Both the position numbers and the translations under genes were made by a program. Of a stretch of 64,000 nucleotides of DNA, positions 1-64,000 are shown in pieces. Numbering within the stretch: the first letter of the stretch is position 1; each line of letters begins with the position of its first letter. Below the pieces are notes generated by a model, which saw nothing but the letters and a program-made list of their open reading frames with translations, was not told the origin of the DNA and did no database searches. Origin of the DNA: Streptomyces sp. NBC_01669 (GTDB lineage Bacteria > Actinomycetota > Actinomycetes > Streptomycetales > Streptomycetaceae). The stretch covers positions 2,356,001 to 2,420,000 of the forward strand of contig NZ_JAPEQG010000001.1 in NCBI RefSeq assembly GCF_026339735.1. The letters are read 5' to 3'.

Positions 1-71
1 CCGCCGGAGCAGCAGAACAGATCCAGCACCCGCGGTAAGCGGTCTCGCCGGATCGGGACAGGTTGAGTCAT
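1..71 (-). CDS. DNA cytosine methyltransferase, N-terminus only (runs off window)
   Basis: The minus strand from ATG at 71-69 reads about 23 residues before the window edge and contains VLDLFCCSGG. This fits motif I, the AdoMet-binding DLFxGxGG motif of C5-cytosine DNA methyltransferases, at the expected place near the N-terminus. GGAG lies about 10 nt upstream of the ATG. Codon 12 is TTA, so translation may depend on the developmental tRNA bldA, as for other TTA-containing Streptomyces genes. Orphan methyltransferases are common AICE cargo and can protect the element from host restriction. Only the first motif is visible, so the family call is tentative. Confidence 0.5.
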   Translation of the reverse strand, partial: MTQPVPIRRDRLPRVLDLFCCSG

Positions 72-109
72 GCTGGAGGTCTCCAGTTCTGTGAAAGGTG
101 CTGGCAGAC

Positions 110-151
110 GAGGGCGGCCCGCATTCATTGGCGTGAGAGGGGGCCGCCCTC
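110..151 (-). terminator. Hairpin downstream of the 159-509 gene
   Basis: A perfect 11-bp inverted repeat (110-120 and 141-151, GAGGGCGGCCC / GGGCCGCCCTC) lies just past the stop of the gene ending at 159, with a 20-nt loop. A second small palindrome, CTGGAGGTCTCCAG at 73-86, overlaps the ribosome-binding region of the methyltransferase gene. Confidence 0.45.
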
Positions 152-158
152 GGCGCAG

Positions 159-509
159 CTACTGGTGGTGGGTCCAGCGGGCGTACTGCTGGCGGGCGTA
201 GTGGCGCGGGTCGCAGATGACGGTGGTGTCGTCCAGGTCCATCAGGCGTCGGGCCGCCTCGGTGGCCACCTCGCTCGCGTCGCCCGGGGCTCCCTCGCGT
301 TCGTCGGCGAGGGCGATGCGGTCGAGGACGGCGGCCTTGCGGAGCCAGAACTCCCGGCCCAGTGCCGTGCCGAACGGCTTGTCGGCGGCGGTCTGTGCGG
401 TCCATCCGATCTCTCGGATGATGCTCGGGGCGAGCGCGTAGGCGGTCTCCGGTGTCGGCCAGTTGCCCGGTTCTGGGTGGTGCTCGGTGCTGGGGTGCAG
501 CTTTTCCAT
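159..509 (-). CDS. AICE hypothetical protein
   Basis: A 116-residue protein starting at ATG 509 with AGGAGCAC upstream. It is soluble, has no signal peptide or membrane segment, and carries no motif I recognise; the C-terminus is Trp/His/Arg rich. It lies 1 nt downstream of the membrane protein ending at 511 and is surely co-transcribed with it. A longer frame reading through 511-959 on the same strand is a shadow. Function unknown. Confidence 0.7.
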   Translation of the reverse strand: MEKLHPSTEHHPEPGNWPTPETAYALAPSIIREIGWTAQTAADKPFGTALGREFWLRKAAVLDRIALADEREGAPGDASEVATEAARRLMDLDDTTVICDPRHYARQQYARWTHHQ

Positions 510-510
510 G

Positions 511-1122
511 TCAGTGCTCCTTGGTGATGTCGATGGCGGGGAGTTCGGGAAGTCCGGCGCGGGTGAGTGTGGCGGGGTCGAAGCCGGGCAGTGCCTCGCG
601 GTGGATGAGGGCTTGAGCCAGCGCGGTGGCGTATGCGGCGCCTTCGCGGGCGACCTCGATCTGCGCCCCGGCGCGTAGGGCTTCGACGCGTTCGGTGTGG
701 GCGTGCCCCTCGCGGCGAACGACGCTCTGCCGCTCGTACGCCACGGTGTCGCGACGGTCGGTACGCCAGTAACGGGCAGCGATCCCGTACGCGACCGCGG
801 TGGCGAGCACCCACAGCAGCAGGGGCAGCGAAAGACCGTCCGCGTATCCGGCGACCCCAGCCAGCGCGAGCCCGCCCGACGTGGCGAACGCCGTTGCGGC
901 GAGCACTCCGTCACCACCACCCCGGCCCGCGGCGGCGAACGCGCCGGCCGTTGCGGCACCTGCGGCGAGGACGACCATCAACGCGGCGTTGCCGGTGCTG
1001 TGTTCGGCGCCGTTGGCGTTCCAGATCCGTCCCAGGATCAGCACCGTGGATGTGGCGACGGCCGGTGCCACCTTCGGGGCCGCGAGCGCGACCCAGTGGC
1101 GTTGGACGAGGGGTTCGTTCAT
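511..1122 (-). CDS. AICE membrane protein with C-terminal cytoplasmic tail
   Basis: A 203-residue protein. Start ATG 1122 is preceded by GGAGG at 9 nt spacing. Residues about 15-130 contain four hydrophobic segments, including an Ala/Gly-rich stretch near 45-65 and LPLLLWVLATAVAYGIAA near 100. The remaining 80 residues are charged and probably cytoplasmic. The gene sits between two other small AICE genes on the same strand. By position it could be a spread (Spd)-type protein that helps plasmid movement between mycelial compartments, but no sequence motif proves that. Confidence 0.7.
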   Translation of the reverse strand: MNEPLVQRHWVALAAPKVAPAVATSTVLILGRIWNANGAEHSTGNAALMVVLAAGAATAGAFAAAGRGGGDGVLAATAFATSGGLALAGVAGYADGLSLPLLLWVLATAVAYGIAARYWRTDRRDTVAYERQSVVRREGHAHTERVEALRAGAQIEVAREGAAYATALAQALIHREALPGFDPATLTRAGLPELPAIDITKEH

Positions 1123-1136
1123 AGCGGGGGTCCTCC

Positions 1137-1325
1137 TTACAGGTTCGGGATGGCGTCGATGACGGCGGTGGTGAGTTCGTTGATGGGTCCCGAGGCGCCG
1201 GTGGAGGCGAGGAAGAACCCGAACATCACGGCGATGAACGCGGAGCCGTAGCCGAGGGTGTTGGAGCGGAGCAGGAAGAACAGGACCAGTCCGAACAGCA
1301 GGACCAGCGAGACGGTGACGGCCAC
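1137..1325 (-). CDS. Small two-helix membrane protein of AICE
   Basis: A 62-residue protein, GTG start at 1325 with a purine-rich AAGGGG upstream. Two hydrophobic helices (about residues 3-18 and 26-42) leave a short polar C-terminus ending INELTTAVIDAIPNL. Small double-spanning proteins of this size are regular members of AICE transfer regions and are often called spread-associated. The upstream extension in the same frame has poor coding character, so the short start is chosen. Confidence 0.65.
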   Translation of the reverse strand: MAVTVSLVLLFGLVLFFLLRSNTLGYGSAFIAVMFGFFLASTGASGPINELTTAVIDAIPNL

Positions 1326-1511
1326 GACGGGCCCCTTTCCGGTGTGGTGGTGCGGGACGGTTGGCGGGTCAGGGCCGGTCCGGCGGACCTTGCAGCGGTC
1401 GCGGGCCCTGGCACGCCCATCTGCGGTGAAGAGGTGACGGCCATCCGTCGGCGGCCTGATCCGCCGGACAGGCCCTAGCCAGCTCCCTGATGGACGCACG
1501 AAGATCGCTAA

Positions 1512-2048
1512 GTGACTGATGACGAACTGTTCGAGGCCGTCCGCGCTCGCGTGAAGGCGGGACGGCCCACCGACTCGACCTCAACATTGACGACGCCCGA
1601 ACCAGCCTCGCTGGACACGGTCGAGGACGCGGAGCGCACTATCGGCTTCCGGCTGCCGCCGCTGGTCCGTCGTCTCTACCTGGAGATCGCCGACGGCGGC
1701 GTCGGCCCGTTCCGCGGCTTCTCGCCTCTGAACGACGAAGAGCTGGCCATGGTCAACGGCTATCTCGACTACCTGAACGACGAGTTGGCCCCAGAGGATC
1801 CGCCCGCCCCGCCGCCAGGCGTGCTGTTCTTCTGCGACTTCGGCGGCATCATGTGGGTGCTGCTCGACTGCCGTCATCCCGAGGGCCAGATGTGGTGGTG
1901 GGAGGAAGGCGACCGCCACAAACTCGACCTGACCTTCCCCCAGTGGATGCAGGCATGGCTCGACGGGCACCTCACCCACACGTACATGGAGGCAAGGAAG
2001 CTGCGGGACGAATCCTGGGTCGGACCGTGGGCCGACGAGCAGCCTTAG
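1512..2048 (+). CDS. SMI1/KNR4 (SUKH) family protein
   Basis: A 178-residue protein with GTG start. It has the SUKH fold signature: an early segment resembling EDAERTIGFRLPPLVRRLY followed by DGGVGPF, and a central Trp-rich part (GGIMWVLLDC, MWWWEEGD) before a terminal helix with FPQWMQAWLDG. In bacteria this superfamily is dominated by immunity proteins of polymorphic toxin systems, though some are housekeeping. It is the only plus-strand gene in the left arm of the element and overlaps the convergent gene at 2045 by 4 nt, so it looks like an independent cargo gene. No toxin partner is visible. Confidence 0.8.
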   Translation: MTDDELFEAVRARVKAGRPTDSTSTLTTPEPASLDTVEDAERTIGFRLPPLVRRLYLEIADGGVGPFRGFSPLNDEELAMVNGYLDYLNDELAPEDPPAPPPGVLFFCDFGGIMWVLLDCRHPEGQMWWWEEGDRHKLDLTFPQWMQAWLDGHLTHTYMEARKLRDESWVGPWADEQP

Positions 2049-2296
2049 CGGGTGCCGTCGCGGTGGAGGCGGGCGGCGACGTTGTAGAGGTGGCGTCCGA
2101 CGCGTATGCGCTTGCCGGTGGCCTTGCAGCGGCGGCAGTCCTTGCCGCGCTTGGTGCGGCCCTTGCGGTCGGTCTTGATGGCGTGGCCCATCCCGCGGCA
2201 CTTGCGGCAGTTCCCGAACGGCGAGGCCGCACACAGGGACGCGTAACCCAGGGTGACGGACAGGAGGAGTGTGCTAGCGAGTAGGGCAGGGGTCAT
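2045..2296 (-). CDS. Small zinc-ribbon AICE protein with N-terminal hydrophobic helix
   Basis: An 83-residue protein with a hydrophobic N-terminus (about residues 3-23; signal anchor or signal peptide). It then carries two Cys-x-x-Cys-x-x-x-Gly knuckles (CRKCRGMG and CRRCKATG), like half of a DnaJ-type zinc domain. The basic stretch between them (KTDRKGRTKRG) suggests nucleic-acid or membrane-surface binding. It lies directly downstream of the tra gene and the CTAG-rich intergenic repeat. Found in this position in AICEs; function not established. Confidence 0.7.
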   Translation of the reverse strand: MTPALLASTLLLSVTLGYASLCAASPFGNCRKCRGMGHAIKTDRKGRTKRGKDCRRCKATGKRIRVGRHLYNVAARLHRDGTR

Positions 2297-2427
2297 GAAG
2301 GGCCTCCTGGGCCTGTTTCAGGGGTTTTCGCAGGTGGGGTGCTAGTGGCTAGCTTCCTGATCAATGCGGGTTTTGGGCGCTAGCGGTGCCGCTAGACCTA
2401 GCGGGGTGTGCTGCTAGGTCTAGCGGC
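2272..2427. repeat. CTAG-rich cluster between tra and the zinc-ribbon gene
   Basis: Eight CTAG tetranucleotides occur in about 155 bp, mostly as GCTAG or CTAGC, although CTAG is normally strongly under-represented in Streptomyces DNA. The arrangement includes the perfect inverted repeat listed separately. Spacing and location directly behind the DNA translocase gene are compatible with a transfer origin (clt-like locus) or a multi-site operator. Confidence 0.55.
2388..2427. promoter_or_regulatory. Perfect 15-bp inverted repeat, candidate operator/clt/terminator
   Basis: GCCGCTAGACCTAGC at 2388-2402 is mirrored exactly by GCTAGGTCTAGCGGC at 2413-2427, with a 10-nt spacer. It sits 10 nt past the stop of the tra gene, so a terminator is possible. 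However, no T-run follows, and the arms are themselves built from CTAG units, which favours a protein-binding site. Confidence 0.5.
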
Positions 2428-2436
2428 GAACCGGTG

Positions 2437-4659
2437 TCAGCCCGCGTCCCGGTTTCCGTCACGCTCCGCAATCGCGGTGAGGATGCGGGAGCGCTCGATG
2501 CCGCGCCGGTTGGCGCCCTTCCCGGACTCGGTCTTGCCCCATACCTGGCCGGTGTTGATGCCGTGCGGCTTCAGCGCGGCGGCCAGTTGCTCGGGCTCCC
2601 ACCCGCCGTAGACGTCCGGCCGCAGCTCGGCGAGACGGGCCACGACGACTTCGGACCACAGCTTGGGCTCTTCGGCTGGCACGACGGCGAGGATGTCGGT
2701 GAGCAGGTCGTACGTGGATGCCTCGCTGGCCTCGAACGTCTCCCCGAGCGCGTGCCCGGACAGGGTTCCTGCGGCTTCGCGCAGGCGGCGGGCCCGCAGC
2801 CCGATCACCTCGGCGGTGGGGGCGTCGACGTAGACGGACGAGACGATCCTCGCGTCGGCGCCTTCACCGACGAAGTAGTGGATGCCCTTGTCCTTCCATG
2901 AGAACATCGTGGCTCGGATGCCCCGCTTGTAGGACGAGGTGCCCAGGACCATGTCGTTCTCCAGCTGGCCCATGACCTTCAGGCACCACCGGGCCGACGC
3001 GTTCGCGCTGATCCCGGTGGGCAGGGCCTTCGCGTCCGGGCGCTGCGTGGCCAGCAGGAGCACGATGCCGGTGGCGGGTCCGCGCTTGACCAGGTCGGTG
3101 CAGATCTCTTCGAACTCCCCGCCGTGCTTGGGGTGCTCGAACCAGACCTGGCACTCATCGACCCCGATCACGATCGGATGCAGCCCGAGCTTCGGCTTGT
3201 TCGCCAGCTCGGACGTGACCTTGGACTCGGGGCAGATGTCCCGCGGCAGGGACCGGATCATCTTCGCCCGACGTCGCAGCTCGGTGCGCAGTTCCCGCAG
3301 GTCAGCGAGGGCGTACTCGATGTCCTCGTCGTCGTCCCCGGCCCGGTGCCGGTGCGAGACCCGCTCGCCCACGGGGTCGAGGTCGCCGGTGCCCTTGAGG
3401 TCGTAGGTGTGAACCTCGGCCCGGGTGTCGAGGGCGGCGATGAGCAGGAGCAGGCGGAGCAGGAACGTCTTACCCATGCGGGGGATGGCTCCGATTACGC
3501 CTGCAATGTACATCAGGGTGATGTCGACCCAGCGTCCGCGCTGGTCAGTGCCGAAGGAGACCGGCTTGAACAGGTCGACGGAGCCACCCTTGACCAAGGG
3601 CCATGCGGGCTTCGTGGCCGTGGACATGTCCTGATCGCCGACCCAGAGGACCAGGCGCCCGGTGTGCTCGTCCGGCACGGCCTCGGGCCACACGCAGCCG
3701 AGCGGGCGGCGCAGCCCGGAGGCGAGCTTGTCCCGGCGCTCGATCACGTCGGTGACGGTCACGCCGTACGGGAGATCGCCCTCCGCACGCCATCCAGGAC
3801 CGTCGCGGGTGATCGGGGCGGTGAACGTGAACCCGTCCCGCCCCTTGCTCTGCACCTGGTTGATCGCCGTGATACCGAGCGCACCGAGCGCCCGCAGCAC
3901 GATGTCACTGGTGAGCTTGGGTGCCTTGGTCATCTCCACGGCCCGGGTGACGACCGGTGCGTCGGCCTGCGTGCCGGCCGACCCGAGCGCCATCAGCACC
4001 GCCCCGACCGACAGAGCCTGCAGCCAGCCGGGGGCGAGGACGTAGATGGCGAGCGCGGCACCGAGCCCGACGAACATGGCCAGCACCGTCACCAGCGTGC
4101 GCAGCCTCACCCGGCCGTCCCGCTGCCGGGAGAGCTTCAGATACTCGGCCGCGTCCTCGCGGCGGACGGACGCGAGTCGGACCGGCTCACCCTCGCGGTC
4201 GGCGGTCCACCGCATCGTGCCACCCATGAACTTCGCCGCACCGCGCGGCGACTGGAACGCGAGCCGTGCCGCGTAGTACGGGGACCGGAGCGCGTGGTAC
4301 CCGGCCAGGTGGCCGTAGTGGCCTGCGGCCCAGCGGGTGGCGGTCTTGAACTCGGCGGTGGAGCGCAACCACGCGGGGACGATCGCCCGCCGCTTGGCGC
4401 CCATGAGTCGGCCCATGAACCCGGGCCCGACTTCCGCCGGACCATCGACCATCACGGGCTCCGTCGGGTCGCTCGACTCGGCGCCCGACCGTGTGGGGAA
4501 CGAGTCGGCCGACCGGTCGGCGGTGTGGTCGGCCGACTCGGTACGGGCCGACCGTGCCTTGTCGAGGTCGACCACGTCCCCACCCGAGTCGGGTGCGGCG
4601 GCTGCCTTCATGTCGGCTTCGAGTCGGTTGAAGAGTTCGCTTTCGTCGTCGTGATTCAC
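2437..4659 (-). CDS. AICE conjugal DNA translocase, FtsK/SpoIIIE family (TraSA-like)
   Basis: A 740-residue protein with GTG start at 4659. A charged N-terminal region is followed by two hydrophobic helices near residues 190-230 and then an FtsK/SpoIIIE motor domain. Visible motifs are Walker A IGAIPRMGKTFLLRL, Walker B HPIVIGVDECQVWFEH, and LLLATQRPDA just after it. The C-terminal 60 residues look like a winged-helix DNA-binding domain, as in TraB proteins, which bind 8-bp repeats of the clt locus. It would form the hexameric pore that moves double-stranded element DNA between hyphae. It is the last large gene of the minus-strand transfer operon. Confidence 0.93.
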   Translation of the reverse strand: MNHDDESELFNRLEADMKAAAAPDSGGDVVDLDKARSARTESADHTADRSADSFPTRSGAESSDPTEPVMVDGPAEVGPGFMGRLMGAKRRAIVPAWLRSTAEFKTATRWAAGHYGHLAGYHALRSPYYAARLAFQSPRGAAKFMGGTMRWTADREGEPVRLASVRREDAAEYLKLSRQRDGRVRLRTLVTVLAMFVGLGAALAIYVLAPGWLQALSVGAVLMALGSAGTQADAPVVTRAVEMTKAPKLTSDIVLRALGALGITAINQVQSKGRDGFTFTAPITRDGPGWRAEGDLPYGVTVTDVIERRDKLASGLRRPLGCVWPEAVPDEHTGRLVLWVGDQDMSTATKPAWPLVKGGSVDLFKPVSFGTDQRGRWVDITLMYIAGVIGAIPRMGKTFLLRLLLLIAALDTRAEVHTYDLKGTGDLDPVGERVSHRHRAGDDDEDIEYALADLRELRTELRRRAKMIRSLPRDICPESKVTSELANKPKLGLHPIVIGVDECQVWFEHPKHGGEFEEICTDLVKRGPATGIVLLLATQRPDAKALPTGISANASARWCLKVMGQLENDMVLGTSSYKRGIRATMFSWKDKGIHYFVGEGADARIVSSVYVDAPTAEVIGLRARRLREAAGTLSGHALGETFEASEASTYDLLTDILAVVPAEEPKLWSEVVVARLAELRPDVYGGWEPEQLAAALKPHGINTGQVWGKTESGKGANRRGIERSRILTAIAERDGNRDAG

Positions 4660-4755
4660 TGACAGTCCTTCCCGGACTTCTGGGGTTGGAAAGGGGTCCG
4701 GGCGGCGCTTCGGACGGCCTACCGTTCGGACCCCGCTAAGCGGTTGCTGTGCAGT

Positions 4756-5141
4756 TCAGGCGGCGCGCTGTTCGTCGGAGAAGGCGCAGCCGGGGCACAT
4801 GCCGAGCGAGGTCGGGATGCAGTACCCGACATCCACCCGGCAGGCGGGGCAAGTGCGCCGTGCGGTCATGGCCTTGGCGAGCGCGGCCCGCTTGCCCGGC
4901 GTCATCGGCCGGACCGGCCTGGCCAGCTCGATGCGGTACAAGAACGCGACCGCCACACCGGCCTTGCGGCGGCGTGAGCGGCGCATGATCTGTGCGGCGA
5001 CCGCCTGCCCACCGGGGCGCAGTCCGCGGGCGCGGAGCTGGCGGCGGGTGGCGTAGCCGTCCGGGGCGTACTTCCAAGGGAAGGTCGGTATCCCATGCAG
5101 GGCGCCGGTCGGGTCGTAGCACTTGCCGAATGTCGGGGACA

Positions 5142-5142
<1 letters not shown>
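4756..5142 (-). CDS. RRQRL-motif zinc-binding protein
   Basis: A 128-residue protein. Residues 31-46 contain TRRQLRARGLRPGGQ, matching the family's RRQ-L motif. The C-terminus holds a four-cysteine site (CPAC near 98 and CPGC near 118). These proteins are found almost only in AICEs and Streptomyces plasmids, between the tra gene and the GGDEF or DUF2637 genes, as here. Its start ATG (5142) overlaps the stop of the GGDEF gene by one base, so the two are translationally coupled. Biochemical role unknown. Confidence 0.85.
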
Positions 5143-5788
<646 letters not shown>

Positions 5789-5792
<4 letters not shown>

Positions 5793-6790
5793 GCCGCCAC
5801 CGCCCTGGGGGCGTCACCGTCGTTGTCCTGCTCGGTGTCGACGGCGTGCAGCGGCTGACCGGCCCGCTCGCTCTTGAGCGTGTCGCGCAGGATGCGGGCG
5901 GTGGCCTGGGATACGTGCACCGCGGCCCGGATCCGGTCAGCGGTCAGCTCCGCGTCCGTCCAACCGGCCGTGGTCGCCCGAGCCTCGGACAGGATCTCGT
6001 CCGGGCTCCGCTTGGTGTTCGCCTTGCCTGCCGTGCGGCGAGTCGGGCGCTTCGCAGACGGCTTGGACTCGACCGGGGGCTTGTCCTCGGGAGTCAGGTC
6101 CGGGGCGGACGGTACTGCCTCGCTCGCGAGGTTGAGCTCCCCGAGCTTGAGCAGCACGCGTTCCGGGCGGGGAGTCTTCGACCGCCACAGGCGGCCGTGC
6201 CGCTCGCGCAGCTCGGCGCGGGCCAGCAGGCGTTCCCGCTCCCGGGCCAGCGCGTCACCGTAGGAGGTGACCTCCCACAGCGTCATGCGGCGCCACAGGG
6301 CGAACGTCGACAGCGGGGCGAGCAGCCAGCGTGAGGCGCGGATCTTGTCCATGCGGCGGCCGGTCACCGCACCGATTCGTACCGCGTAGATGTGGGCGGC
6401 GATCTCGGAGAACACGACCCACAAGAGCGGCATCGTGCCGTGGGCGACCTTCGCCCATGTCCCCTGGCCAGCCGAGACGTTCAGCCCGCAGGTCACCAGG
6501 GTGAGGGCCCAGGGCACGAACCGGACCCAGGCAAGCGCCATGTCCATCCGGATCAGCATCAGGTTCGCCACGGTGAACACCGGGATCGCCAGATCGATAC
6601 CGACCGGCAGCATCCACGGTGCACTGAACCCCCACCGCAGCGCGGCAGCGGACACGGCGTCGAACGAGGAGATCAGGCCGAGGGCGCCTACCCCGGCCGC
6701 GGCGAGCGCGCCGACCCCGGCCAGGCCCATTTCCGGGTGGGTCAAGGGCGGAACGGCCGGCCGATCCGGCGTCTGCGTAGTGGTCGTCAT
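5789..6790 (-). CDS. DUF2637 plasmid-transfer membrane protein
   Basis: A 333-residue protein; ATG at 6790 overlaps the upstream stop by 4 nt. Four transmembrane segments fill residues about 20-145 (GLAGVGALAAAGVGALGLI, MLPVGIDLAIPVFTVANLML, FVPWALTLVTCGLNV, LLWVVFSEIAAHIYAV), which is the DUF2637 pattern. The charged C-terminal half ends in a helix-turn-helix-like segment (LTADRIRAAVHVSQATARILRD). DUF2637 proteins include SpdB-like spread proteins of Streptomyces plasmids. The in-frame extension upstream of 6790 is low-quality sequence overlapping the preceding gene and is rejected. Confidence 0.87.
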
Positions 6791-7086
6791 GCCGCGGCCG
6801 CCTTCCGGGACGGCCGACGACGACCGAACGGCTGCGGTAGCGGTAGCGGGATGACGTTGAACAGTTCCGGCGCGAACGTCTCGATCGCCTCGGCGGCGAT
6901 CTGGCTCACGCGGTCGGGGAAGTCGGGGTTGTCCGCGAGGATGTCGCGGGCCGCGTCCAGGCGGGCCGCACGCTCCATCTCGCTCTCGCCCTCCACCCCG
7001 AGCCACAGCTCAATGGGGGTGCCAAGGGCCAGTTCGATGAACTCGGTGGTGTTGGCCGCGACGTGTCCGGCCACAATGTTCTTCAT
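6787..7086 (-). CDS. AICE hypothetical protein, first gene of the transfer operon
   Basis: A 99-residue acidic protein with a basic tail (FGRRRPSRKAAAA). It is the promoter-proximal gene of the minus-strand operon 7086 to 2437, whose successive genes overlap by 1 or 4 nt down to the zinc protein. No membrane segment and no recognised domain. Its size and position match the small unnamed protein that commonly precedes DUF2637 in AICEs. Confidence 0.7.
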   Translation of the reverse strand: MKNIVAGHVAANTTEFIELALGTPIELWLGVEGESEMERAARLDAARDILADNPDFPDRVSQIAAEAIETFAPELFNVIPLPLPQPFGRRRPSRKAAAA

Positions 7087-7126
7087 GGGTCGTGGTTCTC
7101 CCTAAGCGGTGGAACGGCCCAGAACA

Positions 7127-7156
7127 GCGGCCCCGGTGTCCAACCACCGGGGCCGC
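7127..7156 (-). promoter_or_regulatory. 12-bp stem hairpin in the leader of the transfer operon
   Basis: GCGGCCCCGGTG and CACCGGGGCCGC form a perfect stem with the 6-nt loop TCCAAC, centred 55 nt upstream of the first transfer gene. It could act as an attenuator or a terminator insulating the operon from upstream transcription. Confidence 0.45.
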
Positions 7157-7529
7157 GCGCCGTTCAGATGAGATGAAGCGGAAAGTGATCTCCGGCTCCC
7201 CTCGACCCCGCCCGTACGAGACGGACGGAGGAGGCAACCGGCCGCTCCGCGAGGAAGCGGGCAGAGGTTCGGTTCTCCGATTCGCACGGCGCTGTTCGTT
7301 CCGGGGAGATCCGAAAGTCCCGGAGGTCGTCGCAGCTTCAAGGGGTGCCGTGCGGTTCTTTAGAGCCGATGGCGTGTCCCCCATCTGGGGTGTGGGGCCC
7401 GGTTGTGACATCGGGCCCGGTCTCGATCGGCTGGTCTCCACTCGCCTCGGCTGGAACGGTCACGGCCGTCGTACTGCGGTGGATCACGCTGTGGAGTTGT
7501 TGAGCAACTCGCTCCGGAGCCGATGCGAT

Positions 7530-7544
7530 ACCTGTATTACAGGT
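7530..7544. promoter_or_regulatory. 15-bp symmetric site, candidate regulator operator
   Basis: ACCTGTA-T-TACAGGT is a perfect 7-bp inverted repeat around one central base, 175 nt upstream of the HTH regulator. It is AT-richer than its surroundings. Size and symmetry fit a dimeric HTH or GntR operator; the cognate protein is not proven. Confidence 0.45.
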
Positions 7545-7719
7545 CCTGCATTGTGGTTCCGTCAAGCGGAGCGGTGGAACTTCTTGGCTTAGCGCCGGGA
7601 TTTCCTGGCGTGCCATCAGCATCCGTGCAGACCAGGGGCGTTGGTTACCCCATACGTGGACAGCTCGGATTCATCTGGATACCTTCAAGAGGTCCCAAGA
7701 CGTCCCATCGGGGGTTGCG

Positions 7720-8478
7720 ATGTCCAACGAACGCTTACGGTCGGCCCTGCTGGCGCAGGGCATGACCGTGCAAGACCTGGCCGATTCGATCGAGGTCAAC
7801 CCGAAGACGGTCGAACGCTGGATCACTCAGGGCAAGGTGCCGTACCGGCGACACCAGTACGCCACTGCGTCGCTGCTCAAGGTGGACGTGACGACCCTGT
7901 GGGACGACTCCCGCGCCGTCGACACGGCGGCAGACCTGAGCAAAGCGGAGATCATCACCATCTATCCGCACCGCCACATGGTGCCCAACAGCTTGTGGCG
8001 TGAGATCTACGAGCGAGCTGAATCGCGCATCGACGTCCTGGTCTACTCCGGACTATGGCTGTCGGAAGATCCCCTCTTCCTCGACCTCCTGAAGCGGAAG
8101 GTGCAGGGGGTAACCCAGGTGCGAATCCTGCTGGGAGATCCCGACTGCGCTGCGGTGCACCAGCGCGGCATAGACGAAGGTCACCGCATCATGGACGGCA
8201 AGATTCGCAACGCACTGATGAACTACCGCCCACTCTTCACGAGCCATCCCGACATCGGCTTTCGCCTGCACGACGGCACGCTCTACAACTCGCTCTTCCG
8301 GTCCGATGACGAGATGCTCGTGAACACCCACGTGTACGGAATCGGGGCGTACATGGCGCCTGTCCTGCACCTGCGACGACTTCCCGGAGGCGGGCTCTTC
8401 GACACCTACGCGAATAGCATCGAACAGACCTGGGGCAGTGCGCGCCCGGTTGCGGATCACGACATCACGGGAGCTTGA
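7720..8478 (+). CDS. HTH (XRE) - DUF5919-type AICE regulator
   Basis: A 252-residue protein. Residues 1-50 form a Cro/XRE helix-turn-helix (MTVQDLADSIEVNPKTVERW). The rest is a C-terminal domain with segments such as RIDVLVYSGLWL and VRILLGDPDC that recalls DUF5919 and phospholipase-D-like folds, without an HKD catalytic motif. A regulator of this type sits at the same position as pra in pSAM2, next to a Nudix gene. An activator or sensor of replication and transfer genes is inferred. GGGG precedes the ATG. The Nudix gene follows after 2 nt. Confidence 0.8.
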   Translation: MSNERLRSALLAQGMTVQDLADSIEVNPKTVERWITQGKVPYRRHQYATASLLKVDVTTLWDDSRAVDTAADLSKAEIITIYPHRHMVPNSLWREIYERAESRIDVLVYSGLWLSEDPLFLDLLKRKVQGVTQVRILLGDPDCAAVHQRGIDEGHRIMDGKIRNALMNYRPLFTSHPDIGFRLHDGTLYNSLFRSDDEMLVNTHVYGIGAYMAPVLHLRRLPGGGLFDTYANSIEQTWGSARPVADHDITGA

Positions 8479-8480
8479 GC

Positions 8481-8954
8481 ATGGGACGCATCGACTACCT
8501 TCACGACCCCGACGGCCCGCCGGCCAACTCGGTCGTGCCCTCCGTCGTGGCGTTCGTGCAGAACGAAGCGGGTCACGTCCTACTCATCCAGCGCTCGGAC
8601 AACGGCCGTTGGGCGCTGCCAGGCGGTGGTCACGATGTGGGCGAGTCCATCAGCGACACCGTGGTGCGTGAGATCTGGGAAGAGACAGGAATCAAAGCCG
8701 AGGTCGTCGACATGTCGGGGATCTACACCGACCCCGGACACGTGATGTTGTACGACGACGGAGAGGCACGGCAGCAGTTCAGTATCTGTTTCCGTGCTCG
8801 CCCGGTCGGCGGCGAGGTTCGTACGAGCGACGAAACGACACAGGTCCGCTGGGTCTCCCCAGCGGACCTCGTGAAGTTCGACATTCACCCCACCATGCGG
8901 CTCAGGATCGAGCACGCGATGGATCGGACGCGAACCGCGCCTTACGTCGGCTGA
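8481..8954 (+). CDS. Nudix hydrolase, Pif-like immunity candidate
   Basis: A 157-residue protein with a perfect Nudix box: G-x5-E-x7-REIWEETGI within GGGHDVGESISDTVV-REIWEETGI. ATG 8481 is preferred over the TTG at 8475 because GGGAG lies 7 nt before it. In pSAM2 the Nudix protein Pif prevents redundant transfer between cells already carrying the element. The same neighbours (activator upstream, KorSA-like gene nearby) make that role plausible. Its 3' end overlaps the convergent HD gene by 13 nt. Substrate unknown. Confidence 0.85.
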   Translation: MGRIDYLHDPDGPPANSVVPSVVAFVQNEAGHVLLIQRSDNGRWALPGGGHDVGESISDTVVREIWEETGIKAEVVDMSGIYTDPGHVMLYDDGEARQQFSICFRARPVGGEVRTSDETTQVRWVSPADLVKFDIHPTMRLRIEHAMDRTRTAPYVG

Positions 8955-9514
8955 CGCTTGGCGGCCGACAGCCGTTCTACGACGCGCGCAGTACTGGCGA
9001 GGATCTCCGGTTCTGCGCGCCGGATGAATGTCCCGATCAGGCTGTCCGGGCCGTAGCGACCCGCGATCTCGTTCACCCGGTCCACAGGGTTCGTCGCCCT
9101 GCCGTCCGGCGTCGTGTTCATGTCGCAGTAGCAGAGCGCATCGGCGAGGTGGGGGTGCTCCCGAGGGAACTCCTCCTCCAGCTCGTCGCGGAGCCCGCGT
9201 GCCTCTGCCTCCATCCAAGCGCAGGAGTGGTGAGCCACGAGGCGCACCACCCGCTCGTCCGCTTGGGCGACGTGCCGGAGGTACCGTGCGCCGTCCATCG
9301 GGTGAAAGCCTGTCTTGGCGAGGTCGGGTGCATAGCCGATGTCGTGCAGAACTGCGGCTGCCTCCAAGAGGTCCGCGTCCGACCCCAGGATCGAGGCGAT
9401 CGTACGGGCTCTCTCTGCGACCCCTTGTGAATGAGCCCATCGGCGGGGCAGGGGCTCGGAGAGCAGCGATTCGGCGAGGGGGTAGGCCCAGGCAGCCAAT
9501 GCCGTGGAACTCAA
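8942..9514 (-). CDS. HD domain phosphohydrolase of the AICE
   Basis: A 190-residue protein. The metal-binding HD motif is in VLHDIGYAPDL, with upstream His in RRWAHSQGVAERA and further ligands in VRLVAHHS and CYCDMNT, so the HD active site appears complete. A TTG start (9514) is chosen. It overlaps the stop of the GntR gene (TTGA), GGAGAG lies 9 nt upstream, and upstream in-frame sequence is the GntR gene in another frame. HD proteins of this size hydrolyse nucleotides or metabolites. Together with KorSA and Nudix it forms the usual AICE control cassette. Confidence 0.82.
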   Translation of the reverse strand: MSSTALAAWAYPLAESLLSEPLPRRWAHSQGVAERARTIASILGSDADLLEAAAVLHDIGYAPDLAKTGFHPMDGARYLRHVAQADERVVRLVAHHSCAWMEAEARGLRDELEEEFPREHPHLADALCYCDMNTTPDGRATNPVDRVNEIAGRYGPDSLIGTFIRRAEPEILASTARVVERLSAAKRQPT

Positions 9515-9978
9515 GGTTTGGCACTCTCCTTTCGGTTCGGCAGGGACAGCACCGTTCGCTGCTTCCCCTGCTTCCCTTCTGACACCAGTCCGGCGGCCTG
9601 CAGTTTGTCGAGCGCTTTGCTTACCGTCGGCCGCGAGACGCCGAAGCGCGCGCACAGTGCCGACGCGCTGGGGAAGGGTGACCCCACCGCGATTTCGTCA
9701 TCTGTGATCACGTCAGCCAGGCGTTCGGCCAGCGGCCGGCGGTCGACGGATTCCCCACGCCGAACCACCCGCCAGCGTCCGCCGGGCACCGGTTCCGCGA
9801 CCCCCTCCTTCTGGAGAGCACCGAAGACCCGGAGCACGACGCCGCGGGATACGCCGTGCTCGCGCATCAGGTCAGCAGCCGACGGCAGCTCGGTCATCTC
9901 TTCGTCGGCGTCAATGTGAGCCCTGACCACGTCAGCGATCTTCAGGAAGGTCCCGCGAGGGCTAGCCTGCTGCGACAC
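9511..9978 (-). CDS. GntR-type repressor with two winged helices (KorSA-like)
   Basis: A 155-residue protein with two consecutive GntR-like winged helix-turn-helix domains. The first contains ELPSAADLMREHGVSRGVVLRVF; the second contains PFPSASALCARFGVSRPTVSKALDKL. There is no C-terminal effector domain. In pSAM2 the GntR protein KorSA represses pra and its own gene. The GTG start at 9978 has GAGGG upstream and removes a basic, poorly coding extension. It forms an operon with the HD gene. Confidence 0.83.
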   Translation of the reverse strand: MSQQASPRGTFLKIADVVRAHIDADEEMTELPSAADLMREHGVSRGVVLRVFGALQKEGVAEPVPGGRWRVVRRGESVDRRPLAERLADVITDDEIAVGSPFPSASALCARFGVSRPTVSKALDKLQAAGLVSEGKQGKQRTVLSLPNRKESAKP

Positions 9979-10487
9979 GCCTCTTCCCTCTCTCCGTCGT
10001 AGTTGTCTCAAGCCTGCCATGCCCTCCTCGTCTGTACTGCCCGCCGGGTACTTGGTCAGCGATCGGTCGCGGGGGAACCTCCTGTGGCTGCGGCGGTCGG
10101 CTCCTTTAGGCGCCTACCTGGTCCGGATCCGCGTAGAGCAAGACCAAGGGGACACTCATTCACGTTCTGGGTAGAACGCTGACCAACCCTCTGACGCGGC
10201 TCTCGAATACGTGCGCACGCCGGGACCGCCACCCGGCCCAGCCCGATGCCCGGCAGGCCGGGTGCCAAGTCCCGGCCGGTCGCCAGACAACTTGGCTGTC
10301 ACAGAGGCCAACCGGACGGGCGGAACTCGGATTCAAGGACATGACGGCTGCACCTGGATCACTGGCGGACAGGCGTTGACGAGTCGAGCTGGTGAGGCTC
10401 CACCATTGCGTGTGGGTTGCCGGAGGAACCTCGACGAACTCCCAATGAATCGCTCCCGATCCCTCACGGCTAGGGATCCCCACTACA
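9979..10487. other. Non-coding gap between repressor and STAND gene
   Basis: About 500 bp without a convincing gene. It contains the palindrome TAGGCGCCTA near 10110, in the likely korSA promoter region, and a 7-bp inverted repeat GCCAAGT/ACTTGGC around 10265-10300. A minus-strand frame running 10160-10564 overlaps the end of the STAND gene and lacks a ribosome-binding site, so it is not called. Confidence 0.4.
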
Positions 10488-13181
10488 TCAGTTGCCAGTC
10501 CCAGAGACGATAAGAACCCAAGAAGCGCGTGGACGAGCACCCGTTTCATACTCGTCGATGTCAAAACGCACTTGGCAACCCGTCAGGTCGATTTCTTCAC
10601 CTCTCGCCGCAAGGTCGCGAACCACCGACGCAGGGAAGAAAACATCACTGGGGAAATCGCGGTGCGCGATGAAGCCATACCTTCCTAGCCATCCACTGAC
10701 GCGCCCTGAGAGACCCTCTTGGGAGTCAGAATTTTCACTCTGAGAGCCAGAACCGCCTACAAGGCTACTGCATACTTCTCGAATTCGATCGGAAACATTC
10801 CGTGCACGGAAAATCTTGCCCACGTGACCTGGAACTTGACCCCAAGCTTGACACTTTTCGAAGAGATCGATGTGAGCTTCGATGTCCCGAAGCAAGAGGT
10901 ACATTTTCCCTTCGAAGGGAGGATTCAATGCCCCTGTTGCTGTTACTGCGCGCATGAAGACTTTGGCACCCTCAAGTGCGCCGGCGGCCAGCCTCAAGTC
11001 GTATGTGCCTCTGCGTAGCTCTTGCACCCCTAACGAAAAGGCCGTATGTGCGTTGTGACTTGCCTCCACGGGCCGGAGATCGTTCTCCAGTAGATGTTCC
11101 GCCCACCTGCGCCACGAGTCGATCAGCGTAGTCAGGATGATTCTGTACAGCTTACCTGTTTCTTCGACTTCTTCTAGTGCCCAGACGAGATACTCTTGCG
11201 CCTTCTCGTATTCGCGCTGCCAGAGGTGAATAGTTCCAAGCGAATGCCCAGTTTCTGCAGTGCCAAAGAAATCGTGAGCCTCCTGTGAGTAGGGAAGAGC
11301 GGCCGTAAGGTCATGCGCTTTGCGTGCTAGATGCCCGGCTAGAAAGTGGCAAACTACTGCACGTTCCTTTCCAGGGGAGGCCTTCCGTAGCGCCGAATTG
11401 TAGGCGGCGGTTGCTTGGTCAATCCTACCTTTGGTAGACAATAGGAAGCCGTCAACCCTATCCACCTCCCAAAACTCTGGATTGAGCTGACGAGCCTTCG
11501 TTACATACTCTCTCGCTTTCTCGAAGTTCCCTCGAGAAGAGATCTTGAAAGCCATGCGAAGCAAGTGTGCAGTCGGCTCATCGTGAGAGTTCCGAACATG
11601 CACCACTGCGGGCGCCAGTTCACGCTGAGCCTCATCGGCCCGACGTAGCTCCTCGCCTTTGCGAATTTCTTGCTCTCGACTAAGAATTTGTCCGATCTCA
11701 GCCGTGCGCGGTGGCTCCACGGAACTAAGGAAGTGTCGCGCTGCTTCCGTCAGGCCAATATGGGAAACCAGAGCGTTATCTGGGCTTGGGCTGACAATGA
11801 CCATGGATCCGCTAACTAGTTTCTGCACTGCTCGACGAAGCTCGTCGATCGAATTCTCGGTCAGAATAGCCAGCTCATCGAATGTAGCTACGCGCTCGAG
11901 CGAGTACAGGACTACCAGTAGTCGTTGGGTTATCTCTCCCAATGTTTCGTATACGGATCGCACGCAGAAATTAATTAGTTCATCCTGCTGAAGCAGCTTA
12001 AGGTTCGGTTGCGCGCCCGATTCCACGCTGAGGATGTACCATCGCACTGCAAGTGGGCTATACCTCAGCCGATTTACAACCTCCTTCACTGTGTCGGGTT
12101 TAAGTTCGGCCATCCAATCAACTCCGCGAGCGCGCGAGAAGGATCGGAAGAGGTTGTCGGCATCTTTCTCACGCAACGGCCCCAGTCGGACCCTGCGCTC
12201 TAGTTGCCCAACACCGATACGGCTGGTCAACAAATAAGTCACACTGTCCGGAAGCGCTTCATACAGGGCGATGATCTCGCTGCCGTCAACGGTTTCTAGA
12301 TTATCGACAATTAGCAGCGTTTCGACCCCCTCAAGCATCTCTGCTAGATCAGAAACGGTACCCGCGAATTCATCAACGATAACCCTTCCCAACTGATGGA
12401 CGGCTCCAGTGACATCGCGAACCGCATCGACGATGGTTTCTACGCCGTTAGCGGTCAATCTTTCGGTCTTGAGGGAAACCCAAAGAATGCACTCGTAAGG
12501 TACCTCAGGTGCATCCAGCACGCTGTAGGCCGCCTGAAGTGCCAGAGCGGTTTTCCCAATACCGCCTTCTCCCGTAATGGTAATCATGGTCTCGCGGCGG
12601 CGTAGCAGATGATCAACAATCGTTTGACAGTCGCGTGAACGTCCAACAAGCCCCGTCTCGTCGAACTCCGGCAGTGGAAGGTTGTGGAGTACCCTGTCTG
12701 AGCGTTTAGCGATGGAGCCAAAAGCGGGCTCCCAGCTGGGGTCCGCGTAAAGATGCTCAAGGGTGTCTCTTGTACTCTGCCAAAAGCGAGAAGTAAAGGA
12801 GTTTGTTGCGGAGATCGCGTTCTCGGCGTCGCCCTCTTGAAGGGGGCGGCCGTGCATCACTCGATTTCGAATGGGTACGAGTGAATCCATGTGAACAGTA
12901 TTTGCGCGCAACTCGCGTGATAGCTCACCCGGTAGTGAATCGCGGTGCCGATTCAGAATGTCGTAGCATTCCCGCAGATCCAGATATTCCGCGATAGAGA
13001 CATCCGCGTCCCCGCCATCCGCTTCTCTGCGATCGTTAGCCCGCTTGAAGTTGGGGCCTAGGGCTTCTTCCTCTGGAAGATGGTCCAAGATATAGCGGAT
13101 GAGAATTCGTCTCAAATCAGACTCAAAAGAGTCAATTAGGACATAAAGCCTAGAACGCGTCATGCGAGTGTGCTTGATCAT
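10488..13181 (-). CDS. HEPN / NB-ARC STAND NTPase / TPR / cold-shock-domain protein, putative defence sensor
   Basis: An 897-residue protein. Residues 1-150 are a Swt1-like HEPN-type helical domain with the R-x4-H motif (IRNRVMHG, about 105-110), the RNase signature of active HEPN proteins. Residues 175-500 form an NB-ARC/STAND ATPase: Walker A TGEGGIGKTAL (204-212), Walker B TLLIVDN (288-294), sensor YLLTSR (317-321). Residues about 530-760 are TPR-like helices. Residues 820-893 look like a cold-shock/S1 OB fold (RYGFIAH for RNP1, DVFFP for RNP2). This fits an inflammasome-like sensor: the TPRs detect, NB-ARC oligomerises, HEPN cuts RNA, and the OB fold binds nucleic acid. ATG 13181 (GGAG 5 nt upstream) is preferred to 13202. 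Base composition is visibly AT-richer than its neighbours, indicating recent acquisition. Confidence 0.85.
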   Translation of the reverse strand: MIKHTRMTRSRLYVLIDSFESDLRRILIRYILDHLPEEEALGPNFKRANDRREADGGDADVSIAEYLDLRECYDILNRHRDSLPGELSRELRANTVHMDSLVPIRNRVMHGRPLQEGDAENAISATNSFTSRFWQSTRDTLEHLYADPSWEPAFGSIAKRSDRVLHNLPLPEFDETGLVGRSRDCQTIVDHLLRRRETMITITGEGGIGKTALALQAAYSVLDAPEVPYECILWVSLKTERLTANGVETIVDAVRDVTGAVHQLGRVIVDEFAGTVSDLAEMLEGVETLLIVDNLETVDGSEIIALYEALPDSVTYLLTSRIGVGQLERRVRLGPLREKDADNLFRSFSRARGVDWMAELKPDTVKEVVNRLRYSPLAVRWYILSVESGAQPNLKLLQQDELINFCVRSVYETLGEITQRLLVVLYSLERVATFDELAILTENSIDELRRAVQKLVSGSMVIVSPSPDNALVSHIGLTEAARHFLSSVEPPRTAEIGQILSREQEIRKGEELRRADEAQRELAPAVVHVRNSHDEPTAHLLRMAFKISSRGNFEKAREYVTKARQLNPEFWEVDRVDGFLLSTKGRIDQATAAYNSALRKASPGKERAVVCHFLAGHLARKAHDLTAALPYSQEAHDFFGTAETGHSLGTIHLWQREYEKAQEYLVWALEEVEETGKLYRIILTTLIDSWRRWAEHLLENDLRPVEASHNAHTAFSLGVQELRRGTYDLRLAAGALEGAKVFMRAVTATGALNPPFEGKMYLLLRDIEAHIDLFEKCQAWGQVPGHVGKIFRARNVSDRIREVCSSLVGGSGSQSENSDSQEGLSGRVSGWLGRYGFIAHRDFPSDVFFPASVVRDLAARGEEIDLTGCQVRFDIDEYETGARPRASWVLIVSGTGN

Positions 13182-13632
13182 CAACACTCCGAGGTCCGAC
13201 ATCGGACAACCAAGTGTAGTTACTTCACTACCTGTTGATAAGTCGTTGTTGCATAACTCGTGTCCACCAACACCTGGGCTTGCGGCACGGTTTCAACAAC
13301 CGGCGCCGGTCTGCGGGTCGGCCCGACTCGGCTGGGGGAGCGGCGCGGGTTCCCCAGCTGTTCCTCGGCTACTCCGGCTACGCGCGGAAACCGCGACCGC
13401 GAACGCCTCACCGCTGCTGACGGTGCGCGCTTGGGGCGCTCCCTTCCCTACGCAGGATTAGGCAGCTGCCGGCCTTGGCTGCCAGGGAGAGGAAGAGCGT
13501 GCTGGGCGTAGTGGTGACGGCAGTAGTTGACGGCAACATGGACGTACAAGTGCAACCCCCTGCACGCTCCTGCGGTCCTGCCGAATCCCTAGTTGCAAGT
13601 CGAATGCCACGTGCCGTGGTTAGCCGGTCGAA
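13182..13632. other. Right arm of the AICE, no gene
   Basis: About 450 bp between the STAND gene and the attachment site. It has short AT-rich patches near 13215-13260 (probable promoter of the STAND gene) and GC-rich sequence with no supported gene. The minus-strand frame 13408-13749 runs through the tRNA remnant and is an artefact. Confidence 0.5.
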
Positions 13633-13677
13633 CTTACAAAGCAGATGTCGGCGGTTCGAAACCGTCCGCGCCCACCA
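13633..13677 (+). other. attR: 3' half of a tRNA gene (possibly tRNA-Val)
   Basis: The segment reads as an anticodon loop (CTTACAA), 3' anticodon stem (AGCAG), variable loop (ATGTC), a full T-arm (GGCGG TTCGAAA CCGTC), the 3' acceptor strand CGCGCCC, discriminator A and encoded CCA. The matching 5' acceptor strand, D-arm and 5' anticodon stem (CTGCT expected) are absent upstream. It is therefore the core identity block left by site-specific integration into a tRNA. With anticodon TAC the host gene would be tRNA-Val; that identity is inferred because the 5' half lies at attL outside the window. Confidence 0.75.
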
Positions 13678-13680
13678 GTA

Positions 13681-13716
13681 CGAAGGCCCCCAGCCGGTCG
13701 AGGCTGGGGGCCTTCG
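13681..13716 (+). terminator. tRNA gene terminator
   Basis: CGAAGGCCCCCAGCC (13681-13695) pairs perfectly with GGCTGGGGGCCTTCG (13702-13716) over 15 bp with a 6-nt loop. It starts 3 nt after the CCA end of the tRNA remnant, a classical intrinsic terminator position. Confidence 0.75.
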
Positions 13717-13782
13717 ACATCCAGAAGTGACATCAACGGGGGCGGTCACTGGCGACCGGGACGCTTCCTGAGCAGCCGGCCC

Positions 13783-13920
13783 ATGTGGCTGACGGCCTCA
13801 CGTTCGCAGGAGGAACTGCCCATCCTGCACAGCACGTTGATCCGCCTCCAGGCCGAGCACCTGCCGGGCGGCAGGAACCCGAAGCCGGTCTGGCTGTGGT
13901 GCTCGGCCACCGGCCGGGCG
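13783..13920 (+). pseudogene. Transposase remnant (NF041680-like)
   Basis: One plus-strand frame contains LIRLQAEHLPGGRNPKPVW followed by LWCSATG. This resembles the core of a widespread Streptomyces transposase family, where a segment like HLPGxRxPKPVWLW precedes the catalytic C-terminal part. No start, no catalytic tail and no inverted repeats remain, and the frame degenerates after about 45 codons. It is a scar of an older insertion beside the tRNA integration hotspot. The family name rests on memory of the motif. Confidence 0.45.
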
Positions 13921-14007
13921 GCCTCGACCACGGCCTGCGGATCCGCGCCCATCGACAGCCGCCGCCGCTGCCCCCGCCTGAGGTTCTCCGTGGGCAGAGG
14001 GCTTTTT

Positions 14008-14256
14008 TCACACGGTCAGGGGAACTGGGTGGATCTCGTCGGCCCGGTGACCAGCGCGTTCGTGAATGCGCTGGACCGCTTCAGCCGAGGGGGCCTCAGA
14101 GAGGCAGTAGACAGTCCCAGACTCCGGGTCCGCCCAGGCCTTCTCGAAGTGGACGCCTTCCTCCTTCTCGATGGCCAGGTCGGCCTTGTGGGTTTCCTTC
14201 AGCTGGTCGGCCGTGAGGCCCTTCATTCCGTGGTGGACGTCCATGAACTGGGGCAT
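14008..14256 (-). CDS. SCO4226-type nickel-binding (DUF4242) protein
   Basis: An 82-residue protein beginning MPQFMDVHHGMKGLTADQL, with the family's central GVHFEKAWADPESGTVYCLSEAPSAEAV split around an antiparallel sheet. Family members are small ferredoxin-fold dimers. The S. coelicolor homologue SCO4226 binds nickel through N-terminal His residues, matched here by VHH. ATG 14256 has GGAGG at 9 nt. It stands alone on the minus strand. Confidence 0.8.
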   Translation of the reverse strand: MPQFMDVHHGMKGLTADQLKETHKADLAIEKEEGVHFEKAWADPESGTVYCLSEAPSAEAVQRIHERAGHRADEIHPVPLTV

Positions 14257-14607
14257 GGTGTCGTGCCTCCTTCCGACTGCCGCGTCCCGGCGGATGCTGA
14301 GTCGCTTGCTAGCTTCGTTACGTCCATCCTGTGCCTGTACGACCGTGATGGCGACCGTGCGGCACCCGCCAGCCGGTTTCCAGCACATGCGACATCGGAC
14401 GAGAGGCCAGGGCTGCCAGCGCGACAGCAAGCCGTGCGTGCCCTCCACGTGCCGGATCCAGCAGTACCGGACGGGGAACTACAGCGACCGCCCCCGGAAC
14501 GAGCAGGTCAGAGTCTCGTCAGGTCAGCCCCCATCCAGTTGCGCGATCTTCCAAGCTAGGGCTCTGGCGCGGTTGACGGAGGCCTGCCCATTTGGTCGGC
14601 TCTGACC
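14257..14607. other. Gap without recognised gene
   Basis: I see no supported coding frame, RNA or strong repeat here. It contains the promoter region of the nickel-binding protein gene. Confidence 0.4.
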
Positions 14608-14835
14608 ATGACTGCGGACCCGAGCGAGTACGAGAGGGCCATGCCTGCGGTGTCGGCGTTCCTGAAGAAGATGGAACGAGGCGTCGACCGTACGCGAGCG
14701 ACGCACACGGGGCAGCCGTACTCAACAGTCCGGCAGGCCCTTGTCCTCGCCCTGGAGGAAGAAGGGGCTCACCCGATCGTGCCGCAAGTGGTCGACGAGC
14801 TGGCCCGGCAGATCTCCGAGGGGACCAACCGCTGA
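14608..14835 (+). CDS. Small hypothetical protein
   Basis: A 75-residue charged protein. The C-terminal half, VRQALVLALEEEGAHPIVPQVVDELARQISEG, has good helical and codon character. The N-terminus is DPSEYERAMPAVSAFLKKMERG. No ribosome-binding site stands out, and no domain is recognised. It may be a phage- or plasmid-derived orphan, given the nearby integration site. Confidence 0.45.
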   Translation: MTADPSEYERAMPAVSAFLKKMERGVDRTRATHTGQPYSTVRQALVLALEEEGAHPIVPQVVDELARQISEGTNR

Positions 14836-15562
14836 CACAGGCTCCCCTGTTGGTCCACACCGAGCGTGCCAGATGCGTGCCAGGTAGGGCGGGGAACAAT
14901 CGAACTCCTAAAGCGGCGGTCAGCGAGTGCTCTACAGCAGGGAAGTACAGCAACCACCGCAACCACTCCTGACCACCGGCGGCCCTAAGCGACCGTTTGA
15001 CGTGCCCAGCAGACCTCAGCGACCACCGTGCTCATAGTTCGCATCGAGATGGTCAGCGTCTCTCAAACTGGCGATGTCCCGGCTCGAAGTTCCCGGGCCG
15101 CCCCTGGGCCGTATGAGGGCAGCCCACGACGACTGGCAACGACCAGCAACAACCACTTCCCTGCTGGTCAGTGGCATCTGAGGGTGCATCCCCTTAGGTT
15201 GCAGCGCTGCGATGTAAGTTCCGCGACATCTGAATTCCGGACCGGGAAATGTCACCGCACCCAGCCTGCCCAGCAAGAATGCGGGCCGGAACGGGCGCGG
15301 CGACACCCGTGGGACCTCTCTGGGACTTTGCGCCGGAACCAGGCTGTTCCCGGCGACGTCGGCCGCCGGAACAAGCCGACCGTCAGCGGCCCGCGGCAGC
15401 GGCACTTCAGCCAGTGCCCGCCGCGGCCGGATCGCATCCACCCCGGAAGCATGACAGTTCCACCAACGGCTCCCGCCCTGTGGAAGGTCCTGGACTTCCC
15501 CGGCGGCAACCTCACGTCGATGACATCCACCCGCCCCGGATGCGGCCATGGATGAGGTCAGG
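14836..15562. other. Long gap without recognised gene
   Basis: About 730 bp. Overlapping frames on both strands lack ribosome-binding sites, codon bias and recognisable motifs. The stretch is consistent with decayed mobile DNA adjoining the tRNA hotspot. Confidence 0.35.
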
Positions 15563-15979
15563 TCAGGTCAGGCTTGGCAAGAAGCCGCCGCGGGTGGTGC
15601 CCGAGCCCAACAGGCGGGCCCAATCGAGCACTTCGGGCAGCCGGTCCAGGGAAAGGACGATCACACCGCCGACTTGCTCGGCATCCGCGCACCAGTCGGC
15701 CATGTCACCCGGCCCGGAGCTTCCTCCAGTCCCGTCGAACACGGGCGCGGCAAGGGCGGGAACGACGAGTCCGTGCTCCCCGGGTCCGTCCACGACACAC
15801 AGGGTGAGCTTGGGAACGATCGTCCATCCCTCGCACCGGGGCACGACCCCATCGGGTGCGGTCAAGAACGGCAGGACGTCGTGGATGGGCGCGTCAGCAA
15901 GCAGGAGCACGGGGGTGGCACCCCGAACGAACAACGTTTTCTCAGGGCTCAGAAGCATCGGAACACTCTCGCAGGTCAT
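15563..15979 (-). CDS. Hypothetical protein
   Basis: A 138-residue protein with reasonable codon bias. The sequence alternates hydrophobic strands (VRGATPVLLLADAP, WTIVPKLTLCVVDG, HGLVVPALAAPVF, GVIVLSLDRLPEVLDWARLL), suggesting an alpha/beta fold. There is no signal peptide and no known motif. It is followed on the same strand only by the mobile-DNA scar region, and the lacI gene upstream is separately oriented toward it. Function unknown. Confidence 0.5.
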   Translation of the reverse strand: MTCESVPMLLSPEKTLFVRGATPVLLLADAPIHDVLPFLTAPDGVVPRCEGWTIVPKLTLCVVDGPGEHGLVVPALAAPVFDGTGGSSGPGDMADWCADAEQVGGVIVLSLDRLPEVLDWARLLGSGTTRGGFLPSLT

Positions 15980-16042
15980 GGGGCTGTTGCCTGCCCCGGC
16001 CCCTCGTGTACCGGCTTGGCACCCAGTCGGCCGCCGGATGCG

Positions 16043-17119
16043 TCAGCCGGCCGGCGCCGGGGGCCTCGCCGTGCTCCGGCGGATCACCAGTCTGGTCGGA
16101 ACCAACGTCGTGCCCCGCTCCTCCGCGTCCGATCCGATCTGTCGCAGTGCACCCTCGACACAGCGTCTGCCCACCTCGGCGAAGTCCTGATGCACCGTCG
16201 TCAGCGGTGGTACGAACGAGCCGGAGTCCGGAATGTCATCGAACCCGACGACGCTGACCTGGTCGGGTACGGTCCGTCCGGACTCATGCAGCGCCCGCAA
16301 CACCCCTAGCGCCATCTGGTCGTTGGCCGCGAAGATCGCCGTGCAGTGCGGCTCCTGGGCGAGGCGGAGTCCGGCCCGGTAGCCCGACTCCGCCGACCAG
16401 TCACCGCGCAGTGGTGCCGGTACGTCCCGGCCGGCCTCCTGAAGCGTGGCCCGCCACGCGTCGGTCCGGCGCTGCGCGGCGAACGACTCCTCGGGGCCCG
16501 CCAGATGCCAGACCGTTTCATGGCCGAGGTCGAGCAAATGCCGTACCGCGTCCCGGGCGCCGCCGGCCTGATCGGTGTCGACGACGCTGTAGCGGTCCCC
16601 GGCGTCCGAGTCCGCCACCACCACTCCGACGTTGGGCGGCAGTGACACGGTGGCCGCGTCGAGCAGATGAACCTCCATGATCACGATGATGGCGTCCACC
16701 GCCAGCTCGCCGAGGCGCGTGAAGGCACCGCGGACCTCGTCCTGGGTGGGGATCGCCACGGGAAGAAGGGTCGTGGCGTAGCCGTGCTGGGCCGCCGAGG
16801 TCGCGATGGCTTCGAGGGTACGCACGTTGCCTGTGGTGGAGAGCGAGAACGTGATGATGCCGATGGTGCGGAACTCGCCCCGTTTCAGGGCGCGGGCGGC
16901 GCTGTTCGGCCGGTAGCCAAGCTCCTTCATCGCGGCGAGGACCTGCCGCCGCGTGGTGTCGACGACGCCGGGGTGCCCGTTGGAGACCCGGGAGACGGTC
17001 TGCGAGGACACACCGGCCCGCCGGGCGACATCGGCCATGGACACCCGCCGCTGCCGACGTGCCCCGCCGGCCGGGCCCGATGCCGCCGCCCGGTCGCCCG
17101 CACCTGCGCTGCCGATCAT
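16043..17119 (-). CDS. LacI-family repressor of the beta-galactoside operon
   Basis: A 358-residue protein from ATG 17119 (TTG/GTG starts up to 17161 are possible). The LacI helix-turn-helix VSMADVARRAGVSSQTVSRVSNG, with hinge AARALKRGEF, is followed by a periplasmic-binding-type sensor (TIGIITFS, VDAIIVIMEVH, AIFAANDQMALGVLRAL, VSVVGFDDIPDSGSFVPPLTTV). It is transcribed away from the ABC/GH42 operon across a 200-bp gap containing an 18-bp palindrome. That is the standard layout for local repression relieved by a sugar, probably galactose, lactose or another beta-galactoside. Confidence 0.92.
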   Translation of the reverse strand: MIGSAGAGDRAAASGPAGGARRQRRVSMADVARRAGVSSQTVSRVSNGHPGVVDTTRRQVLAAMKELGYRPNSAARALKRGEFRTIGIITFSLSTTGNVRTLEAIATSAAQHGYATTLLPVAIPTQDEVRGAFTRLGELAVDAIIVIMEVHLLDAATVSLPPNVGVVVADSDAGDRYSVVDTDQAGGARDAVRHLLDLGHETVWHLAGPEESFAAQRRTDAWRATLQEAGRDVPAPLRGDWSAESGYRAGLRLAQEPHCTAIFAANDQMALGVLRALHESGRTVPDQVSVVGFDDIPDSGSFVPPLTTVHQDFAEVGRRCVEGALRQIGSDAEERGTTLVPTRLVIRRSTARPPAPAG

Positions 17120-17179
17120 CTGGTCCACCCGTGGCCTCACGTTTCGTCTTCGGCGGGTCAAGTGACATCGATGTAAATC

Positions 17180-17207
17180 TTGACGCCCTCCGAGAGGAGT
17201 GTAAGCA
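17180..17207 (+). promoter_or_regulatory. Candidate promoter of the sugar operon
   Basis: TTGACG (17180-17185) and TAAGCA (17202-17207) are separated by 16 bp. The start point would fall just before or within the palindromic operator at 17219-17236, which suits repression by LacI. Confidence 0.5.
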
Positions 17208-17218
17208 TCTCACCGCGC

Positions 17219-17236
17219 GATGTTTACGTAAACATC
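17219..17236. promoter_or_regulatory. LacI-type operator, perfect 18-bp palindrome
   Basis: GATGTTTACGTAAACATC is a perfect palindrome with central CpG, the hallmark of LacI/GalR operators. It lies between the divergent lacI gene and the permease genes, about 90 nt before the permease start. A smaller palindrome, ACATCGATGT (17165-17174), lies nearer the repressor gene. Confidence 0.8.
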
Positions 17237-17324
17237 TCGCATCACCCTCCCCCTCTCGCCCTGGCACATCTGCGCTCATTTCCGCCCGATTCCAGGTCCC
17301 CGGTACGACCAGCGAGGAAACCGC

Positions 17325-18251
17325 ATGACGACGCTGTCACCGCCTGCCACGGCGGGCCGCCCAGCCCCGCCGCCCCGGGGGCCCCACCGCAGGCGAGCAT
17401 GGGTCGGCTGGGGTTTCGTCGGACCGTTCGTCGCGGTCTTCGCCCTGGTGTTCCTGGCGCCGATCGCGTACTCGGTCTACCTGAGCCTCTTCCGCGCCCA
17501 GCTCGTCGGCGGCACCTCGTTCGTCGGCCTGGACAACTACAGCCGCGCGATGCAGGACCCGCAGTTCTGGTCGGCCCTCGGCCGGGTGAGCCTCTTCCTG
17601 CTGATTCAGGTGCCGGTCATGCTGGGCCTCGCGCTGCTCGTCGCCCTGGCCGTGGACAGCGGCCGGCTGCACGGCAGGAACTTCTTCCGTATCGCGATCT
17701 TCCTCCCGTACGCCGTGCCCGCCGTGGTCGCCTCCCTGATGTGGGCGTTCATGTACGGCACGCGCTTCGGGCTGGTCGGCAACATCAACGACACGTTCGG
17801 TGTCTCGCTGCCCGATCCACTCTCCCCCGGTCTGATCCTCGCCTCCATCGGCAACATCGTGACCTGGGAGTTCATGGGCTACAACATGCTGATCTTCTAC
17901 GCCGCGCTGCGGGTGATCCCGCATTCGCTGTACGAGGCCGCGGAGATCGACGGCGCCGGACAGCTCCGGGTCATCACCGCGATCAAGCTTCCCGCCATCC
18001 GCGGCGCCCTGGTCGTCGCCACCATTTTCTCGATCATCGGCAGCTTCCAGCTGTTCAACGAGCCGAGCATCCTGCAGAACCTGGCGCCCAACGCGATCAC
18101 CACGTACTTCACGCCCAACTTCTACACCTACTCGCTGGCCTTCTCCGGCCAGCAGCACAACTACGCGGCCACGGTGGCGATTCTCATGGGCATCTTCACC
18201 ATGATCATCGCCTACGCCGTGCAACTGCGCGGCATGCGAAAGGAAGCGTGA
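17325..18251 (+). CDS. Sugar ABC transporter permease (LacF/MalF type)
   Basis: A 308-residue protein with six predicted membrane helices. The first is WGFVGPFVAVFALVFLAPIA, the last AATVAILMGIFTMIIAYAV. The cytoplasmic EAA loop that docks the ATPase reads EAAEIDGAGQLRVITAIKLP. It is the first gene of the LacI-controlled operon and is followed by the second permease after 2 nt. No ATPase gene is in the operon; Streptomyces CUT1 systems commonly share the ATPase MsiK encoded elsewhere. Confidence 0.93.
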   Translation: MTTLSPPATAGRPAPPPRGPHRRRAWVGWGFVGPFVAVFALVFLAPIAYSVYLSLFRAQLVGGTSFVGLDNYSRAMQDPQFWSALGRVSLFLLIQVPVMLGLALLVALAVDSGRLHGRNFFRIAIFLPYAVPAVVASLMWAFMYGTRFGLVGNINDTFGVSLPDPLSPGLILASIGNIVTWEFMGYNMLIFYAALRVIPHSLYEAAEIDGAGQLRVITAIKLPAIRGALVVATIFSIIGSFQLFNEPSILQNLAPNAITTYFTPNFYTYSLAFSGQQHNYAATVAILMGIFTMIIAYAVQLRGMRKEA

Positions 18252-18253
18252 CG

Positions 18254-19195
18254 ATGGGAGCCTCCGCACCGACCGCCGCCCCTCTGTCGGAGGGCCTCCG
18301 CCCGCGCCGGGCCTCCGCATTGCGCACGCCGCACGCGAAGTCCATGGGCAGACGGCCCCGGCGCAGCGTCCTGCTCACCGTGCTCACCGGCCTGATGCTG
18401 GTCTACGCACTGGTGCCGCTCGTCTGGCTCGCCATCAATGCCACCAAGACCCAGCAGGGACTGCTCCATTCGTTCGGCCTGTGGTTCGACGCCGATTTCG
18501 CGCTGTGGAGCAATATCGGCGACACCTTGACGTACGACGACGGCGTCTTCGTCCGGTGGCTGCTGAACACACTGCTCTACGTGGTGGCGGGCGCGGGCGG
18601 AGCGACGTTTCTCGCCGTGCTCGGCGGCTACGCACTCGCCAAGTTCGACTTCCCGGGCAAGCGTGCGATCTTCGCCGTGGTCATCGGTGCGGTGGCGGTC
18701 CCCGGCACGGCACTGGCCGTCCCGACGTTCCTGATGTTCAGCCAGATGGGGCTGACCAATACGCCCTGGGCCGTGATCATCCCCTCGCTGATCTCCCCGT
18801 TCGGCCTCTATCTCATGTGGGTCTTCGCCGCCGACGCGATCCCCGTGGAGCTGCTGGAGGCTGCGCGCATCGACGGTGCGAGCGAGCTGCGCACCTTCTT
18901 CACCGTGAGCCTCCCCCTGCTCGCCCCGGGCATTGTCACGGTGCTCCTTTTCACCATGGTCGCCACCTGGAACAACTACTTCCTGCCGCTGATCATGATC
19001 AAGGATCCGGACTGGTACCCGCTCACGCTGGGCCTGAGCTCCTGGAACGACCAGGCGTCCACCGCGGGCGGTGAACCCGTCTTCAACCTCGTGATCACCG
19101 GATCGCTCCTCACCATCGTCCCGCTGATCGCCGCATTCCTGCTTCTCCAGCGGCACTGGCAGTCGGGACTGGCCGCCGGAAGCGTCAAGGAGTGA
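18254..19195 (+). CDS. Sugar ABC transporter permease (LacG/MalG type)
   Basis: A 313-residue second permease of the CUT1 pair, six helices, with EAA loop EAARIDGASELRTFFTVSLP. ATG 18254 is chosen because AGGAAG lies 7 nt upstream; GTG 18248 would be too close. With the preceding gene it forms the heterodimeric channel used by the binding protein encoded next. Confidence 0.93.
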   Translation: MGASAPTAAPLSEGLRPRRASALRTPHAKSMGRRPRRSVLLTVLTGLMLVYALVPLVWLAINATKTQQGLLHSFGLWFDADFALWSNIGDTLTYDDGVFVRWLLNTLLYVVAGAGGATFLAVLGGYALAKFDFPGKRAIFAVVIGAVAVPGTALAVPTFLMFSQMGLTNTPWAVIIPSLISPFGLYLMWVFAADAIPVELLEAARIDGASELRTFFTVSLPLLAPGIVTVLLFTMVATWNNYFLPLIMIKDPDWYPLTLGLSSWNDQASTAGGEPVFNLVITGSLLTIVPLIAAFLLLQRHWQSGLAAGSVKE

Positions 19196-19249
19196 ACCGC
19201 ACCACCGACTTCCCTCTCGTTCCCGGCTGTTCACTGACAACGAAGTGAG

Positions 19250-20590
19250 ATGACACAGATGATCAAGAAAGCACGCCGTACCGCGAGAGCCGCTGGAGTG
19301 GCCTGCGTGCTCACGCTCGCACTCGGTCTGACGGCCTGCGGTTCCTCCGACTCCGGCACCGACGGCGCGGGCGACCCGCAGGCAGCGCTCGAAAAGGGCG
19401 GCACGATCACGGTCTGGGCGTGGGAGCCCACCCTGAAGCAGGTGGCCAAGGACTTCGAGGCCGAGCACCCCAAGGTCAAGGTCAAGCTGGTCAACGCGGG
19501 TACCGGCGACGACCAGTACAAAGCGCTCCAGAACGCGATCTCGGCCGGTTCCGGCGTGCCGGACGTCGCCCAGATCGAGTACTACGCGCTGGGTCAGTTC
19601 TCGCTGGCCAAGTCCCTCACCGACCTGTCGGGTCGCGGCGCGGGCAAGCTGGCGAGCAGCTACTCGCCCGGCCCGTGGAACGCGGTCGAGGACGGCGGCA
19701 AGGTCTACGCGCTGCCGATGGACTCCGGCCCGATGGCGCTCTTCTACAACAAGGACGTCTTCGACAAGCACCACATCAAGGTGCCGGCCACGTGGGACGA
19801 GTACGTCGAAGCGGCCCGGAAGCTGCACAAGGCCGATCCGCACGCCTACATCGCCAACGACACCGGCGACGCCGGTTTCACCACCAGTCTGATCTGGCAG
19901 GCCGGCGGACGCCCCTACGGTGTCAAGGGCACGGACGTGTCCATCGACTTCTCCGACGCGGGGACCACCACCTACACCAAGACCTGGCAGAAGCTCCTCG
20001 ACGACGACCTGCTGGCGCCGGTCAGCAGCTGGAGCGACGAGTGGTACAAGGGCCTGTCGGACGGCACCATCGCCACCCTTGCCACCGGCGCCTGGATGCC
20101 GGCCAACCTGGTGTCGGGTGCACCCGACGCCGCCGGGTCCTGGCGGGCCGCTCCGCTGCCCCAGTGGAAGGCTGGTGACCCGGCGAGCGCCGAGAACGGC
20201 GGCAGTTCGCTGGCCATCCCCGAGAAGAGCGGCAAGAAGGACCTCGCGTACGCCTTCCTGGAGTACGCCGACGCCGGTGCCGGTGTGAAGTCCCGCATCA
20301 AGAACGGCGCGTTCCCGGCCACCACGGCCGACCTCAAGTCCAAGGAGTTCCTGGACGCCACGTTCGACTACTTCGGCGGGCAGCAGGCCAACAAGGTCTT
20401 CGCCGAGTCGGCGGCCAATGTCGCGGACGACTGGTCGTACCTGCCGTTCCAGGCGTACGCGAACTCCATCTTCAACGACAAGGTGGGCAAGGCGTACTCC
20501 TCGGGCACCCGGCTGGCCGACGGGCTTACCCAGTGGCAGGACGCCTCCCGCACGTACGGCACCGAACAGGGCTTCAACGTCGGCAAGTGA
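19250..20590 (+). CDS. Sugar-binding lipoprotein of the ABC transporter
   Basis: A 446-residue protein. It has a lipoprotein signal, basic KKARRTARAA then a hydrophobic core, with lipobox LTAC followed by GSSDSGTDG. The mature protein is an extracellular solute-binding protein of family 1, with typical segments ITVWAWEPT, ALPMDSGPMALFYNKDVF and WMPANLVSG. It would capture beta-galactosides outside the membrane and deliver them to the two permeases. A strong hairpin follows its stop, which would let it be made in excess over downstream gene products. Confidence 0.93.
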   Translation: MTQMIKKARRTARAAGVACVLTLALGLTACGSSDSGTDGAGDPQAALEKGGTITVWAWEPTLKQVAKDFEAEHPKVKVKLVNAGTGDDQYKALQNAISAGSGVPDVAQIEYYALGQFSLAKSLTDLSGRGAGKLASSYSPGPWNAVEDGGKVYALPMDSGPMALFYNKDVFDKHHIKVPATWDEYVEAARKLHKADPHAYIANDTGDAGFTTSLIWQAGGRPYGVKGTDVSIDFSDAGTTTYTKTWQKLLDDDLLAPVSSWSDEWYKGLSDGTIATLATGAWMPANLVSGAPDAAGSWRAAPLPQWKAGDPASAENGGSSLAIPEKSGKKDLAYAFLEYADAGAGVKSRIKNGAFPATTADLKSKEFLDATFDYFGGQQANKVFAESAANVADDWSYLPFQAYANSIFNDKVGKAYSSGTRLADGLTQWQDASRTYGTEQGFNVGK

Positions 20591-20603
20591 CGTCGGCCGC
20601 ACC

Positions 20604-20638
20604 GGCGGCGGTTGGCAGCCGAGCTGCCAACCGCCGCC
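20604..20638 (+). terminator. Hairpin between binding protein and beta-galactosidase
   Basis: GGCGGCGGTTGGCAGC (20604-20619) pairs perfectly with its complement at 20623-20638 across a CGA loop. The 16-bp stem has no T-run. It is likely a partial terminator or mRNA-stabilising structure that sets binding protein above enzyme levels. Confidence 0.65.
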
Positions 20639-20663
20639 CGCCCCCATCCTTACAAGGAGCACG

Positions 20664-22751
20664 ATGACCCCCGCCCCCTCGCCCCGCTGGCTGCGCTGGC
20701 CGGCCGGCACCCCCACACAGCGGTTCGCGTACGGCGCCGACTACAACCCGGAACAGTGGCCGCGCGAGGTGTGGCACGAAGACATCCGGCTGATGCGCGA
20801 CGCGGGTGTCAACATCGTGTCGCTGGCCATCTTCTCCTGGGCGCGCATCCAACCGGGCCCGGACGTATGGGACTTCGAGTGGCTCGACGAGATCATGGAC
20901 CTGCTGCACGGAGGCGGCATAGCAGTTGACCTGGCCACCGCGACCGCTTCTCCACCGCCGTGGCTGACCACGCTGCACCCGGAGATCCTGCCGGTCAACG
21001 AGGTCGGCGAGACCGTCTGGCCAGGTGCCCGCCAGCACTGGCGGCCCACGTCGCCGGTGTTCCGGGAGTACGCGCTGAAGATGGCCGCCGCCATGGCCGA
21101 GCGCTACGCCGGCCATCCCGCACTGGCGGCCTGGCACATCTCCAACGAACTGGGCTGCCACAACATCTACGACTACTCCGACGACGCGGCCCGCGCCTTC
21201 AGGACCTGGCTGACCGCGCGGTACGGCACCCTCGATGCGCTCAACTTCGCCTGGGGTACGTCGTTCTGGTCCCAGCGCTACTCCGGCTGGGACCAGATAC
21301 TGCCGCCCCGGCTGGCCGCCTCGCACCCCAACCCGACCCAGCAGATCGACTTCAAACGGTTCTCCTCCGACGCCCTCAAGGACTATCTGCGGGCCGAACG
21401 TGACCTGCTGTCCCGGATCACCCCGGACGTGCCGGTGACCACCAACTTCATGGTGATGGGCGAAACCAAGGGCATGCACTACGCCGACTGGGCCGCCGAG
21501 GTGGACTTCGTCTCCAACGACCACTACCTCCACCCGGGACCGCAGGGCCTGGACGAACTGTCCTTCTCCGCCAACCTCACCGGCAACATCGCGGGCGGAC
21601 ACCCGTGGTTCCTGATGGAGCACTCCACCAGCGCGGTCAACTGGCAGGACGTCAACGCCGCCAAGCGGGACGGTGCACTGGCCCGCGACTCGCTGCTCCA
21701 TGTGGCCCACGGAGCGGACGCGGTCTGCTTCTTCCAGTGGCGCCAGTCGGCAGCGGGCGCCGAGAAGTACCACTCGGCCATGGTTCCGCACGCCGGGGCC
21801 GACAGCGACGTGTTCCGTGCCGCGGCCGGTCTCGGCAGCCTGCTGGGCGAACTGCGCGAGGTCGTCGGGTCGTCGCGGCTGCCCGCCCGCGCCGCGATCC
21901 TCTTCGACTGGGAGTCGTGGTGGGGCGCCGAGCTGGACTCCCACCCGACTTCCCGGCTGCGCTACCGGCAGGAGGCACTCGACTGGTACTCGGCGTTCCT
22001 CGGACTCGGGGTGCGGGCCGACGTCATCCACCAGGGCGCCGCACTCGACGGCTACGACCTGGTGGTCGCACCGACCCTCTACATGGTGCCGCGCACCCTC
22101 GCCAAGGAGCTGACGAACTACGTCGAGGGCGGTGGCCACCTGGTGACCACCTACTTCTCGGGTGTCGTCGACGAGAACGACCACGTCTGGCTGGGGGGTT
22201 ACCCGGGCGCGCTGCGCGAGCTGCTCGGCATCAGGATCGAGGAGTTCGCGCCGCTGCCCGACGGACAGAGCGTCGCACTCGACAACGGCTGTGCCGGAAC
22301 GCTGTGGACCGACCGGATCACCGTCACCGACCCGGCCGTCGAGGTGCTGTCCTCCTACCGCACGGGCGACCTGGCCGGCCGACCCGCCCTCACCCGGCGC
22401 CGCGTGGGCCGGGGCTCGGCCACCCATGTGTCCACCCGGCTGGGCGTGGAGGGCCTTCCGGACGTCCTGTCGCATCTGCTCGGGGAAGCGGATGTGTCCA
22501 GCGAACTGCCGGAAGCGGTACGGGGCCGGGTCGAGCTGGTGGTCCGCGGCTCCGGCACCGCCGCGTACTGGTTCCTGGTCAACCGCACGGACGAGCCGGT
22601 GGAACTGAATGCGCTGACAGGTGAGTTGCTCGCCGGAACGGCCGGCGGCCCTCCCCCTGGTCCGGTGGCGCGAGTCGTTCTGGAGCCCCGCGGCGTGGTC
22701 GTCGTACGCAAACCCGGCAGCGCCCCTGTCCCGGAGAGGGAACTCCCGTGA
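20664..22751 (+). CDS. Beta-galactosidase, glycoside hydrolase family 42
   Basis: A 695-residue protein, the normal GH42 length. The N-terminal TIM barrel starts RFAYGADYNPEQWP; the acid/base Glu is E162 in AWHISNELGCH and the nucleophile E319 in WFLMEHSTSAVNW. Trimerisation and C-terminal beta domains follow. No signal peptide is present, so it acts inside the cell on imported galactosides. AGGAG precedes ATG 20664. It is the catabolic gene of the LacI operon. Confidence 0.95.
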   Translation: MTPAPSPRWLRWPAGTPTQRFAYGADYNPEQWPREVWHEDIRLMRDAGVNIVSLAIFSWARIQPGPDVWDFEWLDEIMDLLHGGGIAVDLATATASPPPWLTTLHPEILPVNEVGETVWPGARQHWRPTSPVFREYALKMAAAMAERYAGHPALAAWHISNELGCHNIYDYSDDAARAFRTWLTARYGTLDALNFAWGTSFWSQRYSGWDQILPPRLAASHPNPTQQIDFKRFSSDALKDYLRAERDLLSRITPDVPVTTNFMVMGETKGMHYADWAAEVDFVSNDHYLHPGPQGLDELSFSANLTGNIAGGHPWFLMEHSTSAVNWQDVNAAKRDGALARDSLLHVAHGADAVCFFQWRQSAAGAEKYHSAMVPHAGADSDVFRAAAGLGSLLGELREVVGSSRLPARAAILFDWESWWGAELDSHPTSRLRYRQEALDWYSAFLGLGVRADVIHQGAALDGYDLVVAPTLYMVPRTLAKELTNYVEGGGHLVTTYFSGVVDENDHVWLGGYPGALRELLGIRIEEFAPLPDGQSVALDNGCAGTLWTDRITVTDPAVEVLSSYRTGDLAGRPALTRRRVGRGSATHVSTRLGVEGLPDVLSHLLGEADVSSELPEAVRGRVELVVRGSGTAAYWFLVNRTDEPVELNALTGELLAGTAGGPPPGPVARVVLEPRGVVVVRKPGSAPVPERELP

Positions 22752-22831
22752 CCCGCCACGGATAACGAGCCCGGACAACGCGGGAACCGCACCGCCCGGA
22801 CCCTGTCCAACGCCGCACCGTGGGAGTCGAC

Positions 22832-24037
22832 ATGGCCGACCGCACAGCACGACAACACAGCCCGGCCGCACCCGAAGCCGCCGATACACCGGTCTTCAGC
22901 GGCGTCGCCGTGGTGGCGTCCTGCGTGGGCTTCGTCCTCATCGGTGCGCTCCAGGCCCTTTACGGGCCCGCCATCCCGGCGTTGCGCGAGAGATTCGACC
23001 TCACCCCGTCGGCTGCCGGGCTCGCCCTGAGCGCACACTTCGTGGGTGGAGTGACCGGCGTCCTGCTGTTCGGGCCGTTGAACGGACGGATCGGCAACCG
23101 CCGGACCCTCGGCGGCTCGTATCTGCTGATGGCCGTCGGCGCCGCGGGTTTCGCGGTGGCGCCGGACTGGCCGGTGGCGCTGGCCATGGCGCTGCTGGCC
23201 GGTCTCGGCTTCGGTGGGGTCGACTACGGGCTCAACCAGCTCTTCGCGACCGGCTTCGGCCGCCGCTCCACCGCCATGCTGAACATCCTCAACGCCCATT
23301 TCGGTGTGGGTGCCGTCCTCGGCCCCGCAGTGATCGGCGCGGTGGGCTCCGAGCACTACGCGGCCGTTTTCCTCGGCTTCGCGCTGGCCGCACTGCCGCT
23401 GCTGCTGTGCCTGGGCGGTGTGCGGGACACCGGCGCGCCGGAGACGGATGGCCACCCCGCACCACCGGTGGCCACCGGTGCCCGGATCCGCAACCGCAGC
23501 CTGGGCACCGTACTCGCCGCCTTTGTGGTGTTGTACGTCCTTCATGTCGGCATCGAGGCGGGCGTCGGCGGCTGGGAGCCCACCCATCTGCAGACGGTCG
23601 GCTTCGGCGCGGGGGTCGCGGCCACCGCCACGTCCGTCTACTGGCTGATGATGACGGCCGGCCGATTCCTGGTGGCACCGCTCGCACTGCGCTTCTCCGC
23701 CCCTTCCCTCATCGCTGTGTCCTGCGCAGGCATGACGGTCTGCCTGTTGCTGTCCTCGATACCGGAGTTCGCGCCGTACGCGTACGCGGGCGTCGGCCTG
23801 TTCATCGCGCCGATCTTCCCGACCGGTCTGCCCTGGCTCAACAGGGCGGCGCCGCAGGCCCGTCGAGCCGGGGCGATGGTGATCGCCGCCTCGATGGCGG
23901 GCGGTGTCGCCGCGGGCCCTGTGCTCGGCATGACCATCGAATGGTCGGGGATCCGCACGGTGCCGCTGCTGCTCGGCGCCGCCTCCGCGCTCTGCCTGCT
24001 GGCGACGCTGTGGCTGACCCGCGTCACTCGGCAGTAG
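22832..24037 (+). CDS. MFS transporter
   Basis: A 401-residue protein with twelve hydrophobic segments. The loop 2-3 region contains the MFS signature as GPLNGRIGNRRTLGG. ATG 22832 with GGGAG 7 nt upstream is used. It follows the beta-galactosidase by 80 nt on the same strand and may belong to the operon, for example as a sugar effluxer, but similarity alone does not give the substrate. Confidence 0.85.
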   Translation: MADRTARQHSPAAPEAADTPVFSGVAVVASCVGFVLIGALQALYGPAIPALRERFDLTPSAAGLALSAHFVGGVTGVLLFGPLNGRIGNRRTLGGSYLLMAVGAAGFAVAPDWPVALAMALLAGLGFGGVDYGLNQLFATGFGRRSTAMLNILNAHFGVGAVLGPAVIGAVGSEHYAAVFLGFALAALPLLLCLGGVRDTGAPETDGHPAPPVATGARIRNRSLGTVLAAFVVLYVLHVGIEAGVGGWEPTHLQTVGFGAGVAATATSVYWLMMTAGRFLVAPLALRFSAPSLIAVSCAGMTVCLLLSSIPEFAPYAYAGVGLFIAPIFPTGLPWLNRAAPQARRAGAMVIAASMAGGVAAGPVLGMTIEWSGIRTVPLLLGAASALCLLATLWLTRVTRQ

Positions 24038-24193
24038 TCCGCGAAGGAAGCGGCCGGGGGCAGAGCCTCGACGCCGCGACGGATTCCAGCGTCCGCCATT
24101 CGAGTGAAGGTGCGTCGGCTCTGCGTGTACGAAGACCGGGCCGCCCGCCTCCCCGTATCAGATAGCGGCAATGACCACGGTTCGAGAAGCACG

Positions 24194-25717
24194 ATGACGG
24201 CCCCCGGCCCGGCGCGGGAGGCGGCCCCCGGTGCCTCACGGACAGGCCTTCCGCAGCAGCCGCGCGAACGGGTACGGACAGCACCCGGCAGGACGGCGAA
24301 CACCCGTCCCGTGCCGGCGTGGAGGACACTCTGGCCGGCTGCGCTCTGTCTCCTGCCACTCGGTCTGCTCGGGGCGGCGGCGTGGTACGGGCGGTGGGTC
24401 CGGCCCGGGGCGGACGAGTGGTGCTTTCTTCCCGTCGTGCGGGACGAGGGGCTCCCTGGAATCGTCGGGAAGTTCTATCTCGGGGACAACGGGCGGATCG
24501 CGAACGCCGTTCTGGTCTGGGCGTACGGGACGTTCGGCGTGGCGGGGCACCAGTGGTTCGGGCTGGTCAGCGGTGTGGTCACGCTGGGGATCCTGTGGGC
24601 GGTGACCGTATCGGCGCTGCGCCGGGGCGGTCTGACGGCGCCACGCGGAGTCCCCTTGCTCGTGGCGTCGATGGTGACGGCCGTCTTTCTGTTCGCGACA
24701 CCCAACACGTACAAGACGTTCTACTGGCCCGCGTCGTCCGTCTCGCACACCATGGCGCCGGTTCTGGCCTGTGCCGCGGCCGTTCCGCTGCTCCGGGCCC
24801 GGTCGCGCAGGGGGAGGCGCTGCGCGCTGGTCACCGTTTTCGCGACGGGTCTGTGCATGGGGACACTGTCGGAGGAGGCGTCCGTCGTCGTGCTCGTCGT
24901 CCTGTCGGCCGTTCTGCTGATCCTCGCCGGGCGGCACCGTGCCGGTGTGCGGCGGTGGTGCCTGGCGGGCATGGCGGGGACCTTGACCGGGACGCTCGTG
25001 CTCTACACGTCGCCGGGCGCGAGGATCCGGCGGGAGCGATTCGACACGGACGGACTGTCCTTCCTCGCTCCCGACTCGCTTCTCGGGTCCCTGCGCGGCT
25101 TCGGGCACATCCTGGGAACGCTCCTCACCACGTGGGCCTATCTGGGGGCGGTCGCGGCGGGGGTCCTGCTGGGGCTGCTCATCAGGGGGCCCGGTGGGCG
25201 GCGTGTGGTCCTGCCGGGGCGCTGGCCGCTACTGTCCTGCGCCGGTGTCCTCGCGTTCCTGGTCTCCGGCTATCTCTGCACGGTCGTCGCGTATCCCGCC
25301 TTCGGCGCGAGCGTGATGACCTCCTCGCGGATCTGGAACGACTACCTGCTGCTGTACGTCGCGGTGCTCGTCGGGGCCGGCGCGCTGGTGGGACTCGCCC
25401 TGGGTCTGCGCGTGCGGCGCACCGGTGCGGTGCAGGCGGCCGGCGCGGGTGTGTGTGCCGTCGTGTGCCTCGCGCTCGCCGTCCCGCTGGGTCAGCTCGA
25501 ACGTGACATGCGCGTCCGGGCGGTGAAGTGGGACCGCCAGGACCGGTGGATGCGCGCGCGTGCGGCGGAGGGCGACCGGGTTCTCCCGTACAAGCCGCTG
25601 TCGGTCGGCGGCATGGTGGAACCGTTCCGTCAGCACGGGCGGAAGGTCTGGCCGGCCACATGCGTCGCCGACTACTACCACCTGGAGCGGATCACCTACT
25701 CGCTACGGCTCCCCTGA
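24194..25717 (+). CDS. Polytopic membrane protein (DUF6056-like)
   Basis: A 507-residue protein with about ten membrane helices. The first extracytoplasmic loop contains a [19 protein letters not shown] segment and DNGRIAN, and a later loop contains [21 protein letters not shown]. This layout (acidic residues after helix 1, long loops) resembles GT-C-fold glycosyltransferases and DUF6056 proteins of Streptomyces. ATG 24194 is chosen because the in-frame upstream part has no coding character. Its 3' end overlaps the convergent phosphatase gene by 26 nt. Confidence 0.7.
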
Positions 25718-26828
25718 CCGGGCCGGACGCCTTCGTGATCGCGATCAGGACGGCGTCGTCACCCAGGTGCCCACCGGCGTGCCGCAACAGGTCGGTCCGG
25801 AGATGCTCGACGAGGGCGTCGGGGCCGGTGCCCTCCCACGTGGCGAGCCGGTCGGCGAGCGGGTAGAAGATGCCGCTGCGGTCGCGTGCCTCGATGACGC
25901 CGTCGGTGTAGAGGAGCAGCAGATCGCCGGGGCGGAAGCCGAAGGTCTCGACCTCGTACTCGTTCGCCGACACGATGCCGAACCCCAGCGGGAGCGCGGG
26001 CTCCCTGACCTCCAGCGTCTGTACCCGGCCGTCGCGGAGCAGCAGCGGAGGGGGATGCCCGCAGTTCACCAGCCGGACGCAGTGGTCGTCCTCGTTGACA
26101 TCCAGGACCAGCGCGGTCACGAACGATTCGTCGTACTCCGGGTCCGCCTCGGCGAGCTGGGCCATGTTCCAGTACGAGGCGTTGGCGATGTGCGCCACGG
26201 CTCCGGGCAGCGAAAGGTTCTCGTACGCCGCCCCGCGGAACGCCCCCACCACCACCGCGGCGTCGTCGACGGCGGGCAGGCCGCTGCCGCGGACGTCGCC
26301 GACCACCAGGCGGGTGCCGCCCGGGGCGGGCACCGCGGCGTACAGGTCACCGCCGATCTGGGCCTCCTCCTCCGCCGCGATGTACACGGACGCGATGCTC
26401 AATGGGCCGATCCGGTGGGGCAGCGGGTGCAGCAGGACCTGTTGTGCGATGACGGCCACCGAACGCACCCGGTCCAGTTGCTGCTCGTGGCGGTCGAGGG
26501 CATGGCGGAAGACCACCAGGAAGACGGAGATCACGACGACGGCGGCGATCTGGGCCTCGTGGTTCGGTGTCCCGACGCCGCCGTGCAGAGCCGCTATGGC
26601 GACCTGGGCCGCCACGGCCAGTGCTCCGACGACGGCCGTCAGGCCGGGGCCGGCGAAGGAGGCGGTGATCGCGGGCGCGGCGACGAGGAACGGGCCGAGG
26701 TGGATGGACTCCGGGGTGTTGAGGTCGATCAGCGCGATGGTTGCTATGACGGCGATCGGCACGGCGAGCAGTCCCTGGCTCAGCCGCCGGGACGGGGTGA
26801 GGCGGTTGTCTCTGTGCCGCACGCGCAT
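25692..26828 (-). CDS. Membrane-anchored SpoIIE-family PP2C phosphatase
   Basis: A 378-residue protein. Three to four hydrophobic helices lie in the first 110 residues. A SpoIIE/RsbU-type PP2C domain follows, with metal-binding motifs [57 protein letters not shown] and GDDAVLIAI. Such proteins dephosphorylate anti-anti-sigma factors in Streptomyces stress signalling. No PAS or GAF sensor is present, so sensing may use the membrane domain. No partner switch gene is adjacent. Confidence 0.9.
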
Positions 26829-26978
26829 GTCTTCTGCTTACACCCCTGTCGACCGGTCCGCGCCCCGTGGATGTCAGGGGATCCTCAGGTGCGTCACCCG
26901 CACGGACCGCGTGCGTTCGCCGGCTCCGGGCGCCCGGTCCACGATCGGGGTCCGTGTACCGAGGGGAGAAAAACGATC

Positions 26979-27479
26979 GTGGACGCATGGAACTCGCAGA
27001 ACAGCTACGGGCAGCCGCAGCAGCGGACCGGATACCTCCGCCCGAAACCGCCCCGGCTCCGTGTCGACGCGGCGCGGCTGTGGGCGGGCGGTGCCATGAC
27101 CGCCGTCGTCGCCGCGCTCACCGCCGTCGTCGGGGTGCTCCTCGTCCGCGGGGTCCTGGACGTGCCCCTCTTCGCGCCGGAGAGCGCCGGAGCGATGGGC
27201 GACGCCTCGACGGGGCTGCTGGCCGCCGGGGCCGCGCTGGCGGCGCTGGCGGGGACGGCGTTGCTGCATCTGCTGATCGTCGCGACGTCGCAGCCGGGCC
27301 CGTTCTTCGTCTGCATCGTCGTCCTCGCCACTGCCGTCATGGTGCTGCTGCCCTTCACCACATCGGTCCCCGTGGACGCCAAGATCGGCTCGGCGGCCGT
27401 CTGTCTCGCCGTCGGGACCGCGATCGGTTTTCTGCTGTCCGCCGCCGGCCGCAGCTCGGTACGACGCTCCCCCTACTGA
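26979..27479 (+). CDS. DUF6069-type four-helix membrane protein
   Basis: A 166-residue protein. The polar N-terminus MDAWNSQNSYGQPQQRTGYL is followed by four hydrophobic segments (AVVAALTAVVGVLLVRGVL; LLAAGAALAALAGTALLHLLI; PFFVCIVVLATAVMVLLP; SAAVCLAVGTAIGFLLSAA), the DUF6069 pattern. GTG 26979 has GAGGGGAGAA 8-18 nt upstream. Function unknown. Confidence 0.78.
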   Translation: MDAWNSQNSYGQPQQRTGYLRPKPPRLRVDAARLWAGGAMTAVVAALTAVVGVLLVRGVLDVPLFAPESAGAMGDASTGLLAAGAALAALAGTALLHLLIVATSQPGPFFVCIVVLATAVMVLLPFTTSVPVDAKIGSAAVCLAVGTAIGFLLSAAGRSSVRRSPY

Positions 27480-27576
27480 CGGCCGGCCGGGTCCGGGGCG
27501 TTCGGGGCGCACCGTCTCGGCGCGGGCCGCGTCCGTACGAGGTGTCACTCCCGCCGACCGGGACCCTCCGGAGCTG

Positions 27577-27930
27577 TCATTTCTCCTCGGTCAGCTGGGC
27601 GTCGAGTTCGTCGAAGAGCAGCTCGCCGTGGTCGATCTGGCCGGTCCGGTACGCGGAGCGCGCCACCATGTGCGCGGCGACCGGTCCGGTCATCATCTGG
27701 AAGAACCCGATGAGTGCGAGCGTGGCGAGGTCCATGCCGCTGCGCAGTCGCAGCGCGACCCCGGCGAGGACCAGCAGCATGCCGAGGCTCTGCGGCTTCG
27801 TCGCGGCGTGGCTGCGCGACAGGACGTCCGGCAGCCGCAGCATGCCGATCACTCCGAGCAGACAGACGGCGGCGCCGATGAGGATCAGGACCGCGCCGGT
27901 CGTGTCGACGATCTGGAGCCAGACGTTCAC
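27577..27930 (-). CDS. mnhG: Na+/H+ antiporter subunit G
   Basis: A 117-residue protein with three membrane helices. Family signature GMLRLPDVLSRSHAATKPQSLG is present, as in MnhG/MrpG/PhaG, the small subunit of the multisubunit Mrp-type cation/proton antiporter. It is last in a truncated mnhE-F-G run with 4-nt overlaps. Without mnhA-D in the window it cannot form the transporter by itself. Confidence 0.9.
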   Translation of the reverse strand: MNVWLQIVDTTGAVLILIGAAVCLLGVIGMLRLPDVLSRSHAATKPQSLGMLLVLAGVALRLRSGMDLATLALIGFFQMMTGPVAAHMVARSAYRTGQIDHGELLFDELDAQLTEEK

Positions 27931-28256
27931 TTGCCTCCTTCATTCTGCTGTCGCGTTTTCTTCGGCCGGTCGCGTACGGCGATGAAACGGGCGATGCCCA
28001 CCGATCCGGTGAACCCGAGGAAGGCGAGCACCAGCATGATCGGGAAGTAGAAGGGGTCGCGGGCGAAGGCGGACTTGGCGCCGAGCCCCGCGATGATGAG
28101 GGCGGCGCAGACATCCAGCGAGATCGCGCGGTCCAGCATCGAGGGGCCGCGCCAGACACGGGTGAGGAGCCCCACTCCGGCGATGACGATCAGCACGACG
28201 GCGGCGGTGAGGAGCGCCCGGTCGACGGTCTCGGGGACGCTCATGAGGTCGTTCAT
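27927..28256 (-). CDS. mnhF: Na+/H+ antiporter subunit F
   Basis: A 109-residue, three-helix protein with the MnhF core RVWRGPSMLDRAISLDV and FPIMLVLAFLGFTGSVGIARF. ATG 28256 overlaps the mnhE stop by 4 nt, and its own stop overlaps mnhG. A start at Met5 (28244) is possible. Confidence 0.9.
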   Translation of the reverse strand: MNDLMSVPETVDRALLTAAVVLIVIAGVGLLTRVWRGPSMLDRAISLDVCAALIIAGLGAKSAFARDPFYFPIMLVLAFLGFTGSVGIARFIAVRDRPKKTRQQNEGGK

Positions 28257-28711
28257 GCGGCAGGGGGCTGTGGCGTCGGCGGGGGTGGCTCGGCGGCGCG
28301 GGCGATCTCGTCGCGGGTGCCGAATGCCCGTACGGTCAGCTCCTCCAGCCGCCAGACCGAGCGCCGGGCCGCATCGAGCGCGGCGGGCCGGTCGGCGTCG
28401 AGGACGTGCAGGAAGACAGTGGCCGTGGCGCGGCGCACCTCGACGACCGATCCACCGGGCACGTTCGACACGGCGACGGCGGTCGCCGCGAGCATCAGGT
28501 CGGAGCGGCAGCGCAGCGGTACGGCGATGACAGCGGCCCGGTGCGGATGGTCGACGAAGATCTGCCGGGTGACCTTCACGCCCGAGGTGTACATGTCGTA
28601 GAGCAGATAGCCGACGAGCAACACGATGCCCCAGGGGTGCAGCCGGAGTCCCAGGTCGACGCGGGGCAGCGGGAAGGCCAGGCAGACGGCCACCGCGACG
28701 AGCACGCCCAT
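28253..28711 (-). CDS. mnhE: Na+/H+ antiporter subunit E, N-terminally truncated
   Basis: A 152-residue frame with the MnhE core (LLYDMYTSGVKVTRQIFVDHP, TVFLHVLDADRPAA). Family members begin about 20-30 residues earlier with a hydrophobic helix. Here the frame continues upstream of ATG 28711 as WVLLWSSLNWANVL back to base 28753, then meets His, Cys and a TGA. Homology therefore stops exactly where the divergent FAD monooxygenase starts. Subunits A-D, normally encoded just upstream, are absent. The product is probably non-functional. Confidence 0.75.
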   Translation of the reverse strand: MGVLVAVAVCLAFPLPRVDLGLRLHPWGIVLLVGYLLYDMYTSGVKVTRQIFVDHPHRAAVIAVPLRCRSDLMLAATAVAVSNVPGGSVVEVRRATATVFLHVLDADRPAALDAARRSVWRLEELTVRAFGTRDEIARAAEPPPPTPQPPAA

Positions 28712-28753
28712 CAGTACATTGGCCCAGTTCAGGCTGGACCAGAGCAGTACCCA

Positions 28754-29887
28754 ATGGCATCACCCCTGCACGTCCTGATTCACGGCGGCGGCATCGGCGG
28801 ACTCACCCTCGCCACCGCCCTCGCCCGGCGCGGTCACACCGTCGAGGTGGCCGAGCTCCGCGACGAGCTGGAGGCCCTCGGTGTCGGCATCATCCAGCCG
28901 TCCAACGCCCTGCACGTCATGCGGGAGATCGGGGTGCTCGACGACTGCCTGAAGGCGGGGTTCGAGTGGGAGATCCTGACCATCTCCGACCCGGCCGGGG
29001 GGACGGTCGCCCGGATACCGCAGCCCCGGATGGGCGACACCCCGTCCAACAACGGCATCCCGCGTCCCGCACTGGCCCAGGTGCTCGGCGCCGCCGCCAC
29101 GGCGGCCGGGGCGACGATCCGCTTCGGTACGACGATCACGGAGCTGGCCGACGACGGCTCCGGTGTGGACGTCACGCTCTCCGACGGCTCCACCGGCCGC
29201 TGGGACCTGGTGGTCGGCTTCGACGGGATCGGCTCGCCGCTGCGGACGCGGCTGTACGGCGACCGCTACACCCCCGAGTACACCGGATTCGCCAACTGGC
29301 GTGTGACGGTGCCCCGTCAGCCGCAGGTGCAGGGTGTGGTGATGGGCGCCGCGGGCAAGGACGCCAAGGCGCTGCTCACCCCGATCACGGACGAACTGAT
29401 GTACCTGGGGGCGGTGTTCGCCGAGGCGGAGGACTTCCGGCCGGACCCGGAGCGGGCGCATGAGCAGCTCGCGGAGCGGCTCTCCGCGTTCTCCGGGCCG
29501 GTCGCCGAGGCGCTCGCCACGGTCACCGACCCGGCTGCCGTGGTGTATTCGCGGATCTCCCAGGTGACGGTCGAGGAGCCGTGGCACGTCGGCCGGGTGG
29601 CCCTGGCCGGTGACGCCGCGCACGCCAGCACCCCGCACATCGCGCAGGGTGCGGCGATGGCTGTCGAGGACGCGGCCGTGCTCGCCGAGTCCCTGGACGG
29701 CGAGGCCGATGTGCCCGCCGCCCTCGCCGCCTGGGAGGGGCGCCGCCGGCCCCGGGCCATGTGGGTGCAGTCCATGTCGCGTGCCGTGCTCAAGCAGGAG
29801 ATGGGCGCCGCGACGACGCCCGAGGAGGACGAGCTGCTGAAGGTCGGCATCCCGGGTGCGGCGCATGTGCTGGTGCAGCCGTACTGA
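28754..29887 (+). CDS. FAD-dependent monooxygenase (PHBH-type)
   Basis: A 377-residue protein with the three flavin motifs of aromatic hydroxylases: GxGxxG-type VLIHGGGIGGLTLATALARRG, DG motif VGFDGIGSPLR, and GD motif VALAGDAAHASTPHIAQGAA. The start ATG directly abuts the mnhE sequence and has no convincing ribosome-binding site. It is convergent with the RidA and acyl-CoA dehydrogenase genes of an aromatic-acid pathway and may hydroxylate an aromatic substrate there. That link is by position only. Confidence 0.87.
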   Translation: MASPLHVLIHGGGIGGLTLATALARRGHTVEVAELRDELEALGVGIIQPSNALHVMREIGVLDDCLKAGFEWEILTISDPAGGTVARIPQPRMGDTPSNNGIPRPALAQVLGAAATAAGATIRFGTTITELADDGSGVDVTLSDGSTGRWDLVVGFDGIGSPLRTRLYGDRYTPEYTGFANWRVTVPRQPQVQGVVMGAAGKDAKALLTPITDELMYLGAVFAEAEDFRPDPERAHEQLAERLSAFSGPVAEALATVTDPAAVVYSRISQVTVEEPWHVGRVALAGDAAHASTPHIAQGAAMAVEDAAVLAESLDGEADVPAALAAWEGRRRPRAMWVQSMSRAVLKQEMGAATTPEEDELLKVGIPGAAHVLVQPY

Positions 29888-29895
29888 TGCGCCTG

Positions 29896-29930
29896 CCGTG
29901 CGGGCGTGGCGCCACGTCACGCCCGCACGG
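29896..29930. terminator. Bidirectional terminator between convergent genes
   Basis: CCGTGCGGGCGTG (29896-29908) and CACGCCCGCACGG (29918-29930) form a perfect 13-bp stem with a 9-nt loop, midway between the monooxygenase and RidA stop codons. Confidence 0.75.
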
Positions 29931-29935
29931 TGTGT

Positions 29936-30337
29936 TCACGGCAGTACGGCGATGCCGTCGAGCTCGACGAGTGCCTGTTCGTCCCAGAGCCTCGCCGCCC
30001 CGATGACTGCCATCGCCGGGTAGTCGCGGCCGGCCAGCCGTTTCCAGATCCGGCCGAGTTCGGGGGCGTGGGCGCGGTAGTCGGCGACATCCGTGGCGTA
30101 GACGGTCACCCGCGCCAGGTCGGCCGGGGAGCCCCCGGCCGCACGCAGCGCGGTGAGCAGATTGGTCAGGGCCGTCGCGAACTGCTCGGGCAGCGTGGCG
30201 CCGATGACCTTGCCGTCCCGGTCGAGGGCGGTCTGCCCGGCCAGGAGGACCAGGCGGCTGCCGGTGGCCGTGACGGCGTGCGAGAAGCCCGTGGGCGGGG
30301 ACAGTTCGGCGGGGTTGATCCGGTGGATCGGGCTCAT
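29936..30337 (-). CDS. RidA-family enamine/imine deaminase
   Basis: A 133-residue RidA/YjgF-fold protein (LVLLAGQTALDRDGKVIG, LARVTVYATDVADYRA, YPAMAVIGAARLWDEQALVELDGIAVL). Family members hydrolyse reactive enamines and imines to ketones plus ammonia. In a pathway that dearomatises 2-aminobenzoyl-CoA, removal of the amino group as an imine is a sensible task. It overlaps the acyl-CoA dehydrogenase stop by 4 nt and is co-translated with it. Confidence 0.9.
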   Translation of the reverse strand: MSPIHRINPAELSPPTGFSHAVTATGSRLVLLAGQTALDRDGKVIGATLPEQFATALTNLLTALRAAGGSPADLARVTVYATDVADYRAHAPELGRIWKRLAGRDYPAMAVIGAARLWDEQALVELDGIAVLP

Positions 30338-31527
30338 ACGGGCGGCTCCTGATTCACGGTCGGCGTCCGGTGCGAATCCGGCGTCCGATGCGCGGGCCCC
30401 GTCGCTGTCTCCGTCGCCGCCGCGTACAGCTCCTTGGCGATGATCGTGCGCTGGACCTCGCTGGCGCCCTCGTAGATCCGCGGGGCACGCACCTCCCGGT
30501 AGAGGTGTTCGAGCAGATGGCCGCGGCGCAGTGCGCGGGCGCCGTGCAGCTGGACCGCCGCGTCGACGACGTACTGCGCCGCCTCGGTGGCGTACAGCTT
30601 CGCCATCGCCGCCCGGCCCGGTACGCCGGGCTCCCCCGCGTCGTACGCCGCCGCGGCCGCGTAGACGAGAAGCCGGGCGGCCTCCGTGCGGGTGGCCATC
30701 TCGGCGACCTGGTGGGAGACGGCCTGCAGCTCCTTCAGCGGACCACCGAACGCGGTGCGTTGCGCGGTGTGGGCGAGGGTCGCGTCGAGGGCGGCGCGGG
30801 CCATGCCGACGGCGAACGCGCCGACGCTGGGACGGAACAGATTGAGGGTGTTCATGGCGACCCCGAAGCCGCGGTCCGGTTCGCCGAGCACATCGTCGGG
30901 CGTGACCGGAACCCCGTCGAGAGCGAGGGCGCCGATCGGGTGCGGGGAGAGCATGTCGAGGGCGGTGCCGGTCAGTCCCGGGCGGTCGGCAGGGACCAGG
31001 AACGCGGTCACGCCGCGGGCTCCGGCGCCTGGTGTCGTACGGGCGAAGACGGTGTAGAAGTCGGCCTCGGGGGCGTTGGAGATCCAGCGCTTCTCACCGG
31101 TCAGCCGCCAGCCGTCCGGGGCTCGCTCGGCCGCCAGGGCGAGCGCAGCGGCGTCGGAGCCGGCGCCGGGCTCACTCAGTGCGAAGGCGGCGACGGCACG
31201 CCCGGCCCGCACCTCGGGAAGCCAGCGCGCCCGGTGGGCCGGGGTACCCGCCTGGACCAACGGGTACGTGCCGAGTCCCTGGAGGGCCAGCGCGGTCTCG
31301 GCCTCCGTGCAGCCGCGGGCGAGGGACTCCCGCAGCAGGCAGAGGTCGAGGGCGCCGGAGGAGAAAAGGCGGTCGAGCAGGCCGAGTTCGCCGAGAGCGG
31401 CGATCAGCGGGCGGTTGACGTGCCCCGGTTCGCCCTTCTCGGCGAGGGGGCGCAGCTCCTGTTCGGCCAGGGCGCGCAGCTCTTCGCACCAGGCGGTCTG
31501 TGCCGGATCGAGTGAGAATGCCGTCAT
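30334..31527 (-). CDS. Acyl-CoA dehydrogenase of the aryl-CoA pathway
   Basis: A 397-residue acyl-CoA dehydrogenase with FAD/substrate motifs FALSEPGAGSDAAALAL and EKRWISNAPEADFYTVFA, and the C-terminal region GARALRRGHLLEHLYREVRAPRIYEGASEVQRTIIAK. The family catalytic Glu corresponds to the E of YEGASEV. It would oxidise a ring-reduced or ring-opened CoA intermediate. It diverges from the aryl-CoA ligase gene across 88 bp. Confidence 0.92.
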   Translation of the reverse strand: MTAFSLDPAQTAWCEELRALAEQELRPLAEKGEPGHVNRPLIAALGELGLLDRLFSSGALDLCLLRESLARGCTEAETALALQGLGTYPLVQAGTPAHRARWLPEVRAGRAVAAFALSEPGAGSDAAALALAAERAPDGWRLTGEKRWISNAPEADFYTVFARTTPGAGARGVTAFLVPADRPGLTGTALDMLSPHPIGALALDGVPVTPDDVLGEPDRGFGVAMNTLNLFRPSVGAFAVGMARAALDATLAHTAQRTAFGGPLKELQAVSHQVAEMATRTEAARLLVYAAAAAYDAGEPGVPGRAAMAKLYATEAAQYVVDAAVQLHGARALRRGHLLEHLYREVRAPRIYEGASEVQRTIIAKELYAAATETATGPAHRTPDSHRTPTVNQEPPV

Positions 31528-31560
31528 ACCGGCGCCTCCCCTGTCCCCTATCGCGAACTA

Positions 31561-31588
31561 TTGACTACCGTCATTCAAACGATACGCT
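31561..31588 (+). promoter_or_regulatory. Candidate promoter of the aryl-CoA ligase/paaX operon
   Basis: TTGACT (31561-31566) and TACGCT (31583-31588) are 16 bp apart in the divergent gap before the ligase gene. The AT-rich stretch is a likely binding site of the PaaX-type regulator encoded downstream. Confidence 0.4.
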
Positions 31589-31615
31589 CCAAGGGCGACA
31601 AGGGGGCGATCCGTT

Positions 31616-33247
31616 ATGGACCCGAAGACCTCAGCGCACCTCGACACCTTTGCCCGGGAACATCTGCCACCACCGGACCAGTGGCCGGAACTGGTCTTCG
31701 ACCTCCCCGAGCTGAACTACCCGGACCGGCTGAACTGTGCCGCCGAGCTCCTCGACGGCACGGTCGCCCGCTTCGGTCCCGACCGCCCCGCCTTCCATAC
31801 GCCCCAGGGATCAGTCTGGAGCTACGGGGAGCTCCAGGACCGGGTCGACCGGATCGCCCATGTCCTGACCGCCGATCTGGGAGTCGTTCCCGGCAACCGG
31901 GTTCTGCTCCGCGGCCCCACCACGCCCCACCTCGCCGCCTGCTGGCTGGCCGTGCTGAAGGCGGGCGCGATCGCGGTGACCGTACTGGCCCAGCAGCGGG
32001 CCCAGGAGCTCGCCACGATCTGTTCGATGGCCCAGGTCGGTCATGCGCTGTGCGACGTCCGGTCGGTCGACGACCTGGTGAAGGCGGGGGTACCGGGGCT
32101 GCGGATCACGGTGTACGGAGGTGACGGCCCCGACGATCTGCTGCACCTGGCCGAGGGGCGGCCGGGACCCTACCGCGCTGTGGACACGGCCGCGGACGAT
32201 GTCGCGCTGATCGCGTTCACCTCGGGCACCACCGGACGTCCCAAGGGCTGCATGCACTTCCACCGCGACGTGCTGGCCATCGCCGACACCTTCTCCCGCC
32301 ACGTCCTGCAGCCCTGTCCCGACGACGTGTTCGCGGGCAGTCCGCCGCTCGGCTTCACCTTCGGACTCGGCGGTCTGGTGGTCTTCCCGCTGCGGGCCGG
32401 GGGGTCGGCTCTGCTGCTGGAACAGGCCGGTCCGAGGCAGCTGCTGCCCGCGCTGGCCGCCCACCGCGTCTCGGTCCTGTTCACCGCACCGACCGCCTAC
32501 CGCGTGATGCTCAACCACCTCGACAAGCACGATCTCGCCGCGCTGCGGCGCTGCGTGTCGGCGGGCGAGAACCTGCCCGTGGCGACCTGGCAGTCCTGGT
32601 ACGAGCGGACCGGCCTGCGCATCATCAACGGCATAGGCGCCACCGAACTGCTGCACATCTTCATCTCCGCCGCCGACGACGTGATCCGCCCCGGCACCAC
32701 CGGGGTTCCCGTGCCCGGCTGGGAGGCGCGCGTGCTGGACCGGGACGGCCGCGCGGTGCCCGACGGGGAGCCGGGGCTGCTCGCCGTCCGCGGCCCGGTC
32801 GGCTGCCGCTATCTCGCCGACATCCGCCAGTCGGAGTACGTACAGCACGGCTGGAACCTCACCGGCGACACGTACACGCGTGACAGCGACGGCTACTTCC
32901 ACTACGTCGCGCGAGCCGACGACATGATCATCTCCTCCGGGTACAACATCGCGGGTCCCGAGGTCGAGGACGCCCTGCTGCGCCATCCCGAGGTCGCCGA
33001 GGTGGCGGTGGTCGGGCATCCGGACGAGCTGCGCGGGCAGATCGTGGTGGCGTACGTGGTGCTGCGCGAGGGCGGCGAAGCGTCGGCCGACGAGCTGCGC
33101 ACACACATGAAGAACGAACTCGCCCCCCACAAATGCCCGCGGGTCATCGAATTCGTGCCGGCGCTCCCCCGGACCGCCACCGGCAAACTGCAGCGGTTCC
33201 GGCTGCGGAGCGACGGAGACCGGACCGGCGGACGGGACCTAGAGTGA
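31616..33247 (+). CDS. Aryl-CoA ligase, 2-aminobenzoate/benzoate type
   Basis: A 543-residue ANL-superfamily enzyme. The ATP loop is LIAFTSGTTGRPKGCMHFH; A5 NGIGATELLHIFIS; A7 LTGDTYTRDSDGYFHYVARADDMI; A10 lysine in PRTATGKLQRF. The C-terminal MHFHRD and ATELLHIF variants are those of benzoate- and 2-aminobenzoate-CoA ligases. It would activate the aromatic acid with ATP and CoA for the fused hydroxylase/reductase encoded at 35398-37680. It is followed after 4 nt by the paaX-like gene. Confidence 0.9.
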   Translation: MDPKTSAHLDTFAREHLPPPDQWPELVFDLPELNYPDRLNCAAELLDGTVARFGPDRPAFHTPQGSVWSYGELQDRVDRIAHVLTADLGVVPGNRVLLRGPTTPHLAACWLAVLKAGAIAVTVLAQQRAQELATICSMAQVGHALCDVRSVDDLVKAGVPGLRITVYGGDGPDDLLHLAEGRPGPYRAVDTAADDVALIAFTSGTTGRPKGCMHFHRDVLAIADTFSRHVLQPCPDDVFAGSPPLGFTFGLGGLVVFPLRAGGSALLLEQAGPRQLLPALAAHRVSVLFTAPTAYRVMLNHLDKHDLAALRRCVSAGENLPVATWQSWYERTGLRIINGIGATELLHIFISAADDVIRPGTTGVPVPGWEARVLDRDGRAVPDGEPGLLAVRGPVGCRYLADIRQSEYVQHGWNLTGDTYTRDSDGYFHYVARADDMIISSGYNIAGPEVEDALLRHPEVAEVAVVGHPDELRGQIVVAYVVLREGGEASADELRTHMKNELAPHKCPRVIEFVPALPRTATGKLQRFRLRSDGDRTGGRDLE

Positions 33248-33251
33248 TCAC

Positions 33252-34079
33252 GTGGCCGAGCAGCACACTCCCAGATCCCTGATCGTCACCCTCTACGGCG
33301 CGTACGGTCGCGCCCCCGGCAATGCACCGCTGCCGGTGGCCGAACTGATCCGGCTGCTGTCCGTCCTCGGTGTCGACCCCCCGTCCGTACGCTCCTCCGT
33401 CTCCCGGCTGAAGCGGCGCGGGCTGCTCGTCCCCGCGCGTACCGTGAGCGGTGCGGCCGGGTACGCGCTGTCGTCCGACGCCCGCCAGCTGCTGGACGAC
33501 GGCGACCGGCGGATCTATGCGCACCCGTCGCCGCCGCTCCAGGACGGCTGGGTGCTCGCCGTCTTCTCCGTACCGGAAGCGGAACGGCACAAGCGGCACC
33601 TGCTGCGCTCGCGGCTGGCCCGGCTCGGCTTCGGCACGGCGGCGCCCGGGGTGTGGATCGCACCCGCCGCGCTGTACGACGAGACTCGGCACACGCTGGA
33701 GCGGCTGGAACTCGCCCCGTATGTGGACCTGTTCCGCGGGGAACACCTCGGCTTCGCCGCGACGCGCGAGTCCGTGGCGCGCTGGTGGGACCTCGACGCG
33801 ATCGCCCGGCTCCACGTGGGCTTCCTGGAGCAGCACGAACCGGTGCTGCGGGCCTGGGAGTCACGCACCGGCGCCCCCGATCCCGAGACCGCCTACCGCG
33901 ACTATCTGGCGGCCCTGGACTCGTGGCGGCAGCTGCCGTACGCCGATCCGGGTCTGCCGGAGGAACTGTTGCCGAAGGAGTGGCCCGGGGGCCGGTCGGC
34001 GGAGGTGTTCGGACTGCTGCACGCCCGGCTGCGGGACGCGGGGGCGGAGTTCGTACGGGGCGGGCCGGGCGGCTCGTAA
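33252..34079 (+). CDS. PaaX-family transcriptional regulator
   Basis: A 275-residue protein of normal PaaX length. The N-terminal winged helix has PRSLIVTLYGAYGR and VDPPSVRSSVSRLKRRGLL; the central and C-terminal PaaX domains include WVLAVFSVPEAERHKRHLLRSRLARLGFG. PaaX repressors respond to aryl-CoA thioesters, so it probably senses the ligase product and derepresses the cluster. GTG start 4 nt after the ligase stop. Confidence 0.92.
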   Translation: MAEQHTPRSLIVTLYGAYGRAPGNAPLPVAELIRLLSVLGVDPPSVRSSVSRLKRRGLLVPARTVSGAAGYALSSDARQLLDDGDRRIYAHPSPPLQDGWVLAVFSVPEAERHKRHLLRSRLARLGFGTAAPGVWIAPAALYDETRHTLERLELAPYVDLFRGEHLGFAATRESVARWWDLDAIARLHVGFLEQHEPVLRAWESRTGAPDPETAYRDYLAALDSWRQLPYADPGLPEELLPKEWPGGRSAEVFGLLHARLRDAGAEFVRGGPGGS

Positions 34080-34119
34080 AACGCGTGCACGGCAAGGACC
34101 CGACTGGCCATCATGGACC

Positions 34120-34956
34120 ATGACCTGGACCTTCACTGACGATGCCGATGTGTTCCTGAACGCGGCCGGTGCGTGGCTGGCCGGTCGGCCCGCCGAGAAC
34201 ACCCTGGTGCTGACCATCGCCGCGACGCTGCGCAGCAGCGGCGCTCAGGCGTACGGCGACGGCGCCCCGGTGCTGGGCTGGTGGCGCGGGCCGGACGGTG
34301 AGGTGGCGGGGACCCTGGTGCAGACCCCGCCGCACCCACCCCTGCTCGGCGTCGTTGCCCCGGAGGCTGTCGGTCCGCTGACCACCGCGTTCCCGCTGAC
34401 CACTGTCAACGCGGACCGGGCCACGGCCGACGCGCTGGCCGCCGAGTGGCCCGGCCACCGGGTCGACAAGGAGCAACGACTTTACCGACTGGGCGAGTTG
34501 ATCCCACCCTCACCCGCGCCGCCGGGCGGCCCCAGGTCCGCGACGACCGCCGACCGGCCTCTCCTGGTTGCCTGGCATCGTGCGTTCGCCGCAGACGTCG
34601 GCCAGCCGAACGCGCGCGCCGAGCGAATGGTGGACGAGCGGACGGCGGCCGGCAGGCTGACGCTCTGGGAGACCGGCGGGGTCCCGGTGTCGATGGCCGG
34701 TGTCTCCTTGCAGGTCGCGGCTTCGGTACGGGTGGCGCCCGTGTACACACCGCCGGAGCACCGGGGCCGCGGGTATGCGGCGGCGGTGACGGCCGAGGTC
34801 AGCCGGGCGGCGCGGGAGGCGGGCTCGGACGAGGTGGTGCTGTTCACGGACCTCGCCAATCCGACCAGCAACGGCGTGTATCAGCGGATCGGGTTCCGGC
34901 CCGTCTCGGACCGGCTGCTGATCAGTGCACAGGGCACCGGCACGGAGGAGAGATGA
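34120..34956 (+). CDS. GNAT-family N-acetyltransferase
   Basis: A 278-residue protein. The C-terminal half is a GNAT domain with acetyl-CoA loop VAPVYTPPEHRGRGYAAA and LFTDLANPTSNGVYQRIGF. The N-terminal half is a degenerate GNAT-like domain, as in many Streptomyces two-domain members. Substrate unknown. It is translationally coupled (ATGA) to the next gene and unrelated to the aryl-CoA pathway around it. Confidence 0.87.
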   Translation: MTWTFTDDADVFLNAAGAWLAGRPAENTLVLTIAATLRSSGAQAYGDGAPVLGWWRGPDGEVAGTLVQTPPHPPLLGVVAPEAVGPLTTAFPLTTVNADRATADALAAEWPGHRVDKEQRLYRLGELIPPSPAPPGGPRSATTADRPLLVAWHRAFAADVGQPNARAERMVDERTAAGRLTLWETGGVPVSMAGVSLQVAASVRVAPVYTPPEHRGRGYAAAVTAEVSRAAREAGSDEVVLFTDLANPTSNGVYQRIGFRPVSDRLLISAQGTGTEER

Positions 34957-35411
34957 CAGAGTCCGGTGAGGTCCGGGAGCCGCTCTGGCTGATCGCCGCG
35001 AATGTGGTGCGCTTCCGGCGGTACGGGGAGGGCGGTCAGGAACTACGGCCCGGCACCAAGTCGTTCCGGGGCGGTTCGAAGGTGTACGTGATCGGTGGCT
35101 ACGGCGGCATGGCGTACGAGGGAGTGACGGTCATCGGTCGGGGTCGGCATACCGGCGCCTGCATCACGATCGATATGGCCACCCGCAATCTGCACTCCTT
35201 CCGGCCGGCCCTGGTCCGCAGCCCCGCGGTTCTCCGCCGGTACGACGAGGCCCCGAGCGGGTGGTACGGGGGCGAGACCCGAGAGGTGTCGGAGGCGATG
35301 GCCACCGTGCTGGCGGACGTGGCACTCGCCGAGAGAACCGAGCACTGGCGCGGCTCCCCGCATCCGGATCCGTGCCGGTGCCACGAGTGCCTCACGCTCA
35401 TCCCAGGGTGA
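34953..35411 (+). CDS. Conserved hypothetical protein with C-terminal CxCxxC
   Basis: A 152-residue protein (MTESGEVREPLWLIAANVV, then a glycine-rich GGSKVYVIGGYGGMAYEG). The C-terminus DPCRCHECLTLIPG carries a three-Cys site that could bind zinc or iron. Coupled to the GNAT gene by a 4-nt overlap; its 3' end overlaps the convergent hydroxylase gene by 14 nt. No assigned function. Confidence 0.75.
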   Translation: MTESGEVREPLWLIAANVVRFRRYGEGGQELRPGTKSFRGGSKVYVIGGYGGMAYEGVTVIGRGRHTGACITIDMATRNLHSFRPALVRSPAVLRRYDEAPSGWYGGETREVSEAMATVLADVALAERTEHWRGSPHPDPCRCHECLTLIPG

Positions 35412-37680
35412 GCCGCGGCTTCGGTGCGTCCGTGCGGCCGGTCGGGGGTGTGCGGCTGCCCGCGCGGTACGGGAGCGGCCAGGGGGCGCCCGGTCCTGCG
35501 TAACCCTGTTCGGCCGCCGCGTGCAGGGTCCAGTGCGGGTCGTAGAGGTGCGGGCGGGCCAGGGCGCAGAGGTCGGCGCGGCCTGCCAGCAGCAGGGAGT
35601 TGACGTCGTCCCAGGAGGAGATCGCGCCGACCGCGATGACGGGCACGACCAGGGTGTTGCGGATCCGGTCGGCGTACGGGGTCTGGTACGAGCGGCCGTA
35701 CTCGGGGCGTTCGTCCGGGACGACCTGGCCGGTGGAGACGTCGATGGCGTCGGCGCCGTGCGCGACGAACGCGCGGGCGATCTCGACGGCGTCCTCGGCC
35801 GTCGTGCCGCCGTCTGCCCAGTCGGTGGCGGAGATCCGGACGGTCATGGGCCGGTCGTCGGGCCACTCGGCGCGGACCGCGTCGAAGACTTCGAGGGGGA
35901 AGCGCAGTCGGTTCGACAGCGGTCCGCCGTAGGTGTCGGTGCGTCGGTTGGTGAGCGGCGAGAGGAAGCCGGAGAGCAGGTAGCCGTGCGCGCAGTGGAG
36001 TTCGAGGAGGTCGAAGTCGCAGGTGACGGCGTGCCGGGCGGCTGCGGCGAACTGGGCGCGGATGACCTCGAGTCCGGCCCGGTCCAGGGCGTGCGGGACC
36101 TGGTTGACTCCTTCCGCGTACGGGATCGAGGAGGCGGCGGACAGAGGCCAGTTGCCCGCGTCGAGCGGCTGGTCGATGCCGTCCCACATCAGCTTGGTGG
36201 AGCCCTTGCGGCCGGAGTGGCCGAGCTGGATGCCGATCGCCGTGCCGGGCGCCGAGGTGTGGACGAAGTCGGTGATCCGGGTCCAGGCGGCCGCCTGTGC
36301 GGGGGTGTAGAGGCCGGCGCAGCCGGGGGTGATGCGGCCCTCGGCGCTGACGCACACCATCTCGGTCATGACGAGCCCGGCGCCGCCGAGCGCGCGGGCG
36401 CCCAGGTGGACGAGGTGGAAGTCGCCGGGAACGCCGTCGACCGCCGAGTACATGTCCATCGGCGAGACGATGACACGGTTGCGGAGTTCGAGTCCGCGCA
36501 GCCGCAAGGGGGTGAACATCGGCGGGGTGTCCGGGGCGCAGCCGAACTCCTCCTCGACGGCCGCGGTGAATCCGGCGTCGCGCAGCCGCAGGTTGTCGTG
36601 GGTGACGCGGCGGCTGCGGGTGAGGAGGTTGAAGGCGAACTGGCGGGGCGCCTGGTCGACGTACGTACCGAGCTCCTCGAACCAGCGCAGGCTGGCCGCG
36701 GCGGCGCGCTGGGTCGATTCGACGACGGGGCGGCGCTCGGCCTCGTACGCGAGGAGGGCGGCGGGCAGGTCGGGCTCTTCCTCGATGCATGCGGCCAGCG
36801 CGAGGGCGTCCTCGACGGCGAGTTTCGTGCCGGAGCCGATGGAGAAGTGGGCGGTGTGGGCGGCGTCGCCGATGAGGACGGTGTTGGCGTGCGACCAGCG
36901 GGCGTTGACGACGGTACGGAAGGTGAGCCAGGAGGAGTTGTTGGAACGCAGCGGGCGGCCGCCGAGGACATCGGCGAAGATCTTGGCGCAGCGTTCCGTC
37001 GAGGCTGCGGCGTCCATCGTGTCGAGCCCGGCCGCGCGCCAGACCTCCTCGCGCATTTCGACGATGACGGTGGAGGCACCGGCCGAGAAGGGGTAGGCAT
37101 GCAGCTGCATCACGCCGTGTTCGGTCTCGGCGATCTCGAAGCGGAAGGCGTCGAGGGCGAAGTCGGCGGCGAGCCAGATGTAGCGGTTGCGGTGGGCGGT
37201 GAGGGTGGGCCGGAAGGTGTCGGCGTACGCCTCGCGGGTGGCGCTGTGCACCCCGTCGGCGGCAATCACCAGATCGTGCGTCGCGGCGAGTTCGGCGGCG
37301 GGCGGGGCCTCTTCGCGAAAGCGGAGCCGTACCCCCAGCGACTGGCAGCGCTCATGAAGGATCTCCAGGAGCCGTCGGCGGCCCAGCGCCGCGAAGCCGT
37401 GGCCGCCGGATGTCTGGGTCCGGCCGCGGTGGACGATGTCGATGTCGTCCCAGCGCACGAACTCGGCCTGGAGCGCCCGGTACACCACGGGGTCGGCGTG
37501 CTCGATGCCACCGAGCGTCTCGTCGGAGAGGACGACGCCGAAGCCGAACGTGTCGTCCGGGGCGTTGCGCTCCCAGACGGTGATGGAGCGCTCCGGGTCC
37601 AGGCGCTTGAGGAGCGCCGCGGCGTAGAGTCCGCCGGGACCGCCGCCGATGACCGCGATCCGCCTCGTGCCGTGCCGCAT
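35398..37680 (-). CDS. Fused aryl-CoA hydroxylase/OYE-type reductase (2-aminobenzoyl-CoA monooxygenase/reductase type)
   Basis: A 760-residue fusion. Residues 1-385 are an FAD hydroxylase (IAVIGGGPGGLYAAALL; DLVIAADGVHSATRE; NTVLIGDAAHTAHFSIGSG). Residues 390-750 are an Old-Yellow-Enzyme-like FMN barrel (PLRLRGLELRNRVIVSPM, IGIQLGHSGRKG, DLLELHCAHGYLLSGFLSP, DAIDVSTGQVVPDERPEYG). This architecture and length match 2-aminobenzoyl-CoA monooxygenase/reductase of Azoarcus evansii and the bifunctional salicylyl-CoA 5-hydroxylases. It hydroxylates and then reduces the CoA-bound ring, dearomatising it. It shares an operon with enoyl-CoA hydratase. Confidence 0.92.
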   Translation of the reverse strand: MRHGTRRIAVIGGGPGGLYAAALLKRLDPERSITVWERNAPDDTFGFGVVLSDETLGGIEHADPVVYRALQAEFVRWDDIDIVHRGRTQTSGGHGFAALGRRRLLEILHERCQSLGVRLRFREEAPPAAELAATHDLVIAADGVHSATREAYADTFRPTLTAHRNRYIWLAADFALDAFRFEIAETEHGVMQLHAYPFSAGASTVIVEMREEVWRAAGLDTMDAAASTERCAKIFADVLGGRPLRSNNSSWLTFRTVVNARWSHANTVLIGDAAHTAHFSIGSGTKLAVEDALALAACIEEEPDLPAALLAYEAERRPVVESTQRAAAASLRWFEELGTYVDQAPRQFAFNLLTRSRRVTHDNLRLRDAGFTAAVEEEFGCAPDTPPMFTPLRLRGLELRNRVIVSPMDMYSAVDGVPGDFHLVHLGARALGGAGLVMTEMVCVSAEGRITPGCAGLYTPAQAAAWTRITDFVHTSAPGTAIGIQLGHSGRKGSTKLMWDGIDQPLDAGNWPLSAASSIPYAEGVNQVPHALDRAGLEVIRAQFAAAARHAVTCDFDLLELHCAHGYLLSGFLSPLTNRRTDTYGGPLSNRLRFPLEVFDAVRAEWPDDRPMTVRISATDWADGGTTAEDAVEIARAFVAHGADAIDVSTGQVVPDERPEYGRSYQTPYADRIRNTLVVPVIAVGAISSWDDVNSLLLAGRADLCALARPHLYDPHWTLHAAAEQGYAGPGAPWPLPYRAGSRTPPTGRTDAPKPRLTLG

Positions 37681-37684
37681 CGCG

Positions 37685-38512
37685 TTACCTGCCCTGCCAT
37701 TTCGGCGGCCGCTTCTCCGTGAACGCGGCGTGGAACTCGGCGTAGTCGTCGCCGTGCATCAGCAGCGCCTGGGTGGCGGCGTCCATCTCGACGGCGGCGG
37801 CGAGCGGCATGTCGAGTTCGGCGGTGAGCAGCGCCTTGGTCTGGGCGAGGGCGAGGGCGGGTCCTTCGGCGAGGCGGTGTGCGAGCGCCGCGGCGCGTGC
37901 GTCGGCCTGCCCCTCCTCGGTCAGCTCACTGATCAGCCCGATCCGTTCCGCCTCGGGTGCGCGGACCTGCTCGCCGAGCATCAGCAGCCGGGTGGCATGG
38001 CCGAGACCGACGACGCGCGGCAGCAGATACGCAGCTCCCATGTCGCCGCCGGAGAGTCCGACCCGGGTGAAGAGGAAGGCGAACCGTGCGGACGGGTCGG
38101 CGACACGGAAGTCGGCGGCCAGCGCGAGGACGGCACCGGCGCCCGCGGCCACCCCGTGGACGGCTGCGATGACGGGGAAGGGGCACTCACGCAGCGCCCG
38201 TACGACCTGTCCGGTCATGCGGTTGAAGTCGAGCAGCTGCGCGGTGTCCATCGCCAGGGTGGCGCCGATGATCTCGTCGACATCGCCGCCGGAGCAGAAG
38301 CCGCGCCCCTCGCCGGCCAGCACGAGGGCGCGCACGGAGCGTTCTCGGGACAGCTCGGCAAGGAGATCGCGCAGATCGGCATAGGCGCCGAAGGTGAGCG
38401 CATTGAGTTTCTCGGGGCGGGCCAGGGTGACGGTGGCGACGCCGTCGTCCGTCGTCAGCCGCAGATGGCGCCAGTGCTCCGTGCGCGGCGCGGAGCTGGG
38501 AAACGGGCTCAT
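37685..38512 (-). CDS. Enoyl-CoA hydratase/isomerase
   Basis: A 275-residue crotonase. The oxyanion-hole region ALVLAGEGRGFCSGGDVDEI and AAVHGVAAGAGAVLALAADFRVAD are intact, followed by GLSGGDMGAAYLLPRVVG. It is encoded immediately upstream of the fused hydroxylase with a 4-nt gap and probably hydrates the dearomatised CoA intermediate. A short inverted repeat (CGTGAC/GTCACG, 38571-38586) lies in its promoter region. Confidence 0.92.
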   Translation of the reverse strand: MSPFPSSAPRTEHWRHLRLTTDDGVATVTLARPEKLNALTFGAYADLRDLLAELSRERSVRALVLAGEGRGFCSGGDVDEIIGATLAMDTAQLLDFNRMTGQVVRALRECPFPVIAAVHGVAAGAGAVLALAADFRVADPSARFAFLFTRVGLSGGDMGAAYLLPRVVGLGHATRLLMLGEQVRAPEAERIGLISELTEEGQADARAAALAHRLAEGPALALAQTKALLTAELDMPLAAAVEMDAATQALLMHGDDYAEFHAAFTEKRPPKWQGR

Positions 38513-38737
38513 GGAGGGTGGTCCCCTTCAGCCGTCGGGCTGCTACCTGCTCTCGAATTTATCACTCATCCGTGACTCCCGTCACGAGTACGCAATAAGG
38601 CGACGGCGAGGGCGAAGTGGCGAAGGTCCCATTCGTACCGGTCGCCCGCCCCTTGTCTGCGTCGTTGCACTTCGTATGGTTGAAACCGAGAAGTCTTGAG
38701 CTCCAGAAAGTCGTGCCCTCCGGAACGGAATCCTGCT

Positions 38738-39169
38738 GTGCCCCCCAATGGACCGATCCCCGCCTCCTGGCGTATCGCGCTGCCGCACTCGACGGCGGCA
38801 GTGCCGATCGCCCGCGCCCTGATCCGTACGGCGCTGACGGACATCGGCGCCTCGGCCGACTCCCTCGACACCGCGGAGCTCCTCACCTCCGAACTGGTCG
38901 CCAACGCCGTGGAGCACACCGCCGACGATCCGATCGAGCTGGTGGTGGAGATTCTGGAGACCGGCTGGCAGGTGGAGGTCCACGACCGCGACCCGGCTCC
39001 GCCGGGCGATCTCTCCCGGCCCGGTCCGGGCAGCGAACCGGACCCCTGGCAGGAGCACGGCCGGGGCCTGCTGCTCATCCGCACCCTCAGTTCGTCCTGC
39101 GGCCATCGCACGACGGAACACGGGAAGGCGGTCTGGTTCACCCTGCCGTCGCATCAGCCCCAGCACTAG
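38738..39169 (+). CDS. ATP-binding anti-sigma regulatory factor (RsbW-like)
   Basis: A 143-residue HATPase_c protein. The N box is LLTSELVANAVEHT; the G-type motif DPWQEHGRGLLLIRTLSSS is near the C-terminus. Such single-domain kinases are very numerous in Streptomyces and bind sigma or anti-anti-sigma factors. GTG 38738 is chosen with GGAACGGAA upstream; TTG 38696 would add 14 residues. The stop codon TAG lies inside the repeated 17-bp element at 39166. Confidence 0.85.
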   Translation: MPPNGPIPASWRIALPHSTAAVPIARALIRTALTDIGASADSLDTAELLTSELVANAVEHTADDPIELVVEILETGWQVEVHDRDPAPPGDLSRPGPGSEPDPWQEHGRGLLLIRTLSSSCGHRTTEHGKAVWFTLPSHQPQH

Positions 39170-39182
39170 TGCCGTGACCGGC
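39166..39182 (+). repeat. Half-copy of the CTAGTGCCGTGACCGGC element
   Basis: The same 17 bp forms the left arm of the perfect hairpin at 59291-59307. Here only one arm exists, between the stop codons of two convergent genes, and it supplies the TAG stop of the ATPase gene. Confidence 0.7.
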
Positions 39183-39190
39183 GGGCGCTC

Positions 39191-40630
39191 TCAGAGCCGG
39201 TCCGTACCGGCCAGCCGGGACCGGCGTCGCCCGTAGCAGGCGTACACCGCCGCGCCGACCAGCAGGAAGACCGCGAACTGCACCCAGGTCGCCCAGCCCG
39301 TCCCGTACATCAGGTAGAGGCAGAAGCCGACGCCCAGGATCGGGCTGGCCGGATAGAGCGGCACCCGGAAGGAACGCTTCAGCGCGGGGTGGCTGCGGCG
39401 CAGCGCGATCACCGCGACATTGACCGCCACCATGGTGGCGAGCGTGCCGATGGTGGTCAGGTTCACCACCGCGTCGAGAGAGGCGAAGGCCGCCGGAACG
39501 GCAAAGACGGCGGCGACGATCCAGGTGTTGGCGACGGGCGTCGCGGTCCGCGGCGAGACGCGTTCGAAGACCCGCGGGACCAGGCCGTCGCGGGACATCG
39601 ACATCAGGATGCGGGTCTGCCCGTACATCACCGCGAGCACGACGGACGCGATGGCGACGACCGCACCGAAGGCGATGATGCCGCCGCCGACGGTCGAGTC
39701 GGTGACCTGGTCGACGATCAGCGAGAGCGCGGCCGGCTTGTCGGAGACGGCGTCCGCGCCGAGTGCCCCGATGGCGGTGAGGGCGACCGCGCAGTAGAGC
39801 AGGGTGGCGACACCGATGCAGATCATGATCGCGATCGGGATGTTCCGGCGGGGGTTCCTGACCTCTTCGCCGGCCGTGGTGATGGCGTCGAAGCCGATGT
39901 ACGAGAAGAACGCCAGCGAGGCGCCGGAGGTGATCCCGGCCACGCCGTGGGTGGCGAACGGCGAGAGGTGTCCTGCCTCGAACGCGGTGAACGCGATGGC
40001 ACAGAAGGCGATCAGAATGCCGATCTTGAGGACGGCCATCGCGGCCGTGGCGCCCGCGCTCTCCCGGACGCCGCGCACCAACAGGGTGGCGGCCATCATG
40101 ATCACCACGACGGCGGGGAGGTTGATCACACCGCCGTCGCCGGGCCCGGCGGACAGGGCGGCGGGCAGGTGCCAGCCGACGATGCTGTCCAGCAGCTCGT
40201 TGACGTACTGGCTCCAGCCGACCGCGACCGCGGAGACCGAGACGCCGTACTCCAGCAGCAGGCACCAGCCGACGAGGAACGCGGTGCGCTCGCCGAGGGT
40301 GGCGTAGGCGAAGGAGTAGGAGCTGCCGGAGACCGGGATCGCGCCGCCCAGCTCGGCGAAGGAGAACGCGGTGAAGATGCAGGTGATCGCGGCGAGGACG
40401 AAGGAGACGACGACGGCGGGACCGGCCTCGGCGACGCTGTCGGAGAGGCCGACGAAGATGCCGGTTCCGACGATGGCGCCGATGCCGAAGCACACGAGCT
40501 GGAAGAGCCCCATGGTGCGCTTGAGGCCGTGCCCCTCCAGGTCGGCGCCGGATTCGGCGACCAGCTGGGTGGGGCTCTTGATGCGCAGTTCCGGCCGGGG
40601 CGACAGGCTCTGCGGGCGGAGCGGACTCAC
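39191..40630 (-). CDS. APC-family amino acid permease
   Basis: A 479-residue protein with twelve membrane helices. The first contains the APC motif CFGIGAIVGTGIFVGLS, followed by ISGSSYSFAYATLGE-type substrate loops (GGAIPVSGSSYSFAYATLGER) and FFSYIGFDAITTAGEEVRNPRRNIP. GTG 40630 is used; the in-frame part back to 40801 lies in the region with the hairpin and repeats. Lying just downstream of arcA-arcB it could exchange arginine for ornithine, although its sequence is of the general cationic amino-acid permease type. Confidence 0.88.
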   Translation of the reverse strand: MSPLRPQSLSPRPELRIKSPTQLVAESGADLEGHGLKRTMGLFQLVCFGIGAIVGTGIFVGLSDSVAEAGPAVVVSFVLAAITCIFTAFSFAELGGAIPVSGSSYSFAYATLGERTAFLVGWCLLLEYGVSVSAVAVGWSQYVNELLDSIVGWHLPAALSAGPGDGGVINLPAVVVIMMAATLLVRGVRESAGATAAMAVLKIGILIAFCAIAFTAFEAGHLSPFATHGVAGITSGASLAFFSYIGFDAITTAGEEVRNPRRNIPIAIMICIGVATLLYCAVALTAIGALGADAVSDKPAALSLIVDQVTDSTVGGGIIAFGAVVAIASVVLAVMYGQTRILMSMSRDGLVPRVFERVSPRTATPVANTWIVAAVFAVPAAFASLDAVVNLTTIGTLATMVAVNVAVIALRRSHPALKRSFRVPLYPASPILGVGFCLYLMYGTGWATWVQFAVFLLVGAAVYACYGRRRSRLAGTDRL

Positions 40631-40732
40631 GGGGATGATCTCTTCTCTGGTGGAGCATGTGGGGGGGTCGTGCGCGCGGAGCTGGTGGGGGCTCCGGTCG
40701 GCTCCGTGGGGGGAACGCGTCAGACACGACGA

Positions 40733-40762
40733 TGGGGTTCGAGCCCGCGAGCTCGAACCCCA
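40733..40762 (-). terminator. Hairpin downstream of arcB
   Basis: TGGGGTTCGAG (40733-40743) pairs perfectly with CTCGAACCCCA (40752-40762) across 8 nt, about 80 nt past the arcB stop. Likely terminator for the arginine genes, or a leader structure for the permease. Confidence 0.55.
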
Positions 40763-40791
40763 CCAAGTGGAACCATCGTAACCAATTGCCT

Positions 40792-40820
40792 GCATGTTCA
40801 CCCAATCGGGCGCATGTTCA
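40792..40820. repeat. Direct repeat GCATGTTCA, 20-bp period
   Basis: GCATGTTCA occurs at 40792-40800 and again at 40812-40820, two helical turns apart, upstream of the permease gene. The phasing suggests a tandem regulator site; the TGCAT-like core recalls streptomycete ARG boxes, but the match is loose. Confidence 0.45.
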
Positions 40821-40843
40821 TACAGAACTCGGGCGGCGACCCG

Positions 40844-41848
40844 TCAGCCGACGGCCAGGGTCGCCACCAGGACGGCCTTGATCGTGTGCATCCGGTTCTC
40901 GGCCTCGTCGAAGACGATCGAGTGCGCGGACTCGAAGACCTCGTCGGTGACTTCCAGCTCGGTCAGCCCGTGGGCGGCATGGATCTCGCGGGCGACCTTG
41001 GTACCGAGGTCGTGGTAGGCCGGGAGGCAGTGCAGGAACTTCACATCGGCGTTCCCGGTGGCGTTCAGGACGTCCATGGTGACGGCGTACGGCGCGAGCG
41101 CCGTGATGCGCTCGGCCCAGACCTCCTTGGGCTCGCCCATGGAGACCCACACGTCGGTGGCGACGAAGTCGGCGCCGCGGACGCCCTCGGCGACATCCTC
41201 GGTGAGGGTGACGGTCGCACCGCTGGCCTCGGCGAGCTTGCGGGCCTGCGCGACGATCCCCTCGGCCGGCCAGTAGGGCTTCGGGGCGACGATCCGGACG
41301 TCCATGCCCAGCAGAGCGCCGGTGACCAGGTACGAGTTGCCCATGTTGAAGCGGGCGTCGCCGAGGTAGGCGAAGACGATCCGCTCCAGCGGCTTGTCGC
41401 TGTGCTCGGTCATCGTGAGGACATCGGCGAGCATCTGGGTCGGGTGCCAGTCGTCGGTGAGCCCGTTGAAGACGGGGACCCCGCCGTACGCCGCGAGCTC
41501 CTCGACGGCCGCCTGACTGTCACCGCGGTACTCGATGCCGTCGAACATCCGGCCCAGCACGCGGGCGGTGTCCTTCACCGACTCCTTGTGGCCCATCTGC
41601 GAGCCCGAGGGGTCGAGGTACGTGGTCGAGGCACCCTGGTCGGCGGCGGCGACCTCGAAGGCGCAGCGCGTGCGGGTCGAGGTCTTCTCGAAGATCAGCG
41701 CGATGTTCTTGCCGCGCAGCCGCTGCACCTCCGTGCCCGACTTCTTGGCTGCCTTGAGCTCGGCGGCCAGGTCGATCAGGCCGCGGAACTCCTCGGCCGT
41801 GAAGTCCAGCTCCTTGAGGAAGTGGCGGCCTGCGAGGTCTATGGCCAT
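40844..41848 (-). CDS. arcB: Ornithine carbamoyltransferase, probably catabolic
   Basis: A 334-residue protein. The carbamoyl-phosphate loop is [46 protein letters not shown] is conserved; the ornithine loop [12 protein letters not shown] is near the C-terminus. The length matches the ArcB/E. coli type rather than the shorter actinobacterial ArgF. Next to arginine deiminase it would convert citrulline plus phosphate into ornithine and carbamoyl phosphate. No carbamate kinase gene (arcC) is in the window. GAGCAG/AGGAGC precedes ATG 41848. Confidence 0.92.
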
Positions 41849-41983
41849 GGTGGCTGCTCCTGGGTCGGGCGAGGGTCGCGCGTACAGTTCCCTGGAAGTC
41901 TATACGAGAGAGCGCATTGCTATACAGGTCCGCCACCCTCCGTACTCCCGCGCGCTCCTGTGTTCGCCCATTCGGTCGCAGCA

Positions 41984-43216
41984 CTAGACCGCATCGCGGA
42001 CCACCGGGCAGCTCATGCAGCGGGGACCGCCCCTGCCCCGGCCGAGTTCGCTGCCGCGGATCTCTATGACCTCGATGCCCTGCTTGCGCAGATACGTGTT
42101 GGTGGTGGCGTTGCGCTCGTACGCGACAACGACGCCCGGCTCGACGGCCAGCACATTGCAGCCGTCGTCCCACTGCTCGCGCTCGGCCGCGTGCACGTCC
42201 TGGGTGGCCGTGAGGACCCGGATCGAGTCCAGCCCCAGCGCCGCCGCGATGGCCCGGTGCATGTGCTCGGGCGGATGGTCGGTGACCTTGAGCTCCCGCG
42301 GTCCGCTGCCGGGCTCGATGGTGTACGAGCGGAGCATGCCCAGCCCCGCGTACTGGGTGAACGTATCGCCGTCGACCATCGTCATCACCGTGTCGAGGTG
42401 CATGAACGCCCGCCTCTTGGGCATGTCGAGCGCCACGATCGTCCGGGCGGAACCTGCGTCGAACAGTCCGCGGGCCAGCATCTCCACCGCCTGCGGGGTG
42501 GTGCGCTCGCTCATCCCGATCAGGACGGCGCCCTGCCCGATGACCAGGACGTCGCCGCCCTCGATGGTGGACGGATAGTCGTCCTGCCCTTCGGACCAGT
42601 GGTGGAAGGCTCCCGCCTCGGAGCCGGTGAAGAGGGGGTGATGGCGGTAGATCGCCTCGAAGTGGACGGTCTCGCGCTGCCGGGCAGGCCAGCGCATCGC
42701 GTTGATGGACACCCCGTCGTATATCCAGGCGGAGGTGTCCCGGGTGAAGAGGTGGTTGGGCAGCGGACCGAGCAGGAAGTCGTCCAGGTCCATGACATGG
42801 AAGCGGACGGATGTCGGCTCGCTGTGCCGTTCCAGGAACTCCCGCTTCGTCATCCCGCCGACCAGCGCCTCGGCCAGCTCGGCGGTGGGCAGCTCCTCGA
42901 AGGCGGCCCGCAGGTGTTCGGTGGCGAGCGGGCCGTACTCCTTCTCGTCGAAGACCCGGTCGAGGACGAGCCGCTTGGCCACCGGGATGTCCAGGGACTC
43001 ACGCAACAGATCGCCGAAGAGGTGCACCTCCACCCCGCGGTCGCGCAGGACGTCCGCGAAGCCGTCGTGCTCCTGCCGGGCGCGGCGCACCCACAGCACG
43101 TCATCGAAGAGGAGCGCGTCCTTGTTGCTGGGGGTGAGCCGCTTCAGTTCCAGATCGGGGCGGTGCAGGATGACGCGGCGCAGCCGCCCGGCCTCGGAGT
43201 CGACATGGAATCCCAT
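41984..43216 (-). CDS. arcA: Arginine deiminase
   Basis: A 410-residue protein. Key regions of the guanidino-group-modifying superfamily are present: [63 protein letters not shown], and the nucleophilic cysteine in [14 protein letters not shown] at the C-terminus. It hydrolyses arginine to citrulline and ammonia, feeding ArcB encoded 135 nt downstream. ATG 43216 has GAGGA 7 nt before it. The gap to arcB contains TATAG repeats (41895-41925) that may be its own promoter. Confidence 0.95.
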
Positions 43217-43326
43217 GCCTCCATCCTCACCGCGCGGAGCGCCGTTCACCCGGCGAATCGCCACCTGGTTCGCCACCGAATGCGATGCCGGGTCCGGCAT
43301 CGCATCCCGGCGCGTTCCGGCTGCGG

Positions 43327-45894
43327 TCAGAGCCTCGGGTCGACGGGCTCCGACTCCAGGGCGAGCACCGCGAACACCGCCTCGTGGACCCGCCACAGCG
43401 GCTCGCCCTCGGCCAGCCGGTCCAGGGCCTCGAGACCGAGCGCGTACTCACGGAGCGCCAGCGACCGCTTGTGGCCCAGGAACCTGGAGCGCAGCCGCTC
43501 CAGATTTTCCGGACGCGTGTACTCCGGGCCGTAGATGATCCGGAGGTACTCCCGGCCGCGCACCTTGATGCCCGGCTGGACCAGCCTGCCCTTCTCGTCC
43601 CGCACGAGCGCGGCAAGGGGTTTGACAACCATGCCTTCGCCACCGCCACCGGTCATCTCCAGCCACCAGTCGATGCCGACGCGGACCGATGCCTCGTCGC
43701 CGGTGTCGACGACGAGCCGCCGGGTGACCTGGAGCAGCCCCGTGGGGTCGTGCTCCACCAGCCGGTCGAGCCAGGCCAGCTGCTCGTCGTGCGGTACGGC
43801 GGCCAGCGAACGGCCCTGCACGGCGAGGATCTGGAACGGGGCGATCCGCACCCCGTCCAGGCCCTCGGTGGACCAGCAGTAGCGACGGTAGGCGTCGGTG
43901 AACGCCGCCGCGTCGGCCGTCCGGTCCTGCTGACGCGCAGCCAGGTCGGCGACGTCGACACCGCGGGCCGCCGCTGCCGCGAGTGCCGCGTCGACCTCGG
44001 GAAGTACGGCACCGGACGCGGCGCCGACCGCCGCGTACTGCGAGCGCAGCAGCCCGCCCGCCTTGAGGGACCAGGGCATCAGCTCGGCGTCGAGCAGCAC
44101 CCAGTCGGTGTCCCACTCCTCCCACAGTCCTGCGGCGGCGACGGCCGTGCGCAGCCTGCCGAGGATCACCTCGGTCAGGGCGGCGTCGTCGAGGAACGGC
44201 CGTCCGGTGCGGGTGTGCAGCGCCCCGGTCGGGCCCTCGACCCCGAACCGCTCGCGGGCCGCGTCCGCGTCACGGCAGACCAGGGCCACCGCGCGCGAGC
44301 CCATGTGCTTCTCCTCGCACACGACCTGGGCGACCCCGTCGGCCCGGTACTGCGCGAAGGCCTCGGCGGGGTGCTCCAGGAAGCCCTCCTCGTGGGAGGT
44401 CGCGGTGGGCGCCATCGTCGGCGGGAGGTAGCCGAGCAGCCGCGGGTCGACGGCGAACCGGCTCATCACTTCCAGGGCCGCCGCGGCGTTCTCCTCGCGC
44501 ACCGAGATGCGGCCCATGTGCCGGGTCTCCACGATCCGTCGGCCCTGCACATCGGCCAGGTCGAGCGGACGCCCCTCGCGGCCCCCGGGCGCCTCGGTGA
44601 CGAGCGGTTTCGCGGGCTCGTACCAGACCTTCTCGGCCGGTACGTCGACGAGTTCGCGCTCCGGCCAGCGCAGCGCGGTCATCTTCCCGCCGAAGACCGC
44701 GCCCGTGTCCAGGCAGAGCGTGTTGTTGACCCAGGAGGTGCTGGGCACGGGGGTGTGGCCGTAGACCACGGCGGCGCGGCCGCGGTAGTCCTCCGCCCAC
44801 GGGTAGCGCACCGGCAGGCCGAACTCGTCGGTCTCGCCGGTGGTGTCCCCGTACAGCGCGTGCGAGCGGACCCGTCCGGAAGTTCGCCCGTGGTACTTCT
44901 CGGGCAGCCCGGCGTGGCAGACGACCAGCTTCCCTTCGTCCAGCACGTAGTGACTGACGAGCCCGTCGATGAACTCCCGTACCTGCTCGCGGAAGGCCGG
45001 GTCCCTGGCGTCCTCGCGGTCCAGCTGCTCGATGGTCTCGGCGAGCCCATGGGTGTGCTGGACCTTGCGGCCCTTGAGGTAGCGGCCGAGCTTGTTCTCG
45101 TGGTTCCCCGGCACGCACAGGGCGTTGCCCGCCGCCACCATGGACATGACGCGGCGCAGCACGCCGGGGCTGTCGGGGCCGCGGTCGACGAGGTCGCCGA
45201 CGAAGACCGCCGTGCGCCCTTCGGGGTGCGCGCCGTCGACGTAACCGAGCTTGCCGAGCAGGGTCTCCAGCTCGGAGCTGCAGCCGTGGATGTCACCGAC
45301 GATGTCGAACGGCCCGGTGAGATGACGCAGGTCGTTGTAGCGGCGCTCCAGCACCACGTCGGCGTGGTCGACCTCTTCCTCGGTGCGCAGGATGTGCACC
45401 TTGCGGAACCCCTCGCGCTCCAGGCCGCGCAGCGAGCGGCGCAGCTCGCGGCGGTGGCGCTGGACGACATGGCGGGGCATGCCGGCGCGGTCGGGGCGGG
45501 TGGCGTTGCGCGCCTGGCAGACCTCTTCGGGCAGGTCGAGGACGATCGCGATGGGCAGCACGTCGTGGGTCCGGGCCAGCTGCACCAGCTGCCTGCGGCT
45601 CTCGGCCTGGACGTTGGTGGCGTCGACGACGGTCAGCCGTCCCGCGGCGAGCCGCTTGCCCGCGATGTAGTGCAGGATGTCGAAGGCGTCACCGCTCGCG
45701 CTCTGGTCGTTCTCGTCGTCTGCGACGAGGCCGCGGCAGAAGTCCGAGGAGATGATCTCGGTGGGTTTGAAGTGCTTGCGCGCGAACGTGGACTTGCCGG
45801 AACCGCTGGCCCCGATGAGCACGACGAGGGAGAGGTCGGTCACCGGCAGCGTGCGGTGCGCGTCGGTGCTCTTTTCGGTGTCGTTGTCGGTCAT
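43327..45894 (-). CDS. pnkp: Polynucleotide kinase-phosphatase-ligase (Pnkp)
   Basis: An 855-residue RNA repair enzyme with three modules. Kinase: [19 protein letters not shown] near residue 27. Metallophosphatase: [37 protein letters not shown]. Adenylyltransferase/ligase: motif [11 protein letters not shown], with GEGMVVKP further on. It heals 5'-OH and 2',3'-cyclic phosphate RNA ends and, with Hen1, seals them. The start ATG overlaps the hen1 stop by 4 nt, so the pair is translationally coupled. Confidence 0.95.
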
Positions 45895-47384
45895 GCTGCC
45901 TTCGCCTCCTTCTTCTTCGTGTCGTCCTTCTTCGTGTCGTCCTCGGCGGTCTTCGTGAACACGGCCATCTGTGTGGGCGGCCCCACCTCGGGGTCGTCGG
46001 GTCCCACCGGCACGAAGCCGACTCCGTATCCGTGCCGCTGCGCCACTTCCTGCGCCCAGCCCCGGAACTCGGCCCTGGTCCATTCGAAGCGGTGGTCGCC
46101 GTGGCGCACGTGCCCGGCGGGGAGGCTCTCCCAGCGGACGTTGTACTCCACGTTCGGCGTCGTCACGAGCACCGTCTGCGGCCGGGCCGAGCCGAACACC
46201 GCGTACTCCAGCGCGGGCAGCCTCGGCAGGTCGAGGTGCTCGATGACCTCGCTGAGCACGGCCGCGTCATACCCGCCCAGCCGCTTGTCGGTGTACGTGA
46301 GCGAGCCCTGCCGCAGCGTGACGCGGCCGGCCTGCCGCTCGCCCATCCGGTCCAGCTTCAGCCGGCGCGAGGCGATGGTCAGGGCGCGCATCGAGACGTC
46401 GACGCCGACGATCTCCGTGAAGCGCACGTCCTTCAGCAGTGCCTGCACCAACTGACCCTGTCCGCAGCCGAGGTCAAGCACCCGGCTCGCCCCGGCGGCC
46501 CGCAGCGCCTCCAGGATCGCTTCACGCCGCTGCTCGGCGAGCGGCACCGGCTTCTCCTCGGTGTCCGTCGTCTCGTCCACGGCGTTGTCGACGCTCTCCA
46601 CCGCCAGGTCGTCCAGCTCGGCGAGCCGTACCAGTTCGAGCCGTTCCATCGCCTGCCGGGTCAGCCCCCAGCGCCGGGAGAGATAGCGGCTGGTGATCAG
46701 CTTGTGCTCCGGGTGGTCGGCCAGCCAGCCGTCACCGGCCCGCAGCAGCTTGTCCACCTCGTCGGGCGCGACCCAGTAGTGCTTGGCGTCGTCGAGCACC
46801 GGCAGCAGGATGTACAGCTGCCGCAGCGCGTCCGCGAGCCGCAACTCGCCCTCCAGCACCAGTCGTACGTACCGCGAGTCGCCCCACTCCGGGAACTGCT
46901 CGTCCAGCGGTACGGCCACCGCGTCCACGCTCGTCCAGCCGAGCGGACCGAAAAGCTTCGTCACGAGCTCCGCGCCACCGTGCGCCGGGAGCGCGGGCAC
47001 CTCGATCCTGAGCGACAGGGACGCCGCCGCGCGCTCGGGCAGGGCCCGGCACACGCCGTTCAGAGCGGACTTGAAGACGGTGCTCATCGCGACGGAGAGC
47101 AGCGAGGACGCCGCGTACGGCCGGTCGTTGACGTACTGCGCGAGCGCCGCGTCGGGAGCGCCGCCGCGACCCTTGCCCTTGCCCCGGCGCACGAGCGCCA
47201 CGGGATCCACCTGCAGCAGCAGGGCGGCCGTGCAGCGCTCGGCGGATGCCTCGGGATAGAAGACATGCGCGGTGCCGTGGGAGGTGGAGAACGTCTGCGC
47301 CTTCTCGGGATGCTTGTGCAGCAGGAAGCCGAGGTCGGTCGCGGGGCGCTCAGGGGTGCCGGTCGTACTGATGGTCAGGAACAC
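45891..47384 (-). CDS. hen1: 3'-terminal RNA ribose 2'-O-methyltransferase Hen1
   Basis: A 497-residue protein. The N-terminal half interacts with Pnkp. The C-terminal methyltransferase has the AdoMet loop SRVLDLGCGQGQLVQALL and the Mn2+-site residues in LSEVIEHLDL and HVRHGDHRFEWTRAEF. It methylates the 2'-OH at the broken RNA end before ligation, blocking re-cutting by ribotoxins. A Lys/Asp-rich tail repeats DDTKKDDTKKK. GTG 47384 is chosen with GGA 6 nt upstream; further in-frame sequence is not conserved. Confidence 0.94.
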   Translation of the reverse strand: MFLTISTTGTPERPATDLGFLLHKHPEKAQTFSTSHGTAHVFYPEASAERCTAALLLQVDPVALVRRGKGKGRGGAPDAALAQYVNDRPYAASSLLSVAMSTVFKSALNGVCRALPERAAASLSLRIEVPALPAHGGAELVTKLFGPLGWTSVDAVAVPLDEQFPEWGDSRYVRLVLEGELRLADALRQLYILLPVLDDAKHYWVAPDEVDKLLRAGDGWLADHPEHKLITSRYLSRRWGLTRQAMERLELVRLAELDDLAVESVDNAVDETTDTEEKPVPLAEQRREAILEALRAAGASRVLDLGCGQGQLVQALLKDVRFTEIVGVDVSMRALTIASRRLKLDRMGERQAGRVTLRQGSLTYTDKRLGGYDAAVLSEVIEHLDLPRLPALEYAVFGSARPQTVLVTTPNVEYNVRWESLPAGHVRHGDHRFEWTRAEFRGWAQEVAQRHGYGVGFVPVGPDDPEVGPPTQMAVFTKTAEDDTKKDDTKKKEAKAA

Positions 47385-47436
47385 ACGTCCGAGTATGGTC
47401 TGGATCACCGCCCCCGACCAGGCATTTTCGTGGTGC

Positions 47437-48414
47437 CTACGGTTCTGTCGCCCCTCCCGTCCCACGGTCCGTGCCACACGCCGACCCGCTCCCTGACCCC
47501 CGCGCCGTCCGTCCCGCCGCGATCAGCCCGGCCAGTTCCGCGATCGGTCCGGGCCCGACCCGGCAGCAGCCGCCGACCAGCCGCGCACCGGCCTCCTGCC
47601 AGCCCCGCACCCGGCGAGGGTCGAACGTGGCACCACCGGTCCATCCCCGGCCCTCGGCGTCCCACTGCTCCCCGCTGTTCGGGTAGACGACGACCGGTTT
47701 CCCGGTCATCTCGGCCGCCGTCACCACCGCCCGGTCCGCGTCCGCCGGATCGCAGCAGTTCACCCCCACGGCCACCACCCGGTCATGCCCGGCGGCGAGC
47801 CCGAACGCCGTCTCCAGCGGCTGCCCCGCCCGGGTCCGGTCGCCCGCCACGCTGTACGAGAGCCAGACCGACAGCCCGTAGTCGTCGACCACCCGCAGCA
47901 GCGCCTCGGCCTCATCGGTGTCCGGCACCGTCTCCAGCGCCAGCACATCGGGACCGGCGGCGGCCAGCGCCTCGATCCGGGGCCGGTGGAAGCGCTCCAG
48001 CTCCCGCACCGAGAGCCCGTACCGCCCGCGGTACTCACTGCCGTCCGCGAGCATCGCCCCGTACGGACCGACGGAGCCCGCGACCCAGACCTCCCGGTCC
48101 GCCGCGGCACCGGCCCGCCGGGCCAGCTCCACGCTGGAGGCGAAGAGCTCCGTCGCCCGGTCCCGGCCGATCCCCCGCCGCGCGAAACCCTCGTACGTCG
48201 CCTGGTAGCCGGAGGTGATGAGCACCTGCGCCCCCGCCCGCACATACGCCCGGTGCGCGGCCTCGATCTGCCGTGGCTCGTCGACCAGCAAGCGGGCCGA
48301 CCACAGTTCGTCGGACAGGTCGCAGCCCTGCGCCTCCAGTTGGTTGGAGAGACCGCCGTCGAGGAGGACGATTCCTTCGGCGAGCGCGGCGGCCAGCGGG
48401 CGGGCGGGTTGCAC
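47437..48414 (-). CDS. mmuM: Homocysteine S-methyltransferase
   Basis: A 325-residue protein (VLLDGGLSNQLEAQG start, LETVPDTDEAEALLRVV). Zinc cysteines are in VGVNCCDP and VGGCCRVGP, as in S-methylmethionine-dependent enzymes (MmuM). It makes methionine from homocysteine and S-methylmethionine. The C-terminal 30 residues are a low-complexity Gly/Ser/Thr tail outside the fold. It is 52 nt upstream of hen1 but functionally separate. Confidence 0.9.
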   Translation of the reverse strand: MQPARPLAAALAEGIVLLDGGLSNQLEAQGCDLSDELWSARLLVDEPRQIEAAHRAYVRAGAQVLITSGYQATYEGFARRGIGRDRATELFASSVELARRAGAAADREVWVAGSVGPYGAMLADGSEYRGRYGLSVRELERFHRPRIEALAAAGPDVLALETVPDTDEAEALLRVVDDYGLSVWLSYSVAGDRTRAGQPLETAFGLAAGHDRVVAVGVNCCDPADADRAVVTAAEMTGKPVVVYPNSGEQWDAEGRGWTGGATFDPRRVRGWQEAGARLVGGCCRVGPGPIAELAGLIAAGRTARGSGSGSACGTDRGTGGATEP

Positions 48415-48420
48415 AGCTGC

Positions 48421-48600
48421 TCACTTCCCTCCGGTCGACCACCTGCACAGGTGCGTGCGTGGGCCGCGGCGATACGGTCCTCGTCGGCCGGGGACCGCAG
48501 GAGGCCCGGATCCCACGACAGCCGGACGCGATCGCCACCAGGGCGTTCTGCATGTCGGTGACGAGGAGCGCACAGGTGTGTGTATGACCCACGGTAGCGG
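48421..48600 (-). pseudogene. Isochorismatase-family remnant
   Basis: The minus strand reads HTHTCALLVTDMQNALVAIAS, closely matching the N-terminus of isochorismatase-like cysteine hydrolases (LLVIDMQNA). The frame then loses similarity and no catalytic Lys or Cys region follows. The remainder of the gene is gone. Confidence 0.5.
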
Positions 48601-48736
48601 TCCTTCTCCGGGCAGCGAGGTGATCGCGGAGAAACGGCCTGAGTACGCCTGAGTACCGTGCCCTCCGCACGCCGTGATGCGCGTGCGACAGCGGTTCGAG
48701 GCGAGTCCGTGAGTACACCACGGGCATGATGGATGC

Positions 48737-49660
48737 ATGGATCTTCGTGTCTTCACAGAACCGCAGCAAGGGGCGACCTACGAGACGCTGCTCCGCGTCG
48801 CCAAGGCAGCCGAGGAACTCGACTACGGAGCTTTCTTCCGCTCGGATCACTATCTGCACATGGGAGCCGTGGACGGCCTCCCAGGACCTACTGACGCCTG
48901 GATCACGCTTGCCGGTCTCGCGCGCGAGACGACGCGGATCCGCCTCGGAACACTCATGACCGCCGGCACCTTCCGCCTCCCCGGTGTCCTCGCGATCCAG
49001 GTTGCGCAGGTCGACCAGATGTCCGGCGGACGGGTGGAGCTGGGTCTCGGCTCCGGCTGGTACGCGGAAGAGCACGCGGCCTACGGCATCCCGTTTCCCA
49101 AGGAGAAGTTCGGGCGCCTGGAGGAGCAGCTCGCGGTCGTCACCGGGCTGTGGAACACCCCCGTCGGTGAGCGATTCGACTTCGACGGGACGTACTACCA
49201 GCTTTCGGACTCCCCCGCGCTGCCCAAGCCGGCCCAGGCCAGGGTGCCTGTCCTGATCGGCGGTCACGGAGCCAGGAGGACACCCGCTCTTGCCGCTCAG
49301 TACGCCGACGAGTTCAACATTCCGTTTGCGTCCCTTGCCGACACGGAGCAGCAGTTCAAGCGCGTGCGTGCGGCGGCTGAATCCTGCGGGCGCAGGGCGG
49401 ACGACCTCGTCTACTCCAACGCCCTCGTCGCCTGTGTCGGCAAGACCGACGCGGAGGTGAAGCGCCGGGCGGAAGCCATCGGCCGCGACGTCGACGAGCT
49501 GAAGGCAAACGGTCTTGCCGGGTCTCCCGCAGAGGTAGTCGAGCGCATCTCGGCGTTCCGGGCCGTCGGCTCACAGCGGATGTACCTGCAGATGCTGGAC
49601 CTTGACGACCTGGACCACTTGGAATTGATCGCGTCCGACGTGATGCCGCAACTCTCGTAG
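48737..49660 (+). CDS. LLM-class F420-dependent oxidoreductase
   Basis: A 307-residue luciferase-like monooxygenase-fold protein. It starts MDLRVFTEPQQGATYETLLR, with FFRSDHYLHM (cofactor His region), RIRLGTLMTAGTFRLPG, MSGGRVELGLGSGWYAEEHAAYGIPFP and VPVLIGGHGARRTPALAAQYADEFNIPF. These are typical of F420-dependent members. It is monocistronic and followed by GACCGACGCGG twice with a 13-bp period (49693-49716) in the convergent gap. Substrate unknown. Confidence 0.9.
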   Translation: MDLRVFTEPQQGATYETLLRVAKAAEELDYGAFFRSDHYLHMGAVDGLPGPTDAWITLAGLARETTRIRLGTLMTAGTFRLPGVLAIQVAQVDQMSGGRVELGLGSGWYAEEHAAYGIPFPKEKFGRLEEQLAVVTGLWNTPVGERFDFDGTYYQLSDSPALPKPAQARVPVLIGGHGARRTPALAAQYADEFNIPFASLADTEQQFKRVRAAAESCGRRADDLVYSNALVACVGKTDAEVKRRAEAIGRDVDELKANGLAGSPAEVVERISAFRAVGSQRMYLQMLDLDDLDHLELIASDVMPQLS

Positions 49661-49847
49661 CGAGCCACAGTGGGAAGTCGTGGGGGCCTGTTGACCGACG
49701 CGGCCGACCGACGCGGTCCTTGCCTCAACCTGCAGATGAGTGCGCCGGTCGACCTGTGACGGGTGAGGTTCGGCCGCGGGGGCGGTCCGCTGTTCGCGCT
49801 GCCCCCGCCCCGGAATCCGGCGGCCCGTCCGCGGCCACCCCGACCCG

Positions 49848-50741
49848 TCAACTCACCCCCGGGGGAAGGGCGATGCTGCCGCCGAACACTCCACGGTTCT
49901 CCTCGCTCACGTCCTGGGTGTACGTGATGTTCTGCCCGCCGTTCGGAATCAGGAAGGCGAACCGGAACGCGTGGGCTTCCACCTTCCCCGTCCTGGCATC
50001 AAGCGTCAGCGTCTCGGTCAGCCGGGACAGGGTGACCTGAGACTTGTCCACCGCCACGCCGGCCCCTCGGAGCTGGTCGAGGACGGGCTCCATCTCCCGT
50101 ACGGCGGACTTCACATAGGCACGGTCCTGCACCTCGGGCACCTTGCGCGGCGAGGCCACCCGCACCTGGAGCCGCACCTTGCCGTGACTGTCCGCCTCGG
50201 TGAGGGTGACGCCCCCCTGCTTCAGGTAGGTCCGGAACGTCTGGATGACAGCGACGGGATCCTCGACCTTGTTCGCGATCACCGGATCAGTGAGGGCCCC
50301 CTGCTTCCAGGCGCCTGCGTCGCCCTCCTTCACGTACCCCGTACCGCCGACGACGAAGACCTCTTCGGGCTTGCGCTGCCCTTTACTGCTGATGATGACC
50401 CCATGCGACTGGAGCGCCTCGGGATCACTGGTGAGCCGCACGGTGGCCGTATAGGACGCATTGCTGGGCTGCTGCCCTTGCAGGGTGAGCCCTTCCTGCC
50501 CGCGCACGGCGAAGGTCCATCCGTGCTGCGCCGCCATGGCCTTTTCGGCGAGGTCGAGAAAGTCGCCGGGGGTCTCGGGCGAGGCGGGCGCCTTCTCCGA
50601 TGCAGCCGCAGCCGCGGATGCGGATGCCGCTGCCGACTTCGCCGCGGCCGGCTGCCCATCCTCCCCGCCCACGACGGAGCAGCCAACGGCCGCAAAACAA
50701 AGGGGCGCAACCACCCCGACAAGCCCGACCCGCCTCTTCAT
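49848..50741 (-). CDS. Secreted lipoprotein
   Basis: A 297-residue protein. Lipoprotein signal peptide with lipobox AAVGC (MKRRVGLVGVVAPLCFAAVGC contains the cleavage site), then a long Ala/Ser linker, then a beta-rich domain (TFAVRGQEGLTLQGQQP, EEVFVVGGTGYVKEGDAGAWKQG). The fold resembles LolA/LppX-type or DUF6612-like lipoproteins that bind hydrophobic ligands. No partner gene is adjacent. Confidence 0.82.
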   Translation of the reverse strand: MKRRVGLVGVVAPLCFAAVGCSVVGGEDGQPAAAKSAAASASAAAAASEKAPASPETPGDFLDLAEKAMAAQHGWTFAVRGQEGLTLQGQQPSNASYTATVRLTSDPEALQSHGVIISSKGQRKPEEVFVVGGTGYVKEGDAGAWKQGALTDPVIANKVEDPVAVIQTFRTYLKQGGVTLTEADSHGKVRLQVRVASPRKVPEVQDRAYVKSAVREMEPVLDQLRGAGVAVDKSQVTLSRLTETLTLDARTGKVEAHAFRFAFLIPNGGQNITYTQDVSEENRGVFGGSIALPPGVS

Positions 50742-50958
50742 CTACGTACCCCTCCTCCGGCCCCCCGCCTGACGTGGGGTTACGAGGCGCGGACTATATA
50801 GCAAGGCACGCCACTCGGTCGCGGCAGCGGACAATCCGCCCATTCGGATGGGCAGCCACGAGGGCCACCGGGCGGGAATGGCGTCAGACGCGCACACTGT
50901 GCCGGGGGTCCCCGCGGCCACATGCCAGAGCGCCATCGACGACCAGGGCCGTCCGGCT

Positions 50959-50994
50959 CACGGGTGGACGCAGCATGTGTCGCGTCCACCCGTG
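50959..50994 (-). terminator. Terminator downstream of the DUF6099 gene
   Basis: CACGGGTGGACGC (50959-50971) pairs with GCGTCCACCCGTG (50982-50994), a 13-bp perfect stem with a 10-nt loop, 82 nt past the stop of the gene ending at 51076. It fills part of the 334-bp gap, which otherwise holds only the lipoprotein promoter. Confidence 0.65.
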
Positions 50995-51075
50995 GTGTTG
51001 TGGCGTTCGAAGGTCAGCACGCCCTGTCATGAGGGAACGCGGAGTAGGTCCAGCTCCAGCCTCATTCTCGCGCCG

Positions 51076-51600
51076 TCACAACGGGCCCGCCGCCGAGCCC
51101 GCCGGTCCGCGCACCGCACCGTACGCACCGTCCCGCTCCCGCTGCCGGTCCTGCTCCCGGTCCTGCTCGGCGAGGAGCCGGAGCATGCTGTGCACCCGGT
51201 CCAGCGCCTCGTCGGCCGCATCGATCGCCTCGATGCACTGCCAGTAGAGGCTCTCCTCGCCGGTGTCGCAGGCCACCGCGACGAGAGCCATCCCCATCTC
51301 CCCCAGCAGCGCGCCGAGACCGGTCAGTGCCGCCCGGGGATCGGCAACCTCGGCAAGCTGCGCCGCCCGCGCCGTGCCGGTCCGCACCACCGGATGGTCC
51401 GGCGCCCCGCCGCCGCTTCCCCCGATCTCGCCGAGCCCCCGTGCCTCGCCCCGCAGCGCCTTCGGCCCGTGGGCCGCCAGGTGCTCGCCGATCGCCTGGG
51501 CCAGCGCCTGGACCTGCCAGGCCTCCGCCATGATGGACGGCGCGCCCCGGCTTTGCGCCAGAGCCCGCCGACTTACCTCTATGAGCCGCTCCGCTTCCAT
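51076..51600 (-). CDS. DUF6099-like conserved protein
   Basis: A 174-residue, mostly helical protein (MEAERLIEVSRRALAQSRG; AWQVQALAQAIGEHLAAHG; ALVAVACDTGEESLYWQCIEAIDAADEALDRV). A charged low-complexity C-terminus contains EQDREQDRQRERD. It belongs to a family seen only in Streptomyces and relatives, without known function. ATG 51600 is used; upstream in-frame sequence is not coding. Confidence 0.75.
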   Translation of the reverse strand: MEAERLIEVSRRALAQSRGAPSIMAEAWQVQALAQAIGEHLAAHGPKALRGEARGLGEIGGSGGGAPDHPVVRTGTARAAQLAEVADPRAALTGLGALLGEMGMALVAVACDTGEESLYWQCIEAIDAADEALDRVHSMLRLLAEQDREQDRQRERDGAYGAVRGPAGSAAGPL

Positions 51601-51724
51601 ACGTCGCCCCCGTCCGAACGAAAACCCGCTCACCTCATCCATTACCCACAGTGAAGGGAGCGGTACCGAAAGGCCAGGGGATTTCGGAAATCTGTGGACA
51701 CGAAATCGACTGTGGAGAAGTCGA

Positions 51725-52084
51725 TCACTCCGAAGAGTGACGATCTTGAGGCTCTGGAGGCTTCGGAACCGGGAAGCGCGCTTCGTTCCTGTCGATCTTC
51801 TCCGCCAGCGCCGCCAGCGCATCGATGCCCAGCACCTCGCAGAACTGCAGCAGATACGCGAGCACATCCGCGACTTCGTCCGCCACCCGATGCGCCGTCT
51901 CGGGCACCTCCATCACCTGCGCGGACTGCTCCGGCGTCAGCCACTGGAAGATCTCGACCAGTTCGGACGCCTCGACGCTGAGCGCCGCCGCCAGGTTCTT
52001 CGGGGTGTGGTACTGCTCCCAGTCACGGGCGGCCGCGAACGCGGCGAGCCGTCGCTGCAGTGTCTGTACATCGAGTCCGTTCAC
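51725..52084 (-). CDS. MazG-like nucleotide pyrophosphohydrolase
   Basis: A 119-residue all-alpha NTP pyrophosphatase. The metal motif EASELVEIFQWLT and DEVADVLAYLLQFCEVLGID reproduce the ExxE...ExxD pattern of RS21-C6/MazG-like enzymes, which cleave non-canonical dNTPs. GTG 52084 overlaps the stop of the ATPase gene (GTGA), so translation is coupled. Confidence 0.88.
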   Translation of the reverse strand: MNGLDVQTLQRRLAAFAAARDWEQYHTPKNLAAALSVEASELVEIFQWLTPEQSAQVMEVPETAHRVADEVADVLAYLLQFCEVLGIDALAALAEKIDRNEARFPVPKPPEPQDRHSSE

Positions 52085-53310
52085 GGTCCCAGGTCTACCA
52101 CCGTCGCACCGGCCGTCCCACGGGCCCGTGCGGTGGCCGCCTCGGCGACCGTCCCCACCAGCCTGAGGTGCCCGGTCGAGCCGACCGACGCGGCCAGGGC
52201 CAGCAGTTCCGCCACCTGCCGTCCGTCCAGGTCCCGGTCCAGCCCGTCGACCAGGACGGTGAGCGTCTGCATGGCCGACGGCACCTCCGCCGCGGCGTCC
52301 ATGGCCAGCACCCCCGGGCCGGTGAGCAGGACCAGGGCGAGCGCCAGATACCTCAACTCGCTGTCGCCGAGCCGCCCGACCGGGGTGAGGTGACCGCCGT
52401 CGCGCTCCACCACGGCGCGCAGCAACCCGTCCGGGAGCCGCTCGACGCCCAGCCCCCTCACCGTCCCCGCGCATCCGGCAGCGGCCGCCGCCACCAGCCG
52501 GGCATGCCGCTGTCCGCACTGGGTGTGTGTCCGTTCCAGTACCGCCGCGAGGTTGTCGCAGTCCCGGCGCAACCGGCCTTCCCCGCCGGGCACCGGCGCC
52601 CGCATCCGCTGCGGCTGCGGTTCGCAGACGAAGACGGAGCGCAGGGCCACGACCATCTGTTCGGCGGCGGCGAGGACCCGTAACTGTCCCTCGGTCGTGC
52701 CCGCGACCCGCAGCGGCAGCAGCGCCGTGCCGAGCAGGTCGTCCGGCAGTGGCGCCCGGGTCACCGGGACGGTGCCGGCCGTGTGCCAGGCCGCCTGGAC
52801 CGTCGAGCCCCTGGGGTCACGCAGCGCAGTGGTCAGCAGCGTCTCGCCGCCGCCGGTCAGCCATTCGCCGACGATCCGAAGGGCGGGCTCGGCCTGCACG
52901 GCCAGGTCGAGCCGGACCGGTCCTGCCGGGCCGGTCGCGGTGCAGCCGATCCGGAAGCCGCGGCGCCCCTGGGTGTCGGGACCGGCCCGTTCGGGTACGT
53001 ACGCATCCGGGTCCGGGAACACCTCGTCGAGCGGGTCGCCCGCGCCCAGCCGGGCCAGCGCCTCGTACGCCCGCAGCGCGCTGGACTTCCCACTGCCACC
53101 GGCCCCCGCGAGCAGCGTGAGCGGGCCCACCGGGAGGACGGTGCCACGGTGCGAGGCGAAGGCGGAGAGCCGCAGTTCGGTGACGACGGGGCCGGCGGAA
53201 CGGACCGCACTGTTTCGGGGAGGTTCGGTTCGGACAGCCTCGGTTCGGGCTTCTCGGGCGGCTGATGCCTCTGGGGTCGCCCACGGGTTTTCCGGGCAGC
53301 GTGCAGTCAT
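52081..53310 (-). CDS. AAA/ABC-like ATPase (SMC/RecF-related, no coiled coil)
   Basis: A 409-residue protein. After a 40-residue leader, VVTELRLSAFASHRG is followed by Walker A LLAGAGGSGKSSALRAYEAL. The C-terminal half has GRLGDSELRYLALALVLLTG, in the position of an ABC signature, then VLAMDAAAEVPS, where a Walker B Asp is not followed by the usual Glu. This is the pattern of overcoming-lysogeny/RecF-like ATPases without the coiled-coil arm. It is coupled to a MazG-like enzyme, a pairing that suggests nucleotide or DNA housekeeping. No nuclease domain is seen. Confidence 0.78.
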   Translation of the reverse strand: MTARCPENPWATPEASAAREARTEAVRTEPPRNSAVRSAGPVVTELRLSAFASHRGTVLPVGPLTLLAGAGGSGKSSALRAYEALARLGAGDPLDEVFPDPDAYVPERAGPDTQGRRGFRIGCTATGPAGPVRLDLAVQAEPALRIVGEWLTGGGETLLTTALRDPRGSTVQAAWHTAGTVPVTRAPLPDDLLGTALLPLRVAGTTEGQLRVLAAAEQMVVALRSVFVCEPQPQRMRAPVPGGEGRLRRDCDNLAAVLERTHTQCGQRHARLVAAAAAGCAGTVRGLGVERLPDGLLRAVVERDGGHLTPVGRLGDSELRYLALALVLLTGPGVLAMDAAAEVPSAMQTLTVLVDGLDRDLDGRQVAELLALAASVGSTGHLRLVGTVAEAATARARGTAGATVVDLGP

Positions 53311-53365
53311 GAGCGGACCGTACGCACGCCGTCGACCGGCGAACCGTTCCGCCCGCGCGACCTTC

Positions 53366-53764
53366 CTACGATCGGGGGACGCCCGCGGCCGCGACCCCTT
53401 CGACCTCCATGCCGGCCGGCGACAGAAGAAACACGTTCCGGTCGACGCGGTGCATTCCGCTGCCGAGCCCGAAGACCACACCGCTGGTGAAGTCCAGGAT
53501 CCGCTTGGCCACATCGGTCTCGGCACTGGTCAGATCGAGCAGGACCGGGATCTGTGCGACCAGATACTCGGCCACCTCGCGCGCGTCCGCGAAGACCTGC
53601 ACCCGCAGCACGACCATGCGGCGCTGTTCGACGGTCTCGTGGTCGTCGGGGACCGCGCGGTGGTCGACCCGTGACGGCCATTCGTTGCGGCTGCGCAGCG
53701 GTACGACCTGGGCCAGTCCCTCCCACTGCTCGTCCGTGACGTCATACCTGTCGTACCTGCTCAC
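53366..53764 (-). CDS. SepF-like cell division protein paralogue
   Basis: A 132-residue protein. The SepF core is clear: VVLRVQVFADAREVAEYLVAQIPVLLDLTSAETDVAKRILDFTSGVVFGL, then MHRVDRNVFLLSPAG. The N-terminal membrane-binding amphipathic helix of true SepF is absent; the protein starts at GTG 53764 with SRYDRYDVTDEQWEG. Streptomyces carries several SepF paralogues; this matches the short class rather than the ylm-cluster SepF next to ftsZ. Confidence 0.85.
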   Translation of the reverse strand: MSRYDRYDVTDEQWEGLAQVVPLRSRNEWPSRVDHRAVPDDHETVEQRRMVVLRVQVFADAREVAEYLVAQIPVLLDLTSAETDVAKRILDFTSGVVFGLGSGMHRVDRNVFLLSPAGMEVEGVAAAGVPRS

Positions 53765-53868
53765 CGGACCACCCCGTCTGTGCTTCGGTCGGCGTTGCGC
53801 CGGCTGCGCTCGCTGTTCATCGGGCAATTCTCGCGCCCCTCACCCGTTCGGCGTACCACCGACACGGG

Positions 53869-55146
53869 TCATCGGCTGATCGACACCTCCGACGGGGCCG
53901 AGAGCGCCGTGTCGCCGGTCACGTCGAGCGGGGTGAAACGGACCGGGAGATGTACCAGTGCGCGGTGGAACGGACCTGGTCGCCACATCAGTTCACTCGC
54001 CGTAACAGCCAGTTCCGCATCGCACAGCTGGCTGGTCAGCTGCTCGATCGCGGTCATCGCGATGAGCAGTGCCGGCTGCTTCGCGGGGCACCGGTGCGGC
54101 CCCGCCGACCAGGACAGATGGGCGCTGCCTCCGGAGCGCACGCCGGGGTCCGAAGGGGCGGGCGGGGACTGGGTGTTGGCCCCGGCGAAGGAGACCAGGA
54201 GCAGCTGCCCGGCGCGCAGCTGGACGCCGTGGAACTCGGTGTCGTGGCGGGGGTAGTGGGCGGCGAAATTGGCCAGCGGCGGGTCCTGCCACAGGACTTC
54301 GTTGATCGCCTCGTGGGCCGTCATCGCTCCGCCGTGCAGCGAGCCGGCGTAGCGCGTGTCGGTGAGCATGTGCAGCAGCGCGTTACCGATCAGGTTGGTC
54401 GTCGGGTCGTGGCCCGCGCTCATGACCAGAGTGATCTGACGCACAGTCTCGTCGTTGTCGAGACCGGCCGGGTGGCCGAGGAAGTACGAGGTGAGGTCGC
54501 GGCGGGGGCGGGCACGCCGTTCGGCGACCAGCTCGGTGACCACGGTGACGAGGTCGGCGTACGCGGCGGCGGAGTCCTCGGCGGAGTTGAACATGCCGCC
54601 GATGCCGTCGACGATCCGTTCGCTGTCCTCGGGCGGTACGCCGAACCAGGTGGTGAAGACGTGCAGCGGAAGCCGTCGGGCGTACTGGGCGACGAGGTCG
54701 CCGCTGCCGGTGGCGGCGAACTCCCGGATGAGCTGCCGGGCGACCCGGGCGACCTCGGCCCGCAGGACGTGCGGTTCGATCAGGGCCAGGCTGTCGTTGA
54801 TCGTGTCGCGGTAGCGGGCATGCACGTCGCCGTCGCTGAAGAGTGCGGTGGGCCGGTAGCCGAGCATGGGCAGGACCGGTGAGTCGGCGGGAACGGTGGC
54901 CTGCCAGGCGCGGGGGTCCTTGGTGAAGGTGTGGGTGTCGCGGAGCAGGTCGACGGCCGCCTGGTAGTCGGTGACCAGAAGGGCGTCGATGCCCGGGGCG
55001 ATCCGGACGGGGGCGAGCGGGCCGTGTGCGCGCAGCTGCCGGTAGTGGCTGTGCGGGTCGGCGGCGAAGTCGGGGCCGTACAGCGCGAGCGGCTGCGGCG
55101 GCTGTACGGAGCGGGCCGGGCGCGCGGAGTGGGCGGGGGACGTCAT
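53869..55146 (-). CDS. cvnE: Conservon cytochrome P450 lacking the ExxR motif (CYP157-like)
   Basis: A 425-residue P450. The I-helix LVMSAGHDPTTNLIGNALL is normal. The heme-ligand loop is LSWSAGPHRCPAKQPA with Cys353. The K-helix reads AINEVLWQDPPLANF: E283 is present but the Arg of ExxR is Trp286. Loss of ExxR is known in the CYP157 family of Streptomyces conservons. It is the last gene of the conservon; its ATG overlaps the cvnD stop by 4 nt. Substrate and redox partner unknown. Confidence 0.88.
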   Translation of the reverse strand: MTSPAHSARPARSVQPPQPLALYGPDFAADPHSHYRQLRAHGPLAPVRIAPGIDALLVTDYQAAVDLLRDTHTFTKDPRAWQATVPADSPVLPMLGYRPTALFSDGDVHARYRDTINDSLALIEPHVLRAEVARVARQLIREFAATGSGDLVAQYARRLPLHVFTTWFGVPPEDSERIVDGIGGMFNSAEDSAAAYADLVTVVTELVAERRARPRRDLTSYFLGHPAGLDNDETVRQITLVMSAGHDPTTNLIGNALLHMLTDTRYAGSLHGGAMTAHEAINEVLWQDPPLANFAAHYPRHDTEFHGVQLRAGQLLLVSFAGANTQSPPAPSDPGVRSGGSAHLSWSAGPHRCPAKQPALLIAMTAIEQLTSQLCDAELAVTASELMWRPGPFHRALVHLPVRFTPLDVTGDTALSAPSEVSISR

Positions 55147-55757
55147 GACGGGTCCTGAGGCTGGGGCAGACGGGTCAGCACGTGCTCGGCGAGGGCGATC
55201 AGGGCGTCGATGCTGCCGCGGCGTTCGCGGGCGTCGCACTGGAGCAGCGGGGTGTCGGGGTGGAGGTCGAGGTGCTTGCGCAGGACCTCGTCGGTGTGGG
55301 CGGGGGCGTCGGGGAAGCGGTTGACGGCGACGGCGTACGGCAATCCCTGCTCCTCGACCATGTCCATGACGGCGAAGGAGTCGCCGAGCCGGCGGGTGTC
55401 GACGAGGACGAGGGCGCCGAGGGCGCCGCGGGCGATGTCCTCCCAGAGCGGGAGGAAGCGTTCCTGTCCAGGGGTGCCGAACATGTAGAGCACCAGGTCG
55501 TCCTGGACGGTCAGCCGGCCGAAGTCGACGGCGACCGTGGTGGTCGTCTTGTCCGGCAGCCCGGCGGTGTCGTCCAGCCGGGTGCTGGACTGGGTCATCG
55601 CCTCTTCGGTGTGGAGCGTGGGTATCTCCGACAGCGTACGGATCAGGGTTGTCTTGCCCACGCCGAAGGGACCCGTGACCACGAGCTTCATCAGGGTCTG
55701 GGCGGCAGGCGGCAGATAGCCGATGCCGGTCCGGTCAGTGGAGGGAGCGGAGTCCAA
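55143..55757 (-). CDS. cvnD: Conservon small GTPase-like ATP/GTP-binding protein
   Basis: A 204-residue protein. P-loop VVTGPFGVGKTTLIRTL, switch region TTVAVDFGRLTV, G3-like YMFGTPGQERFLPLW and the G4-like AVNRFP are present. CvnD proteins resemble eukaryotic Ras/Mgl GTPases and interact with CvnA-C at the membrane. TTG 55757 with GAGAGG upstream is preferred because family members start with a similar LDSAPS segment; it overlaps cvnC by 23 nt. Confidence 0.9.
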   Translation of the reverse strand: MDSAPSTDRTGIGYLPPAAQTLMKLVVTGPFGVGKTTLIRTLSEIPTLHTEEAMTQSSTRLDDTAGLPDKTTTTVAVDFGRLTVQDDLVLYMFGTPGQERFLPLWEDIARGALGALVLVDTRRLGDSFAVMDMVEEQGLPYAVAVNRFPDAPAHTDEVLRKHLDLHPDTPLLQCDARERRGSIDALIALAEHVLTRLPQPQDPS

Positions 55758-56088
55758 CGAGCAGCCTCTCGACGAGCGACCGGTCGGTCCCCCCGGCACT
55801 GGGGATCGGCGGTCGGGTGTGCAGGTGTCCGGAGGCCGCGAGATCCGTGGCCAGGAAGACGGTGGCGCTGACCGGGAGGTCCAGGTGGGCCGCGCATTCG
55901 ACGACGGTGAGCGCGCCCGGTTCCAGCAGCTCGCACAGCCTGCGCTGTTCCGAGCCGGTGTCCGGCGCCAGGGCCGTGTCGGTGCGTACGAGCACGGCGA
56001 GCCGGTCGAGTGCGGGTCCGGTCGGCCGGGTCCGGCCACCGGTGACCAGATAGGCGGGGATCAGGCGGCGTCCTGGGCCGGCGCTCAT
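55735..56088 (-). CDS. cvnC: Conservon DUF742 protein
   Basis: A 117-residue DUF742 protein (RRLIPAYLVTGGRTRPTGPALDRLAVLV, ELLEPGALTVVECAAHLDLPVSATVFLATDLAASGHLHTR split by a helix-turn-helix-like segment). CvnC works with CvnB and CvnD in a heteromeric membrane complex in S. coelicolor. ATG 56088 overlaps the cvnB stop. Confidence 0.92.
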   Translation of the reverse strand: MSAGPGRRLIPAYLVTGGRTRPTGPALDRLAVLVRTDTALAPDTGSEQRRLCELLEPGALTVVECAAHLDLPVSATVFLATDLAASGHLHTRPPIPSAGGTDRSLVERLLVGLRSLH

Positions 56089-56513
56089 GGCCGGGCGGCG
56101 GTGTCCGGTTGGCGGGCGGGTGCGTTCATCGCCCGGGTCAGCGCGTTGACCTGCACCTGCATCTGGTACGCGATGTCGCCCAGCCTGGCCCCGGGTTCGG
56201 CGAACAGGGCGAGCGTGGTGTTCTTCCCTGCCGGTACGACGATGGCGAAGCCCTGGTCGGACTCGACCACCGTCTGGGCCAGCCGCGGGGTCTCGACATC
56301 GGTGAACGCGGTGGTGAAGGCGCGGGCCGCGGCGTGCAGGGTGGCGGTCATGGCGGCGACCCGCTCGCCGGACGCCCGGTCCAGGCCGGGCGAGGCTCCT
56401 TCGACGAGCCCGTCGCCGGTGGCGACCACGGCGTGCTGCACTCCGGGCAGTTCCAGCAGAGGGGTCAGCACCCATGCGAGGTCACCGGTGGTGGGGGTAG
56501 GGGTGCTGCTCAC
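56085..56513 (-). CDS. cvnB: Conservon roadblock/LC7 protein
   Basis: A 142-residue roadblock/LC7-domain protein (LAWVLTPLLELPGVQHAVVATGDGL, ALFAEPGARLGDIAYQMQVQVNALTRAM). Roadblock proteins modulate Ras-like GTPases; here the partner is CvnD. GTG 56513 overlaps the cvnA stop. Confidence 0.92.
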   Translation of the reverse strand: MSSTPTPTTGDLAWVLTPLLELPGVQHAVVATGDGLVEGASPGLDRASGERVAAMTATLHAAARAFTTAFTDVETPRLAQTVVESDQGFAIVVPAGKNTTLALFAEPGARLGDIAYQMQVQVNALTRAMNAPARQPDTAARP

Positions 56514-57892
56514 GTCTCGTCGTCTCCTTCGTCGTTCCTGGCGTTCCGGGCGTTCGGGTCTTCGTCGTGCTCCGATGCCGGTGGGGCGGCCGGGGCGGGG
56601 GCGCTCCGGCCGCTGAGGGTGCCCTGCTGGAGCGCCGCCCAGGACGCCTCGGCCTGTTCGGGGGTACGGGGCGCCGGTGGGCCGGCCGGGGGCACCGGGG
56701 CCGCGGGCGTGGACCGTACCCCTGCCGGGCGGGGCGCTCGGCGGCGCCGGCTGGGCAGCTCGGTGCGTACCTCGACGGCGGGCTCCGGCTCGGCCGCAGC
56801 GGGGGCCGTGGGCTCGGCGGTGGCCGGCGCCGCAGTGTGCGCGTGCACCGGTTTCGGGGCGAGGGCGGAGAGGCTGGGGTCGTCCTGCAGCACCGTCAGG
56901 AGGTGGGCGGGCACTCTCAGAATCGTCCGCATCCCGCCGAAGGGTGACGCCTCGATGTGGCAGCTGAAGCCGTACTGCACGACCAGCCGGCCGACGACGG
57001 CGAAGCCGGTCTGCGGCGGATCGCCCAGCTCGGTCAGGAGGACTTCGGACGGGCCCGCCAGCAGGGCTCGGGCTCGTTCCAGCGCGTCGTCGTCCATGCC
57101 GATGCCCGCGTCGTCGATCACCAGGAAGGCGCCGCGGCCGCCACTCTGCTGGACCGTCACCTGGACGTCGGTGTCGGGGTGCGAGTAGGCGGTGGCGTTG
57201 GCCAGCAGCTCCGCGAGGGCGATCGCGAGCGGTTCGGCGGCGCGGGCGACGACGGCGAGCCACTCGTCGCGCAGATGGTTGGCGACCTTGATCCGTTCGT
57301 AGCCCGCGACCCGGGACTGGGCGCCGAGCACGATCTCGACGAGCGGCGAGTTCTGCCGGGCCAGCCCCGGCCAGGCGTCGCAGAGCACCGCGGTGGCCTG
57401 GGTGCGGCGCAGCGCCAGTTCGTTGCGGAAGTCCAACTGCAGGATCCGCGGGTCGTCGTACTCGTGCTGGAGTTCGTGCAGCAGCTGCTGGGACTGGTTG
57501 AGCAGCGACTGGATCTTGGCGGAGGTGCCGCGCATCGCCGCGCGTGCGGCCGCGTCGACGCGCTGCCGCTCCTCGACGACCGCCGCGCGTGCGGCCTGCA
57601 CCGCCTCGGTCAGGAGAGTCGCGGATCCGCCGTCGATCTCGGCCGCCTCCCGCAGTCCGGGGACCGGCGCGCTGGGGTGGGAGAGGGCGAGCGCGGCGGC
57701 GGGTATCCGCTTCCGGGCGAGCTGCCGGATCTCATCGGTGAGGGCGACGGTACGGGCATCGGCCGCCTTCGCCTGGCGTTCGGCCAGCTCGGCGCGGGCC
57801 CACGCCACATGGGCGTCCCGGGCCGCGTTCTGGGAGCGGACCACGGCCACCACGGCGGTGACGACGGCTGCCAGCGCCACGATCCATGCCAT
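56510..57892 (-). CDS. cvnA: Conservon sensor histidine-kinase-like ATPase
   Basis: A 460-residue protein. An N-terminal membrane helix (WIVALAAVVTAVVAVV) is followed by a helical linker and a HATPase_c domain: N box AIALAELLANATAYSHPD, G1 VIDDAGIGMDDDAL, G2-like GFAVVGRLVVQYG. The tail is Ala/Pro rich and disordered. No phospho-accepting His box is evident, as usual for CvnA. It is the first gene of the five-gene conservon 57892 to 53869. Confidence 0.9.
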   Translation of the reverse strand: MAWIVALAAVVTAVVAVVRSQNAARDAHVAWARAELAERQAKAADARTVALTDEIRQLARKRIPAAALALSHPSAPVPGLREAAEIDGGSATLLTEAVQAARAAVVEERQRVDAAARAAMRGTSAKIQSLLNQSQQLLHELQHEYDDPRILQLDFRNELALRRTQATAVLCDAWPGLARQNSPLVEIVLGAQSRVAGYERIKVANHLRDEWLAVVARAAEPLAIALAELLANATAYSHPDTDVQVTVQQSGGRGAFLVIDDAGIGMDDDALERARALLAGPSEVLLTELGDPPQTGFAVVGRLVVQYGFSCHIEASPFGGMRTILRVPAHLLTVLQDDPSLSALAPKPVHAHTAAPATAEPTAPAAAEPEPAVEVRTELPSRRRRAPRPAGVRSTPAAPVPPAGPPAPRTPEQAEASWAALQQGTLSGRSAPAPAAPPASEHDEDPNARNARNDEGDDET

Positions 57893-57954
57893 GCCGTCAC
57901 CGTATTTCTGTGGTCGGGTCGGACTCCCCGCCCGGGCGGCGGAAGATCCGGATG

Positions 57955-58953
57955 TCACCCCTCGTGGTCTGCCGTCCCACGGGACTGCTCCACTTCTTGA
58001 GCGACGACGGCGACATCGGTCATCACCTGGAGCACGCCGGGCAGTTTCGAGCCGTCGAGCTGCCGGTACTCGCTGCCGATCGTCACCACAAGGCGTTCGG
58101 CCAGGCCGAGTTCGGGGTGGCGCCCCTCGGCGATCACCCGGCGGGCCGCCTCCAGTGCGGGCACCCCGGCCGCGTGGAGGGCGTGGGCGCGCTCCCGTAC
58201 GTGTTCGAGGTAGCCGATGTGCGCGCGCACGCCGGCCGGGTCGAGGACCGGACCGTGGCCCGGGACGATGGTCTCGGCGCCGGTGGCCAGCACCTGTTCG
58301 CAGGCGGCGATCACGTGGGAGAGGGGGCCCGCCCAGTGCACCGGATGGTCGCCCGGCTGCTCCGGCGTGGAGGCGAAGATGACGTCGCCGCTGAACACGG
58401 TCTGCTGCGCGGGCAGGTACACGATCAGGTCGCCCGTGGTGTGGGCGGGGGGCAGGGCCGTCACCTGGACGGGGTACTCCCCCAGGGTCAGTTCGAGTTC
58501 GCCGGTGAAGTACGTGGTCGGCTGCACGGGTTCGGTCCGTGACCAGTCGAACGGGCCGAAGTGGCGCTTGAGGTACTCACCGAGCGCGGTGGCCGGATCG
58601 CTTCCCTGGACGAGGGCGTGCTGCTGCTTCGGGGTGGGTTCGTAGTGAATGTGTTCCCGGGCCTCGCGGGTCGCGATGATCTCCGCGTCCGGGAGTACGC
58701 CCGCGCCCCAGAAGTGGTCCCCGTTGGCGTGGGTGACGATCACCCGGTCGATGGCGGCCCCGTCGGGCAGCCGCTTCGTGGACTCCGCCAGGAACTGGCC
58801 GGCGAGCACGGGGTCGTACGGGGTGTCGATCCAGATCGCGCCACGCGTTGACGTCAGGAGGCCGCAGTTCGCGAGGCCCCAGCCCCGTTTCGGCGGGAGC
58901 CATGCGTACAGGTCCCGGCCCAGCTCGACGAAGTCTCCGCCCGTGATCGACAT
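57955..58953 (-). CDS. MBL-fold metallo-hydrolase
   Basis: A 332-residue metallo-beta-lactamase-fold protein. The metal motif is VIVTHANGDHFWG (HxNxDH rather than HxHxDH), then PPAHTTGDLIVYLP, VFSGDVIFAS and IVPGHGPV. The Asn at the second position suggests altered metal affinity or a mononuclear site. No signal peptide, so a cytosolic hydrolase is expected. ATG 58953 is chosen; sequence upstream is not coding. It precedes the conservon by 62 nt on the same strand. Confidence 0.88.
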   Translation of the reverse strand: MSITGGDFVELGRDLYAWLPPKRGWGLANCGLLTSTRGAIWIDTPYDPVLAGQFLAESTKRLPDGAAIDRVIVTHANGDHFWGAGVLPDAEIIATREAREHIHYEPTPKQQHALVQGSDPATALGEYLKRHFGPFDWSRTEPVQPTTYFTGELELTLGEYPVQVTALPPAHTTGDLIVYLPAQQTVFSGDVIFASTPEQPGDHPVHWAGPLSHVIAACEQVLATGAETIVPGHGPVLDPAGVRAHIGYLEHVRERAHALHAAGVPALEAARRVIAEGRHPELGLAERLVVTIGSEYRQLDGSKLPGVLQVMTDVAVVAQEVEQSRGTADHEG

Positions 58954-59224
58954 GGACGCGATTATGCCGACCGCGAACCTGCAACGCGTTCGAACTCGGC
59001 CACCGAGGGTTCCGTTTGGCGCAAAGTCACCCCTTGCTCGCACCGGTCGCGGTGCGGCGGTGACGGTACGGGACCGGGCCCCCTCACCCCCGTACGACAT
59101 CTTCCGGATGATCGGTCTCATTTCACCCGACGGTGTCACGCTTCGCGGCCGTGACCGATCGAGCGGCCGCCAAACAGGAAGGGGCCGATTACCCACCGAG
59201 CATGGCTGAAAACGGACGCAGAGA

Positions 59225-59266
59225 GACCTCCGGCGACGGTGCCTGACAGCGCTGTCACCGGAGGTC
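59225..59266 (-). terminator. Hairpin in the gap downstream of the oxidoreductase gene
   Basis: GACCTCCGG (59225-59233) pairs with CCGGAGGTC (59258-59266); additional pairing inside extends the structure. With the stronger repeat at 59291-59331 it occupies the otherwise gene-free stretch 58954-59327. Confidence 0.5.
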
Positions 59267-59290
59267 CCCACGGCTTCCGGCCGGTTGTTC

Positions 59291-59331
59291 CTAGTGCCGT
59301 GACCGGCCATGTTTGCCGGTCACGGCACTAG
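59291..59331. repeat. 17-bp perfect inverted repeat, dispersed hairpin element
   Basis: CTAGTGCCGTGACCGGC (59291-59307) and its exact complement (59315-59331) flank the 7-nt loop CATGTTT. The right arm provides the TAG stop of the oxidoreductase gene ending at 59328. The left-arm sequence recurs at 39166. It could serve as terminator and may be a mobile or REP-like element. Confidence 0.75.
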
Positions 59332-60500
59332 CGGACCTGACCGCGTTCGAAGTACGCGATCAGCTCGGGGTCGAGGGCCGGCACGTCGTACGGTGCGCCG
59401 CCCTCACGCAGCGAGCGGGTCGCGAGGACCCCGGCGGCGACGCTCATCCGGGCGGCGACCGGAGAGGTGTCCGTGACACCGCCCTCGCGGACGAACCGGC
59501 AGAACTCCTCCATGATCCGGGTGTCACCGCCGCCGTGCGAGCCATTGGCCTCCGGCACCCGGTAGGTGATGTCGGCCTCGGCTCGGTATCCGCTGGGTCC
59601 GGTGTTCCAAACCTTGACCTCGTCACCGGGGCTGTCGCCGAAGTTCTCCAGCCGCCCCTCGGTGCCGATGACGGTGTAGTTCCGCCAGTAGTCCGGGGTG
59701 AAGTGGCACTGCTGGTAGGCGGCCACGACGCCGTTGTCGAGCTGCATGTTCATCACCGAGACGTCCTCGACGTCCACGATGTGGTGCAGGTCCTTGCGGG
59801 CCGTCGGCGGCCAGTCGAACTCCCGCAGCCAGTTGTCCGGGCGCGGGGTGTCCGCCTCGCGGCGCGGCAGGTCGCCGTAGACGAGGAGGTCGCCGAGGGC
59901 GTTGACGCGGCGGGTGTAGCCGCCGGCCAGCCAGTGCAGCACGTCGATGTCGTGTGCGGCCTTCTGGAGCAGCAGTCCGGTGGTGCGGGTCCGGTCGGCA
60001 TGCCAGTCCTTGAAGTAGTAGTCACCGCCGTAGCCGACGAAGTGCCGCACCCACACGGCCTTCGGTTCGCCGATGTCACCGCGGGCGATGATGTCGCGCA
60101 TCAGCCGCACGACGCCCATGTGGCGCATGTTGTGACCGACGTACAGCCGGGTCCCCGTCTCGTACGCGGCGCGCAGGACGTTGTCGCAGCTCTCCACGGT
60201 GATCCCGAGCGGCTTCTCGACGAAGACCGCCTTGCCGGCCCGCAGGGCATCGATGGCGATGACCTCGTGGGTGTCGTCCGGGGTGGCGATGATGATCGCG
60301 TCGAGGTCGTCCCGGTCGAGGAGCAGTTTGTAGTCCTCGACCGCGACATCGGTGCCGAAGCGCTCGGCCTCGCGCTGCCGCACCTCGGGGTCGAGGTCGC
60401 AGACGGCGGTGATCGCCGAACCCTGTCCGGGGTGGTGGGCGGACATCGCGATGGAGCGGCGGAGGCCGAGCCCGATGACGCCGAGTCGCAGGTCTGACAC
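59328..60500 (-). CDS. Gfo/Idh/MocA-family oxidoreductase
   Basis: A 390-residue NAD(P)-dependent sugar oxidoreductase. Rossmann start LRLGVIGLGLRRSIAM, then AIIIATPDDTHEVIAIDAL, the EKP motif in KAVFVEKPLGITVES, and substrate-domain LLLQKAAHDIDVLHWLAG with the catalytic-type His. GTG start. It lies 39 nt downstream of a sugar-binding protein stub, so it originally belonged to a sugar uptake operon. Confidence 0.92.
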   Translation of the reverse strand: MSDLRLGVIGLGLRRSIAMSAHHPGQGSAITAVCDLDPEVRQREAERFGTDVAVEDYKLLLDRDDLDAIIIATPDDTHEVIAIDALRAGKAVFVEKPLGITVESCDNVLRAAYETGTRLYVGHNMRHMGVVRLMRDIIARGDIGEPKAVWVRHFVGYGGDYYFKDWHADRTRTTGLLLQKAAHDIDVLHWLAGGYTRRVNALGDLLVYGDLPRREADTPRPDNWLREFDWPPTARKDLHHIVDVEDVSVMNMQLDNGVVAAYQQCHFTPDYWRNYTVIGTEGRLENFGDSPGDEVKVWNTGPSGYRAEADITYRVPEANGSHGGGDTRIMEEFCRFVREGGVTDTSPVAARMSVAAGVLATRSLREGGAPYDVPALDPELIAYFERGQVR

Positions 60501-60539
60501 GGGGGTCCCTTCTGTCTGTACGGGTGGTGCGGGCGGAGA

Positions 60540-60974
60540 CTACTTACCGGCGATCGAGGCCTCGAACTCGGCCCGGATCTCGTCGCCGCCGCCCGAGCGC
60601 CACTTCTTCACCTGATCCTGGAAGGCGGAGATCGGCTTGCGGCCCGCGACGACGTCGAGGACGGTGTCGCTCACCGCGGTGCCGATGGAGGTGCCCTTCT
60701 TCGTCGAGGCGTCCGAGAAGTGACCGCTGGTGGGGTTGGCCTTGCCCATCTTGAGGAGTTCTTCCTGCCAGCCGTGGATCTTCGAGGCCATCTCGGACTT
60801 GCCGGGCAGGTAGATGTACTCCGGGGTGTTGGCGAGGAAGGCCAGCGGCATGGCGGTGGTCACGGCCTCGGCGTTGCCCTTGGCGGTGAGCTTGATGTCG
60901 CCGCCGGAGGTACGGGTGTAGTGCGTGCCCTCGATGCCGTTGTCGAAGGAGAGTCGGACCGGCGCATCTGCCAT
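60540..60974 (-). pseudogene. C-terminal stub of an extracellular sugar-binding protein
   Basis: The 144-residue frame (FDNGIEGTHYTRTSGGDIKL; NTPEYIYLPGKSEM; FQDQVKKWRSGGGDEIRAEFE) resembles the last quarter of LipO-type binding proteins of about 550 residues. The signal peptide and N-terminal lobes are missing. A GGAGG lies upstream of GTG/ATG codons at 60980/60974, so the stub could be translated, but it could not bind or be exported as a sugar receptor. Confidence 0.6.
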
Positions 60975-61364
60975 CGTCACAGGCACCTCCAGGGCTGATG
61001 GAGCAAGGGGGAGTGTCCCGCGATCACGATTGCGGCACGCACCAGTGACGGTGCGGCCGCTGCTCCCTCGCGGCGACAGCCACATAGTTCACGACAGTGC
61101 ACCTCAGTGGCAAGAGTTGTCCATTTCTCGTAGGTAACGAACATTTATAGACACCGAAAAGTTCCGAAGAAGGTCAGGTTTAACCCCGTTGACGACCCGG
61201 AGTCCGGCACAACGCGGGCACAAATCGACACGGAAGCGCCTCGACGAGATCGCCGAACCTCTTAACCAGTGGGTTCATCGCGGGTCCAGGACGCGACCTC
61301 GTGCTCAAATTTGCACCGATGATCGCAACTCCCAACATTCTCGAGCAGAGGCGAGTATGCCCGT
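60975..61364. other. AT-rich gap between two damaged genes
   Basis: About 390 bp without a gene. It includes an AT-rich block around 61115-61175 that likely contains the promoter of the DUF3472 gene. The breakpoint that removed the front of the binding-protein gene must lie near 60975-61010. Confidence 0.45.
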
Positions 61365-61783
61365 ATGAGCTCTCGCACGTCCAGGTCCGGCTGCGGTCGG
61401 CTCGGCCGCATCGCCGGAAGTGCCGTCGCGGCACTGGCGCTTGCAGCCGGTATCGGCATGTCCACGGCGGCCACGGCGGACGCCAACGAGGACGGCTGGG
61501 GGGACACCCCCGGCACGTACACGCACCACACCTTCCCCGCCGGGACCCCGGACCTGTCGTCCGTGACATGGAGTACCACGGTCACTGCCGACCCCGGCTT
61601 CACCTCGCACACCTTCTGGTCGCATCGGTTCGGCTTCAACCAGGGCAACGGCGGCTACATCGGCATGCAGGACAACGGGGGCGAGGACCAGTTGTTCCTC
61701 TTCTCCATCTGGGATGTGAACCAGGCCAACCCGGCAGCAAAGGCAGCTGGTGCCAGGACTTCGGCGGCGAGGGCACCGACTAC
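61365..61783 (+). pseudogene. DUF3472 secreted protein, N-terminal part (frameshifted, split)
   Basis: The frame starts with a signal peptide (RLGRIAGSAVAALALAAGIGM, AXA-like cleavage TADA) and continues into a DUF3472 domain (HTFWSHRFGFNQGNGGYIGMQ; LFLFSIWDVNQAN). At about 61728-61731 a one-base loss shifts the reading: the continuing family sequence GSWCQDFGGEGTDY is in another frame. Homology ends at 61783, where the IS element is inserted, and resumes at 63566. Confidence 0.8.
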
Positions 61784-61829
61784 CGGGCTTCAGCCCGGTG
61801 GTGACGCGAATCTCAACACTGCTCTGACC

Positions 61830-62283
61830 TCAGCTGTGGGCACGGATTCGCGCTGTCCGCCCCAGCTCGGGTCGGAGCGGCCGGTTCCGCTGCTCGATGT
61901 ACTGCTTGACGATGCTGAGCGGAACGCCGTCGACGGATCGGGCAAAGTAGGAGCCGGCCGGACTACAGGCGTTGCGTCCGTCAGTAGTGGCGGACGAGGT
62001 CGAAAAACTCCTGGCGGAGCCTGCGCGAGCTGACGCCCTTGAGGGAGTTCACCAGCTTGGAGACAGCCACTTTCGGGGGAGGTTCACGAGCAGGTTGACG
62101 TGGTTGGATTCGCCGTTGAACTTCACCAGCTCGGCTTCGAAGTCCTCGCGCACGCTCCGCATGATCTCCTCGCGGCGCAACAGGTGTCGGTGAGCGAAGA
62201 CGGAATGCTGGTATTTCGTCATGAAAACCAAGTGGACGTGAAGCCGGAAGACGCAGGGTGACGACCTGTACGAACGTTCTCAT
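61830..62283 (-). pseudogene. IS200-type transposase tnpA, multiply frameshifted
   Basis: Three minus-strand frames together spell an IS200 Y1 transposase: ENVRTGRH; RLHVHLVFMTKYQHSVF and EEIMRSVREDFEAELVKFNG; PKVAVSKLVNSLKGVSSRRL; then, after an in-frame stop, GSYFARSVDGVPLSIVKQYIEQ. The HUH motif expected as HVH reads HVN (NHVNLLV), so a catalytic His is lost. The enzyme cannot be active. Confidence 0.75.
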
Positions 62284-62309
62284 CGATACTCAGAAACCAA
62301 CTGTGCATC

Positions 62310-63527
62310 ATGATCGGTGTGCAGCTTCGGTACAGCTTCCGCCTGTACCCGAGCGCCGGTCAGTGTGCGTGGCTGGCGAAGGCGTTCGGGTGTGCGCGAG
62401 TGGTCTACAACGACGCCCTCAGGGCCCGGGAGACCGCCCGCAGCAAGGGGCTGCCGTTCCCGAAGACCGGCGACCTGTCCAAGTCGCTGATCACCGGGGC
62501 GAAGCAGACGCCGGAGCGAGCCTGGCTCGGCGAAGTCTCGGCGGTCGTACTCCAGCAGTCTCTGCGGGACCTGGATGCGGCGTACCGGAACTTCTTCGAC
62601 GGCCTGAAGGGCAAGCGCCCCCGCATGGGTGCCCCTCGGTACAAGTCGCGGAAGGACACCCGTCAGGCGGTGCGGTTCACCGCGAACGCCCGCTGGTCCA
62701 TCACGCCGGGCGGCAAGCTCAGGTTGCCGAAGATCGGCGACGTGAAGGTGAAGTGGTCCAGGACGCTGCCCTGCGTGCCGTCCACGGTGACAGTGGTCAA
62801 AGACAGCGCGAGCAGGTACTTCGCGAGCTTCGTCGTCGAGACCGGCCCGGAAGAGGTCCTGCCAAAGACGACACCCGAGGTGGGAATCGACCTCGGCCTC
62901 GGGCACTTCGCGGTCCTCTCCGACGGAACGAAGATCGACAGCCCGCGCATTTTGCGCCGGTCGGAGAAACGGCTGAAGAAGGCGCAGCGCGCCCTGTCCC
63001 GCAAGGAGAAGGGCTCCAAGAACAGGGACAAGGCCAGGACCCGCGTCGCGCGGGAACACGCCCGTGTCGCGGACGCGCGGCGCGAGTTCCATCACCAGCT
63101 CTCCATGAGGCTGATCCGCGAGAACCAAGCGGTCGCCGTGGAGGACCTGGCGGTCAAGGGACTCGCCCGCACGCGCCTGGCCAAGTCCGTCCACGACGCC
63201 GGATGGTCCGCCTTCGTGGCCATGCTGGAGTACAAGGCCGCCCGGTACGCGCGGACGTTCGTCCGGATCGGCCGCTTCGAGCCGACCTCTCAGGTCTGCT
63301 CCGTGTGCGGCGTGAAGGACGGCCCCAAGCCCGTGCACATCCGCGTCTGGACCTGCGGGACGTGCGGGACGGTCCTGGACCGGGACATCAACGCGGCGGT
63401 CAACATCGCCAAGGCGGCCGGACTGGCCGTGACAGCCTGTGGAGCGCAGGTAAGACCGGGACTCGTCCCGGCACCGCGCAGCGAAACAGGAACCCACCCG
63501 ACACCGCGGCCTTCAACGGCACGGTAG
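62310..63527 (+). CDS. tnpB: TnpB RNA-guided nuclease, intact
   Basis: A 405-residue protein. The N-terminal wedge/REC region starts LRYSFRLYPSAGQCAWL. RuvC motifs are all present: D194 in VGIDLGLGHFAV, E279 in VAVEDLAVKG, and DRDINAAVNIAKAAG with the last Asp at about 357-359. The zinc ribbon is CSVCG (330-333) and CGTCG (349-352). TnpB cuts DNA guided by an omegaRNA made from the element's right end. Full length with all catalytic residues, so probably active. Confidence 0.93.
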   Translation: MIGVQLRYSFRLYPSAGQCAWLAKAFGCARVVYNDALRARETARSKGLPFPKTGDLSKSLITGAKQTPERAWLGEVSAVVLQQSLRDLDAAYRNFFDGLKGKRPRMGAPRYKSRKDTRQAVRFTANARWSITPGGKLRLPKIGDVKVKWSRTLPCVPSTVTVVKDSASRYFASFVVETGPEEVLPKTTPEVGIDLGLGHFAVLSDGTKIDSPRILRRSEKRLKKAQRALSRKEKGSKNRDKARTRVAREHARVADARREFHHQLSMRLIRENQAVAVEDLAVKGLARTRLAKSVHDAGWSAFVAMLEYKAARYARTFVRIGRFEPTSQVCSVCGVKDGPKPVHIRVWTCGTCGTVLDRDINAAVNIAKAAGLAVTACGAQVRPGLVPAPRSETGTHPTPRPSTAR

Positions 63528-63565
63528 ACGGGAATCGCCATCCTTCAGGGCGGCGAGGATGTCAA
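63420..63565 (+). ncRNA. Predicted omegaRNA scaffold (right end of the element)
   Basis: By analogy with ISDra2 TnpB, the RNA should overlap the tnpB 3' end and run to the element end at 63565, using the adjoining host bases from 63566 as guide. The terminal hairpin CATCCT/AGGATG is seen; the 5' limit is inferred. Confidence 0.5.
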
Positions 63566-64000
63566 AGCTGCCGGATGAACGTGCCGTGGAAGGCCGGTCA
63601 CACCTACACGTTCAACGTGGCCTCGGAGGGCGGCGGCTGGTTCGGCGCCACCGTCGAGGACACCACCGCCCACACCTCGTTCAAGCTGGGCAGCATCCTG
63701 ACTCCGGCGACCGGGATCAAGACGGCCGGCATGGTCGACTGGGTCGAGTACTACGAGTGGAGCATGACCCGCTCCACCTGTGTGCAGCAGCCCTACAGCG
63801 CGGCGACCTTCGGTCTTCCCGAGGCCACGACCCTGAACAACACCCGGGTCACCGGCACGGCCACCCGGCCCGAGAACAACGGTGACTGCGCCAACGTCAC
63901 CAGCACGATCGGCCCCGACGGCGGCGAGCAGGTCCTGGGCATCGGCAACTCCACCCGGGACGCGGTGACCGACCGGGCGGGCAACTGCCTGGACGTGGAA
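63566..64000 (+). pseudogene. DUF3472 secreted protein, C-terminal part (continues past window)
   Basis: The frame resumes with SCRMNVPWKAGHTYTFNVA, then GGGWFGATVEDTTAHTSFKLG, MVDWVEYYEWSMTRSTCVQQP and a start of a ricin-type lectin repeat (DRAGNCLDVE) at the window edge. It is the downstream half of the gene interrupted at 61783. The intact protein would be a secreted DUF3472 protein with a carbohydrate-binding tail. Confidence 0.8.

What the first reader, a model, noticed from the sequence alone, without database searches (positions are those of the whole stretch)
61365..64000. DUF3472 gene split at base resolution by a TnpB element, with predictable guide and target
Removing 61784-63565 rejoins GACTAC to AGCTGC and restores the family sequence DY-SCRMNVPWKAGH. 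The omegaRNA guide should therefore be the host bases starting at 63566, and the target-adjacent motif should end in the bases before 61784 (..GACTAC). TnpB from this copy would cut the uninterrupted DUF3472 allele. The gene also has an independent one-base deletion at about 61730.
Basis: partly seen in the sequence, partly recalled or inferred. Interest (0 to 1): 0.6.

Follow-up and report, generated by a model that had tools for sequence, protein, structure and literature searches.

The report
Stranded TnpB element splitting DUF3472 gene
A small jumping-gene relic that still carries an intact-looking RNA-guided DNA cutter sits inside a Streptomyces gene; its landing site and expected guide can be read to the base, but its own jumping machinery is broken, so this is a well-resolved example of a known kind of element.

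Summary
Removing 61784-63565 rejoins the DUF3472 gene with no gap against 12 of 12 distinct homologues, all of which have one more base near 61730. The insert is an IS200/IS605-family element, single-copy in this genome. TnpB is open (405 aa) and matches ISDra2 TnpB; the right end is a covarying omegaRNA-like scaffold ending TCAA, so the guide should begin at 63566.

(2) The window's left end lacks 20 bp between two CGGG repeats, including an AGTG that resembles the IS608 left guide in place and pairing. (3) tnpA is dead. The copy therefore looks immobile. (4) No target (CTAC plus 16-nt guide) with at most one mismatch was found in 392 sampled Streptomyces genomes, so cutting of the uninterrupted allele remains possible but has no known substrate. 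New member of a known kind.

The parts
61365..61783 (+). 5' part of the DUF3472 gene (host); one base fewer than homologues near 61730
   Evidence: Pfam PF11958; alignment with 12 homologues
61780..61783 (+). CTAC, target-adjacent motif / left cleavage site in host DNA; base -5 (61779) is A, where 30 of 31 relatives with a complete left end have G
   Evidence: 12 of 12 homologues have G at -5
61784..63565 (+). IS200/IS605-family element, single copy in this genome (next best DNA match 71%)
61784..61798 (+). left-end hairpin CGGGCTTCAGCCCGG directly abutting CTAC; 20 bp present in relatives between CTAC and this hairpin are missing
61875..62293 (-). tnpA (Y1/HUH) remnant: 3 frame-changing indels, 2 nonsense codons, start ATG to CTG, second HUH His to Asn
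   Evidence: Pfam Y1_Tnp split over two frames
62310..63527 (+). tnpB, 405 aa, open; RuvC acidic residues and zinc ribbon present
   Evidence: Pfam PF01385, PF07282, PF12323; PDB 8bf8/8h1j E about 3e-71
63446..63565 (+). right end / omegaRNA 3' scaffold (analysed stretch; true 5' end unknown)
   Evidence: 25-sequence alignment, covariation
63456..63471 (+). scaffold hairpin 1
   Evidence: 98.6% of cells paired
63535..63556 (+). terminal hairpin; A63540 x C63551 mismatch, in this alignment found only in the window copy
63532..63535 (+). GAAT, same letters as the IS608 right guide, 5' of the terminal hairpin
   Evidence: sequence; IS608 GR: GAAT in PMC5934647
63562..63565 (+). TCAA, right cleavage site, same letters as IS608
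   Evidence: PMC5934647
63566..63585 (+). predicted guide (about 16-20 nt), DUF3472 codons
   Evidence: inferred from right-end position; guide rule from PMC8612924
63566..64000 (+). 3' part of the DUF3472 gene (continues to 64390, beyond the window)

Best explanation
An IS605-type element (divergent tnpA and tnpB, IS608-like right end) inserted 3' of a GCTAC in a DUF3472 gene without target duplication. Its tnpA was probably already decayed on arrival, so a TnpA acting in trans is the likely mover. Afterwards the left end lost 20 bp by deletion between direct CGGG repeats, taking away the presumed left guide AGTG; the host gene lost one base; and base -5 changed from G to A. What remains is a probably immobile element with an open TnpB and an omegaRNA whose guide would be AGCTGCCGGATGAACG.., able in principle to cut only a GCTAC-AGCTGCCGGATGAACG allele and so be copied into it by repair. 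Shown: boundaries, motif, missing left-end segment, tnpA lesions, open TnpB, covarying scaffold. Inferred: the order of events, trans mobilisation, immobility, the role of AGTG, RNA production and cutting.
For: No gap at the junction in 12 of 12 homologues. 31 distinct left ends with the full spacer: GCTAC 29, GTTAC 1, CCTAC 1; AGTG in 25 of 31. Removing the element right after TAC gives proteins that read on in 5 of 12 other insertion sites judged by eye; the best, the allophanate hydrolase of L154, matches Pfam AH_C over 120 residues to 120 profile positions across the join. IS608 uses CL TTAC, GL AAAG, CR TCAA, GR GAAT, with A+16:T-3 and A+17:T-4 pairs (PMC5934647, passages); AGTG and CTAC would keep both pairs. 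tnpA lesions against an open tnpB. Window-only changes: tnpB 23 of 43 synonymous (neutral share 0.28, P 4e-4), tnpA 12 of 34 (P 0.22). Scaffold: 7 of 15 pairs with changes on both sides, 0 of 500 shuffles as high; sliding the partners by 1-3 columns drops pairing from 96.6% to at most 52.1%. Lesions: 1 in the host gene (1244 bp) against 5 in tnpA (414 bp), P 0.005.
Against: No empty allele with CTAC plus a matching guide was seen, so the ancestral site is inferred. The window's motif is ACTAC; an atypical insertion into ACTAC would explain it too. Folding the window's right end alone is only modestly better than shuffles (z -1.81, 7 of 200 as good), and its terminal hairpin has a broken pair. 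6 of 31 relatives lack AGTG. The lesion test assumes equal rates in tnpA and host gene and independent lesions, and the count was chosen after looking. The synonymous test uses columns fixed among relatives, and the direct comparison of tnpA and tnpB ratios is not significant (P 0.17). No RNA or cutting data.
Confidence: 0.85

Rival explanations
1. Same anatomy, but the copy is fully dead: TnpB is open only because the insertion is recent, and the A63540 mismatch plus the degraded motif mean that no working ribonucleoprotein or target is left. (Not exclusive with the anatomy and history above.)
For: tnpA and left end broken; mismatch in the terminal hairpin found only here; no target found.
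Against: TnpB shows the synonymous share seen in relatives; the scaffold is otherwise conserved; one mismatch in a 9-pair stem need not abolish binding.
Confidence: 0.4
2. TnpB and omegaRNA are kept for a host function at this locus (domesticated), not as element baggage.
For: tnpB open while tnpA is decayed; 23 of 43 window-only changes synonymous.
Against: Relatives that still have full ends show similar ratios; the insertion looks recent relative to tnpA decay; no homologous DUF3472 locus among the 12 aligned carries an insert at the site.
Confidence: 0.05
3. tnpA decayed after insertion here, so TnpB has outlived immobilisation for a long time under selection for homing.
For: 34 of 414 window-only changes in tnpA against 43 of 1215 in tnpB (P 2.5e-4).
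Against: The host gene, presumably inactive since the insertion, shows a single small lesion in 1244 bp against five in 414 bp of tnpA.
Confidence: 0.15

Closest known systems
IS608 (Helicobacter pylori), IS200/IS605 family
   Same: Insertion 3' of a tetranucleotide; subterminal hairpins; right cleavage site TCAA and right guide GAAT; in relatives a candidate left guide just 5' of the left hairpin that would make the same two pairs to positions -3 and -4 (PMC5934647, passages)
   Different: Motif (G)CTAC instead of TTAC; candidate left guide AGTG instead of AAAG; the window copy has lost that segment and has a broken tnpA
ISDra2 TnpB (Deinococcus radiodurans)
   Same: TnpB homologous over residues 8-384 (PDB 8bf8, 8h1j; E about 3e-71); right-end RNA with about 16 nt of flanking guide; motif equals the insertion motif (PMC8612924, passages)
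   Different: 5'-TTGAT motif there; cutting was shown there, here only predicted
Related Streptomyces elements (for example S. pini L072, Streptomyces sp. CNQ085 L083)
   Same: TnpB 84-89% identical in the 12 compared; same right end
   Different: Complete left ends behind GCTAC; tnpA intact in L071, L072, L073, L077 and L083, broken in L070, L152, L154 and L156

Membership tests
IS200/IS605 insertion sequences (IS605-type) | Y1 HUH transposase TnpA | tested here: met
   PF01797 matches in two frames, but only a broken remnant
IS200/IS605 insertion sequences (IS605-type) | Insertion 3' of a fixed short motif without target duplication | tested here: met
IS200/IS605 insertion sequences (IS605-type) | Subterminal hairpins and a right cleavage/guide pair as in IS608 (TCAA, GAAT) | tested here: met
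   IS608 values from PMC5934647
IS200/IS605 insertion sequences (IS605-type) | Left guide 5' of the left hairpin (used in excision and insertion in IS608) | tested here: not met
   The 20 bp that would hold it are missing in this copy; AGTG present in 25 of 31 relatives. The element descends from the family, but this copy should not be called a working insertion sequence
IS200/IS605 insertion sequences (IS605-type) | Mobility | not testable with these tools
   no transposition data
TnpB / OMEGA RNA-guided nucleases | TnpB sequence with RuvC acidic residues and zinc ribbon | tested here: met
   Pfam; alignment to ISDra2 TnpB; D191 from PMC8612924, the other two residues recalled
TnpB / OMEGA RNA-guided nucleases | Structured right-end RNA ending at the element border | tested here: met
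   covariation at DNA level; no Rfam family matched
TnpB / OMEGA RNA-guided nucleases | Guide RNA production and target cutting | not testable with these tools
   needs RNA sequencing and an interference assay
DUF3472 (PF11958) | Profile match on both sides of the insert | tested here: met
   the 3' part alone is below the curated cut-off (21.6 against 24.8 bits)

The most novel reading that the evidence does not exclude
A tnpB-omegaRNA unit that can no longer transpose survives as a purely site-specific, RNA-guided homing element: it spreads only by cutting the one GCTAC-DUF3472 allele recorded in its guide, while the changed -5 base of its own flank would shield the locus from its own TnpB if the element were ever lost from it.
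Probability: 0.08. Interest if true: 0.6.

Novelty: new member of a known kind. Interest (0 to 1): 0.33.

Why it matters
It is a natural case in which guide, motif and probable original target can be read from one locus, and in which transposition and RNA-guided cutting have been separated by mutation. It also yields a compact rule for this Streptomyces group (motif GCTAC, candidate left guide AGTG, right end TCAA) that predicts motif and guide for further copies. I did not find this motif in print, but the look was narrow: (TnpB, TAM, CTAC) held 0 papers; one search held 1, held 13 (12 listed) and held 17 (5 listed), and none of those was opened for this question.

Tried and rejected
Rfam search of 61300-64000 with E up to 1 gave only a CRISPR-repeat match far under its gathering score (E 0.53): rejected.

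Homologues and empty alleles. (3' part, 199 genomes) had matches in 106, most of them short; I took the nine best loci besides the window's own (L010-L018) and dropped the rest. (5' part, 392 genomes) had 12 genomes with matches, own included. Together 20 loci went into and collapsed to 12. One search (199 relatives, 3' part) gave 3, own included. One search (199 genomes, overlapping the first set) gave 9, of which one was new (L192). None of the 13 carries CTAC plus the guide.

Reading frames at other insertion sites. Codon statistics over 13 sites were uninformative (1 usable). I then joined and read 12 of the 13 (L161 left out, whose output was cut, so L093 and part of L083 were not fully seen): 5 read through (L083, L154, L074, L072, L127), 7 did not or could not be judged. 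In one search only L154 is strong; L083's Pfam match spans the join but is under its cut-off, L074's passes it by about 4 residues, and those of L072 and L127 stop before it.

Left ends. 35 rows came from a pattern; not counted as complete: L039 (the window), L082 and L095 (no motif found) and L164 (short). L115 was dropped beforehand. Left ends missed by the pattern or too close to a locus end were not counted: among those seen, L099 and L178 have CTAC, L100 does not; L116 and L088 were not judged.

Second targets. Own genome, up to 3 mismatches: 5 places, the same number as the reversed control, one being the element border itself. 392 genomes, up to 2 mismatches: 24 genomes, each with exactly 2; the reversed control matched more genomes by eye; I did not examine what genes these lie in.

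Other. L141 and L132 were dropped from the TnpB codon set because their frame is broken. The intactness table (29 loci) leans towards tnpB because tnpB makes up most of the query and the loci are the best hits. The DUF3472 5' part had no match in plasmids.

Full report
Setting. The window is G000:C3:2356001-2420000 of a 10.8 Mb genome in 5 contigs with 57 matches to the TnpB C-terminal family. That it is a Streptomyces is inferred from the named relatives of its TnpB; the species was not identified.

Observation. The 5' part (61365-61783) and the 3' part (from 63566) both match DUF3472, the latter under the curated cut-off. With the flanks joined, 12 of 12 distinct homologues align with no gap at the junction, and all 12 carry one base more near 61730. 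The join cannot slide, because the end bases differ. The gene continues to 64390, and the two halves are the only DUF3472 matches in the genome.

The element. 61784-63565 is single-copy in the genome; the next DNA match is 71%. TnpB (62310-63527) has the expected Pfam domains and matches ISDra2 TnpB over residues 8-384. The 12 relatives compared are 84-89% identical in TnpB, with pairwise dN/dS of 0.16-0.25 against the window.

Right end. Every listed right-end hit except one interrupted copy (L085) ends in GTCAA at the same place (rows are partly redundant). Over 25 aligned right ends (24 distinct), two hairpins keep 96.6% of cells paired; 7 of 15 pairs have changes on both sides; 0 of 500 shuffles reach these values, and slid versions pair at most 52.1%. 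The window's right end alone folds only modestly better than shuffles (z -1.81). GAAT and TCAA are the right guide and right cleavage site of IS608 (PMC5934647, passages). The window is the only one with an A x C mismatch at one pair of the terminal hairpin.

Left end and motif. In relatives, conservation starts at GCTAC and the sequence upstream differs from copy to copy. Of 35 left-end rows, 31 have the full spacer: GCTAC 29, GTTAC 1, CCTAC 1; 25 of 31 have AGTG just 5' of the hairpin. In IS608 the left guide AAAG pairs A+16 with T-3 and A+17 with T-4 of TTAC; AGTG with CTAC would keep both pairs, G pairing with C at -4. This assignment is my inference. The window has CTAC directly against the hairpin: 20 bp between two CGGG copies are missing, AGTG included. 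The base at -5 is A in the window but G in 12 of 12 homologues and in 30 of 31 relatives, so the original site was probably GGCTAC.

Is CTAC host DNA? In the window, counting it as element would leave the host four bases short against 12 of 12 homologues. In 5 of 12 other sites read by eye, removal right after TAC gives a protein that reads on; by Pfam only the allophanate hydrolase of L154 is strong, with 120 residues on 120 profile positions across the join.

tnpA. Against L072 the window's tnpA has three frame-changing indels, two nonsense codons and no ATG start, and the second His of the HUH motif reads Asn (which His pair is catalytic is recalled). Four other relatives (L070, L152, L154, L156) also have broken tnpA frames; L153 aligned too poorly to judge. 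Window-only changes are denser in tnpA (34 of 414) than in tnpB (43 of 1215; P 2.5e-4); relative L070 shows no such difference (P 0.61). In tnpB 23 of 43 are synonymous (neutral share 0.28, P 4e-4), in tnpA 12 of 34 (P 0.22); the direct comparison of the two is not significant (P 0.17).

Order of events. The host gene has one small lesion in 1244 bp against five in 414 bp of tnpA (P 0.005). If both decayed from the moment of insertion this is unlikely, so tnpA was probably broken before arrival and the element moved in trans. Broken or missing tnpA beside near-complete tnpB is common in the family: by my reading, 27 of 29 loci with near-complete tnpB and 13 of 29 with near-complete tnpA, a set biased towards tnpB. 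The own genome holds many tnpA-like stretches of 68-76% identity; I did not test whether any is intact.

Target. In ISDra2 about 16 nt past the right end guide TnpB, and the motif equals the insertion motif (PMC8612924, passages); TnpB is proposed to restore or drive the element by cutting empty sites (same paper; PMC11870625, abstract and introduction). Here the guide would be AGCTGCCGGATGAACG... Of the 12 aligned homologues, 11 lack CTAC at the site; L017 has GCTAC but mismatches the guide. No match with at most one mismatch was found in 392 genomes, none exact in viral contigs, and none in the own genome with at most two mismatches. So the cutting claim has no known substrate in what I could search.

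Verdict. A confirmed, cleanly resolved insertion of a known kind of element, made more interesting by the loss of both transposase and presumed left guide while TnpB and its guide stay readable.

Noticed in passing
whole genome G000: 57 TnpB matches in one genome, twelve of them with the same score (73.8 bits), spread over contigs C3, C4 and C5.
   Followed up: no
L085:3700-5535: In Streptomyces sp. AC1-42W the right-end hairpin of a relative seems to be interrupted by about 1.8 kb: an insertion into the omegaRNA scaffold.
   Followed up: no
L076-L081: Streptomyces barkulensis: six contigs break at the element; three distinct left flanks and three distinct right flanks mean at least three near-identical copies, probably recent activity.
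   Followed up: no
L074:2378: A relative sits inside what reads as an IS630-like DDE transposase gene (IS630 is recalled): one insertion sequence nested in another.
   Followed up: partly
window 60540-61085, minus strand: Open frame of 181 aa beside the DUF3472 gene without any Pfam match.
   Followed up: no
L039:4566-5390: The C-terminal part of the DUF3472 protein looks like a ricin-B-type lectin repeat (by eye, recalled; not searched).
   Followed up: no
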